NCBI GenBank assembly: GCA_016286365.1
Contig: JAEESN010000001.1
Location: 186,001-250,000 of the forward strand
Source of the DNA: Treponema sp.
Lineage (GTDB): Bacteria > Spirochaetota > Spirochaetia > Treponematales > Treponemataceae
Length of the DNA: 64,000 bases
Direction of reading: 5' to 3'
Numbering within the stretch: the first letter of the stretch is position 1; the number at the start of each line of letters is the position of its first letter. The notes below the pieces were generated by a model, which was not told the origin of the DNA, did not search any database, and saw nothing but the letters and a program-made list of their open reading frames with translations. Made by a program: the position numbers and the translations under genes. Below are positions 1 to 64,000 of the stretch, piece by piece.

Positions 1-276
1 GGAATTTCAATTGAAAAGATTTTTGAAATTATTCTACGGATATCAGAGGGTGGTATTAGTGAAAGCTATGTGTGTTTCGATGAAAAAAGAGGTGAAAAAA
101 AATTAAAGACTGCAAAGTATTCATATCCTAAAAATTTTGATTTGAAGAAAATAGTAAGGGAATCTTTAAAAGGTAAAATTTATAAGCGAGATAAAAATGC
201 AGAGTTTGATATACCAATAGTATCTTTAAAACAGATTGAAGATATGCAAAGTGGAAAAGATATTGAATTAAGTTAA
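1..276 (+). CDS. C-terminal part of an unknown protein (cut by window edge)
   Basis: The frame is open from base 1 to the TAA at 274-276, giving at least 91 residues, so the gene starts upstream of the window. A GTG at 70 could act as a start but has no good ribosome site, and the open frame continues before it. The visible part is lysine- and glutamate-rich, very AT-rich, and has no motif I recognise. It ends 22 bases before the HEPN-type gene on the same strand and may be the first visible member of that cassette. Function unknown. Confidence 0.55.
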   Translation, partial: GISIEKIFEIILRISEGGISESYVCFDEKRGEKKLKTAKYSYPKNFDLKKIVRESLKGKIYKRDKNAEFDIPIVSLKQIEDMQSGKDIELS

Positions 277-298
277 ACAAAAGAGGGCAAATATCAAT

Positions 299-1285
299 AT
301 GGAAATAAAATATGAAGATTTGCGGGACAATGCTGTTTCGTATTTTGAAGATGCTATTGAAGATTATAAAAATAAGAAATATAAAAATGCTGTTTCTGAA
401 TTCTGGGCTGGTATTTTATTATTATTGAAATGTAAGTTATTTATGATAAGTCCAGTATTAATCGCAGAAGATATTATTGATTGTTTGGAAATTTCTGCAA
501 AATATGTCATAAAAGTAAATAAATTTGAGTCTTCAAAAAAAACTGGTTTTAATAAAGATGAAATTAATAGAATAAAGGCTAATTATCATAAAGTATTTAA
601 CAGCGAAGCTGAACTTCTTAATGCTGTAAATATACAAGATATAAATAAACAGAATAGTCTCAAAAAGAATTTTATATTTATATTCAGACAATCATTTGGA
701 TTTGTAAATCCTAAAACGGAAATGAATTTAAAAACTGTTACTCTGGATGAAATTTTGCATAGATTTGACAAATTAAAAGAACCAAATGATGTATATAAAA
801 AATATGAAAAAGAATTAAAATTATTACAGAAAACAAGAAATACAATGGAACATTGTATTTCTTGTTCAACAGAAGAGCAGTTACTTGCTTTGTTTGAAAC
901 AACAGTACCATTCATAAATGATTTTTTTGAAGAGGAATTAAATGAAAGTGCGGAACAGTTATTTAATAATTGGGATTCATTCTTAGAAATAGAAGAATTA
1001 GCAAAAGCAAGAGAAAAAAATGTAGATGACTTTATAAATGCTCATATAGATATTGAAGATGCAAAACTTGGAATTTCAAGAACATCAATTTGTACAAAAT
1101 GTGGACATGACACAATAGATATAGGAAACGGAGTATTATACTGTAAATTTTGCGGAAATGAAGATGAATATGAAGTCTGTAGTGAATGTGGAGAAATAAT
1201 TCCTTTAGATGGATTTATCAGTTTTCATGATGATATAGGAATTTGTGGAGAATGCTTAGATAATAAAATAAATGATAGGGATTAA
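299..1285 (+). CDS. HEPN-like protein with C-terminal zinc ribbons
   Basis: A 328-residue protein not recognised as a named family. Residues 1-60 are helical, with a YFEDAIEDYKNKKYKNAV stretch like the N-terminal helices of HEPN domains. At 180-185 it has RNTMEH, which fits the R-x4-H signature of HEPN ribonucleases. The C-terminus carries two four-cysteine ribbons: C265/C268 with C282/C285, and C294/C297 with C316/C319. HEPN RNases usually act in abortive infection, toxin-antitoxin or RNA-processing systems, and the ribbons could bind nucleic acid. Those roles are inferred. The gene is about 25% GC, far lower than the core genes, which suggests transfer. It is 26 bases upstream of an HNH gene on the same strand. 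It could instead be a non-catalytic helical protein with a chance R-x4-H. Confidence 0.6.
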   Translation: MEIKYEDLRDNAVSYFEDAIEDYKNKKYKNAVSEFWAGILLLLKCKLFMISPVLIAEDIIDCLEISAKYVIKVNKFESSKKTGFNKDEINRIKANYHKVFNSEAELLNAVNIQDINKQNSLKKNFIFIFRQSFGFVNPKTEMNLKTVTLDEILHRFDKLKEPNDVYKKYEKELKLLQKTRNTMEHCISCSTEEQLLALFETTVPFINDFFEEELNESAEQLFNNWDSFLEIEELAKAREKNVDDFINAHIDIEDAKLGISRTSICTKCGHDTIDIGNGVLYCKFCGNEDEYEVCSECGEIIPLDGFISFHDDIGICGECLDNKINDRD

Positions 1286-1311
1286 GGAATCATTTAAGGA
1301 AATATAATAAG

Positions 1312-2538
1312 ATGAAGTGCGTCTATTGTAATCAAGAAATCATAAAAATAAGCAAAGAACATATTATTCAAAATGCTTTAGGAGGTTCTCTTGAATCGAA
1401 GAAAATATGCTGTGATAAATGTAATGAGTTCTTAGGAAAAAGAATTGATAAACCGTTTACAGATATGTTTATTCCTATATTAATGCATATAGATAAACTT
1501 GATAAAACAAATAAAAAAGTTTCTAAACATTCGATTCATGCAAAAGGAATAACGGTTAATTCTGGAAAATATGATGTAATTGTAAAAGATAGAAAAATTA
1601 CAAGTTGTCCTGAGTTACAGAAAAAATTAAAAAATAATTACGATAAATCAATGTTCATGGCATATAATTTTGAGTTGTTTAGAATATCAGATAATAATAG
1701 TTTTCTAAATGGAATAAAAAAAATTGCATTTAATTATGCAGTACATTATTTTAATGAAAAGAAGCTTCCTACAGATATTTTAACTTCTAAAATTCATGTG
1801 TATAAATTAGTAGAATTAAAAGAAATACAATTTAATCAAGAGATAATTCCATATTATCCATTAACAATTTTTGATGATTTTATTGAGAATCAAGAAACAG
1901 AAGTATATCATAATTTAATATTATTTACATTTGATAATAAACTTTGGTGTTATGTAGGATTGTTTAATACTTTTAAGTATTATGTTTGTCTTTCTGATAA
2001 TTGTAGTTTTTCAATTAATTGTTCATATAGCCAATATATAAAAAAACTATCTCATAATACATCATTTGTTAATTATCGTAGATTTAAGCATAAACTAATA
2101 CTAGCCCAGGAATTTGATGTGGATATTAGATTGGAAGATTCAGAGTTTAAAAAACAGATATTTACAAAAATACAAAAACAAAATAAAGAATTTGATTATT
2201 ATACATATGTAAATGATTTATGCACTAATACAGGATTCCTGTATGAATGTATAAAAAAAGATGAAAAGTTTCTTTCTTCCTTTAGGTATTGGTTTAATTA
2301 TTTTACAGATAGAATTGATTACGAAAATAATGACTATTATAGTAAAGAGAATTCTTCTGAAAGATATATAAATAAAAAATATAAGGAAACTATTTTATTA
2401 TCCGATGGTCAAGAAATGGCATATCCAGAGTATCTTTTCAACAATTTTAATGAAGAACAATGTAAAGCTTATTGTGCAAAACAATTAGAAAAACTTGCAA
2501 ATTATATAAAAGAGAATAAAGAAGAAGGAGATGAATAA
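1312..2538 (+). CDS. HNH endonuclease-like protein
   Basis: A 408-residue protein. The first 40 residues hold a zinc-stabilised HNH fold: C3-x2-C6, then E16-H17-I-I with a following LGG, then C34-x2-C37-N38. This resembles the HNH_5 type found in restriction and phage nucleases. The remaining ~360 residues are aromatic- and lysine-rich with no motif I recognise and may be the target-recognition or partner domain. The gene is very AT-rich like its upstream neighbour. Its stop abuts the ATG of the DUF262 gene with no gap, so the two are probably translated from one mRNA. A GAAGGAG site for that next gene lies within its own last codons. Nuclease activity is inferred from the motif. Confidence 0.7.
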   Translation: MKCVYCNQEIIKISKEHIIQNALGGSLESKKICCDKCNEFLGKRIDKPFTDMFIPILMHIDKLDKTNKKVSKHSIHAKGITVNSGKYDVIVKDRKITSCPELQKKLKNNYDKSMFMAYNFELFRISDNNSFLNGIKKIAFNYAVHYFNEKKLPTDILTSKIHVYKLVELKEIQFNQEIIPYYPLTIFDDFIENQETEVYHNLILFTFDNKLWCYVGLFNTFKYYVCLSDNCSFSINCSYSQYIKKLSHNTSFVNYRRFKHKLILAQEFDVDIRLEDSEFKKQIFTKIQKQNKEFDYYTYVNDLCTNTGFLYECIKKDEKFLSSFRYWFNYFTDRIDYENNDYYSKENSSERYINKKYKETILLSDGQEMAYPEYLFNNFNEEQCKAYCAKQLEKLANYIKENKEEGDE

Positions 2539-4347
2539 ATGTCCGAAAAATACAGTGTACACGACTACACAGTAGAACAAATCTTAAACTTCATCAAATC
2601 AAATGAGATTGCAATCCCAGAGATTCAGCGTCCGTTTGTATGGAAAGGAAAACAAGTTAGAGATCTTGTGGATTCTCTTTATAAAGGGTATCCAACTGGT
2701 TATTTGATTATCTCTAAGAGTCCGGATTTAAAACTTAAAGACGGAAGCCTTTCTGTTGGCAAGAAAATCATGATTGATGGTCAGCAACGTGTTACTGCCA
2801 TGATGACTGCATTAAGCGGACTTGAAGTATTCAATGCTGATTTTGAAAAGAAACATATAGCAATTGCTTATAATCCTTTTGCTAAAAATGATGAAGAGTG
2901 TTTTGCTGTTCAGGACAATGCTATCTTAAAAGATAAAAAATGGATTCCTGATATATCTGTAATTTTTCAGACAAGTTTTGATTCTTTTTCTTTTGTTCAA
3001 AACTTTTGTGAAGCAAATCCAGAAATTACACCTAAAGATTTTAATCAGCAGATTACAAAACTTATTGACATCAAAAATCGTAAACTTGGTGTAATTGAAT
3101 TATTTGATAAAGAATTAAGTATTGATGAAGTAACAGAAATCTTTATTCGCATTAACAGCCAAGGAACAAAACTTAATCAGGCTGACTTTGCAATGAGTCG
3201 TATTGCTGCAAATGAAACTTACGGCGGAAATATGCTTCGTAAAGCAATAGACTATTTCTCTCATCTTGCTGTGGATCCAAAATGGTATCCAGAAATGACT
3301 AAAGATGAAGAATTCGAAAAAACTGATTATGCTCCAAAATTAAAATGGCTCAAAGATGATAATGATGACATTTATGATCCTGATTACAGCGATATGCTTC
3401 GTGTTGCATTTATGTCTCAGTATCCTCGTGGAAAAATGAAAGATTTGGTAAGTCTTTTGCAGGGACGTGATTTTGAAACAAAAGATTTTAAGGAATTGAT
3501 TGCAGAAGAGACATTCAAGAAACTTTCTAGTGGTGTTCTTGATTATATGAACGAATACAACTTTAAGCAGTTTGTTCTTGCAATCAAAGATGCAGGGTTT
3601 ATTTCTAAAAAATTAATTACATCAGATATAACGCTAGATTTTGCATATACTCTTTATCTGCGTTTATTGAAAGATTCATCAATTGATAAAACAAAGGTAA
3701 AGAACTATGTTCAGCGTTGGTATGTAATGAGTACTTTGACTGGCCGTTATATTGCATCTCCAGAATCTGCAATGGATTTAGATTTGCGCCGAATCAAAGA
3801 AAAAGGATTCTTGCCTTGGCTTGAAGAAGTAGAAAAGACTTTGTCTGATACTTTCTGGAATGTTGAGCTTGTGCAGAACCTTGAAACATCATCTGTAAAC
3901 AGTCCATATCTTTGTGTATTCTGGGCAGCTTCCTGCAGAGAAGGAAGTGATTCCTTATTCAACGAAGGTTCAAAGTTTTCAAATCTCATAACAACAATGG
4001 GAGATGTTCATCATATCTTCCCAAAACAATATCTGATTGATAACGGAATCAACGACAAAGCAAAATACAATCAGGTTGCAAACTTTACATATCTTGATAC
4101 TCCAACAAACATCGCAGTAGGCAAAGACGAACCAAGTAAATATTTTACAAAAGTTTTAGAACAGTGCAAAACCGGCGAATACCATATAGGTAATCTCAAA
4201 TCAGAAGAAGCTATCAAAAAAAATCTTGCAGATAACTGTATTCCTGTTGAGATTAAAGATTGGACATTCAAAGATTATGAGACTTTCTTAGTTCAGAGAC
4301 GCAAGTTGATGGCGGCTAAGATTAGAACTTATTATGAAAAGTTATAA
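2539..4347 (+). CDS. DUF262 / HNH protein (GmrSD-like)
   Basis: A 602-residue protein. The N-terminus has IPEIQRPFVW (26-35) and IDGQQRVTA (79-87). These are the hallmarks of DUF262, a ParB/sulfiredoxin-like domain that can cleave nucleotides and is the GmrS half of type IV modification-dependent restriction enzymes. Near residue 490 is GDVHHIFPKQYL, followed by an asparagine-rich NFTYLDTPTNIA segment, a DUF1524/GmrD-like HNH nuclease signature. The architecture suggests a single-chain enzyme restricting modified phage DNA. The gene starts directly after the HNH gene's stop, behind GAAGGAG. Its GC is clearly higher than the two genes before it, so the cassette may be of mixed origin. The target is unknown. 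Confidence 0.8.
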   Translation: MSEKYSVHDYTVEQILNFIKSNEIAIPEIQRPFVWKGKQVRDLVDSLYKGYPTGYLIISKSPDLKLKDGSLSVGKKIMIDGQQRVTAMMTALSGLEVFNADFEKKHIAIAYNPFAKNDEECFAVQDNAILKDKKWIPDISVIFQTSFDSFSFVQNFCEANPEITPKDFNQQITKLIDIKNRKLGVIELFDKELSIDEVTEIFIRINSQGTKLNQADFAMSRIAANETYGGNMLRKAIDYFSHLAVDPKWYPEMTKDEEFEKTDYAPKLKWLKDDNDDIYDPDYSDMLRVAFMSQYPRGKMKDLVSLLQGRDFETKDFKELIAEETFKKLSSGVLDYMNEYNFKQFVLAIKDAGFISKKLITSDITLDFAYTLYLRLLKDSSIDKTKVKNYVQRWYVMSTLTGRYIASPESAMDLDLRRIKEKGFLPWLEEVEKTLSDTFWNVELVQNLETSSVNSPYLCVFWAASCREGSDSLFNEGSKFSNLITTMGDVHHIFPKQYLIDNGINDKAKYNQVANFTYLDTPTNIAVGKDEPSKYFTKVLEQCKTGEYHIGNLKSEEAIKKNLADNCIPVEIKDWTFKDYETFLVQRRKLMAAKIRTYYEKL

Positions 4348-4374
4348 TAATTTTTTTATTCTTTAGGAGAAAAA

Positions 4375-4812
4375 ATGAAATACTATTTTCTTCAAATAAA
4401 AGAAGGACCTCATGGCGGGCCTTTTTATGATTGTGTTAATAAATGGATATCTGCAGGTTATGCGGCTGTATTTACAAAAGATCCGCTGGGTAAAATACAA
4501 AATGGAACAACTTCTTTGGATGTAATAAATTTTATCAACACACTTAAAACAAAAGAAAATGATGATTCAATTTTAGTTTCAATAGGAACAGCAGATGATG
4601 GTATAGATTATATATTCATTTACAAAAAGGCCGGAAAGCTTGAAGAGATTTCTTCTTTATCTGTTAATCAAGATTATTATAAGAATTGTAATTATGTAGA
4701 CAGGGCAATTGGATTTAAAATTGACTTAATCAAAAAAAATAAAAATTGTAGATTGTCTATTAGTTCTTGCTACAATAAAATCTTGTACACGTCTTACAAT
4801 GGGAACTTTTAA
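4375..4812 (+). CDS. Unknown protein, probable N-terminal half of a split gene
   Basis: A 145-residue product starting at ATG 4375 behind AGGAGA. It has mixed alpha/beta character (KYYFLQI, ILVSIGTADDGIDYIFIY), faintly like PUA/EVE-type folds, but I cannot assign it. Its last codons read S-Y-N-G-N-F-stop. The next open frame overlaps by 14 bases, and removing a single G from the GGG at 4800-4802 would join the two as S-Y-N-G-T-F-K-S. A frameshifted single gene or programmed slippage is therefore plausible. The following reading frame carries an Mrr-like nuclease core. Confidence 0.5.
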   Translation: MKYYFLQIKEGPHGGPFYDCVNKWISAGYAAVFTKDPLGKIQNGTTSLDVINFINTLKTKENDDSILVSIGTADDGIDYIFIYKKAGKLEEISSLSVNQDYYKNCNYVDRAIGFKIDLIKKNKNCRLSISSCYNKILYTSYNGNF

Positions 4813-5287
4813 AAGCATAGAAGATCCTAAAAATCCAGAATCTCATTTAAATTCATATTTTGGAAATATAAAGGCAATAGAATATATTTGTAGTGATAAA
4901 AAGAAAAAAGTAAAGGTTGATAGTTTTGATGAATACCTTGAATGTCTGTCGCCAATAGAATTTGAAACGTTAATTGCAAAATTGAAAGAAGAAGATGGTT
5001 ATTTTGTCCCTGCATACAAGGGCGGAATGTTAAAGGATTATGATTTAATCTGTAAAAAAGGTAAAACACAGGAAAACTTACAGATTAAATTAAATCTTTC
5101 AAAAGAAACCTATAATAAATATAAAAACAAAAACCTGAGTATTTATTGTGTTTCAAAAGACAAAAAAATCAAAAATCCTAAAATAACGATTTATGACTAC
5201 AATGATGTTCTAAATCTTATTCAAAAAAGTGAGAAAACTAAAGAATGGCTAAAGCAAACTTTAGATTGGGTAGAGTTTAAATATTAA
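4799..5287 (+). CDS. Mrr-like restriction endonuclease domain
   Basis: A 162-residue open frame. LSPIEFETLIAKL (50-62) matches the first helix of Mrr-type nuclease domains. DYDLIC (80-85), then LQIKL 13 residues later (Q95, K97), matches the D...QxK active site used by Mrr enzymes in place of D...ExK. These enzymes cut DNA, often modified DNA. The ATG at 4799 has no Shine-Dalgarno sequence. The frame overlaps the preceding gene by 14 bases in a different phase, so this is likely the C-terminal half of one original gene. It sits downstream of the HEPN/HNH/DUF262 genes on the same strand. Confidence 0.6.
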   Translation: MGTFKSIEDPKNPESHLNSYFGNIKAIEYICSDKKKKVKVDSFDEYLECLSPIEFETLIAKLKEEDGYFVPAYKGGMLKDYDLICKKGKTQENLQIKLNLSKETYNKYKNKNLSIYCVSKDKKIKNPKITIYDYNDVLNLIQKSEKTKEWLKQTLDWVEFKY

Positions 5288-5327
5288 AAAACTTGTCATT
5301 TATAAAGATTTTATGATAGAACTTAAT

Positions 5328-5376
5328 AGACCTTGTAAAATTTTCTGTGTAAATGACAGAATTTATGACAAGGTCT
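5328..5376. terminator. Long imperfect inverted repeat between convergent genes
   Basis: AGACCTTGT at 5328-5336 pairs with ACAAGGTCT at 5368-5376. Further pairing continues inward (TTCTGT with ACAGAA) around a short loop. A T-run follows on the plus side (from 5387), and A-rich sequence lies on the other side. It sits exactly between the convergent Mrr-like and PLD-like genes and probably terminates both. Confidence 0.55.
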
Positions 5377-5415
5377 TAACATATAGTTTTTTTCTTTTTA
5401 TTATAAGTTTTATAT

Positions 5416-6540
5416 TTATTGAATTTCTTTCTTTCTATTATAAACTTCATTAAGTATACGATTACGGAATTTTTCATCCATGATAAAAGAATATAAAATA
5501 GGTTGGTGCGCATAACGATAGCCACTGTTGTTTTTCGTACGATACAGTTCTTTTTCAACTGCAGTTTCCCATTCAGTTATCGTTTTTGTATTTAAGGAAA
5601 ATGAACCAGAAGTAGTTGTATATTTACACCAAGCTGCTTCAGGATGCGTATGATTAGTAAAATATGTGGTTTTATATAAACCTTGCTTTTTTGCATTATC
5701 TTTATCAAAATCTAATGGCATAATAAGATCAATTGTTGGTTCTTTCTTTTCTAAAGGATAAATAATATATCGTTGACCAATGGTAATTGCAATTTGATAA
5801 CGCCCACCACAACATGTAATACAAAGTCTATTATTATCGTTACTTATATTAAATTTTGTGAGAATGTGTTTTGCTAAAGAACAGAAAGATAGTAACCATT
5901 CTTTATCATTATAATGTTTAAGAACTACATTTTTTAGGAAATCTTCATCTACTTCATAACTTTCTTTTTTTGATTTTTTTTGTTTATTATATATACAATT
6001 AATAATATTATTATTAGCTATAAATAATTCATTAGATGAAGTTGAATCTTGTTTAGGTTTATAAGATTTTATTTTTTTCTTCAGTTCTTCAATATTAATT
6101 TCAGCAGAAAACTGCCACCAAGAATCAAACCAATTAGATAATTCCTTTACTTTATCAGGTTCATTGATTAGAACAGATAATTCATTATTTCTATTAATTC
6201 CAGAATATGTAAAATTAGAAGAACCAAATAATGCTTGTTTATTTGAGATAATTGCTTTTGAATGAAGATTGGAATAATGTCTAATTTTATTTTTATTTTC
6301 CTCAATAAATGATAATGTAGAATTTATATCATCTTTATTTCGTAATGAATAAAATAATGCATTTATATCAGTTATTAATTGAAAATCTTTACATTTAGAA
6401 ATTATTGCTTCTTTTAAATATGAAATTCCTATATAAGGGCATGCAATTTTTATATTTTCGTTATCAACAATTTTTATTATTGATTTATCAAAATTAGAAT
6501 AGTTATTTTTGGTTTCTGGTGTATGATATATTAATTCCAT
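5416..6540 (-). CDS. Phospholipase D-type protein with unknown C-terminal domain
   Basis: A 374-residue protein. LHSKAIISN (92-100) followed by GSSNFTYSG (106-114) is a PLD active-site motif (H93-x-K95-x4-N100, then GSxN). Asn replaces the usual Asp, as in many PLD-type nucleases. Only one motif copy is present, so an active form would be a homodimer. Residues 180-374 form a second domain I do not recognise. It contains HTHPEAAWCKY and ends in a helix with RNRILNEVYNRKK. Single-HKD proteins of this kind include DNA nucleases in defence systems, and the neighbours favour such a role. The gene is very AT-rich. It faces the Mrr-like gene and is followed on its 5' side by a GC-rich repeat. No signal peptide is seen. 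Confidence 0.65.
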   Translation of the reverse strand: MELIYHTPETKNNYSNFDKSIIKIVDNENIKIACPYIGISYLKEAIISKCKDFQLITDINALFYSLRNKDDINSTLSFIEENKNKIRHYSNLHSKAIISNKQALFGSSNFTYSGINRNNELSVLINEPDKVKELSNWFDSWWQFSAEINIEELKKKIKSYKPKQDSTSSNELFIANNNIINCIYNKQKKSKKESYEVDEDFLKNVVLKHYNDKEWLLSFCSLAKHILTKFNISNDNNRLCITCCGGRYQIAITIGQRYIIYPLEKKEPTIDLIMPLDFDKDNAKKQGLYKTTYFTNHTHPEAAWCKYTTTSGSFSLNTKTITEWETAVEKELYRTKNNSGYRYAHQPILYSFIMDEKFRNRILNEVYNRKKEIQ

Positions 6541-6619
6541 AGTCCTTATATTATATCATGTTTAGTTAATATATAAATAAATCAGTTAAAAAAAAGTTGA
6601 TTTTTAATAACAAGATTCT

Positions 6620-6692
6620 CGGGGCGTTGCGGGGTGTCCCCGCTGGAGAGGGCAGGCCGCAACAACGTGCGGCCGAGGGGGAGACTTCCCCC
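6620..6692. repeat. Modular GC-rich repeat, copy 1
   Basis: A 73-base GC-rich island in AT-rich DNA. A 24-base left end (6620-6643) contains the hairpin GCGGGGTGTCCCCGC. An 18-base right end (6675-6692) contains GGGGGAGACTTCCCCC. Both ends match the second copy at 63825-63943 exactly, in inverted orientation. The 31-base middle differs and holds its own perfect 7-bp hairpin, GGCCGCA (6655-6661) with TGCGGCC (6668-6674). It lies upstream of the PLD-type gene. It is not a transposase-bearing element. Confidence 0.75.
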
Positions 6693-6774
6693 TCCTTATT
6701 CTTCTTATAAATCTATCGGCAAAATATATAACCTTTTTATGATGTGATTTATGTTTTATATTTTGCCTGTAGCG

Positions 6775-6783
6775 TGGTATAAT
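6775..6783 (+). promoter_or_regulatory. Extended -10 promoter of the Fic remnant
   Basis: TGGTATAAT at 6775-6783 is a perfect -10 box with an upstream TG, 7 bases before the remnant's ATG. The wider GCGTGGTATAAT also occurs in front of the NCS2 permease at 20833-20844. No clear -35 is seen. Confidence 0.5.
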
Positions 6784-6790
6784 ATTTCCT

Positions 6791-7166
6791 ATGGGTAAGG
6801 TGAAATATATATCTGTAGAAGATTTGGCTCAAAACTGGCAGATCAGCGAAAGAAGTGTTCGTAATTATTGTGCTCAGGAAAGGGTAGAAGGTGCTCTTGC
6901 ATAGACCTTATAATCGAGGGTGCCCAAACTAAACTTACAGAAAGCTTTATCAAGCAGCTTCACTTCATTTTGAAATCCGCCTTATCATGTTCAAAGAATG
7001 CCTTAAACACAACATCGTCCCGTTTATAATTACAGAAAAATTAAAGATATTTTATTACCGTGGACTTACACAGTGGAAAAATGAAAGAGGATATCTGCGT
7101 GATACCTGCCTTATCGCCCAGAATGCGATGAAAGCCCCGCTGGATTATTTTGAAGTGGAGTATTAA
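6791..7166 (+). pseudogene. Decayed HTH-Fic family protein
   Basis: From ATG 6791, 37 residues read as an excisionase/MerR-like HTH (ISVEDLAQNWQISERSVRNYC), typical of the N-terminus of HTH-Fic proteins, then stop at 6902-6904. Another frame from about 6913 gives EGAQTKLTESFIKQLHFILKS, like the Fic helix before the active site. A third frame ending at TAA 7164-7166 gives FYYRGLTQWKNERGYL and DTCLIAQNAMKAPLDYF, the conserved Fic C-terminus. The catalytic HPFxxGNGR segment is absent. This is a Fic (AMP-transferase) gene broken by internal deletions and frameshifts. It still has an extended -10 promoter, so the small HTH peptide could be expressed. Confidence 0.75.
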
Positions 7167-7191
7167 GTAATATAACAAGAGGAGATTAATC

Positions 7192-7920
7192 ATGATCAGA
7201 AAATTATTTGGTTCAAGTAAAAACGAAGTTACACAACAGGCTGTTGAATTGGCAAAAATAAACTGTCCAAACTTAAAGTTTTATGATATAGAAGAAAATC
7301 CAGAAAATTTAAAAGAATATATGGAAAATTGTTTTGGAGATGAAACAGGTTCCCCACGTATTGCAAGCTATGAATGGAATGAACCTTATGTCACAAAAGA
7401 TTGGAAAATATTTATTAATGAAATGGACACTTTTACCCAAGCCTTACTCAGCTCAAAAACAGATAAAATCCCGGACGAATATGACTGGTTTGCTCCGCTT
7501 ATTGGAGATTGGGATTGTGATTATGATGATAATTATGGTGGTAAAGCACGTCATGTAAAAGGTGAGTGGATTTTCCGAAGAGTTTTGGAAGGAGCCGGGA
7601 TACAGGATATTTTTATTTTCCCATCCAGAGCTACAAAAGAAAAATCTCCTGAGCCTGATGGTGAATATGGATCATCGTTTCGAATGTTTAATAAATCAGA
7701 AAAATGTTATGACGTCTGTTATACCTGTGATCACTGTATGAAAAGAGTCCGTTTTACAAAAGAAGGTGATAAACTCGTAGGAAAAGTTCTTGATGAAGAA
7801 TACAGCTACTGGATTTTTTCAGACATAACAGAAAACTCATTCCGCTGGGAAAATGTCATGATTAAACCCGACGGCACAAGAATTCTAGACTGTGAGATTA
7901 TGGGAAAAAGAATAAAATAA
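7192..7920 (+). CDS. Unknown protein with calycin-like C-terminal half
   Basis: A 242-residue soluble protein behind AAGAGGAGATTAATC. Residues 1-95 are acidic and not recognised. Residues 100-242 look like a lipocalin-style beta barrel: FAPLIGDWDCDYDD, then alternating strands (KGEWIFRRVLEG, IFIFPSR, GSSFRMF, KRVRFTKEGDKLVGKV, FRWENVMIKPDGTR). They resemble DUF1579-like ligand-binding proteins, with weak confidence. Two CxxC pairs (YTCDHCMK and nearby) could bind metal or form disulfides. It lies alone between the Fic remnant and the toxin-antitoxin pair on the same strand. Confidence 0.6.
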   Translation: MIRKLFGSSKNEVTQQAVELAKINCPNLKFYDIEENPENLKEYMENCFGDETGSPRIASYEWNEPYVTKDWKIFINEMDTFTQALLSSKTDKIPDEYDWFAPLIGDWDCDYDDNYGGKARHVKGEWIFRRVLEGAGIQDIFIFPSRATKEKSPEPDGEYGSSFRMFNKSEKCYDVCYTCDHCMKRVRFTKEGDKLVGKVLDEEYSYWIFSDITENSFRWENVMIKPDGTRILDCEIMGKRIK

Positions 7921-7944
7921 AAAATTTATTTTTATACAAAATTA

Positions 7945-7953
7945 TGTTATATT
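7945..7953 (+). promoter_or_regulatory. Extended -10 promoter of the toxin-antitoxin pair
   Basis: TGTTATATT at 7945-7953 is 21 bases before ATG 7974, with a GGAGG ribosome site in between. The same ATGTTATATT occurs at the response regulator promoter (8788-8797). -35 match is poor. Confidence 0.45.
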
Positions 7954-7973
7954 AGTTCTATGGAGGTATCGCT

Positions 7974-8255
7974 ATGACAATGCAGGCTGTTTCTATAAAT
8001 ATTCCTGATACAATAACTGAATATACTGTTTTAGAAGATGAAAAAGATATTCTTACTAGAAATGCGATGATACTTTATCCATACATAATTAATGAAACTA
8101 TTTCTCATGGGAAAGCTGCTCAATTACTTGGTATTCATAAAATGGATTTAATTGCACTTTACAGTTCTTTAGGTATTCCATATTTTGATCAGACTAAAGA
8201 TGAACTGGAAAATGATGTTTCTGTTTTAAAAAAATTCAGGAGTAAAACAGCATGA
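7974..8255 (+). CDS. UPF0175-type antitoxin
   Basis: A 93-residue protein with an N-terminal strand (AVSINIPDTITEY), then a helix-turn-helix region with the UPF0175 pattern HGKAAQLLGIHKMDLIALYSSLGIPYFD. UPF0175 proteins are small DNA-binding antitoxins normally encoded just before a DUF3368 PIN-like toxin. The start follows GGAGG at a good distance; ATG 7980 is an alternative start. The stop overlaps the toxin's start (ATGA, 8252-8255), so the pair is translationally coupled. It probably represses its own promoter. Confidence 0.8.
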   Translation: MTMQAVSINIPDTITEYTVLEDEKDILTRNAMILYPYIINETISHGKAAQLLGIHKMDLIALYSSLGIPYFDQTKDELENDVSVLKKFRSKTA

Positions 8256-8740
8256 TAGTTATTTCAGATACGACTCCTGTAATTGCTCTTATTAAAATTA
8301 ATCGTCTAGATTTATTGGAAAAATTATTTACAGAAGTTCTTATTCCTGATGCTGTTTTTGATGAACTTACAACAAAATCTAGTTTTACAAATGAAGCAGC
8401 AATAGTTATATCCTGTTCTTTTTTGAAAAAAACTTCTGTTCAAAATAAGAAATCTTTACAGATATTACAGGCAGCAAGTGGGCTTGATGACGGAGAAAGT
8501 CAGGCAATCATTCTTGCAGATGAACTTAAATCTGATGTTCTTATAATAGACGAAAAAAAAGGAAGAAAAGTTGCCCAACAATTGGGAATAACAATTACCG
8601 GTACCATTGGAATTTTAATTCAAGCACATAATGAAGGAATAATTTCTTCTGATGAAATAAAACAATATTTTGACCAATTAAAAAACAGCAACATCCGCCT
8701 GAGCGATTCACTTATCCAACAGGCACTTGCAATGTTATAA
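8252..8740 (+). CDS. DUF3368 PIN-like toxin
   Basis: A 162-residue protein opening with VISDTTPVIALIKI, the first acidic strand of a PIN-like fold. LDDGESQAIILADEL (mid) and VLIIDEKKGRKVAQQLGI follow, supplying the conserved acidic residues, and TGTIGILIQA is typical of DUF3368. PIN toxins are Mg-dependent RNases that often cut tRNA or mRNA; activity here is inferred. It overlaps the antitoxin by four bases. No terminator is obvious before the next promoter at 8789. Confidence 0.8.
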   Translation: MIVISDTTPVIALIKINRLDLLEKLFTEVLIPDAVFDELTTKSSFTNEAAIVISCSFLKKTSVQNKKSLQILQAASGLDDGESQAIILADELKSDVLIIDEKKGRKVAQQLGITITGTIGILIQAHNEGIISSDEIKQYFDQLKNSNIRLSDSLIQQALAML

Positions 8741-8788
8741 TTCTCACTCTTCCCACGCATTTAGCACTATATTCTGCCCCCCCATTTA

Positions 8789-8797
8789 TGTTATATT
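8789..8797 (+). promoter_or_regulatory. Extended -10 promoter of the two-component genes
   Basis: TGTTATATT at 8789-8797, 16 bases before ATG 8814. It shares the TGnTATAwT pattern with the promoters at 6775, 7945 and 20836. Confidence 0.4.
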
Positions 8798-8813
8798 TTA
8801 CTAAGGTTAAAAA

Positions 8814-9545
8814 ATGTTCCATATTGCAATTTGCGAAGACGAAAAGATTGTTCTCGAGTTTGAAACTTCCCTTATAAAAAAATGGGCAGAGGAGCGCGGT
8901 GTTGTAATCAGCCTGGAAACTTTTATTTCGGCCGAGCAGTTTTTATTCGAAAGCGAAGATGCGGCTCCTTTTGATCTTTTGATTTTTGATATCCAGATGA
9001 AGAACATGAACGGGATGGAGCTTGCCAAAACTCTTCGTAAACGTGGCTGCCAGTCGGAGCTCATTTTTGTTACCGGTGTTAAAGATTATGCAATCGAAGG
9101 CTATGAGGTTGGGGCAGTGCGCTATCTTTTAAAACCTCTTAAGGCCGATGTTTTAAACTCACTTCTTGATTCAGTCTATTCAACTCACTCCAAAACTGAT
9201 GATTTTTTTATTCTTGAGCAGGGTTCCCAGAAAGAAAAGATCCCTTTTAAAAATATCATCTATATGGAAGCGCGCGCTCATTATGTTTTTCTTAAAACTG
9301 ATTTATTTGAACGTGAATGGAAATCATCCTTTAGCGAGGCATCTTCTGTTTTTAACTCTGATTTTTTCTGCCTCCGTCGTGGACTCATCGTAAACTTAAA
9401 TCATATTTCTAAAATCACACGTACTGACTGCATCCTGGACTCCGGCGAAACTTTACCGGTCGCTCGAAATGTCTACAAAGATTTGAACGAGGCGTTTATT
9501 AATCATTATAAAAATACAATTGGTAACATCAAGGAAGAAAAATAA
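8814..9545 (+). CDS. LytTR-family response regulator
   Basis: A 243-residue protein. Residues 1-120 form a receiver domain: acidic pocket E8-D9-E10, phosphoacceptor D59 in LLIFDIQM, and the late lysine in RYLLKPL. Residues ~140-240 form a LytTR DNA-binding domain, with IIYMEARAHYVFLKTD, FFCLRRGLIVNLNHISKITR and the LPVARNVYKDL end. These regulators (AgrA/VirR type) bind pairs of short direct repeats about two helical turns apart. A matching 21-bp-phased repeat lies at 10303-10333 in front of the ABC exporter genes, the likely target. The partner kinase starts at 9547, right after its stop. Confidence 0.92.
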   Translation: MFHIAICEDEKIVLEFETSLIKKWAEERGVVISLETFISAEQFLFESEDAAPFDLLIFDIQMKNMNGMELAKTLRKRGCQSELIFVTGVKDYAIEGYEVGAVRYLLKPLKADVLNSLLDSVYSTHSKTDDFFILEQGSQKEKIPFKNIIYMEARAHYVFLKTDLFEREWKSSFSEASSVFNSDFFCLRRGLIVNLNHISKITRTDCILDSGETLPVARNVYKDLNEAFINHYKNTIGNIKEEK

Positions 9546-9546
9546 T

Positions 9547-10293
9547 TTGAACAACATCCTTCTCATCATCCTTATCTCTGTTTTTTCTCTTATCTTTGGC
9601 TCTGTGATTACCATTCTGGTTTCTAAATCACGCTTTCAGAAAAAGCTCGAAAACTTTCAGGATTCTGTTCTTAAAAAGCAGCGCGATGAGGTTCAGAATA
9701 TCTACCAGACTATGAGGGCATGGCGGCACGATTATCACAATCACATGCAGTCTATAAAAGCCATGCTTTCGATGAATAAAAAAAAGGAGCTTTCCTTATA
9801 TCTTGATAATCTTGAAAAGGATTTAGACAGCATAGATATCGCAATCCGCACGGGTAATGTTGGCCTTGATGCAATTTTGAGCAGTAAGGTTTCCATCGCG
9901 CGTAAAAATAATATCGAAGTATCCTGCACTGCAAAAGTTCCTTCCGACTTAAAAATCCCCGATGTTCATCTTTGTGCAATCGTCGGAAACCTTATGGACA
10001 ACGCAATCGAAGCCTGCGAAAAAATCCTGACGAGTGGTAAAGGTGGCGAAGGACTGCAACAAAAATTTATCCGCATCTACATAGGGCTTTTTAAAAATCA
10101 GCTTTATATTTCTGTTACTAATTCTACAAAAGAACGCAGGCGTAAAAAGCTTTCTGAACTTGTGACGGGTAAAACAGGGGAGCACGGCTTTGGATTACGC
10201 CGTATAGATAAGATTACAGAAAAATATGATGGCTATGTAAACCGAAAAAATGAGCCCGGAGTTTTTGCTACAGAAATCATGATTCCGCTGTAA
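9547..10293 (+). CDS. AgrC/GHKL-type histidine kinase, short sensor
   Basis: TTG at 9547 follows AAGGAAG by 9 bases and is preferred over the in-frame TTG at 9520, which lies inside the response regulator gene. The product is 248 residues. Residues 2-24 are the only membrane segment. WRHDYHNHMQ has the phosphoacceptor H61. LMDNAIEAC is the N box, and GEHGFGLRRI is the G-box of a GHKL ATPase that ends the protein. AgrC-type kinases usually have five to seven membrane segments for peptide sensing; here that part is absent. Sensing may depend on a partner, perhaps the downstream transporter (inference). Confidence 0.85.
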   Translation: MNNILLIILISVFSLIFGSVITILVSKSRFQKKLENFQDSVLKKQRDEVQNIYQTMRAWRHDYHNHMQSIKAMLSMNKKKELSLYLDNLEKDLDSIDIAIRTGNVGLDAILSSKVSIARKNNIEVSCTAKVPSDLKIPDVHLCAIVGNLMDNAIEACEKILTSGKGGEGLQQKFIRIYIGLFKNQLYISVTNSTKERRRKKLSELVTGKTGEHGFGLRRIDKITEKYDGYVNRKNEPGVFATEIMIPL

Positions 10294-10302
10294 TCAAAAT
10301 CA

Positions 10303-10333
10303 ACAATTCGTGCCCTAAATTTTACATTTCGTG
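10303..10333 (+). promoter_or_regulatory. Candidate LytTR operator (21-bp-phased direct repeat)
   Basis: ACAATTCGTG (10303-10312) and ACATTTCGTG (10324-10333) differ by one base, with starts exactly 21 bp apart. LytTR regulators bind such pairs on one DNA face. It is 66 bases before the exporter start codon and just after the kinase gene. The sequence TATATAAATAAATAAAA downstream could hold the -10. Confidence 0.6.
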
Positions 10334-10398
10334 TACTTTTTATATAAATAAATAAAATCAGGTTTATATTTTACTCATCTTAAAAAATGGGGGAAATA

Positions 10399-12237
10399 AT
10401 GAAAGACAAAAAAGAAAAGAAGAATACTATCTTTAAAAATGCTTTTATTGTTTACAAGGCTATGTTTAAAAGATACCCTGCGGCTGTTCCGCTCGTTCTT
10501 ATTTACATAGTGATTTCTGTTTCGCTTCCGTTCATCAATACTCTTATCCCGGCTATGGCGATTAAGGGGATTACAAGCGGAAGTGTTCAGACTTTTCTTT
10601 TGTATATCGTAACTACTGCATGCTTTTTCTGCGTGTTTTCTGCGGTCAAAGTATTCTGCGAAAAAAAGATGCAGCTTAAGCATACTTACACCCGTATCAG
10701 TGTATTTATGCTCGATTTTATTAAAAAGGCTATCAACACAGACTATCTGAACATTGAACCTCAGCCTAAGCAGAAAAAAATGGGGAAGGGTGTTCAGGGA
10801 GTCAGCAGTAACTACGAGGGTGCAGAGCTTGTTTCAACTCTTTCCATGGAATTCGTTGTGATTGTGCTCGGAATCTTCAGTTATGGTACTGCTATTTTTA
10901 TTCTTGACTGGAAGGTTTTAGCCTTAACGCTTGGCATGTTTGTTGTTGATGTCCTCATTCGTAATCATGCAGTAAAATACGGGGACTCTCACCGCGAAAG
11001 CTTTTCTGAGCCGTGGCGCAAGATGAATTATTATGAACGAAACAGCATGAACATCAGTGCCGGAAAGGATATCCGCATCTTTGGTCTTAAAAAGCTTTTT
11101 GATTATCATTTTGATAAGATGATTAACATCTACAGAAAGTTCCGTTACCGCTACCAGCTTAAATGGTATTATCCTACAATTGCCGATACTGCCTTTAATT
11201 TTGTTCGCGACTGGGCTGCCTATACACTTTTGATTTACAAGGTTCTTTCTGGAGAAATTGATGCTGCAACCTTTACAATCTACCTTGGTGTGATTGCAAA
11301 TTTCTCTCAGTACATCTACGACGTTTCCATGCACTTTGCAAACCTCCGTGATGCAAGCCACCAGTTCAACGACTACCATACCTTTATGCAGCAGAAGGAT
11401 TTATTTAAACATAACGCTGCAGTGATTGAGCCTGGCGATGCCTCAATTTCAAAATCTGGGGCAGCTCCTTCCATTGAATTCCGTAACGTCAGCTTTACCT
11501 ATGAAGGAAGCGATAAGCCGGTCCTTAAAAACGTGAGCTTTAAAATCAGTGCAGACGAAAAAATTGCTTTGGTTGGAAATAACGGGGCTGGTAAAACAAC
11601 CATCGTAAAACTCCTGTGCGGACTTTATCAGCCTACAGGCGGCGAAATCTTAATCGACGGAAAAAGCATCAATGACATAGGCGTAGAAAATTACCAGGAT
11701 ATGATAAGTGTTCTTTTCCAGGATACTTCTCCAATCGCTCTTTCCATTGCAGAAAATGTCTGCGGCTGCGAACCGGATAATGCAGATAAGGAAAAACTTA
11801 ATGACTGTCTTAAAAAGGCCGGCTTACTTTCTAAAGTAAACACTCTTCCCAAAAAAGAGAAAACCTACATTACCCAGACTCTGGACGAAAAAGGAATTGT
11901 TCTTTCTGGAGGAGAAACACAAAAGCTTCTTCTTGCTAAAGCGATGTACAAAAACGGTCCTATGCTCATTTTGGATGAACCGACATCTGCCTTAGACCCG
12001 ATTGCAGAAAGCACTATTTACGAAGAATACAATCAGATGGCAGATCACAAAACTGCCGTGTTTATCTCTCACCGTCTTGCAAGTACAAAGTTCTGCGACC
12101 GAATCCTCTTTTTAGACGGAGGTCAGATTGTAGAAGAAGGTACACATAACGAGCTTATGAAAAAAGGCGGAAAGTATAAAGAGATTTTTGATATTCAGAG
12201 CCACTACTACATAGAGGAGGCATCTAATGAAAACTAA
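10399..12237 (+). CDS. ABC exporter half-transporter (ATP-binding/permease)
   Basis: ATG 10399 is chosen because GGGGG at 10389-10393 serves as its ribosome site; an in-frame ATG at 10387 would lie upstream of that site. The product is 612 residues. The N-terminal ~330 residues are a membrane domain with about six helices. The C-terminal ATPase has Walker A GNNGAGKTT (~391-399), signature LSGGETQ, Walker B LILDEPTSALDP and H-loop ISHR. It overlaps the next gene by 11 bases, pointing to a heterodimeric type I exporter of peptides, lipids or drugs. The operon follows a LytTR two-component pair and a LytTR-like operator, so expression is probably signal-controlled. Substrate unknown. Confidence 0.88.
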   Translation: MKDKKEKKNTIFKNAFIVYKAMFKRYPAAVPLVLIYIVISVSLPFINTLIPAMAIKGITSGSVQTFLLYIVTTACFFCVFSAVKVFCEKKMQLKHTYTRISVFMLDFIKKAINTDYLNIEPQPKQKKMGKGVQGVSSNYEGAELVSTLSMEFVVIVLGIFSYGTAIFILDWKVLALTLGMFVVDVLIRNHAVKYGDSHRESFSEPWRKMNYYERNSMNISAGKDIRIFGLKKLFDYHFDKMINIYRKFRYRYQLKWYYPTIADTAFNFVRDWAAYTLLIYKVLSGEIDAATFTIYLGVIANFSQYIYDVSMHFANLRDASHQFNDYHTFMQQKDLFKHNAAVIEPGDASISKSGAAPSIEFRNVSFTYEGSDKPVLKNVSFKISADEKIALVGNNGAGKTTIVKLLCGLYQPTGGEILIDGKSINDIGVENYQDMISVLFQDTSPIALSIAENVCGCEPDNADKEKLNDCLKKAGLLSKVNTLPKKEKTYITQTLDEKGIVLSGGETQKLLLAKAMYKNGPMLILDEPTSALDPIAESTIYEEYNQMADHKTAVFISHRLASTKFCDRILFLDGGQIVEEGTHNELMKKGGKYKEIFDIQSHYYIEEASNEN

Positions 12238-14074
12238 AGAAAATATGAAAGGAACAGTATCCAAGGTATTAAACCTTACTCACAGAATAGTCCCGGGTTA
12301 CATAACATTTGTTTTTATTGTAAAGCTCATTGCGGCCGGTCAGCCCTTTGTGAACATTTATTTTTCGAGCCTCATCTTAGACGGACTTTTCCGCATGGAC
12401 AGCTTTGAATCAATCTTTAAAAACGTGCTGATTATGCTCTGTATTGATTCTGTTTTAATTCTTATCCGCTGGGGGCTTGAATTAATCAACTGGGTCAAAA
12501 AGCACGAGCTTACCCAAAAAATAAACAAGATGCTTGTAGATAAAACCATGGATATTGATTTTGATATCCTTGAAAAGCACGAAACCCTTGATATGTACAA
12601 AAAAGCAAAGGACGGTTCTACTGCAGGAGGTGATATCCGCGGCTTTATAGATAATCTTGCAGGCATAATCGAAAAGATATCTACAATCGTTTATTCTCTT
12701 GTTCTTCTTATTCCGCTTTTTATTCCTCTTGCAGAGAATGCGGGAAATCTTACAGGACTCGGCTTTTTCTTAAATCAGTGGTACAGCTTTGTGGTTATGC
12801 TTGTTGTTCTTGCTGTTCATGTCTTTATGTCGTATAAGGCAAACAAGAAATCTTCCGAACTTCAGATGCAGTTTTTCGAAAAGAACGTTTCTTATAACCG
12901 TTATTTCGGCTACTGGTTCAATCTGATTTTTGATTATTCTATAGGTAAATATATCCGCCTTTACAAGATGCAGAAGCTCATGACAAAGCGCGTACAGGAA
13001 ACAAACGACAAGCTCGAAGAAGAAGGCAATGCCTGGATAAAAAAGGACATTAGAAACTCGATGATTCCACTTTTATCGCAGTGCTTTATGCAGCTTGCAA
13101 GCTATGCCTACGTTGGTTTAAAGGCTGTATTCGGATTAGTGAGCGCCGGAAAATGTATCATGTATGTTTCAAGCTATACAAAACTTGTAGAAAGCATTAC
13201 CGGAATCAGCAGTAACTTTGTTCAGCTTAAAATGCAGAGCCGCTATCTTTCGTTCTTCTACGATTACATGGAGATTAAAAACAAGCGCTACGACGGAACT
13301 ATCCCTACAGAAAAGCGTGATGACAATGTTTATGAACTCGAATTCCGCGATGTTTCGTTCAAGTATGCAAACTCAGAAACCTGGGCACTGCGCCACGTAA
13401 ACCAGAAAATCACTCTTGGAACAAAGAATGCCGTAGTCGGTAAAAACGGAGCAGGAAAGACAACCTTTATAAAACTTCTCTGCCGCCTTTACGAACCGAC
13501 CGAAGGTCAGATTTTATTAAACGGAGTTGATATCCGCTATTACGATAACGAAGAATATGCAAAGCTTTTTGCAATCGTTTTCCAGGACTTTAACCTCTTC
13601 AGCTTTCCGCTTGGAGAAAATGTTTCAGGAAGTAATGTTTACAACCGTGAGCGCGCTAAAAAATGCCTTATTGATGCAGGCTTTGGCGAACGTCTTTCTA
13701 AAATGGAAAAAGGATTAGACACTCAGCTTTACCAGTATGATGATGAAAACGGGGTAGAAATCTCGGGCGGCGAAGCTCAGAAGATTGCAATTGCACGCTC
13801 GCTTTATAAGGATGCGCCATTTGTAATCATGGATGAACCAACCTCGGCTCTTGATCCAGTTGCAGAGTTCGAAATCTACCAGAGGTTTGACCAGATGGTA
13901 GAAGGTAAAACTTCGATTTACATAAGCCACAGAATGTCTTCCTGCCGTTTCTGCGACAACATCATAGTCTTCGACGAAGGAAAGATTATAGAGCAGGGTA
14001 ACCACGAAAAGCTCATGTCGAACAAAGGCTTATACAGCGAACTCTGGAACGCCCAGGCACAGTATTACGCTTAA
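12227..14074 (+). CDS. ABC exporter half-transporter, partner subunit
   Basis: A 615-residue protein with a ~340-residue membrane domain, then an ATPase domain: GKNGAGKTT (~404-412), ISGGEAQKIAIARS, FVIMDEPTSALDP and YISHR. The start lies inside the end of the previous gene behind GAGGAGG. Both subunits have intact catalytic motifs, unlike heterodimers with one degenerate ATP site. No precursor peptide gene was found around the pair, so I cannot say it exports a pheromone. GC is higher than in the island to its left. No strong terminator follows; the next 300 bases hold palindromic repeats. Confidence 0.88.
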   Translation: MKTKENMKGTVSKVLNLTHRIVPGYITFVFIVKLIAAGQPFVNIYFSSLILDGLFRMDSFESIFKNVLIMLCIDSVLILIRWGLELINWVKKHELTQKINKMLVDKTMDIDFDILEKHETLDMYKKAKDGSTAGGDIRGFIDNLAGIIEKISTIVYSLVLLIPLFIPLAENAGNLTGLGFFLNQWYSFVVMLVVLAVHVFMSYKANKKSSELQMQFFEKNVSYNRYFGYWFNLIFDYSIGKYIRLYKMQKLMTKRVQETNDKLEEEGNAWIKKDIRNSMIPLLSQCFMQLASYAYVGLKAVFGLVSAGKCIMYVSSYTKLVESITGISSNFVQLKMQSRYLSFFYDYMEIKNKRYDGTIPTEKRDDNVYELEFRDVSFKYANSETWALRHVNQKITLGTKNAVVGKNGAGKTTFIKLLCRLYEPTEGQILLNGVDIRYYDNEEYAKLFAIVFQDFNLFSFPLGENVSGSNVYNRERAKKCLIDAGFGERLSKMEKGLDTQLYQYDDENGVEISGGEAQKIAIARSLYKDAPFVIMDEPTSALDPVAEFEIYQRFDQMVEGKTSIYISHRMSSCRFCDNIIVFDEGKIIEQGNHEKLMSNKGLYSELWNAQAQYYA

Positions 14075-14380
14075 ACTGCCCCCGCTTCGAGCTACGCCGA
14101 AGCTCCCGCCCGCCCACTTGTAACGTCGATACTTTGTGATTGAGGGGTTGGGCCGCCATTGTGTCAGCAGGGTGTGTGAAGGGAAGGCAGTCGTGCTGTC
14201 ATTGCGAGCGTAGCGAAGCAATCCATGAATGACAATCGCTTTTGTAAAGATGTACATCGACTGAGCAGATTGCCGCGTCGCTTCGCTCCTCGCAATGACG
14301 AACGCATGGTATTTCTTTCGTTCGTCGGTACGTGGATTGCCGCGCTACGCTCGCAATGACGTGGGTTCTTCTCTTTCCGT
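14075..14380. repeat. Intergenic region with interspersed palindromic repeats
   Basis: No gene seen. Three copies of the widely distributed GTCATTGCGAG...GCAATC palindrome are present: 14198-14224 (GTCATTGCGAGCGTAGCGAA then GCAATCC), 14267-14299 and 14334-14360, the last two inverted. Each can fold into a hairpin through GCGTAGCGAAGC-like cores. Ahead of them is a separate GCTTCG...CGAAGC hairpin (about 14089-14108) in a C-rich stretch. Such elements are non-coding and may help end transcription of the convergent exporter and apbE genes. Confidence 0.7.
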
Positions 14381-15448
14381 CTATTCTACACAAATCACAG
14401 TAAAATCTGTGTGGTCTGGGGAGAGTGTAAAGTCTTTATAAATGCCTTTGGTTACGTAAATTTCTTTTTTATCTGTTACTAAAATAAAATCAAAATCCTT
14501 GTATTTTTTCCAGAAGTCTATGGCTTTATCTTTTCCTAAAACATAAAGGGTAGTAGAAAGGGCATCTGCATAAGTTCCCGATTCTGCAATCGCCGTAGCA
14601 GAAAGTAAATCATTTTCTACAGGGCAGCCAGTTGTTCCGTCAAAAATGTGAATATATTTATGACCATCAGGTCCTTCAAAAAATCTTTCGTATCCTGCGC
14701 TTGTGATTACTCCACAGTTTTTTGCCTTAAGACTTCCAAGAACATCACCATCAATAGGATTTTTAATTCCGATCACCCATAAACTTCCGTCGGGCTTTGA
14801 ACCAATCAGCTGAATATTTCCGCCTAAATCAAGGAGTGCAGATTTAATTCCAAATTCCTTCATTTTTTTTGCAGCTTCGTCTCCGGCAAAGCCTTTTCCG
14901 ATTCCACCTAAATCAAACTGCATTCCGTTTTCCATAAAAACTTTATTGCCTTCTATGCGGACTTTTTTCCAGTCGCAGAGTTTTAATTTTTCTTTGATTT
15001 CATCCTGTGGTGGAATTCTGTACTGCTTTTTTGTAAATCCCCAGGCGCTGCTAACAGGGTAAAGACACGGATTAAATGCACCGTTTGATTTATCTGCAAT
15101 CTTTAATGCAAATTTAATCAAGTCTAAAGTCTGATCATTAATTTCTACCGGGAAGGTTTCTGAATGATTTAATTTATAAATATCGCTTTCGGGCTTTGTA
15201 ACAGAGATTAATTTTTCAAGACTTCCGATATATTTTTGTGCTGCATCGTTTGCTTCTTCTGCCTTATCTCCGTATGCCTGAACCTTCATAAAAGTGTTCA
15301 TGCTTTCAAAATAAGTTTCTGATTTTTTCTGGCACGAAGTGAATAGCGATGTTGCAAAGATAGAAGTTATGATGATTAAAGCCAATGCTACGTCAAAAGT
15401 TAAAATATTATTTTTGAATGATTTTGTTTTCTGATTATTATTTTTCAT
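14381..15448 (-). CDS. apbE: FAD:protein FMN transferase (lipoprotein)
   Basis: A 355-residue ApbE. A membrane segment ends in the lipobox LFTSC, so it is an outward-facing lipoprotein. MNTFMKVQAYG, the Mg/FAD-binding DLGGIGKGFAGDEAAKKM, LLDLGGNI and the late SATAIAESGTYADALSTTLYVLG are characteristic. ApbE transfers FMN from FAD onto a Thr in (S/T)GAT-type motifs. It is divergent from rnfCDGEAB, whose RnfG has such a motif (T185) and RnfD a variant (T159), so those are the likely substrates. Confidence 0.95.
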   Translation of the reverse strand: MKNNNQKTKSFKNNILTFDVALALIIITSIFATSLFTSCQKKSETYFESMNTFMKVQAYGDKAEEANDAAQKYIGSLEKLISVTKPESDIYKLNHSETFPVEINDQTLDLIKFALKIADKSNGAFNPCLYPVSSAWGFTKKQYRIPPQDEIKEKLKLCDWKKVRIEGNKVFMENGMQFDLGGIGKGFAGDEAAKKMKEFGIKSALLDLGGNIQLIGSKPDGSLWVIGIKNPIDGDVLGSLKAKNCGVITSAGYERFFEGPDGHKYIHIFDGTTGCPVENDLLSATAIAESGTYADALSTTLYVLGKDKAIDFWKKYKDFDFILVTDKKEIYVTKGIYKDFTLSPDHTDFTVICVE

Positions 15449-15569
15449 TTTTTGTTCCTTTTGATAATTTACAGAAAATCGGTCTTAAAGTAAATCTTTA
15501 TATAAATATAAACAAAAATTATCCTTAAAAATTCTTTATTTTCCTTATTATAAATGATATATTTACTTT

Positions 15570-16940
15570 ATGCTTCATATTAAATTACATAGTTTTAAAG
15601 GTGGAATTTTTCCAAAAGAAAGAAAAGAGCTTTCGCGTGATTGTCCTGTCACAAAAGCTTTTCCAAAATCAAAAACAGTTTATATTCCTGTCACAATGGG
15701 TGGAGCCCCAAATACTCCATTAGTAAAACCAGGGGATAAGGTAGCTGCCGGAGATATCATTGCAAATGGTGATAAGCCTTTTAATGTACCCGTACATGCT
15801 TCTGTAAGCGGAACTGTAAAAAAGATTCAGAAAATAATCACTACAGGAAATCAGGAAGTTCCTTGTATCGTTATCGAAAGCGATGGCGAAAACCGCGTAA
15901 ACTTAATGGATAAGCTTAATCCTTTTACATGTAGTTTTAATAAAGCAATTGATCGAATTAAAAACGCCGGAATCACCGGTATGGGTGGAGCATCCTTTCC
16001 GGCTCATATAAAACTCAATCCTCCGCCAGATAAAAAAATTGATTATGTACTTTTAAATGCAGCTGAATGTGAACCTTATTTAACCTGCGACGAACGTCTC
16101 TTACAGGAAAATACAGATAAGGTAATCGACGGTCTTGCAATCTGTCTTCACCTTGTAAACGCAAGAGGAATCATTGCACTCGAAGAAAACAAGTCTAACT
16201 TAAAACCTTTGCTCTTAGACACAATCATAAACAAAGGCTACGAAGATAAGATTTCTATCTGTGTTGTAAAAACAAAATATCCTCAAGGCTCAGAAAAGTT
16301 CATTGTTTCTGCCTGTCTGAACGTAGAAATCCCTTCTGCAAAATTACCGGCCGATGCAGGTGCCATAATTTGTAACGTTGGTACTGTTTGTGCCATAAGC
16401 GATGCATTCCGTCTTGGCCTTCCTCTTATCTCTCGTGTATTTACAATTTCGGGCTTTGGAACTACAAAACCATGCAATCTAAAAGTACCACTTGGAACCC
16501 TTGTTTCTGATCTTGTACCGGAATATTTCGAATACGACGAAGAGCGTACACAAAAGATTATTTCGGGCGGTCCTATGATGGGCTTTGCAATGTCTACTCT
16601 GTCTTTTCCTGTAACAAAGGGTACAAGCGGAGTTACATTCTTAACCGATGAAGAAACTTTATTAGAGGAAGAAGATCAGTGTATTTCATGCGGAAACTGT
16701 GTTGCCCGATGTGCAATGAGACTTAATCCTGTTTTAATCATCCGTGAATTAAAGAGCGGAAACGTTGATAAAGCAAAACGCTTTGGTCTTATGGACTGTA
16801 TTGAATGCGGCTGCTGTGCCTTTGTTTGTCCTGCCCACATCAAGATTGTTCAGAGAGTAAGACTTGGTAAAAATATTGTAAGGCAGAAAATGATGGAACA
16901 AAAACAAAAAGAAGCACTTAAAGCAAAGGAGGGTAAATAA
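15570..16940 (+). CDS. rnfC: Rnf complex subunit C
   Basis: A 456-residue protein. GMGGASFPAHIKL is the NADH/FMN-binding Rossmann-like loop shared with Nqo1. Near the end are two [4Fe-4S] motifs, CISCGNCVARC and CIECGCCAFVCP. RnfC is the NADH-facing subunit of the Rnf pump, which couples ferredoxin:NAD electron transfer to Na+ or H+ movement. First gene of the six-gene operon; the next start overlaps its stop by one base. A TTATAAAT -10-like box is about 25 bases upstream of the start. Confidence 0.96.
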   Translation: MLHIKLHSFKGGIFPKERKELSRDCPVTKAFPKSKTVYIPVTMGGAPNTPLVKPGDKVAAGDIIANGDKPFNVPVHASVSGTVKKIQKIITTGNQEVPCIVIESDGENRVNLMDKLNPFTCSFNKAIDRIKNAGITGMGGASFPAHIKLNPPPDKKIDYVLLNAAECEPYLTCDERLLQENTDKVIDGLAICLHLVNARGIIALEENKSNLKPLLLDTIINKGYEDKISICVVKTKYPQGSEKFIVSACLNVEIPSAKLPADAGAIICNVGTVCAISDAFRLGLPLISRVFTISGFGTTKPCNLKVPLGTLVSDLVPEYFEYDEERTQKIISGGPMMGFAMSTLSFPVTKGTSGVTFLTDEETLLEEEDQCISCGNCVARCAMRLNPVLIIRELKSGNVDKAKRFGLMDCIECGCCAFVCPAHIKIVQRVRLGKNIVRQKMMEQKQKEALKAKEGK

Positions 16941-17986
16941 TGAGCGATAAACTTTTTCATATTTCTTCCAGTCCTCATTTTGTTTTTGGAAGAACTACAA
17001 CCCACATCATGGGACTTGTAATCATCTCTTTATTACCTGAATGCATTTATTCAGTTTATCTTTTTGGCTTGAATGCCTTAATTGCAATCTTAACTTCTGT
17101 TGCTTCCTGCGTTATTTTTGAACTTTTATTCCAGCTCTGCACAAAACAAAAGGTAGTGATTAAAAATCTTTCGGCAGTAGTTACGGGTATTTTACTTGCA
17201 CTTGTGTGTCCGCCTACAATCCAGTGGTGGCAGCTCATCCTTGCTTCTGCTGTTTCAATCATAATTGCAAAGGGCTTATTCGGAGGAATCGGTTCAAACG
17301 TATTCAACCCGGCATTAACAGGTCGTGCATTCTTATTCATAAGCTTTCCGGCTGTAATGGGTGCAAGCTGGATTGTTCCAAAGATGACAGGAATTGATGC
17401 AATAAGCTCTGCCACAGTTCTTTCTAAATTAAAAGCAGGTACTGTTGATTCAATCGACTTTATGCAGTATTTCCTTGGAAACAGGGCAGGTTGTCTTGGT
17501 GAAACTTCAATTCTTTTGATTTTAATCTCTTTTGTTTTCTTACTCGCTCTTAAAATAATAGACTGGCGCGCTCCATTTGGAATGATTTTTACAGTAAGCC
17601 TTTGTTCATTTATCTCAGGACTTGTAAGTAAGGGAACTGTTCAGGCGGGCTTAAACGAAATTCTAATCACTCTTTTAACCGGTGGAATTATGTTTGGCGC
17701 CGTGTTTATGATTACAGACTATGCTACAACTCCTGTTACAAAATACGGAAGATTGGTTTTCGGTGCAGGCTGTGGTTTAATCACTTTCTTAATCAGAAAA
17801 TTCGGCGGATATCCTGAAGGAGTTATGTTCAGTATTTTAATCATGAACTCTGTAGCTCCATTCCTGAACAACCTTACAAACCGAATGTACGGCTACGGTA
17901 AAAAAGGAAACAGAAGGCCTGATACAGAAAAAATCAACAAAGAGTTTGATTTAAAAGAAAAAGATCCTTCTTTAGGAGGAAAGTAA
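16940..17986 (+). CDS. rnfD: Rnf complex subunit D
   Basis: A 348-residue protein with about nine membrane helices of the NqrB/RnfD family (GGIGSNVFNPALTGRAFL; GGIMFGAVFMITDYATTP). RnfD carries covalent FMN and lies in the ion path. The flavinylation site reads DAISSAT (T159) rather than the more common DxxSGAT. Starts within the rnfC stop behind GGAGG and is followed by rnfG one base after its stop. Confidence 0.95.
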   Translation: MSDKLFHISSSPHFVFGRTTTHIMGLVIISLLPECIYSVYLFGLNALIAILTSVASCVIFELLFQLCTKQKVVIKNLSAVVTGILLALVCPPTIQWWQLILASAVSIIIAKGLFGGIGSNVFNPALTGRAFLFISFPAVMGASWIVPKMTGIDAISSATVLSKLKAGTVDSIDFMQYFLGNRAGCLGETSILLILISFVFLLALKIIDWRAPFGMIFTVSLCSFISGLVSKGTVQAGLNEILITLLTGGIMFGAVFMITDYATTPVTKYGRLVFGAGCGLITFLIRKFGGYPEGVMFSILIMNSVAPFLNNLTNRMYGYGKKGNRRPDTEKINKEFDLKEKDPSLGGK

Positions 17987-17987
17987 T

Positions 17988-18641
17988 ATGGCTAAAAAAT
18001 ACACTGTTTCAAAATCACATACCAAAAAAGATACAAAAGAAATCCTAAAGCTGGGGCTCATCCTCGTGTGTTATTCGGTTGTTTTGTGTACTGTTTTAGC
18101 TGTTGTAAATTATTTTACTGCTCCTAAAATTGCAAGCAATCAGAATGAAAAAGCCAAGGCTGCCATGCAGGAAGTTTTTGCCGTTGCAGATAATTTTGAG
18201 CTTGATGATGATTCAGATTTTTATGAACAAAACAGCACCTCGAGCATCAAGGTAAAGGATTTTTATTTTGCTAAAAAAGACGGAAATGTTATAGGCGGAG
18301 TTATTCAGGTAACCGGTCCTACTTACGATAAAGGAAAAATTATTATTGCCATGGATTTAGACTCTGTTGTTACAGGTGTTCGTATCCTTGAGCTTTCTGA
18401 TTCACCGGGCTTTGGTTTAAAGGCAAACAGTCCAAGCTTTACACTTCCAAGCGGAAAAACCTTCTACGGTCAGTTCGAAGGAAAATCTGCTACAGGCGGA
18501 TTTAAAGACGGACAGAACTTTGATGCAATCTCTGGAGCAACAATTACAAGTAAGGGTCTTGGAGATATGATTGATACAGGTGTAAAAGCCATATCTTTTA
18601 AATTAAGCAAGGCCGGAGTTCTAAAAGAGGAGGGTAAATAA
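17988..18641 (+). CDS. rnfG: Rnf complex subunit G
   Basis: A 217-residue protein with one N-terminal membrane helix (about 20-42) and an external FMN-binding domain. SPGFGLKA and the canonical flavinylation motif DAISGATITSKG (FMN on T185) are present. It is the substrate for the ApbE encoded across the divergent promoter. Stop and rnfE start overlap by one base. Confidence 0.95.
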   Translation: MAKKYTVSKSHTKKDTKEILKLGLILVCYSVVLCTVLAVVNYFTAPKIASNQNEKAKAAMQEVFAVADNFELDDDSDFYEQNSTSSIKVKDFYFAKKDGNVIGGVIQVTGPTYDKGKIIIAMDLDSVVTGVRILELSDSPGFGLKANSPSFTLPSGKTFYGQFEGKSATGGFKDGQNFDAISGATITSKGLGDMIDTGVKAISFKLSKAGVLKEEGK

Positions 18642-19318
18642 TGTCTAACAAACTTAAAACTTTTACAAAAGGACTTTTAGTTGAAAATCCTCTTTTAGTT
18701 TTGAACATCGGACTTTGTTCTTCTTTAGGTGTAACAACAAGTATTTTCAACGGCTTTGGAATGGGACTTTGTATGACCTTCGTTCTTTTGATGAGCGAAA
18801 TAGTAATCAGCTTGTTTAAAAAGCTTATTCCAACTGCAATCCGTCTTCCTGTTTTCATCATAGTTATTGCAGCTTTTACAACTATGGTTCAGCTCATACT
18901 TCAGGCTTATGTTGAATCCCTTTACGACGCGCTCGGGGTTTTTCTTCCGCTCATCGTTGTAAACTGTATCATAATGGGACGAGTAGAAGCTTTTGCTTCA
19001 AAAAATAACATCGGCGACTGTGTATTAGACTCCTTTGGAATGGGAATAGGATACACAATCGTTATGGTTGCAATTTCTTTAATCCGTGAGCTTTTTGGAG
19101 CCGGAACCTTATTCGACGGAACTGCCTTAAGAATTGAATTGATTCCTGAAGAATACAGAATCGGACTTTTCAACAGTGCACCAGGCGGTTTTTTAGTATT
19201 TGGAATTATTGCCGCTTTAGTTCAGTTTGGAAAAAATGTAAAGCTTAATAAAATCAAAAAAGCAGAAGATGAAGAATTTATGCTACAAACTTCGGAAAAT
19301 TCAAAGGAGGCTGAATAA
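18641..19318 (+). CDS. rnfE: Rnf complex subunit E
   Basis: A 225-residue membrane protein of the RnfE/NqrD family, about six helices. It has the conserved LGVTTSIFNGFGMG start and INCIIMGR-like segment (VNCIIMGRVEAFA). With RnfA it forms the inverted-topology core with a bound Fe-S centre (conserved Cys in LCSSLG and VNCI). Start overlaps the rnfG stop by one base; stop overlaps the rnfA start. Confidence 0.95.
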   Translation: MSNKLKTFTKGLLVENPLLVLNIGLCSSLGVTTSIFNGFGMGLCMTFVLLMSEIVISLFKKLIPTAIRLPVFIIVIAAFTTMVQLILQAYVESLYDALGVFLPLIVVNCIIMGRVEAFASKNNIGDCVLDSFGMGIGYTIVMVAISLIRELFGAGTLFDGTALRIELIPEEYRIGLFNSAPGGFLVFGIIAALVQFGKNVKLNKIKKAEDEEFMLQTSENSKEAE

Positions 19319-19905
19319 TGGATATTTTATTAGACACCTTAAGTATTTTTCTTAAGTCAGCCCTTATAGATAACGTAGTTTTCATCCAGTATCTTGCAAT
19401 CTGTCCGTTTATTGGTATGACAAACGATACACAAAAAGCAACCGGAATGAGTCTTGCAACAACATTCGTAATCATCCTTGCAACAGCTGTTACATGGCCT
19501 ATTTATAATTTTGTTATGATTCCTCTCAAGCTTGAATTCTTACAGACCCTTTTCTTCATCCTGATTATTGCGTCTTTGGTTCAGCTTGTAGAATTTTTCT
19601 TAAAAAAGAAATCGCCAGGTCTTTATAATGCAATGGGTGTATATCTTGCGCTCATCACAACAAACTGTGCGGTTTTAGGAATTACAATCAACTGTATCAA
19701 GCTTGATTACAGCTATGGTCAGAGCCTTGTTTATGCATTGGGTTCTGCTGTTGGATTTTTAATCAGTATGGTAATTATGAGTGGTGTTAGAAGCAGAATC
19801 AAAATTGCAAAGATTCCACAGAGCTTTAAGGGAACACCGATTTTATTTGTTACAGCCTCTTTATTGAGTCTGGCCTTTTTAGGTTTTAAAGGGCTTATTA
19901 AGTAG
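19318..19905 (+). CDS. rnfA: Rnf complex subunit A
   Basis: A 195-residue protein with six membrane helices, homologous to RnfE in inverted topology. VFIQYLAICPFIG and LALITTNCAVLG hold the two cysteine positions of the intramembrane iron-sulfur centre. Starts within the rnfE stop behind GGAGG. Confidence 0.95.
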   Translation: MDILLDTLSIFLKSALIDNVVFIQYLAICPFIGMTNDTQKATGMSLATTFVIILATAVTWPIYNFVMIPLKLEFLQTLFFILIIASLVQLVEFFLKKKSPGLYNAMGVYLALITTNCAVLGITINCIKLDYSYGQSLVYALGSAVGFLISMVIMSGVRSRIKIAKIPQSFKGTPILFVTASLLSLAFLGFKGLIK

Positions 19906-19916
19906 AGGGAAGAATT

Positions 19917-20732
19917 ATGAACGTAATTTTATATACAGTTATTTGTGCAGTTGCAATTGCCTTTATTCTTGGAGTTTTGCTCGGACTTTTTAAAAAGATT
20001 TTCCATGTTTCAACAGACCCAAAGGTTGAACAGGTTAGACAAGTTCTCTCTGGTGTAAACTGCGGAGGATGCGGTTTTGCAGGATGTGATGCATTTGCAG
20101 GCGCTGTTGTTAAAGGAGATGCACCTTCAAACGGATGTGTTGCCGGCGGAGCGGATTGTGCTACTAAGATTGGAGAGATTTTGGGCAAAGCCGGGGTAAA
20201 GATTACGCCAAAGGCAGCAGTAATTGCATGTAGGGGTGACTGTACACGCGCAGCCTCAAAGGCGGTGTATGAGGGGGTTAAGACTTGTAAGGCTGCGCAG
20301 CTTGTTATGAACGGCACTAAAAAATGCGCGTATGGATGCATTGGTTTTGGAGACTGTGTTGCTTCATGCACGTTTGGAGCCATTAAGGTTACTAAAGACG
20401 GTCTTCCTGTCATCAACTACAAAAAATGTGTTGGCTGCGGAAACTGTGTTAAATCATGTCCTAAAAATCTTATCCACATTATTGATTCAGATATTCGTGG
20501 AGCAATTGCCCTGTGTCAAAATACATCAGATAACAAAGTTCAGATAAGAAAAGACTGTACCGGTGGATGTTTTAAGTGCAGCATGTGTCAGAGAAAATGT
20601 CCCGAAGGTGCTATAGATCTTTCTTCTGGTCTTCCTGTAATCGACTACACAAAATGTACAAGCTGCGGCGAATGTATAAAAGCCTGCCCTGATAAAGTTT
20701 TGTATCTTATTCAGGATGTTATAAAGCATTAA
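19917..20732 (+). CDS. rnfB: Rnf complex subunit B (polyferredoxin)
   Basis: A 271-residue protein: N-terminal membrane anchor, then a CGGCGFAGCDAF four-cysteine cluster, and several ferredoxin motifs ending with CVGCGNCVKSCP, CFKCSMCQRKCP and CTSCGECIKACP. RnfB accepts electrons from ferredoxin. It is the last gene of the operon and is followed by a clear intrinsic terminator at 20752-20784. Confidence 0.96.
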   Translation: MNVILYTVICAVAIAFILGVLLGLFKKIFHVSTDPKVEQVRQVLSGVNCGGCGFAGCDAFAGAVVKGDAPSNGCVAGGADCATKIGEILGKAGVKITPKAAVIACRGDCTRAASKAVYEGVKTCKAAQLVMNGTKKCAYGCIGFGDCVASCTFGAIKVTKDGLPVINYKKCVGCGNCVKSCPKNLIHIIDSDIRGAIALCQNTSDNKVQIRKDCTGGCFKCSMCQRKCPEGAIDLSSGLPVIDYTKCTSCGECIKACPDKVLYLIQDVIKH

Positions 20733-20751
20733 TTTTTCCAAAGAACAAACG

Positions 20752-20784
20752 TGGCTCCTGTATTTTCAGGGGCCATTTTTTTTT
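20752..20784 (+). terminator. rnf operon terminator
   Basis: TGGCTCCTG pairs with CAGGGGCCA around a short loop and is followed by nine Ts. Confidence 0.85.
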
Positions 20785-20823
20785 GAAAATTCTTTAAATT
20801 CATATTCGAAATTCTTTTAAATT

Positions 20824-20879
20824 TTTCCTCCTGCGTGGTATAATTTAAAAATACTTTTCAATTCGTAATCAGGAGGAAA
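20824..20879 (+). promoter_or_regulatory. Promoter and ribosome-site inverted repeat of the NCS2 gene
   Basis: An extended -10 box TGGTATAAT lies at 20836-20844. TTTCCTCCTG (20824-20833) is a perfect reverse complement of CAGGAGGAAA (20870-20879), which is the ribosome site of the following gene. The upstream arm lies before the -10, so only a transcript starting further upstream would mask the site. Confidence 0.5.
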
Positions 20880-20882
20880 TTG

Positions 20883-22310
20883 ATGGAAAAGTTATTTAAA
20901 TTAAAGGAGAACGGCACTACTGTAAAAACAGAAATAATTGCCGGTCTTACAACTTTTATGACAATGGCTTATATCATTGCCTTAAATCCTAACCTCTTAA
21001 CAGGTTTTGGAAGCAATGGTGGACCAGGACTCTGGAACGGTATATTCCTTGCAACATGTATCGCTTCTGCAATCGGTATGTTTGTAATGGCATTCTGTGC
21101 TAACAAACCATTTGCAATGGCTCCAGGAATGGGATTAAACAGCTTCTTTGCATTTGTAATCGTTCAGATTGCTTCTATCACAGGTTTAAGCTATCTTGAA
21201 TCTTTCCAGACAGGCTTAATCATCATCTTAATCGAAGGTATTATCTTTATTATCCTTTCGATTCTTAATGTAAGAGAAAAAATTGTTAATGCAATTCCTC
21301 TTGGTGTTCGTCTTGGAATTGGACCTGCAATCGGTCTTATGCTCATGAACATTGGTCTTGGATCTAACGCTGGTGTTTATTCAGAAACTGGCGGTCCATT
21401 CTTTGTAATGAGAGATTTCTTTGGAGCACTCACAGCTAACTTTGCTAAAGGAACAATGGGTTCAGGCTATGGCTGGATGGTTTTGACTGTTGCAACTATG
21501 TTCATCGGTCTTTTTGTAATCATCGCTTTAGCTCACAAAGGTGTAAAAGGTTCTGTAATCATCGGTATGCTCGCTGCAAGCGTTCTTTACTGGGCTGGAG
21601 AAGCAATCTTCTTCAAAGTAAATCCATTCGCTTCACTTGCTGGTGCTTCATGGCTTCCACCTTTCAAAGACATGGCAGAAAATACATTATTCAAATTCAA
21701 CTTTAAAGCTCTCCCAGAAATCGGATGGTTTACTATCATCACTTTGGTAATCACATTCTGTATCATCGATATGTTCGATACAATCGGAACTTTAGTTGGA
21801 ACTGCTTCTAAAGCAAACATGCTCGACAAAGACGGTAACATGCCACAGATGAAGGAAGCTCTCCTTGCAGATGCTGTTGGTACTGTTGCAGGTGCTTGTA
21901 CTGGTACTTCAACTGTAACAACATTCGTTGAATCTGCTTCTGGTGTAGAAGCTGGTGGACGCACAGGTTTAACTGCACTCACAACTGGTATTGTATTCCT
22001 TCTTTGTATGTTCATCTCTCCAATTGCCGCAATCATCCCTTCTGCTGCTACTTCTGCTGCATTAATCTACGTTGGTATTTTGATGCTCAGTAACCTCAAA
22101 AAGATTGATTTTACCGATATTACTCAGGCAGCTCCGGTATTCATCATGCTCCTTGCTATGCCAATTTCAAGCTCTATCGGACACGGAATTGGTCTTGCTT
22201 TGATCACATACACAATCATTAAACTTACAACAGGAAAAGCAAAAGATGTATCAATCCTTACATACATCCTTTCTGCAATCTTCCTTATTAAATTCTTCCT
22301 TGTTGGATAA
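20883..22310 (+). CDS. NCS2-family purine permease (AzgA-like)
   Basis: A 475-residue protein with about twelve to fourteen membrane segments. The AzgA-type signatures are present: GLTTFMTMAYIIALNP near the start, FAMAPGMGLNSFFAF, FDTIGTLVGTASKANM and GTSTVTTFVESASGVEAGGRTG. These transporters carry adenine, guanine or hypoxanthine with protons. ATG 20883 sits just after AGGAGGAAA. Codon use is of highly expressed type. Monocistronic between two terminators. No purine riboswitch is recognisable in its short leader. Confidence 0.92.
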   Translation: MEKLFKLKENGTTVKTEIIAGLTTFMTMAYIIALNPNLLTGFGSNGGPGLWNGIFLATCIASAIGMFVMAFCANKPFAMAPGMGLNSFFAFVIVQIASITGLSYLESFQTGLIIILIEGIIFIILSILNVREKIVNAIPLGVRLGIGPAIGLMLMNIGLGSNAGVYSETGGPFFVMRDFFGALTANFAKGTMGSGYGWMVLTVATMFIGLFVIIALAHKGVKGSVIIGMLAASVLYWAGEAIFFKVNPFASLAGASWLPPFKDMAENTLFKFNFKALPEIGWFTIITLVITFCIIDMFDTIGTLVGTASKANMLDKDGNMPQMKEALLADAVGTVAGACTGTSTVTTFVESASGVEAGGRTGLTALTTGIVFLLCMFISPIAAIIPSAATSAALIYVGILMLSNLKKIDFTDITQAAPVFIMLLAMPISSSIGHGIGLALITYTIIKLTTGKAKDVSILTYILSAIFLIKFFLVG

Positions 22311-22349
22311 TTCTACACGGTAGAAATTTAATAGTAAGCGTTAAATGAA

Positions 22350-22386
22350 AAACGGAAATCAGATTTTCTGATTTCCGTTTTTTTTG
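22350..22386. terminator. Bidirectional intrinsic terminator
   Basis: AAACGGAAATCAGA pairs perfectly with TCTGATTTCCGTTT. Eight or more Ts follow on the plus strand and a run of As precedes, so it can end both the NCS2 gene and thrC. Confidence 0.85.
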
Positions 22387-22466
22387 TTTCATTGATTATT
22401 TTATGTAAGCTCGATGATTATTTTCTAACCGTAATACGATTGTTTTTCGTCAAGCCTGCATTTTTT

Positions 22467-23882
22467 CTATTCAAGATTAGCTAAAAGCCAGTTCTTGAAT
22501 TTCTTATAATCATTTTCCATTGGGATTGCTCTGTCTGGTTTTCTCATTACTTCTTCAAGGCGGGCAGGGATTGGAGGTTCCTTTCCGATTGCTTCAGAAA
22601 CTGTCTGTCCAAACTTTGCAGGAGAAGCTGTTTCAAGAATAACACCGATTGCTTTTTTATTTACAACGTCATCGGCCCAGTCAGGAATGTTTGGTGTAAG
22701 ACCCGGTACAGAAATATCGTTTTTCTTTCCCTTAATAAGATCTTCCATTGCACCTTTTCTTATGTCGTCCCAGGCTTTGTATCCGATAGCTCCGTGTGGA
22801 TCGATGATATAACCTGTTTTTGTATGGCACGCATCAATTGCCTTAATAATTCCATCGTTATCGAGCCAGTATGAACCAAAGAGCTTACGAACTTCTTCTA
22901 AAGAATACATTGCCTTAATTCTTTCGTAGTTACTTGGTGCACCAACATCCATTGCGTTAGCGTAAGTTTCTACAGAAGGACGTGCTTCGTAATCTCCGGT
23001 TGCAATCCAGTCCGGAATAGTTTTATTTGTATTTGTTGCAGCAATAAATCCTTTGATTGGAGCTCCCATTTCGCGTGCAATAAGACCCGAAGTAAGGTTT
23101 CCGAAGTTTCCTGATGGAACTACCATGAGGATTGAAGGATCATCAATCTTGTTGTCCAAAGGAGCTCTATTTTTTACCATAAGGGCTGCATACATGTAGT
23201 AGAAGCTCTGTGGTAAAAGGCGTGAAATATTGATTGAGTTTGCAGATGAAAGGCGGAGTTTTTTTCTTAATCCGTTATCTGTAAATGCAGTTTTTACAAG
23301 CTTCTGGCAGTCATCGAAAGTTCCCTTTACTTTGAGTGCGCGTACATTTCCTGTAAATGTAGAAAGCTGTTTTTCCTGAATTAAACTGATTTTTCCTTCC
23401 GGATAAAGGATTGTTACATCAAGCCCCGGAACATTGTGGAATGCGCTTCCAACTGCAGAACCTGTATCTCCCGAAGTTGCTACAAGAATGTGAAGGGGAG
23501 TTTTTTCGTTTCTGTTAAAGTAAGACATGGTTCTTGCCATAAAGCGGGCACCAAAATCTTTGAATGCGCAGGTTGGACCATGGAATAATTCAAGAACATA
23601 AGATGCTGCATCAAGAGGAGCAACCTTTGGCGAAAAAGGATATGCATCCTGAATGATTGCGGCTAAATCTTCATCAGGAATTTCTCCTTCTACATAAGGT
23701 TTTGCCATGTTTAAAGCAATATCTCTGAAAGAAGGAGCAGGGTTTTTATTTAAAAAAGATTCATCAAGCTTTGGATAACTTGTAGGAATGTACAAACCAC
23801 CTGTAGCCTGATTCATTCCTTTCATTACAGCAGTTTTAAAATCAACTTTTACCTTACTGTCTCTAGTGTCTGTATAAATCAA
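22467..23882 (-). CDS. thrC: Threonine synthase
   Basis: A 471-residue PLP enzyme that makes threonine from O-phosphohomoserine. TRDSKVKVDFKTAVMKGM and GGLYIPTSYP open the protein. The PLP lysine is K108 in GPTCAFKDFGARF, and ATSGDTGSAVGSAF is the phosphate-binding loop. Length and C-terminus fit the long bacterial form. Convergent with the NCS2 gene and followed upstream by a lipoprotein gene on the same strand. Confidence 0.95.
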   Translation of the reverse strand: MIYTDTRDSKVKVDFKTAVMKGMNQATGGLYIPTSYPKLDESFLNKNPAPSFRDIALNMAKPYVEGEIPDEDLAAIIQDAYPFSPKVAPLDAASYVLELFHGPTCAFKDFGARFMARTMSYFNRNEKTPLHILVATSGDTGSAVGSAFHNVPGLDVTILYPEGKISLIQEKQLSTFTGNVRALKVKGTFDDCQKLVKTAFTDNGLRKKLRLSSANSINISRLLPQSFYYMYAALMVKNRAPLDNKIDDPSILMVVPSGNFGNLTSGLIAREMGAPIKGFIAATNTNKTIPDWIATGDYEARPSVETYANAMDVGAPSNYERIKAMYSLEEVRKLFGSYWLDNDGIIKAIDACHTKTGYIIDPHGAIGYKAWDDIRKGAMEDLIKGKKNDISVPGLTPNIPDWADDVVNKKAIGVILETASPAKFGQTVSEAIGKEPPIPARLEEVMRKPDRAIPMENDYKKFKNWLLANLE

Positions 23883-23910
23883 TTTCTATCTCCAGATAAA
23901 CAGTAAAAAA

Positions 23911-24819
23911 TTATAACTTTTCAACCATTTCGTCTACGAAACCTTTTGAAACGGCTTTTTTACAATCTTTTACAGCGTTGTTGTATTTTTCGTTTTTGCT
24001 TGTCTTTTTTACTGTAGTTCTGAATACTTCCTCACCGTTTTCCATATTGATTACGTAGAATTCTCCAATACAATAAACAGTGTAACCGCTGTCGTCTTTT
24101 TCGTAAGGTTTTTCGAATTTTACAGTTCCACCAATAAGGTATCCATATGTATTACCAATGATCTCTACATTCTTTTTATAGAGTTCCTGTGGTGTAAGTT
24201 TTAAAGTTGAAATATCACTGAATGGTGCGTTTCCGATTTTTAATGTACCAAGATTCTGAAGATCTCCGTTCAAATAAAAGAAGTTATTCGAAGGCTTATC
24301 TCTTTCGTCAAAATCCCATACAGCTAAGATTGCACCCTTAGATACAAATTTAGAATTGATTTTGAAATCAGCTTTTACAGCTCTTTCTTTTACTGCATCA
24401 ATTACAAGCTTTTTCTTTGAAACAGGAGTTATATAAAACTCGATTTTTGTGTTTGCTGTAAATGAAACAGAATCAGGCTTAAAGCTTACTTTACCGTCTT
24501 TTCCGGAAGTAAGAGTTTCTGTTTTAAATACATATTCTGAATTCTTTTTAGAAGCAGGATATGAAACAGTGATTGAAAAGTCAGGTACAACAGCGCCTTT
24601 TACAGTTTTAACCTGTACGACATAAGGAGTTGCAAACGGCTTATCAACTTCCGTAAATTTAGGTGACGAAATTACAGATAATTTGTAATTTGCTAACGAT
24701 TCAACGAACTCTTTTTCTGTGTCATTTAAAGGTCCGCCATTTCCAGATTCAGATGTAGAAGCACAAGATGCAATTAAACAAAATAATGTAACAGTTAAAA
24801 AAAGTTTTACTACTTTCAT
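23911..24819 (-). CDS. Lipoprotein of unknown function
   Basis: Start taken at 24819, behind GAGGG, giving a clean signal with lipobox LIASC; an upstream in-frame ATG at 24852 adds only a non-signal extension. The product is 302 residues and exported. The middle resembles an immunoglobulin-like beta domain (SPDSVSFTANTKIEFYITP). The C-terminal half has VWDFDERDKPSNNF and a GGTVKFEKPYEKDD stretch, typical of spirochaete lipoproteins of the LPP20 or penicillin-binding-lipoprotein-activator kind, but I cannot name the family. Divergent from alr. Confidence 0.7.
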   Translation of the reverse strand: MKVVKLFLTVTLFCLIASCASTSESGNGGPLNDTEKEFVESLANYKLSVISSPKFTEVDKPFATPYVVQVKTVKGAVVPDFSITVSYPASKKNSEYVFKTETLTSGKDGKVSFKPDSVSFTANTKIEFYITPVSKKKLVIDAVKERAVKADFKINSKFVSKGAILAVWDFDERDKPSNNFFYLNGDLQNLGTLKIGNAPFSDISTLKLTPQELYKKNVEIIGNTYGYLIGGTVKFEKPYEKDDSGYTVYCIGEFYVINMENGEEVFRTTVKKTSKNEKYNNAVKDCKKAVSKGFVDEMVEKL

Positions 24820-24958
24820 AAATTTTCCCTCATAATATTGTATATTTAACACACAATTTTTACAATAAGATATTGCTAAATTATCGTCTTAAACATAAAA
24901 TTATATCAATTTTTAACAACAATTTTTATGATTTTTTGTTACAGACAGAAGGTTTCGT

Positions 24959-26116
24959 ATGAAAAGATGTACTAAAGCAGTAATTTACAAAGATAATCTT
25001 GAATACAATATAAAGCAGATATTAAACGTTTTAAAACCAGGAACTAAGCTTTGCATCGCAGTTAAAGCGGATAGTTACGGCCACAATGCCATCCTTACTT
25101 CGCAGATTGCCCAGAAGCTTGGCGTTGAGTATCTTGCAATTGCAACCGTAGACGAAGGGATTGAATTACGAAAAGCAGGCATTAAGGCAAATCTTCTTTT
25201 ACTGAGCCTTTGTATCCCTGACGAATTTACAGAGCTTTTTGAATACGACATCACTCCTCTTGTATTCGGAAAAGAATATATCAAACTCTTTTCGGACGTT
25301 GCGGACAGTTATTACAAAAATGATAAAAAATTAAACGTTCAGCTTGCAGTAGACACAGGTATGGGGCGAATCGGATGTTACCCCGAGGAAGCTGGCGAAG
25401 AAGCAGTTTTAATCAATAGTTCAAATCATCTTAAACTTAGCGGTATGTGTACTCATTTTGCAGTTTCGGACAGTCTTGCAGAAAAAAATCAGGACTTTAC
25501 AAAGGAACAGTACAAGGCTTTTGTAAATGCAGTCAATTATGTAAAAGACAAGGGAATAGATCCTGGTGTATGCTCATGTGCCGCAAGTGCAGCGATTTTA
25601 AATAATCCTGACATGCATTTTGATATGGTTCGCTCTGGAATCATCACATACGGCTACTATCCTGATGAAATTACAAAAGAATATCTTACAAAAATCCACA
25701 AAGATTTTGATATAAAACCAGTTCTTGCTTTTCAGACACAGGTTGTTGCAATAAGACCTTTCCCTAAAGGTAAATCAGTTTCTTACGGAAGAACCTATAT
25801 TTGTAAAAAAGACACGGATATTGCTGTTCTTCCTGTCGGCTATGCTGATGGTCTTTTAAGAAGATTTTCACCGGGGCTCGAAGTAACAATCAACGGAAAA
25901 AATTATCCTGTATGCGGAAGAATCTGTATGGATCAGTGCATGGTAGACATAGGAAAAAATAATCCGGATGTAAAACTCTGGGATAAGGTTTTGATTTTCG
26001 GCCCGAAAGAAAGTGGTGCATTAAACGACGCAGAAGCATTGGCAAAACTTGGAAACACAATCTCTTACGAAGTTTTAACAAGCCTTACAAAGCGCGTAGA
26101 AAGGGTGATTGAGTAG
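24959..26116 (+). CDS. alr: Alanine racemase
   Basis: A 385-residue fold-type III PLP enzyme making D-alanine for peptidoglycan. The PLP lysine is K36 in IAVKADSYGHNA. VDTGMGRIG and SYGRTY are conserved, and CGRICMDQCMVDIG contains the second-subunit substrate loop. Usual length. Starts after an AGAAGG site; divergent from the lipoprotein gene and convergent with folC. Confidence 0.95.
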   Translation: MKRCTKAVIYKDNLEYNIKQILNVLKPGTKLCIAVKADSYGHNAILTSQIAQKLGVEYLAIATVDEGIELRKAGIKANLLLLSLCIPDEFTELFEYDITPLVFGKEYIKLFSDVADSYYKNDKKLNVQLAVDTGMGRIGCYPEEAGEEAVLINSSNHLKLSGMCTHFAVSDSLAEKNQDFTKEQYKAFVNAVNYVKDKGIDPGVCSCAASAAILNNPDMHFDMVRSGIITYGYYPDEITKEYLTKIHKDFDIKPVLAFQTQVVAIRPFPKGKSVSYGRTYICKKDTDIAVLPVGYADGLLRRFSPGLEVTINGKNYPVCGRICMDQCMVDIGKNNPDVKLWDKVLIFGPKESGALNDAEALAKLGNTISYEVLTSLTKRVERVIE

Positions 26117-26165
26117 GCGGATAAAATCAACGCCCCGGAAACTCAGGTTAATAACTGATGTAAAA

Positions 26166-27527
26166 TCACGCGTTTTTCATAAAATCCACGACTTCTGCAA
26201 CAAGGTAGAATGAACCTGTAACTAAGAGGGTAACGCCCTGTTCTGCAGACTCTTCGAATGCTTTTTTAATCATCATCTTATAATCTGCATCGGCACTAAA
26301 GTCTAAGCCCGCTTCTTTCATAGCATTTTTTTCGCGGTTTATGTCCGACTGTTTTTTATCGCCCGGGCGTGTTACATATATTTTATTGAACCTATATTTG
26401 AATAAACCAGCTATATCTTCTATGTCCTTATCGATTGCGCATGCAAAAAGAAGGTTTACTTTATTTTCCCCAAGGATTTTATTAAGCGTGTCGATTGTGA
26501 CTTTTATGCTGTTATAGGTATGAGCTCCGTCCAAGATGAGGTTTGGAATCTCTTTATAACCCTTTGGTTTTTCTATGATTTCGAATCTTCCCGGTAATTT
26601 TGCCTTTGAAAGTCCTTTTTCGATTATTGATTCATCAAGATTTGGAAGGATTTTTCTTACCGCTATTGCCGCCATAGCCGCATTCTGAATCTGCATTTTT
26701 CCGAGCATGCTCATATTTGTGTCTATAGGCCGGTTAAAGATTTCTGATTCAAAATGAATGTTCATTTTTTTGTTTTTAAAACTGTAGCTTGCGTTTTTGA
26801 TTAAGTCTTCCACAAAATAACAAGGAGCGTGACGTGTAAATGCCTTTTCGCTGAATACTCTTTTTACACTCTGAGTTTGCTGCTGTGCAACAATTACCGG
26901 TGTGCAGTTTTTAATGATTCCGGCTTTTTCCGCAGCAATTTTTTCGAGGGTATCGCCAAGAAATTCTGTGTGTTCAAGCTCAATCTGAGTAATACAGCAC
27001 AGGCGTGGACGGATGATATTTGTTGCATCAAGTCGGCCGCCAAGTCCTACTTCGAAAACTGACCAGTCAACATTTGCGTTTTTAAAGCACAAAAATGCAA
27101 AGAGTGTGACAAGCTCAAACCATGTGATGGCACGGTCAGCGGGCAGGGTGAGAATGGATTCTATATTCGGAACCATCTCTTTTATAGTCTGTTCATAGAT
27201 TTTTTCATCAAAAAAGCCGGAAGGTTTACAGATTCTTTCACGGAAATCGCTTATATGTGGGGATGAATAAAGGCCTACGTTGTATCCTGCTTCTTCTAAG
27301 ATACAGGCAATCATCTTTGAAACTGAGCCTTTTCCCTTGGATCCGGCAACATGAACGCAGGGAGCAAAATCCTGTGGATTATCAAAACGTTTGCATAGAT
27401 AATCTATTGTGTCGAGCCAGAAAATGTCTTTTTGAGGAAGCTGTTCAAAATTTAAATAATCATCAAGCCAGTCCTGGAAAACTTCTATTGCATTCATATC
27501 TTGAGCAGAGTATAAATTTTTTTTCAT
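26166..27527 (-). CDS. folC: Folylpolyglutamate/dihydrofolate synthase
   Basis: A 453-residue Mur-ligase-like enzyme that adds glutamate to folate. ATP loop HVAGSKGKGSVSKMIA (59-74), CITQIELEHTEFLGDTLEKIAAEKAGIIK (central), and LDGAHTYNS, the DGAHN-type motif with Thr in place of Asn. Slightly longer than the usual 420-430 residues. Divergent from trpS. Confidence 0.92.
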   Translation of the reverse strand: MKKNLYSAQDMNAIEVFQDWLDDYLNFEQLPQKDIFWLDTIDYLCKRFDNPQDFAPCVHVAGSKGKGSVSKMIACILEEAGYNVGLYSSPHISDFRERICKPSGFFDEKIYEQTIKEMVPNIESILTLPADRAITWFELVTLFAFLCFKNANVDWSVFEVGLGGRLDATNIIRPRLCCITQIELEHTEFLGDTLEKIAAEKAGIIKNCTPVIVAQQQTQSVKRVFSEKAFTRHAPCYFVEDLIKNASYSFKNKKMNIHFESEIFNRPIDTNMSMLGKMQIQNAAMAAIAVRKILPNLDESIIEKGLSKAKLPGRFEIIEKPKGYKEIPNLILDGAHTYNSIKVTIDTLNKILGENKVNLLFACAIDKDIEDIAGLFKYRFNKIYVTRPGDKKQSDINREKNAMKEAGLDFSADADYKMMIKKAFEESAEQGVTLLVTGSFYLVAEVVDFMKNA

Positions 27528-27605
27528 TTTATTGCTATATAAATCATTGAAAGAAAAAAAAGAAAACTGTAAAATAAGAAAAATTTTTTAAGAAAGGAAT
27601 TAATT

Positions 27606-28706
27606 ATGAGTGAAGAAATCCTGAATACAGATATCAATGCAAGTTATGCTGCCGCAATCGAAAGAAGTAAAAAACTCGAAGATGATTTAATCAAAAATCC
27701 TAAAAAATACAGAGTTTTAACAGGCGACAGACCTACAGGACTTTTACACATAGGTCACTATTTTGGAAGTCTTCAGAACCGTGTACGCCTTGCAAATCTT
27801 GGTGTTCCTACAATGATTTTAATTGCAGACTATCAGGTTTTAACAGACCACGATGCTTTCGATAAAATCAGCCAGAATACAAAACAGCTTGTAATCGACT
27901 ACCTTGCAGCAGGAATTAATCCCGAAAAACAGGATGTAATCATCTATCCTCACTCATATATCCCCGAAGCTAACCAGCTCATGATTCCTTTTTTAACACT
28001 GATTTCTAACTCTGAATTAAGCCGTAATCCTACCGTAAAAGAAGAAATCCAGTCTGCAGGTTTAACAAATGTAAATGCGGGAATGTATACATATCCTGTT
28101 CACCAGGCTGTAGATATCCTTTTCTGTAAAGGAAACGTTGTACCGGCCGGAAAAGACCAGTTACCACACATCGAAATGGCACGTACAATCGCAAGCCGCT
28201 TTAATAAAAAATTCTGTACAGATATGGGAAAAGAACCTGTATTCCCGCTGCCTGAGGTTTTACTTTCTAAAACACCTATGATTTTGGGGCTTGACGGAAG
28301 CCAGAAGATGTCTAAATCACGCGGAAACGCAATCATGCTTTCTGCGACAGAAGACGAAACTGCAAAACTGATTAAAAAAGCAAAGACAGACCAGGAAAGA
28401 AACATCACATACGATCCTGTAAACCGCCCGGAAGTAGCAAACCTTCTTATGCTCATAAGCCTTTGTACCGGCGAAGCTCCAGAAGCTATTGCTGCACGTA
28501 TTGGAGACGGTGGCGGCGGAATGCTTAAATCTATCTTAACAGAAGCTATGAACGAAAAACTCAAGCCATTAAGAGCAGAAAGAGCAAGACTTGAACAGGA
28601 TCCTGAATATATCCGTAAGGTACTGAACGACGGTGTTAAAAAAGCACGCGAAATCGCAGTAAAAACACTGGACGAAGTTCGAGAAAGAATGAATATGGTG
28701 ATTTAA
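27606..28706 (+). CDS. trpS: Tryptophanyl-tRNA synthetase
   Basis: A 366-residue class I synthetase. GDRPTGLLHIGHYFG contains the HIGH motif (48-51), and KMSKSRGNAI carries KMSKS (234-238). It has a ~38-residue N-terminal extension compared with typical ~330-residue TrpRS. Starts behind AGAAAGGAA. No T-box leader is seen. An intrinsic terminator follows. Confidence 0.95.
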   Translation: MSEEILNTDINASYAAAIERSKKLEDDLIKNPKKYRVLTGDRPTGLLHIGHYFGSLQNRVRLANLGVPTMILIADYQVLTDHDAFDKISQNTKQLVIDYLAAGINPEKQDVIIYPHSYIPEANQLMIPFLTLISNSELSRNPTVKEEIQSAGLTNVNAGMYTYPVHQAVDILFCKGNVVPAGKDQLPHIEMARTIASRFNKKFCTDMGKEPVFPLPEVLLSKTPMILGLDGSQKMSKSRGNAIMLSATEDETAKLIKKAKTDQERNITYDPVNRPEVANLLMLISLCTGEAPEAIAARIGDGGGGMLKSILTEAMNEKLKPLRAERARLEQDPEYIRKVLNDGVKKAREIAVKTLDEVRERMNMVI

Positions 28707-28743
28707 TTTGCCCGATTAAATAAATCGATGAATAAAGAAATCT

Positions 28744-28779
28744 GCCGGAGGTCTGCAATGCATTCATCCGGCATTTTTT
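28744..28779 (+). terminator. trpS terminator
   Basis: GCCGGA (28744-28749) pairs with TCCGGC (28767-28772), with a loop partly paired by TGCAATGCA, followed by ATTTTTTT. Confidence 0.75.
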
Positions 28780-30168
28780 TTAACCGTTCATCCGCGCTTT
28801 TACAAGCTCAAGTAATTTTTCCCTTTCGTTTATTTCAGGCGCTTCGAGTACTTTTTCAAAAAGTTCATTTAGAATCTGTCCAATCTGTTTTCCGGGTTTA
28901 ATTCCAAGCTGAATAAGGTCGTTTCCGTTTATCTTTAAATCCTTTAATCCAAGAACAGATTTTTCTTCGTTCAAGGCTGTAACTCTTTCTTTTAATTCAA
29001 TCAAAAGTCTGCAGCTTTCAGAATCGTGCTTACGTACATCTTCGTTATACTTTCCATACATATCAGAAAGCCGGAGGTCGATTAAATCATCAATGTATTC
29101 AATTCCCACCTTTACCATAAATCTTCTTACGGCAGCATCACCCCAGTCAGGAGTGTAGTGGAACATATGGCATTCAATAAGGTGGCATACGTAATCAATT
29201 TCTGCATTGCTGAATTTTAATCTTGTTAAAATCTCACGCGCAATTTTTGCTGAATACATCTCGTGATTATAAAAATGATAGATTGTAAAACCATTTTCCT
29301 TTACTTCTGTTTTTGACACAGGCTTTCCAATGTCGTGTAAGAGGGCGGCCATGCGTAAAAGAGGTTTATCCTTTGGAGCTCCATCACAGGCATAAATCAA
29401 ATGGTCTAATACATCAAAAATGTGATAGCTTCTGTCATCCTTTTGAACACAGCCACGGCAGGATAAAAGCTCTGGAATAAAGATTTTTAAAATCCCTGTT
29501 TCTTCCATCATTTTTATGCCCAAAGAAGGAAGTGGGGCCGAAAGAAGCTTTAAAAATTCGTCCCGGAAGCGTTCAACACTTATAGATGCTATTTTTTTCT
29601 GAACATCTTCCTTGAACATTTCTGAATATGTCTGATTTTCTATACTAAATTTGAGTTTTCCTGCAAATCTTATGCCCCGCACAGGCCTTAATCCGTCTTC
29701 CATAAAGCGTTCATGAGCGTTTCCAACCGTTCTGATTATCTTTTTCTTTATGTCATGGCGTCCGCCATAAGGATCTACGATTTTTCCGTCTGAAAGGTTT
29801 ACGGCAATGGCATTAATCGTAAAATCACGGCGGCTTAAATCTTCTTCGATTGTGGCTGCATAATTTACAGAATCCGGGTGCCTTCCGTCTGAATATCCAG
29901 CTTCTGTTCTGAAAGTCGTAACTTCTATTTCTTCGCCCATAAAGTGAACGGTAACAGTTCCGTGTTCAAAGCCTGTAGGAATAACTACGCGGAACATCTT
30001 CATAACATCCTGTGGAGTTGCATTTGTAGCCACATCATAATCAGAGGCTGTTTTTTTTAGGAAAATATCGCGGACAGCACCGCCAACGAGGTATGCTTTA
30101 AAATTATTTTTTACAAAAACTTCGTTGAAATTCTTTAATATATCTGGAATCTTAATCTTATTTTTCAT
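28780..30168 (-). CDS. CCA-adding enzyme / poly(A) polymerase with HD domain
   Basis: A 462-residue class II nucleotidyltransferase. YLVGGAVRDIFL (27-38) with catalytic DYD (43-45), then EEDLSRRDFTINAIA and the PYGGRHDI motif. A C-terminal HD domain (AALLHDIGKPVSK; Y-H-F-Y-N-H-E) follows. It adds or repairs the CCA end of tRNAs or polyadenylates RNA. The tRNA-Thr here does not encode CCA, consistent with a need for it. The upstream membrane-protein gene ends one base before its start. Confidence 0.92.
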   Translation of the reverse strand: MKNKIKIPDILKNFNEVFVKNNFKAYLVGGAVRDIFLKKTASDYDVATNATPQDVMKMFRVVIPTGFEHGTVTVHFMGEEIEVTTFRTEAGYSDGRHPDSVNYAATIEEDLSRRDFTINAIAVNLSDGKIVDPYGGRHDIKKKIIRTVGNAHERFMEDGLRPVRGIRFAGKLKFSIENQTYSEMFKEDVQKKIASISVERFRDEFLKLLSAPLPSLGIKMMEETGILKIFIPELLSCRGCVQKDDRSYHIFDVLDHLIYACDGAPKDKPLLRMAALLHDIGKPVSKTEVKENGFTIYHFYNHEMYSAKIAREILTRLKFSNAEIDYVCHLIECHMFHYTPDWGDAAVRRFMVKVGIEYIDDLIDLRLSDMYGKYNEDVRKHDSESCRLLIELKERVTALNEEKSVLGLKDLKINGNDLIQLGIKPGKQIGQILNELFEKVLEAPEINEREKLLELVKARMNG

Positions 30169-30169
30169 C

Positions 30170-30541
30170 TTAAAAACCTACAGAAAGCTCTCTTATGACA
30201 GTCGAATAAATAATAAAAAATACGTTGAATCCCATGCAAAAAAGCATCACAATCATAGCGCCAATGCAGTGTTTTTTAGATTCATGCGTAAACATAAAAA
30301 ATAAGTTTTCAAGAAAACCGCTGAATGCTAAAAAACAGCAGATGATTGAGCTTACAGAAAGAGTGTTCAAAATCAAAAGAAGGCTTTTATCTAAAAAGTT
30401 CTGAAAATTCCCGATTAAATAAAGGCTGAACAAAAGGATGCAGAATAACATGAGTATTGCAACAAGACTTTTTGTCAGCTTATAGAGAATTAAAAATGAT
30501 TTACTTTCCGTAAAAAATGTGTTTTTTTTAGTATTTTCCAT
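30170..30541 (-). CDS. Small membrane protein, unknown
   Basis: A 123-residue protein with four hydrophobic segments (about 24-48, 56-78 and two more near 90-115 with short links). No motif recognised. It starts at the divergent region shared with the 30600 gene and is followed by the CCA enzyme one base after its stop, so the two are likely cotranscribed. Confidence 0.6.
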   Translation of the reverse strand: MENTKKNTFFTESKSFLILYKLTKSLVAILMLFCILLFSLYLIGNFQNFLDKSLLLILNTLSVSSIICCFLAFSGFLENLFFMFTHESKKHCIGAMIVMLFCMGFNVFFIIYSTVIRELSVGF

Positions 30542-30599
30542 TCACAAATCTGCTGTTTTTTGTTAATTATTATAATAATAAAATATAAGGTTTAAGTAA

Positions 30600-31313
30600 A
30601 TGAAGAAATCTAATATTTGTCTTTTAATCATTCTGATATTTTCAGGCTTTGTTTTCTGGAAAGGATGGACAAGCCTAAGAGTAAAACCTGAAAAATTTGG
30701 TATTGTAATTTCTAAAACAAACGGAATAAACGAAAAACCTGTTGTTAATGGTGAGTTTGCATGGAACTGGCAGTTCCTTCTTCCTACAAATGCAGAATTA
30801 AAGCTCTTTTCGATTGAACCTGTTTCTGTTACTCAGACTATTACAGGAAATCTTCCATCGGGAGAATTATATACAAAATATCTTGATTCTTCTTACCGTT
30901 TTGATTACAGGTTTACGATTGATGTCTCTCTTACTTTATCCCCGGAAGCTGTAATCGAACTTATAAAACTTAATCAGATTACAAACGAAGAAGATTTAAA
31001 AACTTATCTTACAAATGCAGGAAAAACAGTAGCTCAGTTTACGGCTGATTATTATCTTAAAAAAATGCAGGAAAACCCGAACTTCCGACCTGAATCTGTA
31101 AAAAGAGAAGATATACTTCGTTCAATCCAGGTGTATAAGGATTTTCCTCTTGTAGAAGTATTTATGCTCTCTGTAACAGAAGCAGTTGTTCCTGATTACG
31201 AAATGTATAATAAATTAAAGTCACATTTTATGACTTCCCCAGAGCTTTCTTCGGCTTCAATCCCAAAACTTACTCAAGAAACAGAGGTAAAAAATGATGT
31301 TCAAAAAAATTAA
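30600..31313 (+). CDS. Membrane-anchored protein, possibly SPFH-like
   Basis: A 237-residue protein with one N-terminal membrane segment (about 5-22). LRVKPEKFGIVISKTNGIN and VNGEFAWNWQFLLPTNAEL resemble the opening strands of band-7/SPFH proteins (V-x-P-G-x-x-G-V). YDYRFTIDVSLTLSPE, long helices and VFMLSVTEAVVPDYEMYNKLK follow. The assignment is weak. Its end overlaps the chorismate mutase start by 20 bases. Confidence 0.55.
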   Translation: MKKSNICLLIILIFSGFVFWKGWTSLRVKPEKFGIVISKTNGINEKPVVNGEFAWNWQFLLPTNAELKLFSIEPVSVTQTITGNLPSGELYTKYLDSSYRFDYRFTIDVSLTLSPEAVIELIKLNQITNEEDLKTYLTNAGKTVAQFTADYYLKKMQENPNFRPESVKREDILRSIQVYKDFPLVEVFMLSVTEAVVPDYEMYNKLKSHFMTSPELSSASIPKLTQETEVKNDVQKN

Positions 31314-31686
31314 GGCTATAAGGGGAGCAACTGGAGCAGAAAACACTAAGGCTTCCATAACAGAAAATGTATGTGCTCTTTGTAACGAGCTTTTCCGTGT
31401 AAATAAATTAAAGCAGAAAGATCTTGTTTCCATTCAGTTTTCCGTAACAGACGACATTGATGAATTAAATCCCTGCACCGCATTACGTCTTTCCCTTACA
31501 GATGGAAAACTCATCTTTGATTCAACAAAGGTTGCCTTATTCTGCACTCAGGAAGCAAAAATCAAAAATTATTTACCAAAGATGATTCGCGTTATGATTA
31601 CAGCATATTCAAATAAACCTGTAAAAAATATTTACATAAACGGAGCCGAAAAGCTTAGACCCGATCTGGCAGGTAAAAACCGATGA
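31294..31686 (+). CDS. aroH: Chorismate mutase, AroH type
   Basis: A 130-residue protein. AIRGATGAENTKASITENVCALCNELFRVN at the start and VSIQFSVTDDIDELNPCTALR are the AroH-type active-site segments (conserved R, E and the beta-strand Q-F-S-V-T-D). It converts chorismate to prephenate for Phe/Tyr synthesis. Starts behind GAGGT within the preceding gene; its stop overlaps the glgA start by four bases. Confidence 0.88.
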   Translation: MMFKKIKAIRGATGAENTKASITENVCALCNELFRVNKLKQKDLVSIQFSVTDDIDELNPCTALRLSLTDGKLIFDSTKVALFCTQEAKIKNYLPKMIRVMITAYSNKPVKNIYINGAEKLRPDLAGKNR

Positions 31687-33260
31687 ACATCTGGATTTGC
31701 AGTATGGAATGTGCCGGAATCATAGAAGCCGGCGGTGTTAAAAACGTTACTTTTTCTTTGTGCAAGGAATTTGCTGCTCTTGGTCACGAAGTTACTCTTT
31801 TTATCCCGGTTTTTAAAACAAATTCCTGGGATTATATATCTGACTTAAAAAAAGATTTTATTAAGAACGTAGTGATTAAACACTGCGGAAAAGAAGAGAC
31901 TATCAGCTATTCAAAGGCTGTTTTTAAAGACGAAAAATTTAATATCATTTTTATAAATCACCCGGCTTTCGAAGAAAAAGAAGCTGTTTACACTTACACG
32001 GCAAACGAGCAGAAAAAAAATCCTGAATTCGTAAAGGGAATGGGACATAAAGATACTCTCTTTCTGGACTCCCTTTATTCAAAAGCTGTTGCAACTTACG
32101 GCGAATATGCTGCAAAAGAAGAGTTGCCGGACATAATGCACTGTCAGGATGCATCTACAGCTTTAGTTCCAGTGTACATAAGATTTATGGCCGAGTTTCA
32201 TAAAACTGTTTCTGTTATAACGATTCACAATGCGGGGCCGGCCTACCACCACAATTATTCAAGCATAGGCGAAGCGGCATGGTTTACCGATCTTTCACAG
32301 CAGATTTTGAGCGGAGCCTTGAACGGGACTAAGGTGGAACCATACCTTCTGGCCAGTAACGCGGGGGCCTCGATTACGACGGTATCGGAAAACTATGCAA
32401 TGGAATTAAAGGACCCTTTTAATAAGGACGAGACAGAGGGACTTGCACCTATTTTCTTTTCAAGAAGTACAAAGATTACCGGGATTACAAACGGAATAGA
32501 CTTTGAACGCTACGATCCATCCGACGTAAAAGTTTCGAATCTTCCGTATGCCTTTAATCCCGAAACCGGCGACCTTGAAGGAAAATACAAATGCAGAGAA
32601 TATTTTTTCGAAGAAATTCTTAAAAACCAGGAATATGAATGCGAGCTTCCTGTCTACGGCGAAATTGAATGTACCGACTACAAAAAAAATATTTTTATTG
32701 TTTACCACGGTCGAATCACAACACAAAAGGGGCTTTCAGTTTTAATTGAATCAATCCCGGTAATCTTAAATAATTTTGATAACGTATACTTTCTGATTGC
32801 AGGCCAGGGAGAAATCGGTCTTGAAGAACAGCTCAAGGTTTTATGTACAGCGCAGAAAGGAAGGGTTGTTTTTATAAACGGATACGAAAAATCTCTTGCG
32901 CGCCTTACAAATGCAGTTGGTGATTTTATTGTTCTTCCAAGTTTTTTTGAACCGTGCGGCCTTGAAGATTTTATCTCTCAGATTTACGGAACTCTTCCTG
33001 TTGCCCATAAAACAGGCGGATTGAATAAAATCCTAAATAATCAGACAGGATTTTTATATAAAAAAAATACATCTGCATCGCTTACGGCAAAGCTTTCCGA
33101 AGTAATCACTATAAAAAAATATTGCCCGCAGAAAATAGACGAAATAATTTCTTATGCATCCAAATATGTAAGGGAAAATTATTTATGGTCAAAAGTGATT
33201 ACCGATAAGTATATTCCTTTTTTCAACGAAATTTTAAAAAAAAATGATAAGTCCTATTGA
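31683..33260 (+). CDS. glgA: Glycogen/starch synthase (GT5)
   Basis: A 525-residue glycosyltransferase. The N-terminal domain has EAGGVKNVTFSLCKEFAALGHEVTLFIP, a variant of the usual KTGGLADV substrate loop. HCQDASTALVPVY and TIHNAGPAYHH are conserved, as is GITNGIDFERYDP. The C-terminal GT-B domain has VYHGRITTQKGLSVLIE and LPSFFEPCGLEDFISQIYGTLPVAHKTGGLNK. It extends glycogen from ADP-glucose. The ATGA overlap with aroH suggests one operon although the pathways differ. Confidence 0.88.
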   Translation: MNIWICSMECAGIIEAGGVKNVTFSLCKEFAALGHEVTLFIPVFKTNSWDYISDLKKDFIKNVVIKHCGKEETISYSKAVFKDEKFNIIFINHPAFEEKEAVYTYTANEQKKNPEFVKGMGHKDTLFLDSLYSKAVATYGEYAAKEELPDIMHCQDASTALVPVYIRFMAEFHKTVSVITIHNAGPAYHHNYSSIGEAAWFTDLSQQILSGALNGTKVEPYLLASNAGASITTVSENYAMELKDPFNKDETEGLAPIFFSRSTKITGITNGIDFERYDPSDVKVSNLPYAFNPETGDLEGKYKCREYFFEEILKNQEYECELPVYGEIECTDYKKNIFIVYHGRITTQKGLSVLIESIPVILNNFDNVYFLIAGQGEIGLEEQLKVLCTAQKGRVVFINGYEKSLARLTNAVGDFIVLPSFFEPCGLEDFISQIYGTLPVAHKTGGLNKILNNQTGFLYKKNTSASLTAKLSEVITIKKYCPQKIDEIISYASKYVRENYLWSKVITDKYIPFFNEILKKNDKSY

Positions 33261-33288
33261 CTAAAAAAGGGATAATTAATATTATAAT
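33257..33288 (+). promoter_or_regulatory. Promoter of the tRNA unit
   Basis: TTGACT at 33257-33262 overlaps the glgA stop. TATAAT is at 33283-33288 (20-base spacer); a 17-base spacer would instead use TATTAT at 33280-33285. The tRNA starts about 32 bases downstream. Confidence 0.6.
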
Positions 33289-33319
33289 CAACATTGAACG
33301 TGGCTAACGTACAATAAAT

Positions 33320-33392
33320 GCTGCTTTAGCTCAGCTGGTAGAGCACGTGATTTGTAATCTCGGGGTCGTGGGTCCAAATCCTACAAGCAGCT
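33320..33392 (+). tRNA. tRNA-Thr (TGT)
   Basis: Full cloverleaf. Acceptor GCTGCTT pairs perfectly with AAGCAGC; D stem GCTC/GAGC. The anticodon arm is CGTGA-TTTGTAA-TCTCG with anticodon TGT. The T arm is GTGGG-TCCAAAT-CCTAC and the discriminator is T. CCA is not encoded. The anticodon stem has a U-U opposition at the third pair (29-41). Confidence 0.93.
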
Positions 33393-33398
33393 GGCTCT

Positions 33399-33481
33399 GG
33401 GGAGTTTCTAGAGTGGTCAAATAGGACAGACTGTAAATCTGTTGGCTTTCGCCTTCTGAGGTTCGAATCCTCAACTCCCCA
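33399..33481 (+). tRNA. tRNA-Tyr (GTA)
   Basis: Class II tRNA of 83 bases. Acceptor GGGGAGT/ACTCCCC; anticodon arm ACAGA-CTGTAAA-TCTGT with anticodon GTA. A long variable arm closes with GGC/GCC-type pairing, and the T loop is TTCGAAT. Discriminator A. Six bases after the tRNA-Thr, so one transcript. Confidence 0.95.
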
Positions 33482-33490
33482 AGTTTTTCA

Positions 33491-33520
33491 AGAGTTAGAA
33501 CATTTCTAACTCTTTTTTTT
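33491..33520 (+). terminator. tRNA unit terminator
   Basis: AGAGTTAGAA (33491-33500) pairs perfectly with TTCTAACTCT (33504-33513) over a three-base loop. Seven more Ts follow. Confidence 0.9.
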
Positions 33521-33572
33521 TACCTTGGTTTTACCTTGGAATGAAGACTCAAAGAAGGGGATAGGGAATAAG

Positions 33573-34505
33573 TTGGTAATTCATTTTTGGGGTGTAAGAG
33601 GTTCCTTACCAACGCCGCTCACACCACAGCAGGTACAATCAAAAATCATGGCTGTTATACAGCGAGCATCACCGGAAGATCTGGTTTCACCCGAAGCCAG
33701 GTCAAAGTTCATTGCAAATCTTCCTTCATGGATTTACGGAACAACCGGTGGTAATACTGCATGTGTAGAACTCCTTCATAACGACACACATATCATCCTT
33801 GATGCAGGAACTGGTTTAAGGGTTTTGGGTAAAAACCGAAAATGTCCCGAAAAATATCATCTTTTCCTTTCGCATTTTCACTGGGATCACATTCAGGGGT
33901 TTCCGTTCTTTGACCACGCATTCAATTCAACAGTTAAATTCGAAATATATTCACATTACGAAGACAGTAAAAAATATTTCTGGGATCAGGTAATCGAACC
34001 TTACAGTCCGCCTTCTGTTGCAATGGCTTTTACTAAAAACATCAACTTTAACCTTCTTGAACAGAACAAGGAATACAACATCGAAGGCATTAAAGTTAAT
34101 TCTCAGGAAATGAGGCATCCTGGAAAATCATATTCCTATTCTTTCGAAGCAGATGGAAAGAAGTTCGTTTATGCCACAGACGTAGAATTAAAATCAACTG
34201 ATTATAAAAATACAAACGAAGGAAAACAGGTTTTCCAGAACGCAGACGTAATCGTAATCGATTCTCAGTACACCGTAGAAGAAGTTTACAGAAAAGAAAA
34301 CTGGGGTCATTCAGCTTTCTGTTATGTAATCGACTTTGCCGTTTACTGGAACATCAAAAAGATTTATTTATTCCATCACGAACCAACCTATGATGATAAA
34401 AAACTCAACTCAATCCTTCAGGCTGCAAGATGGTATGCTCAGTTTATCAATCATTCAGATATCGAGATTTACCTTGCAAAAGAAGATATGGAGATTACCT
34501 TATGA
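33573..34505 (+). CDS. Metallo-beta-lactamase-fold hydrolase
   Basis: TTG 33573 is chosen: AAAGAAGGGG lies upstream, and the product then begins VIHFWGVRGSLPTP, the standard start of this family. An in-frame TTG at 33525 would add 16 residues right after the tRNA terminator. About 310 residues. LSHFHWDHIQGFPFF holds HxHxDH; GNTACVELL, LDAGTGLR, MRHPGKSYSY and a late H supply the other metal ligands. Related proteins are cyclic-nucleotide phosphodiesterases or RNase Z-like enzymes; the substrate here is unknown. It opens the mltG-dnaG-rpoD run, with a four-base overlap to the next gene. Confidence 0.85.
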   Translation: MVIHFWGVRGSLPTPLTPQQVQSKIMAVIQRASPEDLVSPEARSKFIANLPSWIYGTTGGNTACVELLHNDTHIILDAGTGLRVLGKNRKCPEKYHLFLSHFHWDHIQGFPFFDHAFNSTVKFEIYSHYEDSKKYFWDQVIEPYSPPSVAMAFTKNINFNLLEQNKEYNIEGIKVNSQEMRHPGKSYSYSFEADGKKFVYATDVELKSTDYKNTNEGKQVFQNADVIVIDSQYTVEEVYRKENWGHSAFCYVIDFAVYWNIKKIYLFHHEPTYDDKKLNSILQAARWYAQFINHSDIEIYLAKEDMEITL

Positions 34506-34708
34506 TAACTTCTTTAAATCCGGTACAGAAGCCGGAAACATTTAAATTATCATATAATTTTTCTTCAAGAGAGATTGCAATTCTTGCACGTTTTTTCCGC
34601 GACAATCAGGATAAACTTCCCGAAGGTCTTGAAACTTTTACCAAATCATTGGAAGATTCTGTATATAATTCACTATCACTGGAAGAGGCCAGACTTTTTT
34701 ACTCATGA
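34502..34708 (+). CDS. Small conserved-looking protein, unknown
   Basis: A 68-residue protein. ATG 34502 forms an ATGA overlap with the MBL gene, and its own end overlaps the mltG start by four bases, which argues strongly for translation. The sequence is helical with SSREIAILARFFRDN and LPEGLETFTKSLEDSVYNSL. No family recognised. Confidence 0.75.
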   Translation: MITSLNPVQKPETFKLSYNFSSREIAILARFFRDNQDKLPEGLETFTKSLEDSVYNSLSLEEARLFYS

Positions 34709-35763
34709 AAAATAAAAAGACAAAAATCATTATTCTTTCTGTTCTTGCGGCTGTACTTGTTGCAGGAATAATTGCTGTATCTTTATTCTTTGCTCAGTTT
34801 GCACCTGTAGATAAAAATGATAAAGAAACTGTTCGCTTTGAAATTCCTTATGGTTCAAATGCACACGAAGTAATCAACTCACTTTACGACAACGGATTAA
34901 TCAAAAATAAAAAATTCTTTTATTATCTTATCCTCCGTCCAAAGTATTTAAAATTCGTTTATCCAAAAACTGAATTTCCTAAAAAGCTTGATTTTAAAAG
35001 CGGAGTCTACAAGGTAAATAAGAGCATGTCTTATGCGGATTTTATTTTGAAATTTGCAAGCGGAGATTCTGAATACGTTGTGATTACAGTTCCGGAAGGT
35101 CTTACAATTAAAAAGATTGGAAAGCTCCTCGAAGAAAAAGGAATCTGTTCAAAAGATGGATTTGTGGACGCATGTCATAATCCAGACCTTTTAAGCATTT
35201 ATGATATTCCAGCTGATTCTTTCGAAGGTTATCTTTTCCCCGATACATATAATCTTGATGCCATCATGAAGCCTGAATTAATTGTTCAGATTATGGCAGA
35301 TAACTTTTTTAATAAGATTAAAGAAATCCCGGAACTCGAAGGAAAACACGGAAAGGAATTAAATCAGATTGTAACACTCGCTTCGATTGTAGAACGCGAA
35401 TACAAGGTTGATGAAGAAGCTCCGGTTATTGCAAGCGTTTTCTCTAACAGAATTAAAAAGCACATAGGACTTTATTCCTGTGCAACAGTTGAATATGTAA
35501 TTACAGAAATCCTCGACAGACCTCATCCTGAGCGCATCTTCGAAAAGGATTTGAAAATCGACAATCCGTATAACACATATCTTTACGAAGGATTAACACC
35601 GGGGCCTATTTCTAATCCTGGTACTGTTGCTCTTGCTGCAGCCGCAAAACCTGCTAAAACAGAATATTTTTATTTCCAGGTTGTAGATCCTTCAAGCGGG
35701 AAACACGTATTCACTAAAACTTTTGACGAGCATATAATTAATCATACATTAATAAGCAAATAA
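34705..35763 (+). CDS. mltG: Endolytic murein transglycosylase MltG
   Basis: A 352-residue protein with one N-terminal membrane helix (7-30), a LysM-like part (VRFEIPYGSNAHEVINSLYDNGLI), and the YceG/MltG domain. FEGYLFPDTYNL, LASIVEREYKVDEEAPVIASVFSNR with the catalytic Glu in IVERE, and GLTPGPISNPG are conserved. It cuts nascent glycan strands and sets their length. Coupled by ATGA to the small gene before it and close to dnaG. Confidence 0.93.
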   Translation: MKNKKTKIIILSVLAAVLVAGIIAVSLFFAQFAPVDKNDKETVRFEIPYGSNAHEVINSLYDNGLIKNKKFFYYLILRPKYLKFVYPKTEFPKKLDFKSGVYKVNKSMSYADFILKFASGDSEYVVITVPEGLTIKKIGKLLEEKGICSKDGFVDACHNPDLLSIYDIPADSFEGYLFPDTYNLDAIMKPELIVQIMADNFFNKIKEIPELEGKHGKELNQIVTLASIVEREYKVDEEAPVIASVFSNRIKKHIGLYSCATVEYVITEILDRPHPERIFEKDLKIDNPYNTYLYEGLTPGPISNPGTVALAAAAKPAKTEYFYFQVVDPSSGKHVFTKTFDEHIINHTLISK

Positions 35764-35781
35764 ACAAAAAGCGGATAATTA

Positions 35782-37584
35782 ATGGCAGGATATATCTCAT
35801 CAGAAACAATAGATCTCATTCACAATACTTCGGACATCATCTCCATAGTTGGTGAATATACAAAACTCGAAAAGAGATCTGGAAATGACTGGTGGGGTTG
35901 CTGCCCGTTCCACGGAGAAAAAACTGCATCTTTCCATGTAGACGGCGACAAGAAATTCTATCACTGTTTTGGATGTCACGAAAGCGGTGATGTAATAAAA
36001 TTTGTGATGGAAATGGAAAAGCTTTCCTATGTAGATGCAGTTCAGAGCCTTGCAAAAAAATCAGGTATTCCGATTAAGTATCAGGATGGATACAATCCTA
36101 AAGAAATCAAACACGATAACAGGGCAGAAGAATATATTGAACTTTATGAAAGGACTGCCTCGATGTTTCATTACATGCTCATGCAGACAGAGCAGGGAAA
36201 AGACGCTTTAGATTACATTAAGAAACGCGGACTTACAGACGAAATACTCGAAAAATTTAAAATAGGTTATTCTCCGGCAGACAGACGCTGGCTTAAAAAA
36301 TTTTTAAAATCAAAAAATTTTACAGATGAGTTTTTAAAAGATTCGGGGCTTTTTTCAAAAAATTATCCTGATGTTGCATTTTTTTCTGACCGCCTGATGT
36401 TCCCGATTTTTAACCGTAAAGGACAGGTTGTAGCATTCGGCGGCCGCATCATCCATCCTCAGGGACCGGAAGACAGAAAATATTTAAACTCCGGAGACTT
36501 AATCCAGTATAAAAAAAGGGAAACACTTTACGCATTTAATTTTGCCAAAAATGCAATCCGCCAGAATAAAAAAATCATCTTCTGCGAAGGCTATATGGAC
36601 TGCATCGCTTACCACATGAGCGGGATTGAATATGCCGTAGCTCCCCTTGGAACAGCACTTACAGAAGAACAGATTAAGATGATTTCAGGCTTTGTAGATA
36701 CTGTTTTACTTTCGTTTGACTCTGACGAAGCGGGGCAGAATGCTACAAAGAGAGCCATTTATATGTGCCGTGGATTTGACCTTCCTGTAAAGATTATCCA
36801 GCTTAAGGGCGGTAAAGATCCTGCAGAAATTTTATTGAATTTCGGTAAAGAAAACTTGACGGCGCAGGTTAATAATGCTATATTAGATAGCGATTATCTT
36901 TTGAATAGGATAGGGAAACTGTATCCAATAGATACGCCTGAAGGAAAAACTAAGGCAGCACTTGAGTATTTTCCATATATTGATTCCCTTCAATCCCAGA
37001 TACAAAAAGAATCATGCCTGGAACAGTTAAGTCAGGCATTCAATCTGAAACCGGAGGCTGTTAAAAGAGACTTTTTAAATCGAAATCAAGCCCGTGAACG
37101 CGTAAACAACCGGTCGAATAATAATCAGAATAGCACAGATAAACCAATAACCCTTAATGCGGAATTAAGAGGATTAATTGCGGTTACAGCCGACCTTGCT
37201 CAATATAAGAAACTGCGTTCGAGCCTTGCAGAAGAAGATTTTAAAAATCCCGATGCCAGACGTTTATTCAGATTACTGGAGGAATGTTTTAATAACAATA
37301 CTTTTTCAATTCCGGATATTTTGACCGCCTGTACAGACAAACAAATTCAGGAACTTATAACAAATGTTATATCGTCCGGGATGTATCAAGCCGATAATAT
37401 AGATATCGTTATAAATGATACTATTAAGTATGTTAAACGAAACAACCTTGAAGAAAAGAGAAACAACCTTGTTAAACGCATAAGCGAATTCATCGTTGTT
37501 ACAGAAGAAGATAAAACTCAGTTGAATAATCTTCTTAAAGAAAAAATGGAACTTGATAAACAGGTTCAAAATTATCAAAAATAG
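35782..37584 (+). CDS. dnaG: DNA primase
   Basis: A 600-residue protein. The N-terminal CHC2-type zinc-binding domain has CCPFHGEKTASFHV and YHCFGCHESGDV. The TOPRIM core has FCEGYMDCIA and LSFDSDEAGQNATKRA. GGRIIHPQGPEDRKYLNSG is conserved in primase, and a C-terminal helicase-interaction domain follows. It makes replication primers. Precedes rpoD by 12 bases, an order common in bacteria. Confidence 0.96.
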   Translation: MAGYISSETIDLIHNTSDIISIVGEYTKLEKRSGNDWWGCCPFHGEKTASFHVDGDKKFYHCFGCHESGDVIKFVMEMEKLSYVDAVQSLAKKSGIPIKYQDGYNPKEIKHDNRAEEYIELYERTASMFHYMLMQTEQGKDALDYIKKRGLTDEILEKFKIGYSPADRRWLKKFLKSKNFTDEFLKDSGLFSKNYPDVAFFSDRLMFPIFNRKGQVVAFGGRIIHPQGPEDRKYLNSGDLIQYKKRETLYAFNFAKNAIRQNKKIIFCEGYMDCIAYHMSGIEYAVAPLGTALTEEQIKMISGFVDTVLLSFDSDEAGQNATKRAIYMCRGFDLPVKIIQLKGGKDPAEILLNFGKENLTAQVNNAILDSDYLLNRIGKLYPIDTPEGKTKAALEYFPYIDSLQSQIQKESCLEQLSQAFNLKPEAVKRDFLNRNQARERVNNRSNNNQNSTDKPITLNAELRGLIAVTADLAQYKKLRSSLAEEDFKNPDARRLFRLLEECFNNNTFSIPDILTACTDKQIQELITNVISSGMYQADNIDIVINDTIKYVKRNNLEEKRNNLVKRISEFIVVTEEDKTQLNNLLKEKMELDKQVQNYQK

Positions 37585-37596
37585 GGTGTAAACGCA

Positions 37597-39429
37597 ATGG
37601 AAGAAATCAGCAATGCTGCGGTAGAAAAACTTCTTAAACTTGCCAAAAACAAGCCATTTATTACCTGGGACGAAGCAACAGAAGTTCTTGGTCAGGATTT
37701 TATAAATTCCGAAGAGATGGAGTCTGTCTTAAAGCTCTTAAGTGAACATAACATTCAGTTGATAGAAACCGATATCATCGGTGCAGAAGAAGATAATCCT
37801 GTTGATGATGTAGTCGATGACGAAGAAGACGACATCATCTTAGAACAGGATGACGATGAACCTACAGGAGACAGTGAAGTAGAAGAGATTGAAAATGCCG
37901 AAAAAATGGCTGCTTCAAAATCAAAGCTCGTAAACTCCGATAAGGATTCAAACGTTGATGATCCTATCCGCCTTTATTTAAGGGAAATCGGTAAGGAAAA
38001 CCTTCTTACAGCAGAACAGGAAGTTGAACTTTCAAAAACAATGGAAGAAGGAAACAACATCATTAAAGATGTAATCAAAAATTCGGGAATCATGCTCCCT
38101 GAATTTTTTGCAATTGCTCAAAAGGCATTTACAAGAATCGACATTCATGAATCTGGAAAAACACGTAAAGAATTAAACGAAGAAATGGCAGATAAACGCC
38201 GCTTAAAGAGTTTCTATGGAGATCACATTAAACCTATTCTCCCTGAATTAAAACAGTACATGACTCTTAAAAAGCAGCTTTTTGAATCTGAACAGTCAAG
38301 CTCAATCTTTACTAACTCACAGCTTATCGACTTAAAGAAAAAGATTTTACCTGAACTTCAGAAGGTTGATATTCAGACAGAAGAACTCGACAAATTTACC
38401 CAGAAATATCGTGATGCTACATTAAAAATCGAAGAATATCATCAGAAACAGGAAAAGAAGATGAAGGAATTACGTATTTCTAATCCTTCTGAACTTCGTT
38501 CTCTTGGTCGTAAAATTTCGATTAAATCACAGGCTGGTAAACTTGAGCAGGAACTGAACATGAGTGCCGACGAAATCCGCGAGATTTACACTCAGATTCA
38601 GAAGATTGACCGTAAGCTTCACCGCCTTGAATACGAATTCGAAAACAATGTAGAAGAAATCATCAAGATGGCAAAAGACATTGAATACGGCCGCATAATG
38701 ATGGAAAAGGCTAAAAATCGCCTTATTAACGCAAACCTCCGTCTTGTTGTTTCCATCGCTAAAAAATATACAAACCGCGGACTTCACTTCTTTGACCTTG
38801 TTCAGGAAGGAAACATAGGTTTGATTAAAGCTGTAGAAAAGTTTGAATACCGAAAAGGATTTAAATTCTCTACATACGCTACATGGTGGATCCGCCAGGC
38901 AATAACACGTTCTATTTCTGACCAGGCAAGAACAATCCGTGTACCTGTTCATATGATTGAACAGATCAACAAGGTTGTACGCGAAAGCCGTCAGCTCATG
39001 CAGAAGCTTGGTCGCGAACCAACCGATGACGAAATTGCACAGCAGCTTTCATGGCCACTCAGCCGTGTAAAACAGGTAAAGAACGTTGCCCGTGAACCAA
39101 TCTCTCTTGAAACTCCAATCGGCGAAGAAGAAGATTCACTCCTTGGAGACTTCATCGAAGATAAGGAAGTTGAAAATCCAGCTTCACAGACTGCATTTAC
39201 ACTTTTACAGGAACAGTTACGCTCTGTATTAAATACACTTCCACCACGTGAACAGGAAGTTTTAAAGATGCGTTTTGGTCTTGAAGACGGCTATTCACTT
39301 ACACTCGAAGAAGTTGGACTTTACTTTGACGTAACACGTGAACGTATCCGCCAGATCGAAGCAAAAGCTTTAAGAAGATTACGTCATCCACGCCGTGCTA
39401 ACGGACTTCGTGATTACATCGAAATGTAA
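37597..39429 (+). CDS. rpoD: Primary sigma factor (sigma-70)
   Basis: A 610-residue protein. Region 1.1 is at the N-terminus, followed by an acidic linker (about 65-105). [24 protein letters not shown] is region 1.2, then a nonconserved insert of about 200 residues. Region 2 is [27 protein letters not shown] with the -10 reader [13 protein letters not shown]. Region 4.2 is [30 protein letters not shown]. Cotranscribed with dnaG. A strong inverted repeat (39488-39530) follows. Confidence 0.97.
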
Positions 39430-39487
39430 ATCAGCATCGTGATGCATCCTAATGTAAAAACTTCATGAAAATGTAAGCGTATAACAT

Positions 39488-39530
39488 GATTTTAGTTTAT
39501 ATACAGGTTTTATCCATATAGACTAAAATC
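39488..39530. repeat. Inverted repeat after rpoD
   Basis: GATTTTAGTTTATAT (39488-39502) and ATATAGACTAAAATC (39516-39530) pair at 14 of 15 positions around a 13-base loop. No T-run follows, so it is not a standard terminator. It sits 45 bases before the next start codon. It could be an operator or an RNA hairpin. Confidence 0.6.
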
Positions 39531-39574
39531 AACATTTATTATATATTTTAAGATATTTTATTCGAGGAAAATTC

Positions 39575-40507
39575 ATGGTAAAAGCAGACACTTTTGATAA
39601 ATTAAAAAAATTGCAGGACATTTTAGTTCAGAAATACGAACTTGATGAAAAAATAAAGGAAGAACCAAAACAGCTTGATGTTCAGGAAGAACTTTTAGCT
39701 CGTTTAAAGAAAGAATTCATCGAAAAAAATACTACTTACGAATCAATTAAAGATAACGTATTAAAAATAAAATTTGATCTTGAAGAAGCAATTAAATCAA
39801 GGGAAAGCGGCGAAAAGGGTATGGATAATATCACAACACACCGCGAGTACGAAGCCCTCGAAAAACAGATTCTCGAAGCAACAGACAGAGAAAATGAATT
39901 AAGAAAGGATCTTCAGAAGCAGGAAAAATCTCAGGAAGAATTAAAGGAAACTTTAAACGGTCTTGAAGATATGATTAAGACTCAGGAAGATGATTTAAGC
40001 GCAAGTAAAGAAGCCTTGAACAAAAAACTTGCTGAATTCAACACTCAGAAAGAAAAATTAGATAAAGAAGAAAAGAAGATTTCTCCGGATCTTGACCAGG
40101 AAACAGTATTTAAGTTCCAGAGAATCATTCAGAGAAATTCAGAAGGTATTGTAGCCGTTAAAAATGGTGTTTGTACCGGATGTCATATGATTTTACCTGC
40201 ACAGTTTGCAAATACAGTTCACGTAGGCGACGAAATCCAGTTCTGTCCTTACTGCAGCCGTATCCTTTTCTACGAAGAAGCAGACGAAGACGCACAGGAA
40301 AATTACTACAACTTTAACGAAGCCGGAAGTCTTGTAGACATGGACGACTTTGACGACGACGAAGACTACGATTCTGAAGAAGAAAAAGAAATCGAAGAAG
40401 AAGAAATGAACTACGAAGATGAAGAAGATTCAGATTCTGATTCAATTTCTGACGACGACGAAGAAGAAATTTCTGATGAAGAAATGGAATCTGAAGACGA
40501 AGAATAA
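39575..40507 (+). CDS. Coiled-coil zinc-ribbon protein with acidic tail
   Basis: A 310-residue protein. Residues 1-180 are a long antiparallel-type coiled coil. CTGCHMILP and CPYCSRILF (about 198-230) form a C4 zinc ribbon as in the CT398/DUF164 family (structural relatives of nucleic-acid or flagellar-secretion partners). About 70 residues of almost only Asp/Glu/Ser follow, likely disordered. Function of the family is not settled. Directly precedes the RNase P RNA gene. Confidence 0.8.
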   Translation: MVKADTFDKLKKLQDILVQKYELDEKIKEEPKQLDVQEELLARLKKEFIEKNTTYESIKDNVLKIKFDLEEAIKSRESGEKGMDNITTHREYEALEKQILEATDRENELRKDLQKQEKSQEELKETLNGLEDMIKTQEDDLSASKEALNKKLAEFNTQKEKLDKEEKKISPDLDQETVFKFQRIIQRNSEGIVAVKNGVCTGCHMILPAQFANTVHVGDEIQFCPYCSRILFYEEADEDAQENYYNFNEAGSLVDMDDFDDDEDYDSEEEKEIEEEEMNYEDEEDSDSDSISDDDEEEISDEEMESEDEE

Positions 40508-40512
40508 TTTTG

Positions 40513-40898
40513 AACAAATGGGATATAACCGCGTTGTTATATCTTTATGATAAGACATAATGATGAGCGAAAGTCCGGGCTCCTTCGGAAAAAATGCCGG
40601 ATAATAACCGGGCTAAACTGATAACTGTATAATTTCTTACATAGTTCAGTTTAGACAGACAGTGCAACAGAAATTGTACCGCCCGAAAGGGTAAGGGTGA
40701 AAAGGCAGTGTAAGAGACTACCGCATAACTGGTAACAGTTGTGGCTTGTAAACCTCATTTGGAGCAAGATTAAGCAGCAGTCAGGATTTCCGACCGATAC
40801 TGCGGGTAAATCGCTAAAGTTAAATGGCAACATTTAACTCGGATAGATGGTTATTGGCAGCAATGCCAGACAGAACCCGGCTTATTGTCCCGTTTGTT
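40513..40898 (+). ncRNA. rnpB: RNase P RNA (bacterial type A)
   Basis: Conserved core segments are present in order: GCGAAAGTCCGGGCTCC; GACAGTGCAACAGAAA; CCGCCCGAAAGGGTAAGGGTG; GAGACTACCGC; TGGTAACAGT; GTAAACCTCATTTGGAGCAA; the GATAGATGGTTATTG region; and GACAGAACCCGGCTTAT at the end. AACAAATGGG (40513-40522) pairs with CCCGTTTGTT (40889-40898) as helix P1, fixing the ends. A T-run follows directly. It is the catalytic RNA that trims tRNA 5' ends. Confidence 0.95.
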
Positions 40899-40909
40899 TT
40901 TTTGATAAA

Positions 40910-41863
40910 ATGAAAGCAAGTATAATCGAAAAGGCAAACATAAATAAGAAAATCCATCCCCGCTTAAGAATCGTTTTAAAAGTACTCGCTGTTTTATTAA
41001 TTCTTGCAGGTATTGTTACCGCAATCACTATTCCCGTAAAAAAACACATGGACTCTTCAATTACAGTAAAGTCAATTGTAAAATTATGGGATGTCTATGA
41101 TTACAATTCAATCTACGCAAACGGAAAAGCTTTTTTACAGAAAGACCCTTACAATAATACAGTTTTAACAATTTACGGTTATGCATGCTTTTTCCTTGCA
41201 GAATCACAGAACGATACAACTCTTACCCAGGAATATTTAAACGAATGCATCACTAGTTTAAGAATGGCTTTGTACGATGCTAATTCATCATTACTCCCGC
41301 AGATTCAGTATATGCTTGGAAAGGCATATTTCCATAAAAACAAAAGTTCCTCATATTATTATTCAGATCTTGCAATTAAGTATTTAAATCTTGCAAAGCA
41401 GAACGGATGTAAAGAAAAGGATATTGCACAGTATCTTGGTATAAGTTATGCAAATCTTGGAATGGCAGAGCAGAGTATTGCAGCATTTTCTGAAGCATTG
41501 GCCATCAGAGATTCTCCATCTTTACTTTTATCTATTGCAGAGCAGTATTACAACATCGAAAATTACGAAATTGCAGAACAGTATCTTTTCCGTCTTATTA
41601 AAACAAATGAGGATGATGATATTTTATTGAAATCCAAACTCCTTCTGGCTAAAATTTATACAGACAAAGGAGAATATGATACAGCATTAAACGAGTATAA
41701 TGAGATTTTAAAAACTTATGAAAACTCCGCAGATGCTTATTATGGAATTGGATGTATATACGAAAAACAGCAAAATATAGTAAAAGCGCGCACCGAATGG
41801 AGAAAAGCCTTAAAAATTCAGGTAAATCACCCCGGAGCGCAAAAAAAATTATCAATTTACTGA
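40910..41863 (+). CDS. Membrane-anchored TPR protein
   Basis: ATG 40910 is preferred; the longer in-frame start at 40847 lies inside conserved RNase P RNA sequence. About 317 residues. After a basic N-terminus there is one membrane helix (about 25-46), then at least four tetratricopeptide repeats (YLGISYANLGMAEQSIAAFSEAL; LAKIYTDKGEYDTALNEYNEIL; YYGIGCIYEKQQNIVKARTEWRKAL). TPRs are protein-binding scaffolds. No Shine-Dalgarno is visible, and the mRNA would come from read-through of rnpB or start just before it. It precedes the cell-shape operon. Confidence 0.75.
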   Translation: MKASIIEKANINKKIHPRLRIVLKVLAVLLILAGIVTAITIPVKKHMDSSITVKSIVKLWDVYDYNSIYANGKAFLQKDPYNNTVLTIYGYACFFLAESQNDTTLTQEYLNECITSLRMALYDANSSLLPQIQYMLGKAYFHKNKSSSYYYSDLAIKYLNLAKQNGCKEKDIAQYLGISYANLGMAEQSIAAFSEALAIRDSPSLLLSIAEQYYNIENYEIAEQYLFRLIKTNEDDDILLKSKLLLAKIYTDKGEYDTALNEYNEILKTYENSADAYYGIGCIYEKQQNIVKARTEWRKALKIQVNHPGAQKKLSIY

Positions 41864-41894
41864 TTTTCTGATTTATTAATATAAAAAATTGTAG

Positions 41895-41900
41895 TATAAT
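41895..41900 (+). promoter_or_regulatory. -10 box upstream of mreB
   Basis: TATAAT at 41895-41900, 32 bases before the mreB ATG, with GGGAGGA as ribosome site. The -35 is unclear. Confidence 0.4.
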
Positions 41901-41931
41901 TTAGTATCACAAAATATGTGGGAGGAAGTCG

Positions 41932-42969
41932 ATGGCACTTTTCGACAAGTTTACAACTGATATTGGAATTGATTTGGGTACATGTAATACCCTTATATAC
42001 GTTAAAGACAAGGGCATTGTAATTGATGAACCTTCTGTAGTTGCCGTAGAAAAAGGAACTAAAAAGATTGTTGCGGTAGGTTCAGAAGCAAAACGAATGC
42101 TCGATAAAACCCCTGGCGGAATCATTGCAATCAGACCTTTAGCAGACGGTGTAATTGCAGATATCGATAGTACTGAAAAAATGATTAAGTACTTTATCCA
42201 GAAGATTATTCCACGTCATCAGATTTTTAAATCAATCAGAATGAAAATCGGTATTCCATCATGCGTTACCGAAGTAGAAAAACGAGCACTCGTAGAAGCT
42301 GCTTTGAACTCTGGTGCAAAGGAAGTTCAGGTAATTCCTGAAAGTCTTGCCGCTGCCATTGGTGCTAAGATTCCTATTTATGAACCTGCAGGCCACATGA
42401 TTTGTGATATTGGTGGTGGTACAACAGAAGTTTCTGTAATCTCACTCGGTGGTATGGTAGTAACTCACTCAATCCGTATTGGTGGAGATAAGTTCGACGA
42501 AGCTATCGTAAAACACGCAAGAAACGTACACAACCTCATCATCGGACAGCCAACAGCAGAAAGATTAAAGATTCAGATTGGTAACGCTGCCCCTGAAAAA
42601 ACAATCGAAAAAATGGAATTAAAAGGAACTGATGCAATCACAGGTCTTCCACGCCGCCTTGAAATCGACAGTGTTGAAGTTCGCGAAGCATTAAAAGATC
42701 CTGTTACAAAAATCGTAGAAGAAATTAAAACTGTTCTCGGCCTTACTCCTCCGGAACTTGCTTCAGATATCGTAGAACGCGGTATTGTAATGAGTGGTGG
42801 TGGTTCTATGTTGCGTGAACTTCCAAAACTTATTTCTAAGGAAACCGGTGTTCCTGTAATCTTAGTAGAAAAACCATTACAGTGTGTTGCTCTTGGTGCA
42901 GGAGAAGCATTCAACCTCTTTAAGAACATGAGTTCTGAACGCTCTGTTTACGACAGTTTGAATGAATAG
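41932..42969 (+). CDS. mreB: Rod-shape actin homologue MreB
   Basis: A 345-residue actin-fold ATPase. [19 protein letters not shown] (phosphate 1), [17 protein letters not shown] (phosphate 2) and [14 protein letters not shown] (adenosine) are all present. It organises cell-wall synthesis under the membrane. First gene of mreBCD-mrdA-rodA, a complete elongasome set. Confidence 0.97.
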
Positions 42970-42978
42970 TAACTGAAA

Positions 42979-43851
42979 ATGGCAAAAAAGATACAGACAA
43001 ATTTTAAGATAAGAATTCCAGAAATTGTTTTTATTTTCTTTTTGCTGTTTTCCGGAATTTCTCTGGGCTTCAGTACTGGAAGTTTTATCATAAACCTTAA
43101 AAATGTAGGTTTCTCTATCATGTCCACTCTGGAAAAGGGATGTAATTATATTTATTCATCTGTTTCCAACACTGTACATGCAGTTTCCGAATTAAAGCAG
43201 CTCAGAAAAGATTATGATGAGCTTGTAATCAAACTTGAAAACTATGAGGAAATGCAGAGATCCAATGCAGACATCAAAAAAGAAAATCAGCGCTTAAAAG
43301 AACAGCTTGATTTTGCCATCTCTCTTGATGAAAAAAATATCCCTGCTCAGATTATTTCAAGAAACCTCGATTCAGTTTATTCATACCTCACAATCGATAA
43401 GGGAGCTGTAAACGGAATCAAAAAGGGTATGCCTGTAATTGCTTTTCAGAATGGAAACAATGGTCTTGTTGGTCGTGTAATTCAGGTTGGAACTTTCACA
43501 AGCCAGGTAATGCCTGTTTATAATATCGATAATATTGTTTCTGCACGTATATTAAATACGCGTGACCTTGGTCTTGTAAACGGACTTGGAAGTCAGGATC
43601 AGCCTTTAAAATTAAAATACATCCGTAAAACTGTAGTAGACAGCCTTAAGTTTGGAGACATCATCGTAACTTCGGGCGAAAACGATAATTATATGAAAGA
43701 TATTCCGATTGGAACAATTTCTTTAATCAAAAATAATAACTACGATACTTCGCTCGATATTGAATTAACACCTGTAATCGATTTTGCAAGGCTCGAAAAC
43801 GTAGTTGTTATAAATCCTAAAGAATTAAATGACCGTAAGGATAATAATTAG
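42979..43851 (+). CDS. mreC: Rod-shape protein MreC
   Basis: A 290-residue protein: membrane helix at about 13-35, coiled coil at about 65-110 (LRKDYDELVIKLENYEE...), then a beta-rich periplasmic domain with YLTIDKGAVNGIKKGMPVI and NGLVGRVIQVG. It links MreB to PBP2. Ten bases after mreB. Confidence 0.94.
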   Translation: MAKKIQTNFKIRIPEIVFIFFLLFSGISLGFSTGSFIINLKNVGFSIMSTLEKGCNYIYSSVSNTVHAVSELKQLRKDYDELVIKLENYEEMQRSNADIKKENQRLKEQLDFAISLDEKNIPAQIISRNLDSVYSYLTIDKGAVNGIKKGMPVIAFQNGNNGLVGRVIQVGTFTSQVMPVYNIDNIVSARILNTRDLGLVNGLGSQDQPLKLKYIRKTVVDSLKFGDIIVTSGENDNYMKDIPIGTISLIKNNNYDTSLDIELTPVIDFARLENVVVINPKELNDRKDNN

Positions 43852-43862
43852 GGGAGTGTGGA

Positions 43863-44393
43863 ATGCTTAAATCAATTTTAATCAGTTTAGCGATTCTCTT
43901 CTGTACAACAATAATTGAATCTTCAATTTTTACAAACATCTCCTTTTTTATTGTTGTTCCTGATTTTCTTTTGATTCTTTCAATTTATTTTTCTTTACTG
44001 AACGGAAAGCTTTTTGGGGAAATCACAGGATTTGGTTCCGGACTCTTCCTTGATTTTATTACAGGAACCCCTTTTGGCTTAAACTGTCTCTTACGAACAA
44101 TAATCGGATACATCTTCGGAATTTTTTCAAGAACTGTAATCATTTCCGGTGTGATTATGCCTGTTTTGAGTGTTGGAATAGGAACTATACTAAAAAGACT
44201 TCTTTTAGTGATTATTTCAATCGTGTTCCCGAGCATCAATCTGAACGTATACGGATTCATATCAAAAGAATTCCTCTTTGAATTCTGTGCTAATATAGTT
44301 TTTGCAATTATTGTATTTAAGATAATGGGCTTCTTTAAAAAGACTTTATCGCTTTATGATACAAAGGATATGATAAACAATGTACAAAACTAA
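43863..44393 (+). CDS. mreD: Rod-shape protein MreD
   Basis: A 176-residue integral membrane protein with five or so helices; FLDFITGTPFGLNCLLRTIIGYIFG is the conserved MreD segment. Starts behind GGGGAGTG and overlaps the PBP2 start by 14 bases. Confidence 0.9.
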   Translation: MLKSILISLAILFCTTIIESSIFTNISFFIVVPDFLLILSIYFSLLNGKLFGEITGFGSGLFLDFITGTPFGLNCLLRTIIGYIFGIFSRTVIISGVIMPVLSVGIGTILKRLLLVIISIVFPSINLNVYGFISKEFLFEFCANIVFAIIVFKIMGFFKKTLSLYDTKDMINNVQN

Positions 44394-46251
44394 TTCGGAA
44401 AAAGTAAGTAAAAATATCAAAGTTTACGTTTTTGCAGGACTCTTTCTTTTTCTTTTTGTAGTTTATTCATCTTCTCTTTTTCATATGCAGATTGTTTCGG
44501 GTGAAGATTATAACACTCAGGCTAAAACAATTTCGAGCTCGGTTTCTGACCTTCCTGCCCAGCGTGGTGAAATTTATGACAGAAACGCAACAGCTCCTTT
44601 AGTTATCAATTCAGATTCATTTGCGGTGCAACTTACAACAGCACAGATTCCCGCCGACCGCTACGACACTGTTTTACTTCGTCTTGCAAATTATCTTGGA
44701 ATCAGTAAAAACGACATTGAATCTGTAAAAAATTACAGTAAAAAATCATTTACACCAATACAGATAAAATCGAATGTGCCTTTCTCTGTTATTTCTAACA
44801 TTGCAGAAAATAAATCCGATTTACCGGGTGTTTCGTGGGTTTCAAAGCCTATAAGAAACTACCTTCACACTGAATCTTTGTGCCATGTAATCGGTTATGT
44901 CGGAATTATTGGTGATGTAGAAAAAACTATTTTATATAACCAGGGATACAACGAAAACAGCATCATCGGAAAATCCGGAATCGAAAAGGAATACGATTTA
45001 CTCTTACAGGGTAAAGCAGGACGCGAAATAACAACAATCGACGTATTCGGTCGTGTAATTTCAGATAAACCTCGTATTGAACCTCCTGTTTCTGGAAATA
45101 ACCTTGTTCTTTCAATTGATTCAAGAATCCAGAAACTTGCAGAAGAAAGTCTTGGAAACCGTGTTGGTTCTGTTGTTGTATTAAAACCTGCGACAGGCGA
45201 AATCCTTGCAATGGTTTCTTATCCTTTCTACGATTCAAACATCTTTACTTCGCAGGAAAACTTTAACAAGGAATACGCCAAATTAAACGCAAACGAAAAT
45301 AATCCGCTTATCAACCGTGCTATTCAGACTGAATATCCACCGGCTTCTACATTCAAAATCATCATGTCTACAGCTATGCTTCAGGAACGTGCATTCCCAG
45401 CAACAAAGAAAATTGAATGTACCGGCGAAATGGAATACGGAAACAGAATCTTCCACTGTCACCTTCATTCAGGACACGGCTGGCTTGATCTTAAAAACGG
45501 TATGGCCCAGTCATGCGACGTTTATTACTGGACAATCGGTCGTGATTACCTTGGTATAGATAAAATTGCTTCTTATGCAAAGGAATTCGGTTTTGGTAAA
45601 CTTACCGGAATTGATATTCCTAACGAAAAGAATGGTCAGGTTCCAACACCGGACTGGAAATACGAAAAATTCAAGGAAAAGTGGGTAGGTGGAGATACAC
45701 TTTCTGCTTCCATCGGACAGGGATACGTTCTTGCAACTCCTTTACAGATGGCAAATATGATTGGTATGGTTTCTAATGCCGGAAAAATCTACAAGCCTCA
45801 TCTTTTAAACGAAGTTCGTAATCCAGATACAGGCGAAGTAATTCAGAAAACAGAACCTGAAGTAATCATTCAATCTACAATCGAAGATGCCGTATGGACC
45901 CAGGTTCAGGAAGCTTTAAGATACACTGTAACAAACGGTACACCTGTTTACCCGATGCATAATAAAACTGTAAAGATTGCATGTAAAACAGGTACTGCCG
46001 AAGTAGACGGCTACAAGAACAGCTGGCACTCATGGCTTGTTGCTTATGCTCCGTATGATGCACCTCCAGAGGACAGAATCTGTGTTGCAACTGTAGTAGA
46101 AGCATGTAATAAATGGGAATGGTGGGCTCCTTACTGTACAAACATCATCATCCAGGGAATATTTAATAACCAGACTTTCGATGAATCTATTACCGAATTA
46201 GGATTCAAATATCTTATCAACTCGACAACAACAGCGGGAAGAATGGAATAG
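44380..46251 (+). CDS. mrdA: Penicillin-binding protein 2
   Basis: A 623-residue class B transpeptidase with an N-terminal membrane helix and dimerisation domain (PAQRGEIYDRN; GKSGIEKEYDLLLQG). Active-site motifs: STFK (near 322), SCD (S-x-D/N, in GMAQSCDVYYW), and KTGTAE (near 535). It cross-links wall during elongation with RodA, encoded 9 bases downstream. Confidence 0.96.
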   Translation: MYKTNSEKVSKNIKVYVFAGLFLFLFVVYSSSLFHMQIVSGEDYNTQAKTISSSVSDLPAQRGEIYDRNATAPLVINSDSFAVQLTTAQIPADRYDTVLLRLANYLGISKNDIESVKNYSKKSFTPIQIKSNVPFSVISNIAENKSDLPGVSWVSKPIRNYLHTESLCHVIGYVGIIGDVEKTILYNQGYNENSIIGKSGIEKEYDLLLQGKAGREITTIDVFGRVISDKPRIEPPVSGNNLVLSIDSRIQKLAEESLGNRVGSVVVLKPATGEILAMVSYPFYDSNIFTSQENFNKEYAKLNANENNPLINRAIQTEYPPASTFKIIMSTAMLQERAFPATKKIECTGEMEYGNRIFHCHLHSGHGWLDLKNGMAQSCDVYYWTIGRDYLGIDKIASYAKEFGFGKLTGIDIPNEKNGQVPTPDWKYEKFKEKWVGGDTLSASIGQGYVLATPLQMANMIGMVSNAGKIYKPHLLNEVRNPDTGEVIQKTEPEVIIQSTIEDAVWTQVQEALRYTVTNGTPVYPMHNKTVKIACKTGTAEVDGYKNSWHSWLVAYAPYDAPPEDRICVATVVEACNKWEWWAPYCTNIIIQGIFNNQTFDESITELGFKYLINSTTTAGRME

Positions 46252-46260
46252 GGGGAAGAA

Positions 46261-47580
46261 ATGAAAAAAAAGATTTTTACAATGTTTGATTATTTCTTAA
46301 TTCTCCTTGTTTCTCTTCTGATTCTTTTTGGAATTTTATTCATCTATTCTTCGAACATCAATTCTAACGGAGTTCTTGTTTCGAACGAGCATTCAAAACA
46401 GATTATCTGGGCAGTTGTAAGCTTTATAGTGATGATAGTTTTTACAATCATGGACTATAGAAGATTTGAGAACATGTCTAGATTTTTATACGCCCTGGCA
46501 ATCTTTTTACTGATTATAGTTCTTATTCCAAAAATTGGTATTAAGGTAAAGGGTGCACGAAGCTGGCTTGGTATTGGATCAATCCGTTTCCAGCCTGCAG
46601 AAGTCTGTAAAATCTTATTCACGCTTTATCTGGCTCAATATCTTGATAATTCACGCGATGAACAGCCTTTAAAACGCTTTATTATTGCTACTGTAATCAT
46701 GGGTGTTCCAGTTGGATTAATTCTCCTTCAGTCTGACTTAGGTTCTGCCACAGTCTATATTCCTGTTTACCTTGTAATGTGTCTTTTTGCAGGTATTCCT
46801 ATCAGAATGATTGTGTATGTTCTTTCGCTTGGTTTACTTTCGATTTTTTATTCATGTCTGCCGCTCTGGAACATACATATTGCAAAAAATCCTGTAAAAA
46901 TCATCTCGCTTTTAACAATCACAAAATACCGCGTAATTTTGATTTTTGCTTCGGGACTCATCACTTTAATCGGTGTAATCGTACGTAAATATTTCCATGG
47001 TCCAAAATGGGCTTACTGGGTAACATACGTTTTCTCTATCATAAGTATTTCGCTTATTGCATCTTATATTCTTTCTAAGGTATTAAAAGACCATCAGATC
47101 TGGCGTCTTATTATCTTTATGGATCCTTCTGTAAGCCCGGATAAATACGGATGGAACATCATTCAGTCTAAGATTGCAATTGGTGCGGGTGGTCTTTTTG
47201 GAAAGAGTTATCTTCACGGAACACAGAGCCATGGACGATTCCTTCCTGAACAGAGTACAGACTTTATCTTCAGTATCCTTTCGGAAGAATGGGGATTTTT
47301 TGGCGGTATACTTGTTTTCTTAATTTATACGGTTATTCTTTTAAGAATTTTATACATCATTAAACACATAAACTCAAATTACGGTGTTTATGTTGCCTCT
47401 GGAATTCTTTCTATATTTGCTTATCACTTCTTTATTAATATTGGAACTGTTATGGGAATTACACCTGTAATCGGTATTCCGATGTTCTTTATGTCTTACG
47501 GCGGCTCCTCTCTACTTACCGGTATGATTTGTATAGGAATCATCCAGAGTATTAATTGCCGCCGTAAGGAATTAAATTAA
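46261..47580 (+). CDS. rodA: Peptidoglycan glycosyltransferase RodA
   Basis: A 439-residue SEDS protein with about ten membrane helices. GARSWLGIGSIRFQPAEVCKI, LLQSDLGSATVY (catalytic Asp region), HGTQSHGRFLPEQSTDFIFSILSEEWG and FMSYGGSSLLTGM are typical. It polymerises glycan strands with PBP2. Last gene of the block, with a terminator after it. Confidence 0.96.
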   Translation: MKKKIFTMFDYFLILLVSLLILFGILFIYSSNINSNGVLVSNEHSKQIIWAVVSFIVMIVFTIMDYRRFENMSRFLYALAIFLLIIVLIPKIGIKVKGARSWLGIGSIRFQPAEVCKILFTLYLAQYLDNSRDEQPLKRFIIATVIMGVPVGLILLQSDLGSATVYIPVYLVMCLFAGIPIRMIVYVLSLGLLSIFYSCLPLWNIHIAKNPVKIISLLTITKYRVILIFASGLITLIGVIVRKYFHGPKWAYWVTYVFSIISISLIASYILSKVLKDHQIWRLIIFMDPSVSPDKYGWNIIQSKIAIGAGGLFGKSYLHGTQSHGRFLPEQSTDFIFSILSEEWGFFGGILVFLIYTVILLRILYIIKHINSNYGVYVASGILSIFAYHFFINIGTVMGITPVIGIPMFFMSYGGSSLLTGMICIGIIQSINCRRKELN

Positions 47581-47612
47581 TTATTTTTTTAATATATTTT
47601 AAAAATAAAAAT

Positions 47613-47672
47613 GCCGGGAAGATGTCTTTTACAGGAGGAATTACAAGGACTATCTTTCCCGGCGATTTTTTT
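47613..47672 (+). terminator. rodA terminator
   Basis: GCCGGGAAGA (47613-47622) pairs with TCTTTCCCGGC (47653-47663) and is followed by ATTTTTTT. A-rich sequence on the left side lets it also serve metY. The loop holds ACAGGAGGAATTA, a ribosome-site-like sequence with no gene behind it. Confidence 0.8.
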
Positions 47673-47685
47673 CTGGAGTATTTAT

Positions 47686-48963
47686 TTAGATTGCATTAAA
47701 TCCGTTTTCTAAGTCTGCAATAATGTCGTCTACGTGTTCAGTACCGATTGAAAGTCGGATTGTATTCTGTGCAATTCCCTGATCTTTAAGTTCTTCATCG
47801 TTGAGCTGGCTGTGTGTTGTAGAAGCCGGATGAATTACAAGTGATTTTACATCTGCAACGTTTGCAAGAAGACTAAAGATTTTAAGATTATCGATAAACT
47901 TCCATGCTTCGTCGCGTCCACCTTTGATGTTGAAAGTAAAGATTGAAGCTCCACCGTTAGGGAAGTATTTCTGATAGAGGGCATGGTCCGGATGATCAGC
48001 TAAAGAAGGATGATTAACCTTTTCTACTTTTGGATGCTTACTCAAGAATTCTACAACCTTCTTTGTGTTTTCTGCATGGCGTTCAAGACGAAGGCTTAAA
48101 GTTTCTACACCCTGGAGTAAAAGGAATGCGTTGAATGGGCTGATTGTAGCACCTGTATCGCGAAGCAATATTGCGCGGATGTAAGTAACAAATGCAGCAG
48201 GACCAACAGCGTCGTAGAATGAAACACCGTGATAACTTGGGTTAGGAGCAGCAATCTGAGGATAGTTTCCGCTTGCTTTCCAGTTGAATTTTCCGCTTTC
48301 TACAATAATTCCACCAAGAGTTGTTCCGTGACCCCCAAGGAATTTTGTTGCAGAATGAACTACAATGTCTGCCCCGTGTTCAAACGGACGGATAAGATAT
48401 GGAGTTCCGAATGTGTTATCTACAACTACAGGAAGACCATGTTTGTGAGCAATTTCTGCAATAGCATCAATATCCGGAATATCTGAGTTTGGATTTCCTA
48501 AAGTTTCAAGATAGATTGCACGAGTGTTAGCTTTGATTGCGCCTTCAACTTCTTTTAAGTTGTGTGCATCAACGAATGTTGTTTCAATTCCATACTGTGG
48601 AAGAGTGTGGGCCAGGAGGTTATAAGAACCACCATAAATTGTTTTCTGTGATACAATGTGACCACCGTTAGCAGCCAGAGCTTCGATTGTATAAGCAATT
48701 GCTGCTGCACCAGATGCAAGTGCCAAAGCTGCAGAACCACCTTCGAGTGCTGCAACTCTTTTTTCTAATACGTCCTGAGTAGAATTTGTAAGACGTCCGT
48801 AGATGTTTCCTGCATCTGCAAGACCAAATCTGTCTGCAGCGTGTTTTGAATTGTGGAATACATAAGAAGTAGTCTGATAGATTGGAACTGCGCGTGCATC
48901 TGTTGCTGGATCTGCACTTTCCTGACCAACGTGTAACTGTAATGTTTCGAATTTATATGACAT
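47686..48963 (-). CDS. metY: O-acetylhomoserine sulfhydrylase
   Basis: A 425-residue PLP enzyme of the Cys/Met gamma family. PIYQTTSYVF, the PLP lysine K207 in VVHSATKFLGGHGTTLGG, and FGTPYLIRPFEHGADI are family marks. The ~425-residue length and the SLRLERHAENT segment fit MetY (sulfide plus O-acetylhomoserine to homocysteine) rather than MetB or MetC. It sits behind a leader holding a consensus promoter, a Cys-Cys leader peptide and an intrinsic terminator, so transcription is probably attenuated by sulfur-amino-acid supply. Confidence 0.93.
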   Translation of the reverse strand: MSYKFETLQLHVGQESADPATDARAVPIYQTTSYVFHNSKHAADRFGLADAGNIYGRLTNSTQDVLEKRVAALEGGSAALALASGAAAIAYTIEALAANGGHIVSQKTIYGGSYNLLAHTLPQYGIETTFVDAHNLKEVEGAIKANTRAIYLETLGNPNSDIPDIDAIAEIAHKHGLPVVVDNTFGTPYLIRPFEHGADIVVHSATKFLGGHGTTLGGIIVESGKFNWKASGNYPQIAAPNPSYHGVSFYDAVGPAAFVTYIRAILLRDTGATISPFNAFLLLQGVETLSLRLERHAENTKKVVEFLSKHPKVEKVNHPSLADHPDHALYQKYFPNGGASIFTFNIKGGRDEAWKFIDNLKIFSLLANVADVKSLVIHPASTTHSQLNDEELKDQGIAQNTIRLSIGTEHVDDIIADLENGFNAI

Positions 48964-48981
48964 ATGATACCTCTATTAAAT

Positions 48982-49013
48982 AAAAAAAAATTTGATTGGG
49001 GAAAGCCTTCCCC
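48982..49013 (-). terminator. Attenuator-like terminator in the metY leader
   Basis: On the minus strand GGGGAA pairs with TTCCCC over a four-base loop (48998-49013). AATCAAA then nine Ts follow. It lies after the leader peptide stop and before the metY start codon, so most transcripts could end here unless antiterminated. Confidence 0.7.
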
Positions 49014-49041
49014 TGGTGTTAAAATGTAAATGATTTGTTTA

Positions 49042-49116
49042 TTAGAAAAGACAACAGGAACGCATGACTCCGTTACGGAAATTTTCTCTTACGAGCTTTT
49101 CAAAATAAAATTTCAT
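49042..49116 (-). CDS. Cysteine-containing leader peptide of metY
   Basis: A 24-residue frame with a perfect AGGAGGC ribosome site four bases before ATG. It ends R-S-C-C-L-F-stop, with tandem TGT cysteine codons two codons before the end. It lies between a consensus promoter and the intrinsic terminator upstream of metY. Tandem codons for the pathway's product or relative are the mark of attenuation leader peptides. Too short for standard gene finders. Confidence 0.75.
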   Translation of the reverse strand: MKFYFEKLVRENFRNGVMRSCCLF

Positions 49117-49143
49117 ATATGCCTCCTGTCTGTTTAGATTCCT

Positions 49144-49202
49144 ACCTATTTAGTAGGTTTATATATTATTTATACTATGTTTTACCTACTATGTCAATAG
49201 GT
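49144..49202 (-). promoter_or_regulatory. metY promoter flanked by two palindromes
   Basis: On the minus strand TTGACA (49192-49197) and TATAAA (49169-49174) are separated by exactly 17 bases. ACCTATTTAGTAGGT (49144-49158) falls just after the expected start site. ACCTACTATGTCAATAGGT (49184-49202) covers the -35. Both have ACCTA/TAGGT arms and share ACCTACTA in opposite orientation. This is a likely repressor operator pair; the regulator is unknown. Confidence 0.7.
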
Positions 49203-49305
49203 TTATTAAAAAAAATTTTAATTATTTGATTTATGAAGTTTGAACAATTCCGCCTGGTGTTGTAAATAAACTTATTCTTTAAAAAAATATTTTTCAAATT
49301 TTTTC

Positions 49306-49334
49306 TTGACAATTTTTTTTCAATGCGATATAAA
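49306..49334 (+). promoter_or_regulatory. glnN promoter
   Basis: TTGACA (49306-49311) and TATAAA (49329-49334) with a 17-base spacer: consensus vegetative promoter. Expected start near 49341, leaving a leader of nearly 200 bases before the glnN ATG at 49537. Confidence 0.8.
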
Positions 49335-49354
49335 TAAATTAACAAACGACAAAG

Positions 49355-49389
49355 AGGTCGCAGAAACAGTATTTCTGCGACCTTTTTTT
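49355..49389 (+). terminator. First terminator in the glnN leader
   Basis: AGGTCGCAGAAA (49355-49366) pairs perfectly with TTTCTGCGACCT (49372-49383) over CAGTA and is followed by six Ts. It would release a transcript of about 50 bases, either a small RNA or an attenuated leader. Confidence 0.85.
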
Positions 49390-49443
49390 GTTTTAAAATT
49401 TCGGCTGCCGTTGGCATGTCCGGAAAAAAATCAATCGGCAAAG

Positions 49444-49495
49444 ACGCTGCGTTTTCATTTTGATGTACACAGAATGAAAGTGCGGCGTTTTTTTT
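49444..49495 (+). terminator. Second terminator in the glnN leader
   Basis: ACGCTGCGTTTTCATTTT (49444-49461) pairs along its whole length with AGAATGAAAGTGCGGCGT (49471-49488), with a few G-U pairs, and is followed by seven more Ts. It lies 42 bases before the glnN ATG. Confidence 0.8.
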
Positions 49496-49536
49496 ATTGA
49501 TAATAATTTTTTAATTCTGGAAAACAGGAGATATAT

Positions 49537-51642
49537 ATGGACGAAGTAACACCAATTTTTGGAGAAAACGTTTTTAACGAAACAGTTATGAAGGCTCGGC
49601 TGCCAAAAGAAACTTATAAACAGCTGATGAAAACTATAGAAGGCGGAGAAAAACTCGATGCTTCTGTTGCTACAGTAGTTGCAAATGCAATGAAAGACTG
49701 GGCAGTAGAAAAGGGTGCAACTCATTACACTCACTGGTTCCAGCCTCTTACAGGTATTACTGCAGAAAAACACGACAGTTTTATCAGTCCTACAAGCGAT
49801 GGTAAAGTAATCATGGAATTCAGCGGAAAGGAACTTGTACAGGGTGAACCTGATGCTTCTTCTTTCCCAAGCGGTGGAATCCGTGCAACATTCGAAGCAC
49901 GCGGTTATACAGCATGGGATCCAACTTCTTATGCATTTATTAAAGACGGAACACTCTGTATTCCTACAGCATTCTGTTCTTACACTGGAGAAGCTTTGGA
50001 TAAAAAGACACCACTTCTTCGCTCTATGCAGGCAATCAGCAAACAGGCTGTCCGTGTGCTCAAACTCTTTGACGGAAACGATGCCGTAACATCTGTAAAA
50101 ACAACAGTAGGACCAGAACAGGAATACTTCCTTGTAGATAAATCTGTATACGATAAGCGCGAAGACTTAATTTATACAGGACGTACACTTTACGGTGCAA
50201 AAGCTCCTAAAGGACAGGAACTCGAAGATCATTACTTTGGTATGATTAAACCTCGTGTTCAGGAATTCATGAAGGATTTGAACAAAGAACTCTGGAAGCT
50301 TGGAATTCTTGCTAAAACAGAACATAACGAAGTTGCTCCTGCACAGCATGAATTAGCTCCAATCTTCAGTACAACAAACCTTGCATGTGATCATAACCAG
50401 CTTACAATGGAAATGATGCGTAAAGTTGCTGCCCGCCACGGAATGGTTTGTCTTTTACACGAAAAACCATTTGCAGGCGTAAACGGAAGCGGTAAACATA
50501 ACAACTGGTCAATCTCTACAAACACAGGTAAAAACCTCCTTGACCCGGGTGCAACTCCAGATCAGAATGCACAGTTCCTCCTTTTCCTCTGTGCAATCAT
50601 CAAGGGTGTAGATGAATACCAGGATTTACTCCGTATCTCTGTTGCAAGTGCCGGAAACGACCACCGTCTTGGAGCAAACGAAGCGCCTCCAGCAATCATC
50701 TCTATCTTCTTAGGTGATGAACTTTCTGCAATTCTTGATTCAATCGAAAAAGGTGTTCCATACGGTAAACACGAAAAAGAAAAGATGCAGATTGGCGTTA
50801 CAGTTTTACCAGACTTCAACAAAGATACAACAGACCGTAACAGAACTTCACCATTTGCATTCACAGGAAACAAGTTCGAATTCCGTATGCTTGGTTCAAA
50901 TGAATCAATTGCCTGTGCTAACGTATTCTTAAACACAGTAGTTGCAGAAGAACTTTCACAGTTTGCAGACATCCTTGAAAAATCAGCAAACTTCAAGAGT
51001 GATCTTCACGACCTTATCCTTAAGACAATCAAAGAGCACAAGAGAATTATTTTCAACGGAAACGGATACGATGATTCATGGGTTAAAGAAGCAGAAAAGA
51101 GAGGACTTTATAACCTTAAGTCTACACCAGAAGCTCTTCCACACATCCTCGACGAAAAGAACGTTAAGGTGTTCGAAAAGTTTGGTGTATACAGCAAAGT
51201 CGAACTCGAAAGCCGCTACGAAATCCATAACGAAAACTATTCTAAAATTATCAACATCGAAGCAGAAACAATGCTCGAAATGGCTAAAAAAGATATTCTT
51301 CCTGCAGCAAGTAAGTATGCAGACACACTTGCAAAGACAATCGGTCTTAAAAAAGCAGCAGGCGATGTAGATATGACATACGAAAGCGAAATGCTCAAAA
51401 CTGTTTCTTCACTCACAGGCAGCATCTACAAAAAGACAGCAGCTCTCGAAAAAGCAGTAATGGATGCAAAAGAACTTAGTGCCGGTGGAGCAGAATCTGG
51501 AAAGATTTCTTCTTTCTACCGAAACTCAGTATTTGCAGCAATGGGAGAGCTCCGTGCGGTTGCAGATGAACTCGAAGTAATCACACCAAAAGAACTCTGG
51601 CCATTCCCAAGTTACGGTGATCTTCTTTATTCGGTAAGATAA
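49537..51642 (+). CDS. glnN: Glutamine synthetase, type III
   Basis: A 701-residue enzyme; the length alone separates GSIII from [17 protein letters not shown] and [21 protein letters not shown] are GSIII signatures. [10 protein letters not shown] supplies metal-binding glutamates, [16 protein letters not shown] and [13 protein letters not shown] bind substrate and ATP. It assimilates ammonium. Starts behind ACAGGAGA. Codon use is strongly biased, suggesting high expression. Controlled through a leader with two intrinsic terminators. Confidence 0.96.
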
Positions 51643-51671
51643 ATAAGATAAAACATTTACTCCTCATGTAC

Positions 51672-51703
51672 GGTCCGGTGCGAAAGTGCCGGGCCATTTT
51701 TTT
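51672..51703 (+). terminator. glnN terminator
   Basis: GGTCCGG pairs with CCGGGCC around a GC-rich loop (TGCGAAAGTG), followed by ATTTTTTT. Confidence 0.85.
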
Positions 51704-51765
51704 GAGGGGTGAAGGGGGGTGTGATAAGATTTATGAGCGGTCAGAAATAATTTTCGGAATATTCT

Positions 51766-52644
51766 TTATTGCCCGAAATAATTGGTTATTGCGAAATTGA
51801 CTTCGTTGGCTGCTTCGTGATTAACACCGTGTCCTGCGTCATTAATCCAGACAACATTCATGTTAAAATCTTTTAATACTTTTTTACCGCCGATTGTCAT
51901 AAAAGGATCTTTTTCGCCTTCTATAAAAAGGCATCTGTCTTTAAGAGTTTTTATAAGCTCAGTGTCAAAGCCTTTAACCTTGTGATTCATCATAGCCTTT
52001 CGGTCAAAGCCAGTCATCAAAAGTTTAAAGTGGGTAAATACTTCGTAGTTTTCTGTGAACACTCTGTATTTTGAACCGCAGAGTTTTTTAATCAGCTTTA
52101 CGACATTCTTATCTGTAGGAAAGAGAGCTTCTGGTAAAAAGATTTTAAAGATTGCAAGCATGGAGCCTTTTTTCCCAAAAACAGGGAGTGCACCTGCCAT
52201 ACAGATTCCTTTTATAACACGGTCAGGTCTTTCCATCATAAAGCTTTGGGTAAGATATGCACCGTTAGAAACTCCTGCCATATAAACTTTTGGGAGCTTA
52301 AGATTATCAAGAAGTTCTTCAATCCAGATTGTGTCATCAAAAGAAGAATCATAACCGTTACCCGGAGTACTTAAGCCCGGTCCACCAATCGTATCTACAG
52401 CATAGCAGTGAAAGTGCTTTGCAAGTTCTTTTGCATTATAAACCCACATCAGGGCAGCATCATCTCCAACACCATGAAATAAAACAAGAGGAGGAGCTTT
52501 TTCGTTTCCAAAAACATTTACGTGGGTAGTTCCATATCGGCCGTCCACATAGATTGAACTTACCGGTGTGTCCCACGCTGCAATCAGCTTTGCATAAGAC
52601 TCTTTTATCTCTTTTTCTGCCTTTTCCGATTTGTAGATTTTCAT
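51766..52644 (-). CDS. Alpha/beta hydrolase
   Basis: A 292-residue hydrolase. LVLFHGVGDDA is the oxyanion region. The nucleophile is S126 in AGVSNGAYL, FIEGEKDPFM carries the likely acid, and NDAGHGVNHEA the catalytic His. No signal peptide, so cytoplasmic. Substrate unknown. Starts behind AGGAGAATC. Confidence 0.88.
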   Translation of the reverse strand: MKIYKSEKAEKEIKESYAKLIAAWDTPVSSIYVDGRYGTTHVNVFGNEKAPPLVLFHGVGDDAALMWVYNAKELAKHFHCYAVDTIGGPGLSTPGNGYDSSFDDTIWIEELLDNLKLPKVYMAGVSNGAYLTQSFMMERPDRVIKGICMAGALPVFGKKGSMLAIFKIFLPEALFPTDKNVVKLIKKLCGSKYRVFTENYEVFTHFKLLMTGFDRKAMMNHKVKGFDTELIKTLKDRCLFIEGEKDPFMTIGGKKVLKDFNMNVVWINDAGHGVNHEAANEVNFAITNYFGQ

Positions 52645-52663
52645 ATTGATTCTCCTTTTATTC

Positions 52664-53149
52664 CTAGAAGGTTTGAAGATATTTAAAATCAGGATTTTTT
52701 TTCTGAATCCTTGTTAATAATTCCACAACTTTTTTATTCGTATCTTCGTCGGGCATAAAAATCTTTTTTGTTTTTACAGTTTCATCATTTAAATTTTTAT
52801 ATGTCATAAACCATTCATGAGTTGGTTCTGGAACTCTATGTATTCTATCATCATTTTTACGTTCAATCGAAATTATATTACGAAAATCAACTGTCAGAAT
52901 TTGTAATATTCCGTTAATATAAATTCTTTCTGAATCATAAGCTGTGTGCATGGAAAGAATGATATAAGAGATTAATAAGAGAATCACTCCAAAGGAATAA
53001 AAAATAATTCTGAATTTAAGTTTATCTCCCAGTATAAAATACATAGAAACAGACATAACAAGAAAAACAGAAAAGAGAATAACAAAATAAACTATCCTCA
53101 AAGGTGATATTAATCTTATTTTTCTGTCTTTGTCATCAAAATTGTACAT
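52664..53149 (-). CDS. Small membrane protein, unknown
   Basis: A 161-residue protein with two membrane helices (about 15-39 and 48-67), then a beta-rich cytoplasmic domain (SERIYINGILQILTVDFRNIISIER) like bacterial PH-type domains. Weak assignment. Lies among envelope genes on the same strand. Confidence 0.6.
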   Translation of the reverse strand: MYNFDDKDRKIRLISPLRIVYFVILFSVFLVMSVSMYFILGDKLKFRIIFYSFGVILLLISYIILSMHTAYDSERIYINGILQILTVDFRNIISIERKNDDRIHRVPEPTHEWFMTYKNLNDETVKTKKIFMPDEDTNKKVVELLTRIQKKNPDFKYLQTF

Positions 53150-53173
53150 TCTGAAAATCCTGTTAATATCATT

Positions 53174-54904
53174 TTATTTTGAAATTATATCTTCTGCAAG
53201 AATTTTATCATCCTGAATTCCCGCCCTGAAAACACCCCAGGCACCATTTAATGGTTTAAATGTCTTTCGTTTGATTAATTCACATGTTTCTTTATCGTAT
53301 ACGAATATAGTATATTCAGAAGCATATTCTTTTTCTGCTTTAATACTTGCAAAATAATCCTTTTCGTTCCAGGTAAAACAGTTTAAAATTCCACCACCTT
53401 CAAATGGTATTTTTTCTATTTTATTATAATTTGCTATTAATTCATAAGAGTTATATCTTCCAAAACAATAAAAAATTATTTTATCTCCAGTCTGGAAAAA
53501 ATCACCACTCCAGAGAGATACATCTTCAATTTTAATGCTGTCTATTAATTTCTGTTTTTCGTCCGAAACATTATACCAGGCAATTATTACATTATCTGTT
53601 TTAGGTTCATACAATGCCAGATAATAGTTTTCATCATCAATAATAACAAAATCACCTAATACATAATTTGGAAAATCAGTTATAATAGCACCTGTTTTAA
53701 TTTTTTTATGTTCCATTGTTTTTAAATCAATAGCTTCGATCTGACCTTTATCAAAATCATCACTCCAGCTGTCTTTTAAATAATATAATTTATCTTTTGT
53801 TTTATTCAGATAGATTTTAGCAAATCCATCATCAAGATAAATTTCATCAGGTGGATATTTAAGATTTTTATCTATAAGAGAAACTTCTTTTGCTGTTTTA
53901 ATATTTATTGCATGAAGGCTGTAATTTTTTGTCTGTACATAATAAAAACATTCAGATACAGGAGAATAAACAGGATGTTCAATTCCACTTATAATAGACA
54001 CAAGTTCATCACCGTTTAAAATCCTACAGATAATTTTATTTTCGTTACTGTCATCGACTATCTGAAGCTGGGAATTACCGGCATTATAAACACTCATATA
54101 ATTTACAGCACCTGTTGTATTTTCGAGAGGAAGATTTTTTATATCTTTATCGTAAGTGATCCTTTTTACATCTACACCAACAAATTTAGTCGGTTCAGTA
54201 AATAATTTTTTTGTAAGTTCAAATGATTTTTGAAAGCTTAAATAACGGCCAAAAATCCATCTTTCTGTACCGTTAAAATTAAATCCATACCAGTAATCAG
54301 GATCATCATTAATTTTCATATAATTTTTTATATTTCCAGTAAGATTTAAAACCGTGTCTGCCTGATACTGACCGAAAATTTTTCCATGAAGATCCGGTGT
54401 ATTTCTAAAATTAACTTTATTTTCTGTTACACTTGGATTAAAAAAATGAAAGTCGGAAAGGTCTGGCAGTGTAGAAAGTTTTTCTGATGATGTTGATTTT
54501 TCGTCTATTGTAATTAAATAATACTCAGCAAAATTTTCCGGGTACGTTGAAGTTTTATTAAGCTGTCTGTATCTTACAAGGATTTCCATTTTTTCCTTGG
54601 AAGATTTTACACCAAGCATTTGGGCATCGTATGAATCAAGACCGTTATAATAAAGCTTTATAAAATGTCTGTCTGAACTTTTATAATATTCATACACAAG
54701 TTCAAGGTTGTTCCCCGCGTACATATGATTTCTTATTGGAGGAATATAATCAAAAAAAGGTGCAGATGTTAAAGATTTATCGAGTTCTGCTTCTGCATGT
54801 TTTTTTTCTGCATTTTTAGATTTTTTTGAATCTTTAGAATCACACGAAAAAATTAAAAGCCCCAGAATAAAAATAGAAAGAAGTTTTATTGTAATTTTTT
54901 TCAT
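53174..54904 (-). CDS. Lipoprotein with SH3-like domain
   Basis: Start at 54904 gives a signal peptide ending in lipobox LIFSC; the longer in-frame start at 54955 puts unrelated residues before it. About 576 residues. Residues ~170-225 look like a bacterial SH3 domain (FRNTPDLHGKIFGQYQADTVLNL...YWYGFNF...RWIFGRYLS). The rest reads as a series of beta strands with repeated Y-Y-L/K-D-K-L-Y patterns, possibly a propeller. Function unknown; likely periplasmic or surface. Confidence 0.65.
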   Translation of the reverse strand: MKKITIKLLSIFILGLLIFSCDSKDSKKSKNAEKKHAEAELDKSLTSAPFFDYIPPIRNHMYAGNNLELVYEYYKSSDRHFIKLYYNGLDSYDAQMLGVKSSKEKMEILVRYRQLNKTSTYPENFAEYYLITIDEKSTSSEKLSTLPDLSDFHFFNPSVTENKVNFRNTPDLHGKIFGQYQADTVLNLTGNIKNYMKINDDPDYWYGFNFNGTERWIFGRYLSFQKSFELTKKLFTEPTKFVGVDVKRITYDKDIKNLPLENTTGAVNYMSVYNAGNSQLQIVDDSNENKIICRILNGDELVSIISGIEHPVYSPVSECFYYVQTKNYSLHAINIKTAKEVSLIDKNLKYPPDEIYLDDGFAKIYLNKTKDKLYYLKDSWSDDFDKGQIEAIDLKTMEHKKIKTGAIITDFPNYVLGDFVIIDDENYYLALYEPKTDNVIIAWYNVSDEKQKLIDSIKIEDVSLWSGDFFQTGDKIIFYCFGRYNSYELIANYNKIEKIPFEGGGILNCFTWNEKDYFASIKAEKEYASEYTIFVYDKETCELIKRKTFKPLNGAWGVFRAGIQDDKILAEDIISK

Positions 54905-54929
54905 ATTCAAATACCCCGCTTTTTTATGA

Positions 54930-55508
54930 TTATCCGCCAATATAAGATACACCAATTCCTATAGAAAGGAATCTGAGTTTTCCATCAGCTTTTTTAGAAT
55001 AGTTTAAAAAGTTATCTTTAAAAATTATACATATATTAAAATCGCTCCAGTGTATGTGTGTGATATATAGTTCGGTTTTCCAGCCATAATCAAAAATCCA
55101 TTCTTTTTCAAAAAGAGAAGACAGAGAAATACCACCATAAATTTTTAGGGCAGGAATAAGTCGTATGTTATTAAGATAAAACTGTACTTGAGTTCCAGCC
55201 CCGATTTCATAAAATATTGGAGTCCCGAATTTATTTTTTTGTAAATTTAATCCTGCTTCCAAACAATAATATTCTTTACCAAAATATGAAGAATTAATAT
55301 TTAATGAAAAAGGGTATTCATTGAATGAACATTCACCTACATTAATTGGGAAGAAAAGATTTAACGATACCGTCATTAAATCTCTTTCATTTCCCACATG
55401 ATACTTTTCTTCACCTGTTTTATCTTCTTTTTCCTGTGCATAAATAGAAGAAGAAAGAATAAAAACCGTCGCAATTGTTATTAAAATTTTTCTTATAATT
55501 TTTTTCAT
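54930..55508 (-). CDS. Exported protein, possible outer-membrane beta barrel
   Basis: Start at 55508 gives a signal peptide ending SSSIYAQ; the open frame extends upstream to 55619 without a signal. About 192 residues. Alternating strands (SLNLFFPINVG, YFGKEYYCLEAGLNL, FYEIGAGTQVQFYL, LKIYGGISLSSLF, LRFLSIGIGVSYIGG) with a terminal aromatic/Gly strand suggest a small outer-membrane barrel. Function unknown. Confidence 0.6.
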   Translation of the reverse strand: MKKIIRKILITIATVFILSSSIYAQEKEDKTGEEKYHVGNERDLMTVSLNLFFPINVGECSFNEYPFSLNINSSYFGKEYYCLEAGLNLQKNKFGTPIFYEIGAGTQVQFYLNNIRLIPALKIYGGISLSSLFEKEWIFDYGWKTELYITHIHWSDFNICIIFKDNFLNYSKKADGKLRFLSIGIGVSYIGG

Positions 55509-55524
55509 AAGCTGATTACTCCTT

Positions 55525-56118
55525 TTAATCCCAGTAAAAATCACCGTAAGAAATTGTACCTGCGACTGTATTAATTTCGTAAAGGCGGTTAGGTGGAAAA
55601 TCAACTTGATAGATTTCACTCTTTGTGATTTTTTTTATATCTCCGCCGCCTGTTATTTCAATCATAAAATTAAACCCCGGGTTTTCTACAAGATAAAAGA
55701 AAATCAATGATTCAGAATCTTCAAAAGTAAAATTGGCCCTTATTTTTTCGCCAAAAGAACTTTTGTTATGTGAATGAGGTCTATAACACATAGAAAAATA
55801 TTTTTCATCATTTCCGTATTTTCTATTTTTATTTTTTATATTTTCTTCGTAATCAGTTTTAAGAAGCTCTGTTATTTTATTTTTTATTTTTGTAAGTTTT
55901 TGTTTGTCATCATTATCATCTAAAAGTAAAAGAGATTTATCATAAACTTCCAGAAATTCCGTAAGCGCTTGTTCAGCAGAATTAAAAGGATGTTTGATTT
56001 CGTCTAATTTATATATGATTGGTTTGTCTGCATCTGGAGTAGACTTAGCATCAGGAGACTTTTTGGAGCATGCGGTGAGAAAAAGAAATGAAATTATTAT
56101 AATGATTAGTTTTTTCAT
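55525..56118 (-). CDS. Lipoprotein, unknown
   Basis: A 197-residue lipoprotein with lipobox FLTAC after a short signal. Then FNSAEQALTEFLEVYDKSLLLLDDNDDKQKLTKIKNKI (helical) and a C-terminal beta domain (FTFEDSESLIFFYLVE, FMIEITGGGDIKKITKSEIYQVDFPPNRLYEI). No family recognised. The end of this gene overlaps the N-terminal open frame of its downstream neighbour, whose chosen start is after it. Confidence 0.6.
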   Translation of the reverse strand: MKKLIIIIISFLFLTACSKKSPDAKSTPDADKPIIYKLDEIKHPFNSAEQALTEFLEVYDKSLLLLDDNDDKQKLTKIKNKITELLKTDYEENIKNKNRKYGNDEKYFSMCYRPHSHNKSSFGEKIRANFTFEDSESLIFFYLVENPGFNFMIEITGGGDIKKITKSEIYQVDFPPNRLYEINTVAGTISYGDFYWD

Positions 56119-56133
56119 AAAAATTTTTCCTTA

Positions 56134-57384
56134 TTATTTAATTACTTTTAAATATCTTAGATATGCAGGATTCAGATATTGATCTTTATATTTTACCTGG
56201 ATTTTAAGCTTCATGCCAGAATCCCCACCACCAAAGAGTTTTCCAAGAAGAGTGCCTTTGGTAATTGAATCACCTTCTTTCAAATTATCCGGAAAATTAA
56301 TCCATCCTGAGTATGTAACCTGAACATTACCTTTTTGTATTGTTATTGATGTGTCTTGTTCTTTATTAGAGTCACGATTTTTATTTATTTTGATTATTTT
56401 TCCGTCAAATCCAGAACCGAATTTTTTAATGCTGTAATATGGATAGGAAATATAATTGCAAAGATATTCTTCGCCTGTTAAAGGGTTTATTTTTACGCCA
56501 AAATCATAATCAACAGGAAGCTTAGAAATATTATTGTCAGTTTGTGTTGTCTTAATGATTACAGGTTCATAATCTATTCCGATTATATTATAGGCTTTTT
56601 CATATAATTCTAAATCACTGGAATCAAGCGGAATATTTTTAATACATTTACTGTGTAACTTCATATAACACAGATCCAGCAGATATCTTGATATATCTTC
56701 TTCGCATGGATTTTTCTTAAAATATACAGTACCACTTAAAAGAACAGCGTTGTTTTCTCCTTTAATAAAAGTTACCATTATTGGATAAGAATCTTTATAT
56801 TCTAAAATACATATTCCAGGATATTCACTTATATATTCATCTGTAAAAAGCTCATAAATAGCAAGAGAAGTATTAATAACTAAATAATCATAACCTATTG
56901 TATTATAAGGAACCAGTCGTGAATACATACTTTGAATGTAAAACTTATGGTCTTTAATTATTTCATTTTTAATCGTCTCATTTTCTATTTCTTGAAGTTT
57001 ACTTAATTTTATCGGGAAATTTTTAATACTTGGATCTACACCCATAGGACCTAGTAACGTATCGTCGTCTTTGTTGAATGTTATATCTTCATATGTAAGA
57101 ACAGTTATTTTTTTTGGAAAGCTGATTTTCACTTCTTTTAGTATTTCTTTTTGTTCATCATTAAAAGTGATTCCATCCAGTTCATTTTCTGCCATGTATT
57201 CAGCTTTTTGTTTTATAATGTTTGCAATCCTGAGTGAATGGATTATATAAGTGTCAAAATTCGTATTAGGGTAGGGATTAATAATAATATCTTTATAAGC
57301 AGAAATTTTTTGAGCATAAGTTGAAAAAATAAAAATAAATAAGAGTCCCAGACTGATTATGCTTTTTTTGTAAATAAGTTTCAT
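56134..57384 (-). CDS. Exported protein with degenerate M23-like C-terminus
   Basis: A 416-residue protein with a signal peptide ending STYAQ. The last ~60 residues (INFPDNLKEGDSITKGTLLGKLFGGGDSGMKLKIQVKYKDQYLNPAYLR) look like the end of an M23 metallopeptidase barrel, but the metal-binding HxxxD and HxH residues are missing, so no peptidase activity is expected. The first 300 residues are unknown. Its 5' leader is nearly identical over 29 bases to that of the 58987-59808 gene. Confidence 0.55.
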   Translation of the reverse strand: MKLIYKKSIISLGLLFIFIFSTYAQKISAYKDIIINPYPNTNFDTYIIHSLRIANIIKQKAEYMAENELDGITFNDEQKEILKEVKISFPKKITVLTYEDITFNKDDDTLLGPMGVDPSIKNFPIKLSKLQEIENETIKNEIIKDHKFYIQSMYSRLVPYNTIGYDYLVINTSLAIYELFTDEYISEYPGICILEYKDSYPIMVTFIKGENNAVLLSGTVYFKKNPCEEDISRYLLDLCYMKLHSKCIKNIPLDSSDLELYEKAYNIIGIDYEPVIIKTTQTDNNISKLPVDYDFGVKINPLTGEEYLCNYISYPYYSIKKFGSGFDGKIIKINKNRDSNKEQDTSITIQKGNVQVTYSGWINFPDNLKEGDSITKGTLLGKLFGGGDSGMKLKIQVKYKDQYLNPAYLRYLKVIK

Positions 57385-57445
57385 TTTATGGTCTCCTTAA
57401 AAACGTTTTGTATTAATATAAATTATATCATCATTGAGGGCATAA

Positions 57446-58486
57446 TTAAATCTTTTTTAAGCTGCTGATTCCGGTTTTGAAAATCAGGTTGCGAAGTATT
57501 TTATTGTACATAACGATGGCTTTTAAATTTTTTATAAATATATTTCTGCACAGTGATTTTGTATATTTTTTGTAATTCGATTCAATTTTCTGCGTATTTT
57601 TTTTGATTGCTTTAGAAAGCGCAATGGCACTTTTATACGCATAACTTAAGCCTTCCGAAGAACTTGGACTAATGTATCCCGCTGCTTCACCAATTAAAAA
57701 TACACGACCTTTTCCGTTTTTAATATCTTTAAGCCGCGGTTTTAAAATATAGCATGCATCAAGGCTCAGGCATTTTCCAGTTTTATAATATGACGCGGTG
57801 ATTTTTGAAATGAGGGAGTCAAATCTTTTTCTTGGATTATTTTTTTCTTTAAATGCACCGCCGATTAAAACTTTATCATCTTTTGGAATAAGCCAGGAAT
57901 AAAAATCGGTTAGAGCGTGGTCAAAAAATACAGCATAATGATTTATATCCGAAGTTTTTTTATACACTCCCTGGATAGCAATGTATTTTCGAAGTTTTTT
58001 AAAATCATTATAAAGATTTACGCGAACTTTCGAAAATGCACCATCTGCTCCCACAAGGATTTTACATTTTTCCTGGTACGGTTTTCCATTTTTAATAAGA
58101 TTTACAGTAACGCCATCAGATGTTTCTTTATGATTAAGATACATCACATCGCTTTTGTAAGTTACATTTTTGGGCAGCATAGAAAGAGTGTACTCATCTA
58201 AAAGCTTTCGGTTTATGTTTGTGTAATGTCTCTGATACTTTTGTTCTCTTTTTGTTTCAAGATCCACCGAGCGAACATAAAAAAGCTGAGGGTCCACAAC
58301 AATGTTTTTCGGAATGCCGATATCAAACGAAGCAAGAATTTTCTGGGCATCGGGCGCGATTAGACCACCACAGCATTTTTCATCATTTTTCTTTTTATCG
58401 AGTAATAAAACTTTTTTTTCTGCCGCAAGAAGCCTTGCTAGAGTAGCACCAGCAGGCCCTGCACCTATAATTATGATGTCGAACAT
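57446..58486 (-). CDS. FAD-dependent oxidoreductase, geranylgeranyl reductase-like
   Basis: A 346-residue flavoprotein. IIIGAGPAGATLARLL (5-20) is the FAD dinucleotide-binding motif. KCCGGLIAPDAQKIL is the active-site-like CxGG loop of the geranylgeranyl reductase family. VGADGAFSKVR and FLIGEAAGYISPSSSEGLSYAY are the later FAD contacts. Such enzymes reduce isoprenoid or lipid double bonds or act as hydroxylases; the substrate here is not known. It is the only clearly metabolic gene inside the lipoprotein cluster. Confidence 0.82.
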   Translation of the reverse strand: MFDIIIIGAGPAGATLARLLAAEKKVLLLDKKKNDEKCCGGLIAPDAQKILASFDIGIPKNIVVDPQLFYVRSVDLETKREQKYQRHYTNINRKLLDEYTLSMLPKNVTYKSDVMYLNHKETSDGVTVNLIKNGKPYQEKCKILVGADGAFSKVRVNLYNDFKKLRKYIAIQGVYKKTSDINHYAVFFDHALTDFYSWLIPKDDKVLIGGAFKEKNNPRKRFDSLISKITASYYKTGKCLSLDACYILKPRLKDIKNGKGRVFLIGEAAGYISPSSSEGLSYAYKSAIALSKAIKKNTQKIESNYKKYTKSLCRNIFIKNLKAIVMYNKILRNLIFKTGISSLKKI

Positions 58487-58547
58487 TTGCTCGCTCCATT
58501 AAGATTTTTATTCAATCTTTTTTCAAAAGTCTAACTTTTTCTTCGCA

Positions 58548-58985
58548 TTAATTTTCTGTACTAACTGTATTGTTGTCGCCTTTGATAATGATTGATTCAG
58601 CATCGCCCGAAACTGTTACATTCTGATTCGAGCCTTCGATTGTTACAGATTTACCGTTTACAACCTGCGAGTTTACAGCTGCTAACTTGTTGTCTTTTAT
58701 AATCAGCATAATTATTACAACAGCTAGAAATATAAAACAAATAATTTTAATAACTATCAAGTATATAAATGCCGTGGGATTATCCGAATAGTATACCGTA
58801 GGGGCTTTGCTTGTTGCTTCTTTATTTACGATATTTTCGATTATGTTTAGAAGAAAAGTGAGTAGCATTAATAAAAGGAAAATGTCCATAAACATCTTAT
58901 TTTGGTTAGTTACAAAAATAAGACTCATAACTATACTGAATAAAAAAAATATCCCTGAATGTAAATTTAATTGTTTCTTTTTCAT
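58548..58985 (-). CDS. Membrane protein with beta-solenoid tail (DUF3060-like)
   Basis: A 145-residue protein with three membrane helices in the first ~100 residues. The last 41 residues begin NSQVVNGKSVTIEGSNQN and end IIIKGDNNTVSTEN. This periodic strand pattern resembles DUF3060, a small right-handed beta-helix. The tail is nearly identical to that of the lipoprotein at 59833-60030, at DNA level too (58551-58674). It follows the YD-repeat gene by one base and is the second half of a duplicated two-gene unit. Confidence 0.7.
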   Translation of the reverse strand: MKKKQLNLHSGIFFLFSIVMSLIFVTNQNKMFMDIFLLLMLLTFLLNIIENIVNKEATSKAPTVYYSDNPTAFIYLIVIKIICFIFLAVVIIMLIIKDNKLAAVNSQVVNGKSVTIEGSNQNVTVSGDAESIIIKGDNNTVSTEN

Positions 58986-58986
58986 T

Positions 58987-59808
58987 TTAGCTCCGATTAT
59001 TGTCCTTATATATTTTTTTTGTTTTTATTTTTCCGTTGTCCCAGAATTCATATTTTATATAGTTTCTTTTTATAGCTTTTTCTTTTCCGTTTACAATTTC
59101 TCCAGATTCAATACATTCGTCATGTTTGTCATATTTAAAATAAGATAGATCCCCCATAATAGAATCATTTTCGACATAACAGATATATTTTATTTTAGGA
59201 TCATCATCTGTATATTTCCAGGTATATATATTATCTCGCCAGAATCTATCATTTACATAGGTTCTTTTAATAATTCTGCCTTTATCATCCCATTCCTGTG
59301 TGCAACTGCTGTCGGCAGAACATTTTGTTTCTATAAGATTTCCTTTTTCATCATATTTATATTCATAAATTCTACCATCCGGAGAAAATTCTTTTATAAG
59401 CCGACTATAATCATCATATTCATATGATGTTGTTTCATTTAATGAAGGAATTATTTCTTTAATTTTATTTCCCCGCTCGTCATATTCATATAAAATTTCA
59501 AAGTCCGGTTTTTGAGCAGAAGGATCTCTCCTCTGAATCTTTTTTTTCAAAAGTCCACCATCATATTCATAATAGGTATAATCATATTTGTTTTTATTGT
59601 ATTTCTCTTTTATTTCAAGGGGCTGATTGTCTTCGTTGTATTCAGTGTATTTTATATAATTGCCAGTTTTATGATAAATTTCGTTTCCATTTATATCATA
59701 GTGGAAGATTTCTGTTTCATTAAAATATTTAATGAGTTTATCGGCCACAAGCAGTATAGCAATTGTCGAGAAAAAGAGGAGGCTTATTTTATAAACTTTT
59801 TTATTCAT
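58987..59808 (-). CDS. YD-repeat membrane-anchored protein B
   Basis: A 273-residue protein with an N-terminal membrane segment (about 6-24). Rhs/YD-type strand repeats follow: HYDINGNEIYHKTG, YTYYEYDGGLLKKK, LYEYDERGNKIKEI, SYEYDDYSRLIKEFSPDG, YKYDEKGNLIETK and WDDKGRIIKRTYVNDR. It is a paralogue of the 60027-60935 protein. No toxin tip is present as in large Rhs proteins. Possibly a surface or periplasmic adhesin or binding protein (inference). Confidence 0.75.
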   Translation of the reverse strand: MNKKVYKISLLFFSTIAILLVADKLIKYFNETEIFHYDINGNEIYHKTGNYIKYTEYNEDNQPLEIKEKYNKNKYDYTYYEYDGGLLKKKIQRRDPSAQKPDFEILYEYDERGNKIKEIIPSLNETTSYEYDDYSRLIKEFSPDGRIYEYKYDEKGNLIETKCSADSSCTQEWDDKGRIIKRTYVNDRFWRDNIYTWKYTDDDPKIKYICYVENDSIMGDLSYFKYDKHDECIESGEIVNGKEKAIKRNYIKYEFWDNGKIKTKKIYKDNNRS

Positions 59809-59832
59809 TTTATGGTCCCCTTAAAAACGTTT

Positions 59833-60030
59833 TTAATTTTCTGTACTAACCGTATTATTGTCGCCTTTGATAACGATTGACTTTGCGTCGCCCGAAACTG
59901 TTACATTCTGATTCGAGCCTTCTATTGTTACAGATTTACCGTTTACAACCTGCGAGTTTGCTGCCGATTTTTTTGAACAGCCTGCGAGTAGGGTAATCAA
60001 TAAGATGATTAATAAAAGTGATTTTTTCAT
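59833..60030 (-). CDS. Small lipoprotein with beta-solenoid tail (DUF3060-like)
   Basis: Start at 60030 behind GGAG gives 65 residues with lipobox LLAGC. An in-frame ATG at 60042 lies in the previous gene. After CSKKSAA the whole mature protein is the beta-solenoid module beginning NSQVVNGKSVTIEGSNQN, the same as the tail of the 58548-58985 protein. Its start overlaps the stop of the upstream YD-repeat gene (ATGA). Confidence 0.75.
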   Translation of the reverse strand: MKKSLLLIILLITLLAGCSKKSAANSQVVNGKSVTIEGSNQNVTVSGDAKSIVIKGDNNTVSTEN

Positions 60031-60935
60031 TCCAAGCTCCATTGTTTTTCATATATTTTTTTTTTAAGGTTTCCGTTATCCCAATAGTCGTATTTTATGA
60101 TTCGAGTAAATTTTTGTAATATTTTTCCATTGTTTATATCGATGAACCCACCTTCAACATATTCATCGTGCCAGTCATATTTCATATACCTTATAATTTT
60201 GCTATGATTGATAGAAGCTTCATAAAATATATATTGTATTTCAGGATCATCATAAACATATTCCCGCCGGTCTGAACGATCTCCCATGTATTTATCATTT
60301 ATATAAGTTGTTTTTGTTTTTCTTCCCTTATCATCCCATTCATGTGTAATACTGCTTTCATTTGTTCGTGGAGCATCCGGGCCTTCCCCAAGAGGTGTGT
60401 AAGTTTTTTCTTCGATGAGGTTTCCTTTTTCATTGTATATGTATTCAGTGACTACATAATCCGGGGAGATTTCTTTTATTAAGCGGTTCTTTTCATCATA
60501 GAAATAAAATGTTGTTCTTTTTGATGAATCATTATCACCAGCTGTTGCTTCTTTTCGCGGCTCAATTTTTTTTATCTGATTTCCACGCTCGTCATATTCA
60601 AATAAAACTTCATAATCTTTTTGTTTTGATGAAGGGTCGTTTTTGTAAATTATCTTTTTAAGAAGCTTTCCATCATATTCGTAATAAGTATAATCGGATT
60701 TTTTTTCGTTGCTTACATCATCTCGGTATTCAAATTTGATTTCGAGGATCTGATTGTTTTCGTTGTATTTATGATAGGTTGTAGAGTCTTCTGTTTTATG
60801 ATAAATCTCGTTACCATTTCTGTCATATTTTGTGACTTCTATTTTCTTGTTATTTTCTATGATTTTGTAACCGGTAAATATACCGGCACATAACAAACAC
60901 CAGGTTATGAGTATTATAAGAAGTTTTTTTTCCAT
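60027..60935 (-). CDS. YD-repeat membrane-anchored protein A
   Basis: A 302-residue paralogue of the 58987-59808 protein: one N-terminal membrane segment, then the same series of YD-type repeats (KYDRNGNEIYHKTE, YTYYEYDGKLLKKI, LFEYDERGNQIKKI, FYFYDEKNRLIKEISPD, YIYNEKGNLIEEKTY, EWDDKGRKTKTTYIND). About 30 residues longer through extra linkers. Translationally coupled to the small lipoprotein. Starts behind CGGAGA. Confidence 0.75.
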   Translation of the reverse strand: MEKKLLIILITWCLLCAGIFTGYKIIENNKKIEVTKYDRNGNEIYHKTEDSTTYHKYNENNQILEIKFEYRDDVSNEKKSDYTYYEYDGKLLKKIIYKNDPSSKQKDYEVLFEYDERGNQIKKIEPRKEATAGDNDSSKRTTFYFYDEKNRLIKEISPDYVVTEYIYNEKGNLIEEKTYTPLGEGPDAPRTNESSITHEWDDKGRKTKTTYINDKYMGDRSDRREYVYDDPEIQYIFYEASINHSKIIRYMKYDWHDEYVEGGFIDINNGKILQKFTRIIKYDYWDNGNLKKKIYEKQWSLE

Positions 60936-60956
60936 TTTTTTCTCCGATCAATTTTT

Positions 60957-61838
60957 TTAATTCCAGTATTTATTATAATCTTTTTTGTAATCTTCATCAT
61001 CCATGTAAATACCCATTTTTATTAAATTGGATTTGACTTTCGGGAAATAATTTTCATCATAAATTTCTTTTATTAAATCAGAACTTGAAGGATACATAAG
61101 TGCATTATAAGAAGATATTCCAAAATCACTTGTATTTTCAAAATTTTCCCATGCCAAAGTTGGATAAAAATAACTGTTAGTTATAGCAGGACGTAATATG
61201 ATTTCGGCACCTTCTTCGTTTCTTATGATAAGTTTATATTCTTCTATTTCTACGATGTTATAAACAAATGTTTGAAGTTCACTTTCATAATCTTCATCAC
61301 CAACTTTTACTTTTTCTGTAATTGATTTAGTTTTCATGGAAGCAAAATAAGTCCCATATGCTCCGGCCCCTGATTCAAGTAATCCATATTTATATGAGCC
61401 GTCAGCCTTGTATTCATAATAACCTCTTTTCCCACTCGTCCATGCAAACCTTGAAAGATAATTTTTAAGATCAGAATCTTTCCAGCCATCTGTAGAAAAT
61501 TTTTTTAGTTTATCTGTAAGATATCCGCCGAAAACCCAGCCATATTCATTGTATCCAGATCTTAATGTTTGAACAGGAAGAAGGATTTTTACCCAGTTTG
61601 ATTTTATGCCATCGATTGTTACCTCATTTCCGACTGCAATTACTTTTACCGCCATTCTGTCATAAAGAATACCAATTTTAGTTGATGATAAATCCGGTCT
61701 TTCTCTTATCCGAAGTCCATCCGAAGCATTTACATAAAGATGATCTATTTTTTTATTATTCTGAAAGTATTTTGCATCTAGCGAAAAAAGCAGGTTAGAG
61801 GAAAAAAATAAAAATAAAATGATTAGGAATTTTTTCAT
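60957..61838 (-). CDS. Exported SH3-domain protein
   Basis: A 293-residue protein with signal peptide ending NLLFSL. Residues ~30-115 are an SH3_3-type domain (LYVNASDGLRIRERPDLSSTKIGILYDRMAVKVI...WVKILLP...YGWVFGGYLTDKL). This probably binds peptidoglycan or another envelope ligand. The C-terminal ~180 residues are unknown. First gene of the run leading to the duplicated YD-repeat units; ribosome site AGGAGA. Confidence 0.7.
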   Translation of the reverse strand: MKKFLIILFLFFSSNLLFSLDAKYFQNNKKIDHLYVNASDGLRIRERPDLSSTKIGILYDRMAVKVIAVGNEVTIDGIKSNWVKILLPVQTLRSGYNEYGWVFGGYLTDKLKKFSTDGWKDSDLKNYLSRFAWTSGKRGYYEYKADGSYKYGLLESGAGAYGTYFASMKTKSITEKVKVGDEDYESELQTFVYNIVEIEEYKLIIRNEEGAEIILRPAITNSYFYPTLAWENFENTSDFGISSYNALMYPSSSDLIKEIYDENYFPKVKSNLIKMGIYMDDEDYKKDYNKYWN

Positions 61839-61926
61839 ACAGTCTCCTCACTTTTTTATTATTTCATTTTACCACGGATTTAACCCTCTTGTAAAATTTG
61901 AAAATTCTTATTTTTCTCCTTTCATC

Positions 61927-62457
61927 TTAATCATCTTTCATCTTAATCATCTTGCGAAGCCCGTTGAGACCTGTGAACTCATTCCACACTTTTTTCCCCT
62001 GAAAGGTGATTGCACTCGAAAGTCCCACGTGCCACATCTGATGACGGAATTGCGCAAGGATTAATTCAAGCCTTGTGTACTCAAAGCCATCCGGTTTCTG
62101 AATAAGATTTTCCTGGGTGAGGGATTCAAAATATTTTTTCAGCTTGGTTTTTACAAACTCAAAATAAGACATTAATTTTTCGCGTGGAATGATGATTGAT
62201 GTATCTTCCACATAGCCTTCGCGTGCACTCGAAATCACACTTAAGTTTTCAGGAATACCAAAAAGCTTTTCTCCTTCGTAGACATAGTCAGTCGGATTCA
62301 TAAAAAATCTGTCCATCGAATGAAGGTAATGAAAGATATAGCGAGAGTCATTTACACCATCAAAAACCTGTTCCAAATCCGCCACCTGGATCTGAGCCTC
62401 TATATTCATAAAATTGATTTCTGTCTGTTCCTTAATCTGCCTGATAATTTCGTCCAT
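61927..62457 (-). CDS. DinB-like protein
   Basis: A 176-residue helical protein with the DinB four-helix pattern. H43/H46-type residues in YIFHYLHSMDRFF and FRHQMWHVGLSSAI near the end supply the usual His triad that binds a metal. DinB-like proteins include metal-dependent thiol transferases and hydrolases; role here unknown. Confidence 0.75.
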   Translation of the reverse strand: MDEIIRQIKEQTEINFMNIEAQIQVADLEQVFDGVNDSRYIFHYLHSMDRFFMNPTDYVYEGEKLFGIPENLSVISSAREGYVEDTSIIIPREKLMSYFEFVKTKLKKYFESLTQENLIQKPDGFEYTRLELILAQFRHQMWHVGLSSAITFQGKKVWNEFTGLNGLRKMIKMKDD

Positions 62458-62472
62458 GTTAGTCTCCTATAA

Positions 62473-62970
62473 CTAAAGTTTATATTCTGCATATCCAACT
62501 GTAAAAGGTAGATGTTCATATTTTACAGTTCCCATAAACTTAAATCCATTTTTTAAATACCATTCTTTTAATTCTGTGTGCTCATCAATAAAATCAAGAA
62601 AGAGATTTTTACCACCAAGTTTACGTGCTTTCTCTTTAGCAAAATCAAGAAGCATTTTACCAAAACCCTGTTTCTGCATTTCTGGTATTACACAAAGATT
62701 ATGAAGCATCCAGACATCTTTTTTCTCCGGATCTTTACTGATGGAAAAATATCCGACCAGTTTGTTTTCTCCATTTTGATTTTCTTCAAAAAGTCCGTAC
62801 ATTATAAAGCCCCAGTTCCAGAAGTTCTCTAACTTTTCCATAGGCATAAAAGCATTATGTCCCGGACAGTTTTCTTTTGTAAAACCAAATTTCTGTGCAA
62901 CTGTAAAAAAACAAAGATGGATAAAATCCACGCACATCGGAAGTTCTTCTTTTTTAATTAGTCTAATCAT
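62473..62970 (-). CDS. GNAT acetyltransferase
   Basis: A 165-residue GNAT protein. LHNLCVIPEMQKQGFGKMLLDFAKEKA holds the acetyl-CoA binding QxxGxG-type loop, and LFLDFIDEHTELKEWYLKNGFKFMGTVKYE is the typical C-terminal part. Substrate unknown. Confidence 0.85.
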   Translation of the reverse strand: MIRLIKKEELPMCVDFIHLCFFTVAQKFGFTKENCPGHNAFMPMEKLENFWNWGFIMYGLFEENQNGENKLVGYFSISKDPEKKDVWMLHNLCVIPEMQKQGFGKMLLDFAKEKARKLGGKNLFLDFIDEHTELKEWYLKNGFKFMGTVKYEHLPFTVGYAEYKL

Positions 62971-62983
62971 TTTTTCTTTTCCT

Positions 62984-63808
62984 CTATTTTTTCCTCAAAA
63001 TCCAAATCAGATTACTCTGATACTTTGCAGCGCTCATAGGGTCGTTTAAATCTTCCTTGTCACCTTTGTAACCGCGATAGATGTCCAGGACTTCAAAACC
63101 ACAAAGCTTTGCCAGAAGAAACATCTCCCAGCGATATGTCTGTCTCATCGTGAGCGGGCGGATTCTTTCTTCAATTATGTTACCTTTATCATCATAAGTT
63201 TCGAACTTCCAGTTTCCGCTCATAATCTGGGTCCAGGGATTATACGAAATTGCATTATATATTTTTTCGCGCTGGCCTTCACTGTTCACATATTCAAGAC
63301 GGAAAGAATAGTCATCGAGCTTTGTATTTATCTGCTCGGCCTGAACCTGTGGCCACGGATCAAAAGTATTGAGCGTAAGAATGCCACCAGAAACAAGATG
63401 ACGCCCAAGATTCTCCAGAGCCGCAATTTGCGATTTTTGATCAGACAGATGCATAAATCCGCTTCGTGCAATAATCACAAGAGAGTATTTTCGCCCCGCA
63501 TCAAAATCTGTCATATTCCCGGCAAAGATTCTTAAATCAAGATTTTTATCCCGCGCCTTTTTTTCACAAACCCTGCACATCTCTTCCGATAAATCAGTTC
63601 CATCAGCTAAAACCCCATGCTCGGCAAGATAGAGAAGTACAGCCCCAGTTCCACACGCCACATCGATTACGCCATCTTTTCCATATTTTTTCGCCAGCTC
63701 CAGATAAAACTCCTGAAACCCTTCATGCTTGTCAAATTCCTGATTGTACATCACATCAAGATACCTGTCATAATTTTCCGCCACATCTTTGTAATCATGC
63801 AAATCCAT
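62984..63808 (-). CDS. SAM-dependent methyltransferase
   Basis: Start at 63808 behind AAGGAGG; the open frame upstream runs into the GC-rich repeat and is not used. About 274 residues. Motif I is VIDVACGTGAVLLYL (48-62). DGTDLSEEMCRVCEKKA and FAGNMTDFD follow, and SGGILTLNTFDPW is the late strand. Class I methyltransferase for an unknown small molecule. Two genes (GNAT, DinB) follow on the same strand. Confidence 0.88.
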   Translation of the reverse strand: MDLHDYKDVAENYDRYLDVMYNQEFDKHEGFQEFYLELAKKYGKDGVIDVACGTGAVLLYLAEHGVLADGTDLSEEMCRVCEKKARDKNLDLRIFAGNMTDFDAGRKYSLVIIARSGFMHLSDQKSQIAALENLGRHLVSGGILTLNTFDPWPQVQAEQINTKLDDYSFRLEYVNSEGQREKIYNAISYNPWTQIMSGNWKFETYDDKGNIIEERIRPLTMRQTYRWEMFLLAKLCGFEVLDIYRGYKGDKEDLNDPMSAAKYQSNLIWILRKK

Positions 63809-63824
63809 ATTTTCCTCCTTTGAT

Positions 63825-63943
63825 GGGGGAAGTCTCCCCCTCGCTCCCAAGTCCTCACTCAAGGTTGTTTAGACAAGCTCAACAACCTTTCGCTCCGGTC
63901 TTGTCCGCTACCCCTTCCTGCGGGGACACCCCGCAACGCCCCG
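63825..63943. repeat. Modular GC-rich repeat, copy 2 (inverted)
   Basis: Inverted relative to copy 1 at 6620-6692. The 18-base end (63825-63842) and 24-base end (63920-63943) are exact reverse complements of the copy 1 ends. The middle is 77 bases here against 31 in copy 1 and has its own perfect 9-bp hairpin, AAGGTTGTT (63861-63869) with AACAACCTT (63881-63889). It lies between the methyltransferase start and the terminator at the window edge. Confidence 0.75.
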
Positions 63944-63957
63944 TCAGAATCCAACAC

Positions 63958-63990
63958 AAAAAAAAACCACCTACCCGAATGGATAAGTGG
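63958..63990 (-). terminator. Terminator of a gene beyond the right edge
   Basis: Read on the minus strand, AACCACTTA pairs with TAGGTGGTT and is followed by a run of Ts (63958-63967). It probably ends a minus-strand gene that begins outside the window. Confidence 0.6.
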
Positions 63991-64000
63991 TTGATTTTCC

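Follow-up and report, generated by a model that had tools for sequence, protein, structure and literature searches.

Conserved Cys-codon leader peptides and their probable role in cysteine-responsive control of sulfur genes in Treponemataceae

In ErmC-type attenuators, TnaC, and ErmCL, a conserved nascent chain is followed by a structural switch that frees a Shine-Dalgarno (SD) sequence. In mycobacteria, a stalled ribosome reportedly relieves sequestration of the ribosome-binding site of a gene. We know of no combination of CymR with a leader peptide in the Firmicutes. Polycysteine leaderless short open reading frames (ORFs) of mycobacteria (Canestrari et al. 2020, Mol Microbiol 114:93) are cited in PMC9094748 and PMC9031893. 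For Actinobacteria, Seliverstov et al. (2005, PMC1262725) predict cys leader peptides that contain Cys runs and lack terminators, and describe a LEU element whose run of regulatory codons base pairs with the leuA SD. Leader-peptide control of sulfur genes has been described for actinobacteria; our literature search found nothing comparable, and no description of such a leader, in spirochaetes, in agreement with the initial annotation of the DNA analyzed here, which knew of none. Here, we describe a leader peptide upstream of metY in a 64,000-nucleotide stretch of Treponema sp. DNA (the window). The locus is probably an undescribed switch that tunes the expression of sulfur genes to the supply of cysteine.

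A leader peptide family ahead of sulfur genes

The metY gene in the window encodes O-acetylhomoserine sulfhydrylase (631 bits against TIGR01326, above the cutoff of 495). A minus-strand ORF of 24 residues lies 78 nt 5' of this gene, with AGGAGG 5 nt ahead of its ATG (Table 1). The initial annotation had read this ORF as a Cys-Cys leader peptide of metY with a perfect ribosome site. A DNA search of the source genome revealed a paralog, MKIFFQKLVRENFRNGVMCLCCLSD, in a 70% identical stretch before a gene for a UroD-like methyltransferase. A profile built from these two sequences gave strong matches in about 110 of the 274 genomes of the family. A scan with one genome per species (84,980 species) yielded 124 relatives; the best 80 of these 124 were all Treponema or spirochaete records, and T. 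bryantii, T. porcinum, T. berlinense, and T. saccharophilum were among the matches listed. No two of the 124 leaders, which come from about 110 genomes of Treponemataceae, are identical, yet they have in common a core, FEKLVRENFRNG-x-M, with a Cys-rich tail behind it. A paralog and 124 conserved relatives are far beyond chance: the peptide is real, and its reading as a Cys-codon leader of a sulfur gene, conserved in Treponema, is supported. Sampling across the phylum yielded a single strong match beyond the family, in genome G309, which is assigned to another family; the leader there precedes metY and adjoins an Rrf2 gene, and it may reflect horizontal transfer or a contaminating contig.

Table 1. 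Coordinates of the features of the leader and metY locus in the window
Feature	Position	Strand	Basis or remark
Operator 1, CCTA-N9-TAGG, overlapping the -35 box (TTGACA, 49192-49197)	49185-49201	-	Genome holds just three perfect matches, this one included
-10 box TATAAA, 17 nt from TTGACA	49169-49174	-	Read from sequence; unlisted by promoter scan, last base A
Operator 2, CCTA-N9-TAGG, near the inferred transcription start, between promoter and leader	49141-49157	-	Sequence reading
Leader SD, AGGAGG	49122-49127	-	Predicted to base pair with codons 18-23 of its own leader; probability from window folding and family tests
Leader ORF, MKFYFEKLVRENFRNGVMRSCCLF and stop	49042-49116	-	ORF reading and family conservation
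Codons 5-18, near-invariant core FEKLVRENFRNGVM	49063-49104	-	Codon table, n = 124; pN/pS 0.10-0.115, pS 0.78
Codons 19-22 (CGT TCC TGT TGT), Cys codons predicted to double as anti-SD segment	49051-49062	-	Pairing tests
Hairpin GGGGAAGGCTTTCCCC (GGGGAA-GGCT-TTCCCC), end of a dispersed repeat; terminator of the initial annotation	48998-49013	-	Sequence, terminator scan, repeat search
metY SD, AGAGG	48970-48974	-	Read from sequence; weak tail pairing in the window
metY, O-acetylhomoserine sulfhydrylase	47686-48963	-	TIGR01326, 5e-190

About two thirds of the 124 leaders precede metY. The others are followed by genes for a UroD-like methyltransferase (11), MetQ/NlpA (9), a LanC-like protein (5), MetN (4), cysK (3), and a few others. 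Most of the leaders not followed by metY thus head other sulfur genes, and the members are short ORFs, mostly with Cys codons near the stop, placed ahead of metY, cysK, and the genes for MetQ and MetN. The position of the leader before the LanC-like gene (L022, L050, L083, L088, and L089) suggests a sulfur-related function for the LanC-like protein. Leaders were also found ahead of genes for PaaK-like ligases, a NifB-like radical SAM protein, and a family with a GST-like C-terminal domain (L113, L118, L098, L013, and L057), which are candidate sulfur metabolism genes.

The peptide had no match in NCBIfam or Pfam, was unannotated in the one T. saccharophilum plasmid record that we inspected, and was absent, as the string FEKLVREN, from the literature searched. 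A phage or plasmid origin was considered and set aside; there was no phage match, and the only plasmid was that of Treponema saccharophilum. The known riboswitches (SAM, T-box, and cobalamin) were likewise rejected, as the Rfam matches in the window were limited to RNase P and two tRNAs.

The initial annotation had singled out the C terminus of the peptide as the part to examine for conservation and had named a lack of conservation as evidence against its proposal. We found the peptide to be strongly conserved among its relatives, with the body FEKLVRENFRNG-x-M, not the C terminus alone, as the conserved part. Among the 124 distinct leaders, F5, R10, N12, R14, G16, and M18 are invariant, and E6, L8, V9, and F13 are nearly so, even though all six Leu, all four Val, and all six Arg codons are used. 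The core has a pS of 0.78 and a pN of 0.09 (ratio, 0.10 to 0.115), compared with a pN/pS of 0.163 for the first 120 codons of metY and 0.46 for the tail. Since the ratio in the core is about 0.11 and its synonymous sites are near saturation, selection acts on the peptide.

Cys codons occur in 116 of the 124 tails (94%), with at least two in 97 of them and between zero and five per leader. Cys makes up 35% of tail residues versus 0.33% in the downstream proteins, and the enrichment is specific to the reading frame: TGY triplets account for 41% of those in the leader frame and for 1.5 to 2.2% in the other frames. Eight tails contain no Cys, and in two leaders (L123 and L131) the ORF ends directly after M18. 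Where the Cys codons have been lost, L123 included, the core and the position of the anti-SD segment described below are retained. The core always ends at codon 18 and the anti-SD occupies codons 19 to 21, so that the distance between them is fixed.

Promoters and paired operators

Upstream of the leader, a promoter of the form TTGACA-N17-TATAAA is overlapped by CCTATTGACATAGTAGG. An operator at this position (site 1) precedes 109 of the 124 leaders, and 87 of these also have site 2; the spacer is always 9 nt, and the reversed control gave no matches. GGAGG-type SD sequences are present before most leaders, and operator 1 starts a median of 87 nt upstream of the ORF, showing that these leaders are not leaderless. 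In the source genome, there are exactly three perfect operator matches, at metY, the UroD-like gene, and cysK (C31:308255 and C31:315125 of genome G000, in addition to the site in the window). The cysK gene has the third copy of the promoter, without a leader, and is followed by an Rrf2 gene whose product is nearest to CymR (NF047409, E value of 2e-31, below the cutoff). The leader likewise has an Rrf2 gene next to it in L140, the locus of G309, and on the T. saccharophilum plasmid. From this arrangement we infer that the Rrf2 protein may bind the CCTA-N9-TAGG sites. Two metY orthologs, L263 (whose metY is 95% identical) and L264, keep the operator pair and are missing the leader ORF. Therefore, the leader is a module separable from the operators.

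Predicted pairing of the tail with two Shine-Dalgarno sequences

Folding predictions indicated that the Cys codons double as an anti-SD segment complementary to the leader's own SD. Across the family, the predicted pairing of the leader SD peaks sharply at nt +2 to +6 of codon 19, with a mean probability of about 0.55. In the window, the mean probability that the SD is paired with codons 18 to 23 is 0.90 over an 8-nt stretch, and the leader SD is the only partner for which strong pairing is predicted there. When tails were swapped among leaders, SD pairing over codons 17 to 23 dropped from 0.57 to 0.44 (P = 1e-4). The duplex of leader SD and tail has an energy of -13.4 kcal/mol, compared with -11.7 with swapped tails (z = -8), a test that keeps some relatedness (own tails, -13.4; near relatives, -12.4; far relatives, -11.4 kcal/mol), and with -9.7 after synonymous resampling (z = -14.7). 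Most other segments of the leader reach only -4 to -6 kcal/mol against the same SD.

Comparative evidence also supports this pairing. When the two arms were aligned without gaps, 76.8% of cells were paired versus 40 to 60% when the arms were slid, and none of 500 shuffles reached the covariation score of the two arms. At SD+2/codon 19, an A-U pair changes to G-C in 14 sequences, and codon 19 alternates between Cys and Arg. Codon choice is biased near the anti-SD: Leu20 is encoded by CTC in 48 of 54 cases versus 15 of 123 for Leu8, and Val17 by GTC in 61 of 64 versus 40 of 121 for Val9.

The metY SD is a second predicted target of the tail, and complementarity to it peaks sharply at codons 16 to 27. 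The duplex of tail and metY SD is predicted at -8.8 kcal/mol, versus -7.7 for swapped tails (z = -4.6) and -7.3 after synonymous resampling (z = -6.6); for genes other than metY, the swap test was weak (z = -1.6). With the leader SD occupied, the metY SD was predicted to pair chiefly with the tail in 31 of 65 leaders, to be unpaired in 15, and to pair within the gap in 10. Individual leaders provide examples: L108, L109, L111, and L129 carry GCTCCTGTT in the tail and (A)ACAGGAGC at metY, L072 has poly-TGT opposite GGAACAACAAC, and the Cys-less L123 has CTTCTTG directly 3' of its stop, opposite CAAGGAG. Opening of the metY SD when codon 21 is occupied (0.156) was not significantly larger than with swapped tails (0.113; P = 0.35). 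In the window, pairing between the tail and the metY SD is weak (-5.0 kcal/mol; probability, 0.01 to 0.04), and in the near neighbors L005 and L006 its probability is 0.73 to 0.77. Because the metY SD pairs little with the tail in the window, the half of our model that concerns the metY SD rests on the relatives.

The gap between leader and gene is variable and contains other elements. The sequence AGGGGAAGGCTTTCCCCT occurs at about 11 places in the source genome, with no control matches, and is the end of a dispersed repeat. Copies that end in GAGGGGAAGGCTTTCCCCTCC, in many cases preceded by GAAGGGGTAG at a distance of about 40 nt, are found on contigs C6, C19, C28, C29, C31, and C33 of this genome, and the same repeat lies in the leader gaps of several relatives (L007, L010, L012, and L023). 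Separately, a variable hairpin directly after the leader stop (GGCTGAAAGACCTTTAGCC, GCCGGAAAGATCTTTCGGC, and similar) was seen in 42 of 120 gaps, compared with 9 to 20 in control windows, for example in L021, L033, L041, L027, L031, and L083.

A model for cysteine-responsive control and its alternatives

We propose that this leader-peptide family heads a sulfur regulon of the Treponemataceae and confers cysteine-responsive translational attenuation, a reading of the pairing predictions to which we assign a probability of roughly 0.55. Transcription would start at the promoter covered by the CymR-like Rrf2 operator pair, and the leader ORF, with its strong SD, would be translated first, as the codon-level selection suggests. 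Codons 19 to 22, which are usually Cys, would form an anti-SD with two targets indicated by prediction and covariation: the leader SD and, for about half of the metY leaders, the SD of the gene. When cysteine is plentiful, ribosomes would clear the Cys codons and free the anti-SD, closing the start sites, and little enzyme would be made. When Cys-tRNA is scarce, a pause at codons 19 to 22 would keep the anti-SD open and the sulfur gene would be translated; a ribosome slowed at codons 18 to 22 would mask the anti-SD and leave the start site of the gene free. The last core residue is in every case immediately followed by the anti-SD, and the core most likely works from within the exit tunnel, defining or reinforcing the pause at exactly this site. 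That one segment can pair with two SD sequences is not enough to establish the sign of control; we base the sign, on under cysteine limitation, on the functions of the genes together with the structure. In L109, L111, and L129, the leader ORF passes the metY ribosome-binding site and ends inside metY. The proposed sign also fits these three loci, as ribosomes that move past the Cys codons would cross the metY start.

Alternatively, the core might itself respond to a small molecule, such as cysteine, methionine, SAM, or sulfide, by stalling translation at codon 18/19, in the manner of TnaC and ErmCL, with the Cys codons being secondary or merely anti-SD sequence. The far tighter constraint on the core than on the tail points this way, as do the leaders in which the core and the anti-SD position outlast the Cys codons and the two that stop right after M18. 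However, if Cys codons were irrelevant, their frame-specific presence in 94% of the tails would be unexplained, and we consider this account rather unlikely. More tentatively than our main model, FEKLVRENFRNG-x-M may be an arrest peptide that senses a sulfur metabolite and parks the ribosome on the Cys-codon anti-SD. If so, one gene of 24 codons would have two inputs, a metabolite sensed by the nascent chain and Cys-tRNA charging sensed by the codons, and would switch both the leader SD and the SD of the sulfur gene. The strong conservation at the peptide level, and the LanC-like protein encoded after five copies, would also suit a peptide that acts in trans, as a small metal- or thiol-binding protein, a partner of a regulator, or a RiPP precursor. 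Yet genomes carry several copies, each ahead of a different gene, the number of Cys residues varies from none to five, codons 19 to 21 covary with the leader SD, and most copies have no modification enzyme directly downstream; action in trans is accordingly improbable. We rejected a RiPP precursor with adjacent modification or export genes in particular, as the first genes downstream encode mostly sulfur enzymes and transporters, and a LanC-like gene follows only five copies.

The initial annotation had placed an intrinsic terminator between the leader and metY and had suggested that the position of the ribosome might change the folding, a reading that amounts to classical transcription attenuation. 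A hairpin and a U-run are indeed present in the window, and terminator-like sites occur in 11 of 68 relatives versus 4.4 expected. Nevertheless, the U-run (48982-48990) starts 7 nt after the hairpin stem, the terminator scan did not flag the hairpin, which is the end of the dispersed repeat, and some leader-to-gene gaps are as short as 21 to 47 nt, leaving no room for a terminator. The proposed 7-of-8 match between CCTGTTGT and ACACCAGG exists and has a P value of 0.0125 for that 8-mer, but of 0.35 once every 8-mer in the 3' half of the ORF is allowed, and the relatives do not conserve it. With neither a family-wide terminator nor a conserved antiterminator pairing, the proposed terminator/antiterminator switch did not hold up. 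We therefore rejected, as a feature of the family, a trp-type attenuator, which combines an intrinsic terminator with an alternative antiterminator, and regard transcription attenuation in general as quite improbable. Rho-dependent or mRNA decay control, as in tna, would require no specific structure, as leader translation itself would shield the RNA. The variable gaps without terminators agree with such control, and passages of one study raise a similar idea for mycobacterial cys leaders (PMC1262725). However, the bias of C over G is absent after the stop codon (C, 0.186; G, 0.195), and the covariation of the anti-SD would be left unexplained, making this reading very unlikely. Translational attenuation in response to cysteine remains the reading that we prefer.

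Comparison with described leaders and regulons

The Treponema leaders resemble the cys leaders of Actinobacteria in having Cys runs without a family-wide terminator and, in the relatives where the tail is predicted to pair with the metY SD, resemble the LEU element, as passages of PMC1262725 present these systems. They differ in phylum and in the genes controlled, and those passages describe no counterpart of the Treponema core.

As judged from sequence, the family shares with the mycobacterial polycysteine leaders a run of Cys codons near the stop, an association with several Cys and sulfur operons, and the lack of a conserved terminator; under our model it would also operate in the same way. 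Unlike the mycobacterial kind, the Treponema leader has a 5' untranslated region, a strong SD, and a near-invariant core of 14 residues; its anti-SD is predicted to pair also with the leader's own SD, its promoter carries an Rrf2-type operator, and it belongs to a different phylum. A conserved nascent chain and an SD switch, here a predicted one, are features in common with ErmC-type attenuators, TnaC, and ErmCL. In contrast to those systems, there is no inducing drug, and Cys codons lie at the presumed pause site, where stalling would occur. The Treponema leaders could serve as a comparative test case for whether the conserved bodies of amino acid leader peptides act as arrest sequences. As in CymR/Rrf2 sulfur regulons, an Rrf2 gene lies near cysK, and paired operators are found on sulfur promoters. 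At these same promoters, a family of more than 100 members would stack three layers of control: an operator of the Rrf2 type, sensing through codons, and a nascent chain that hardly varies.
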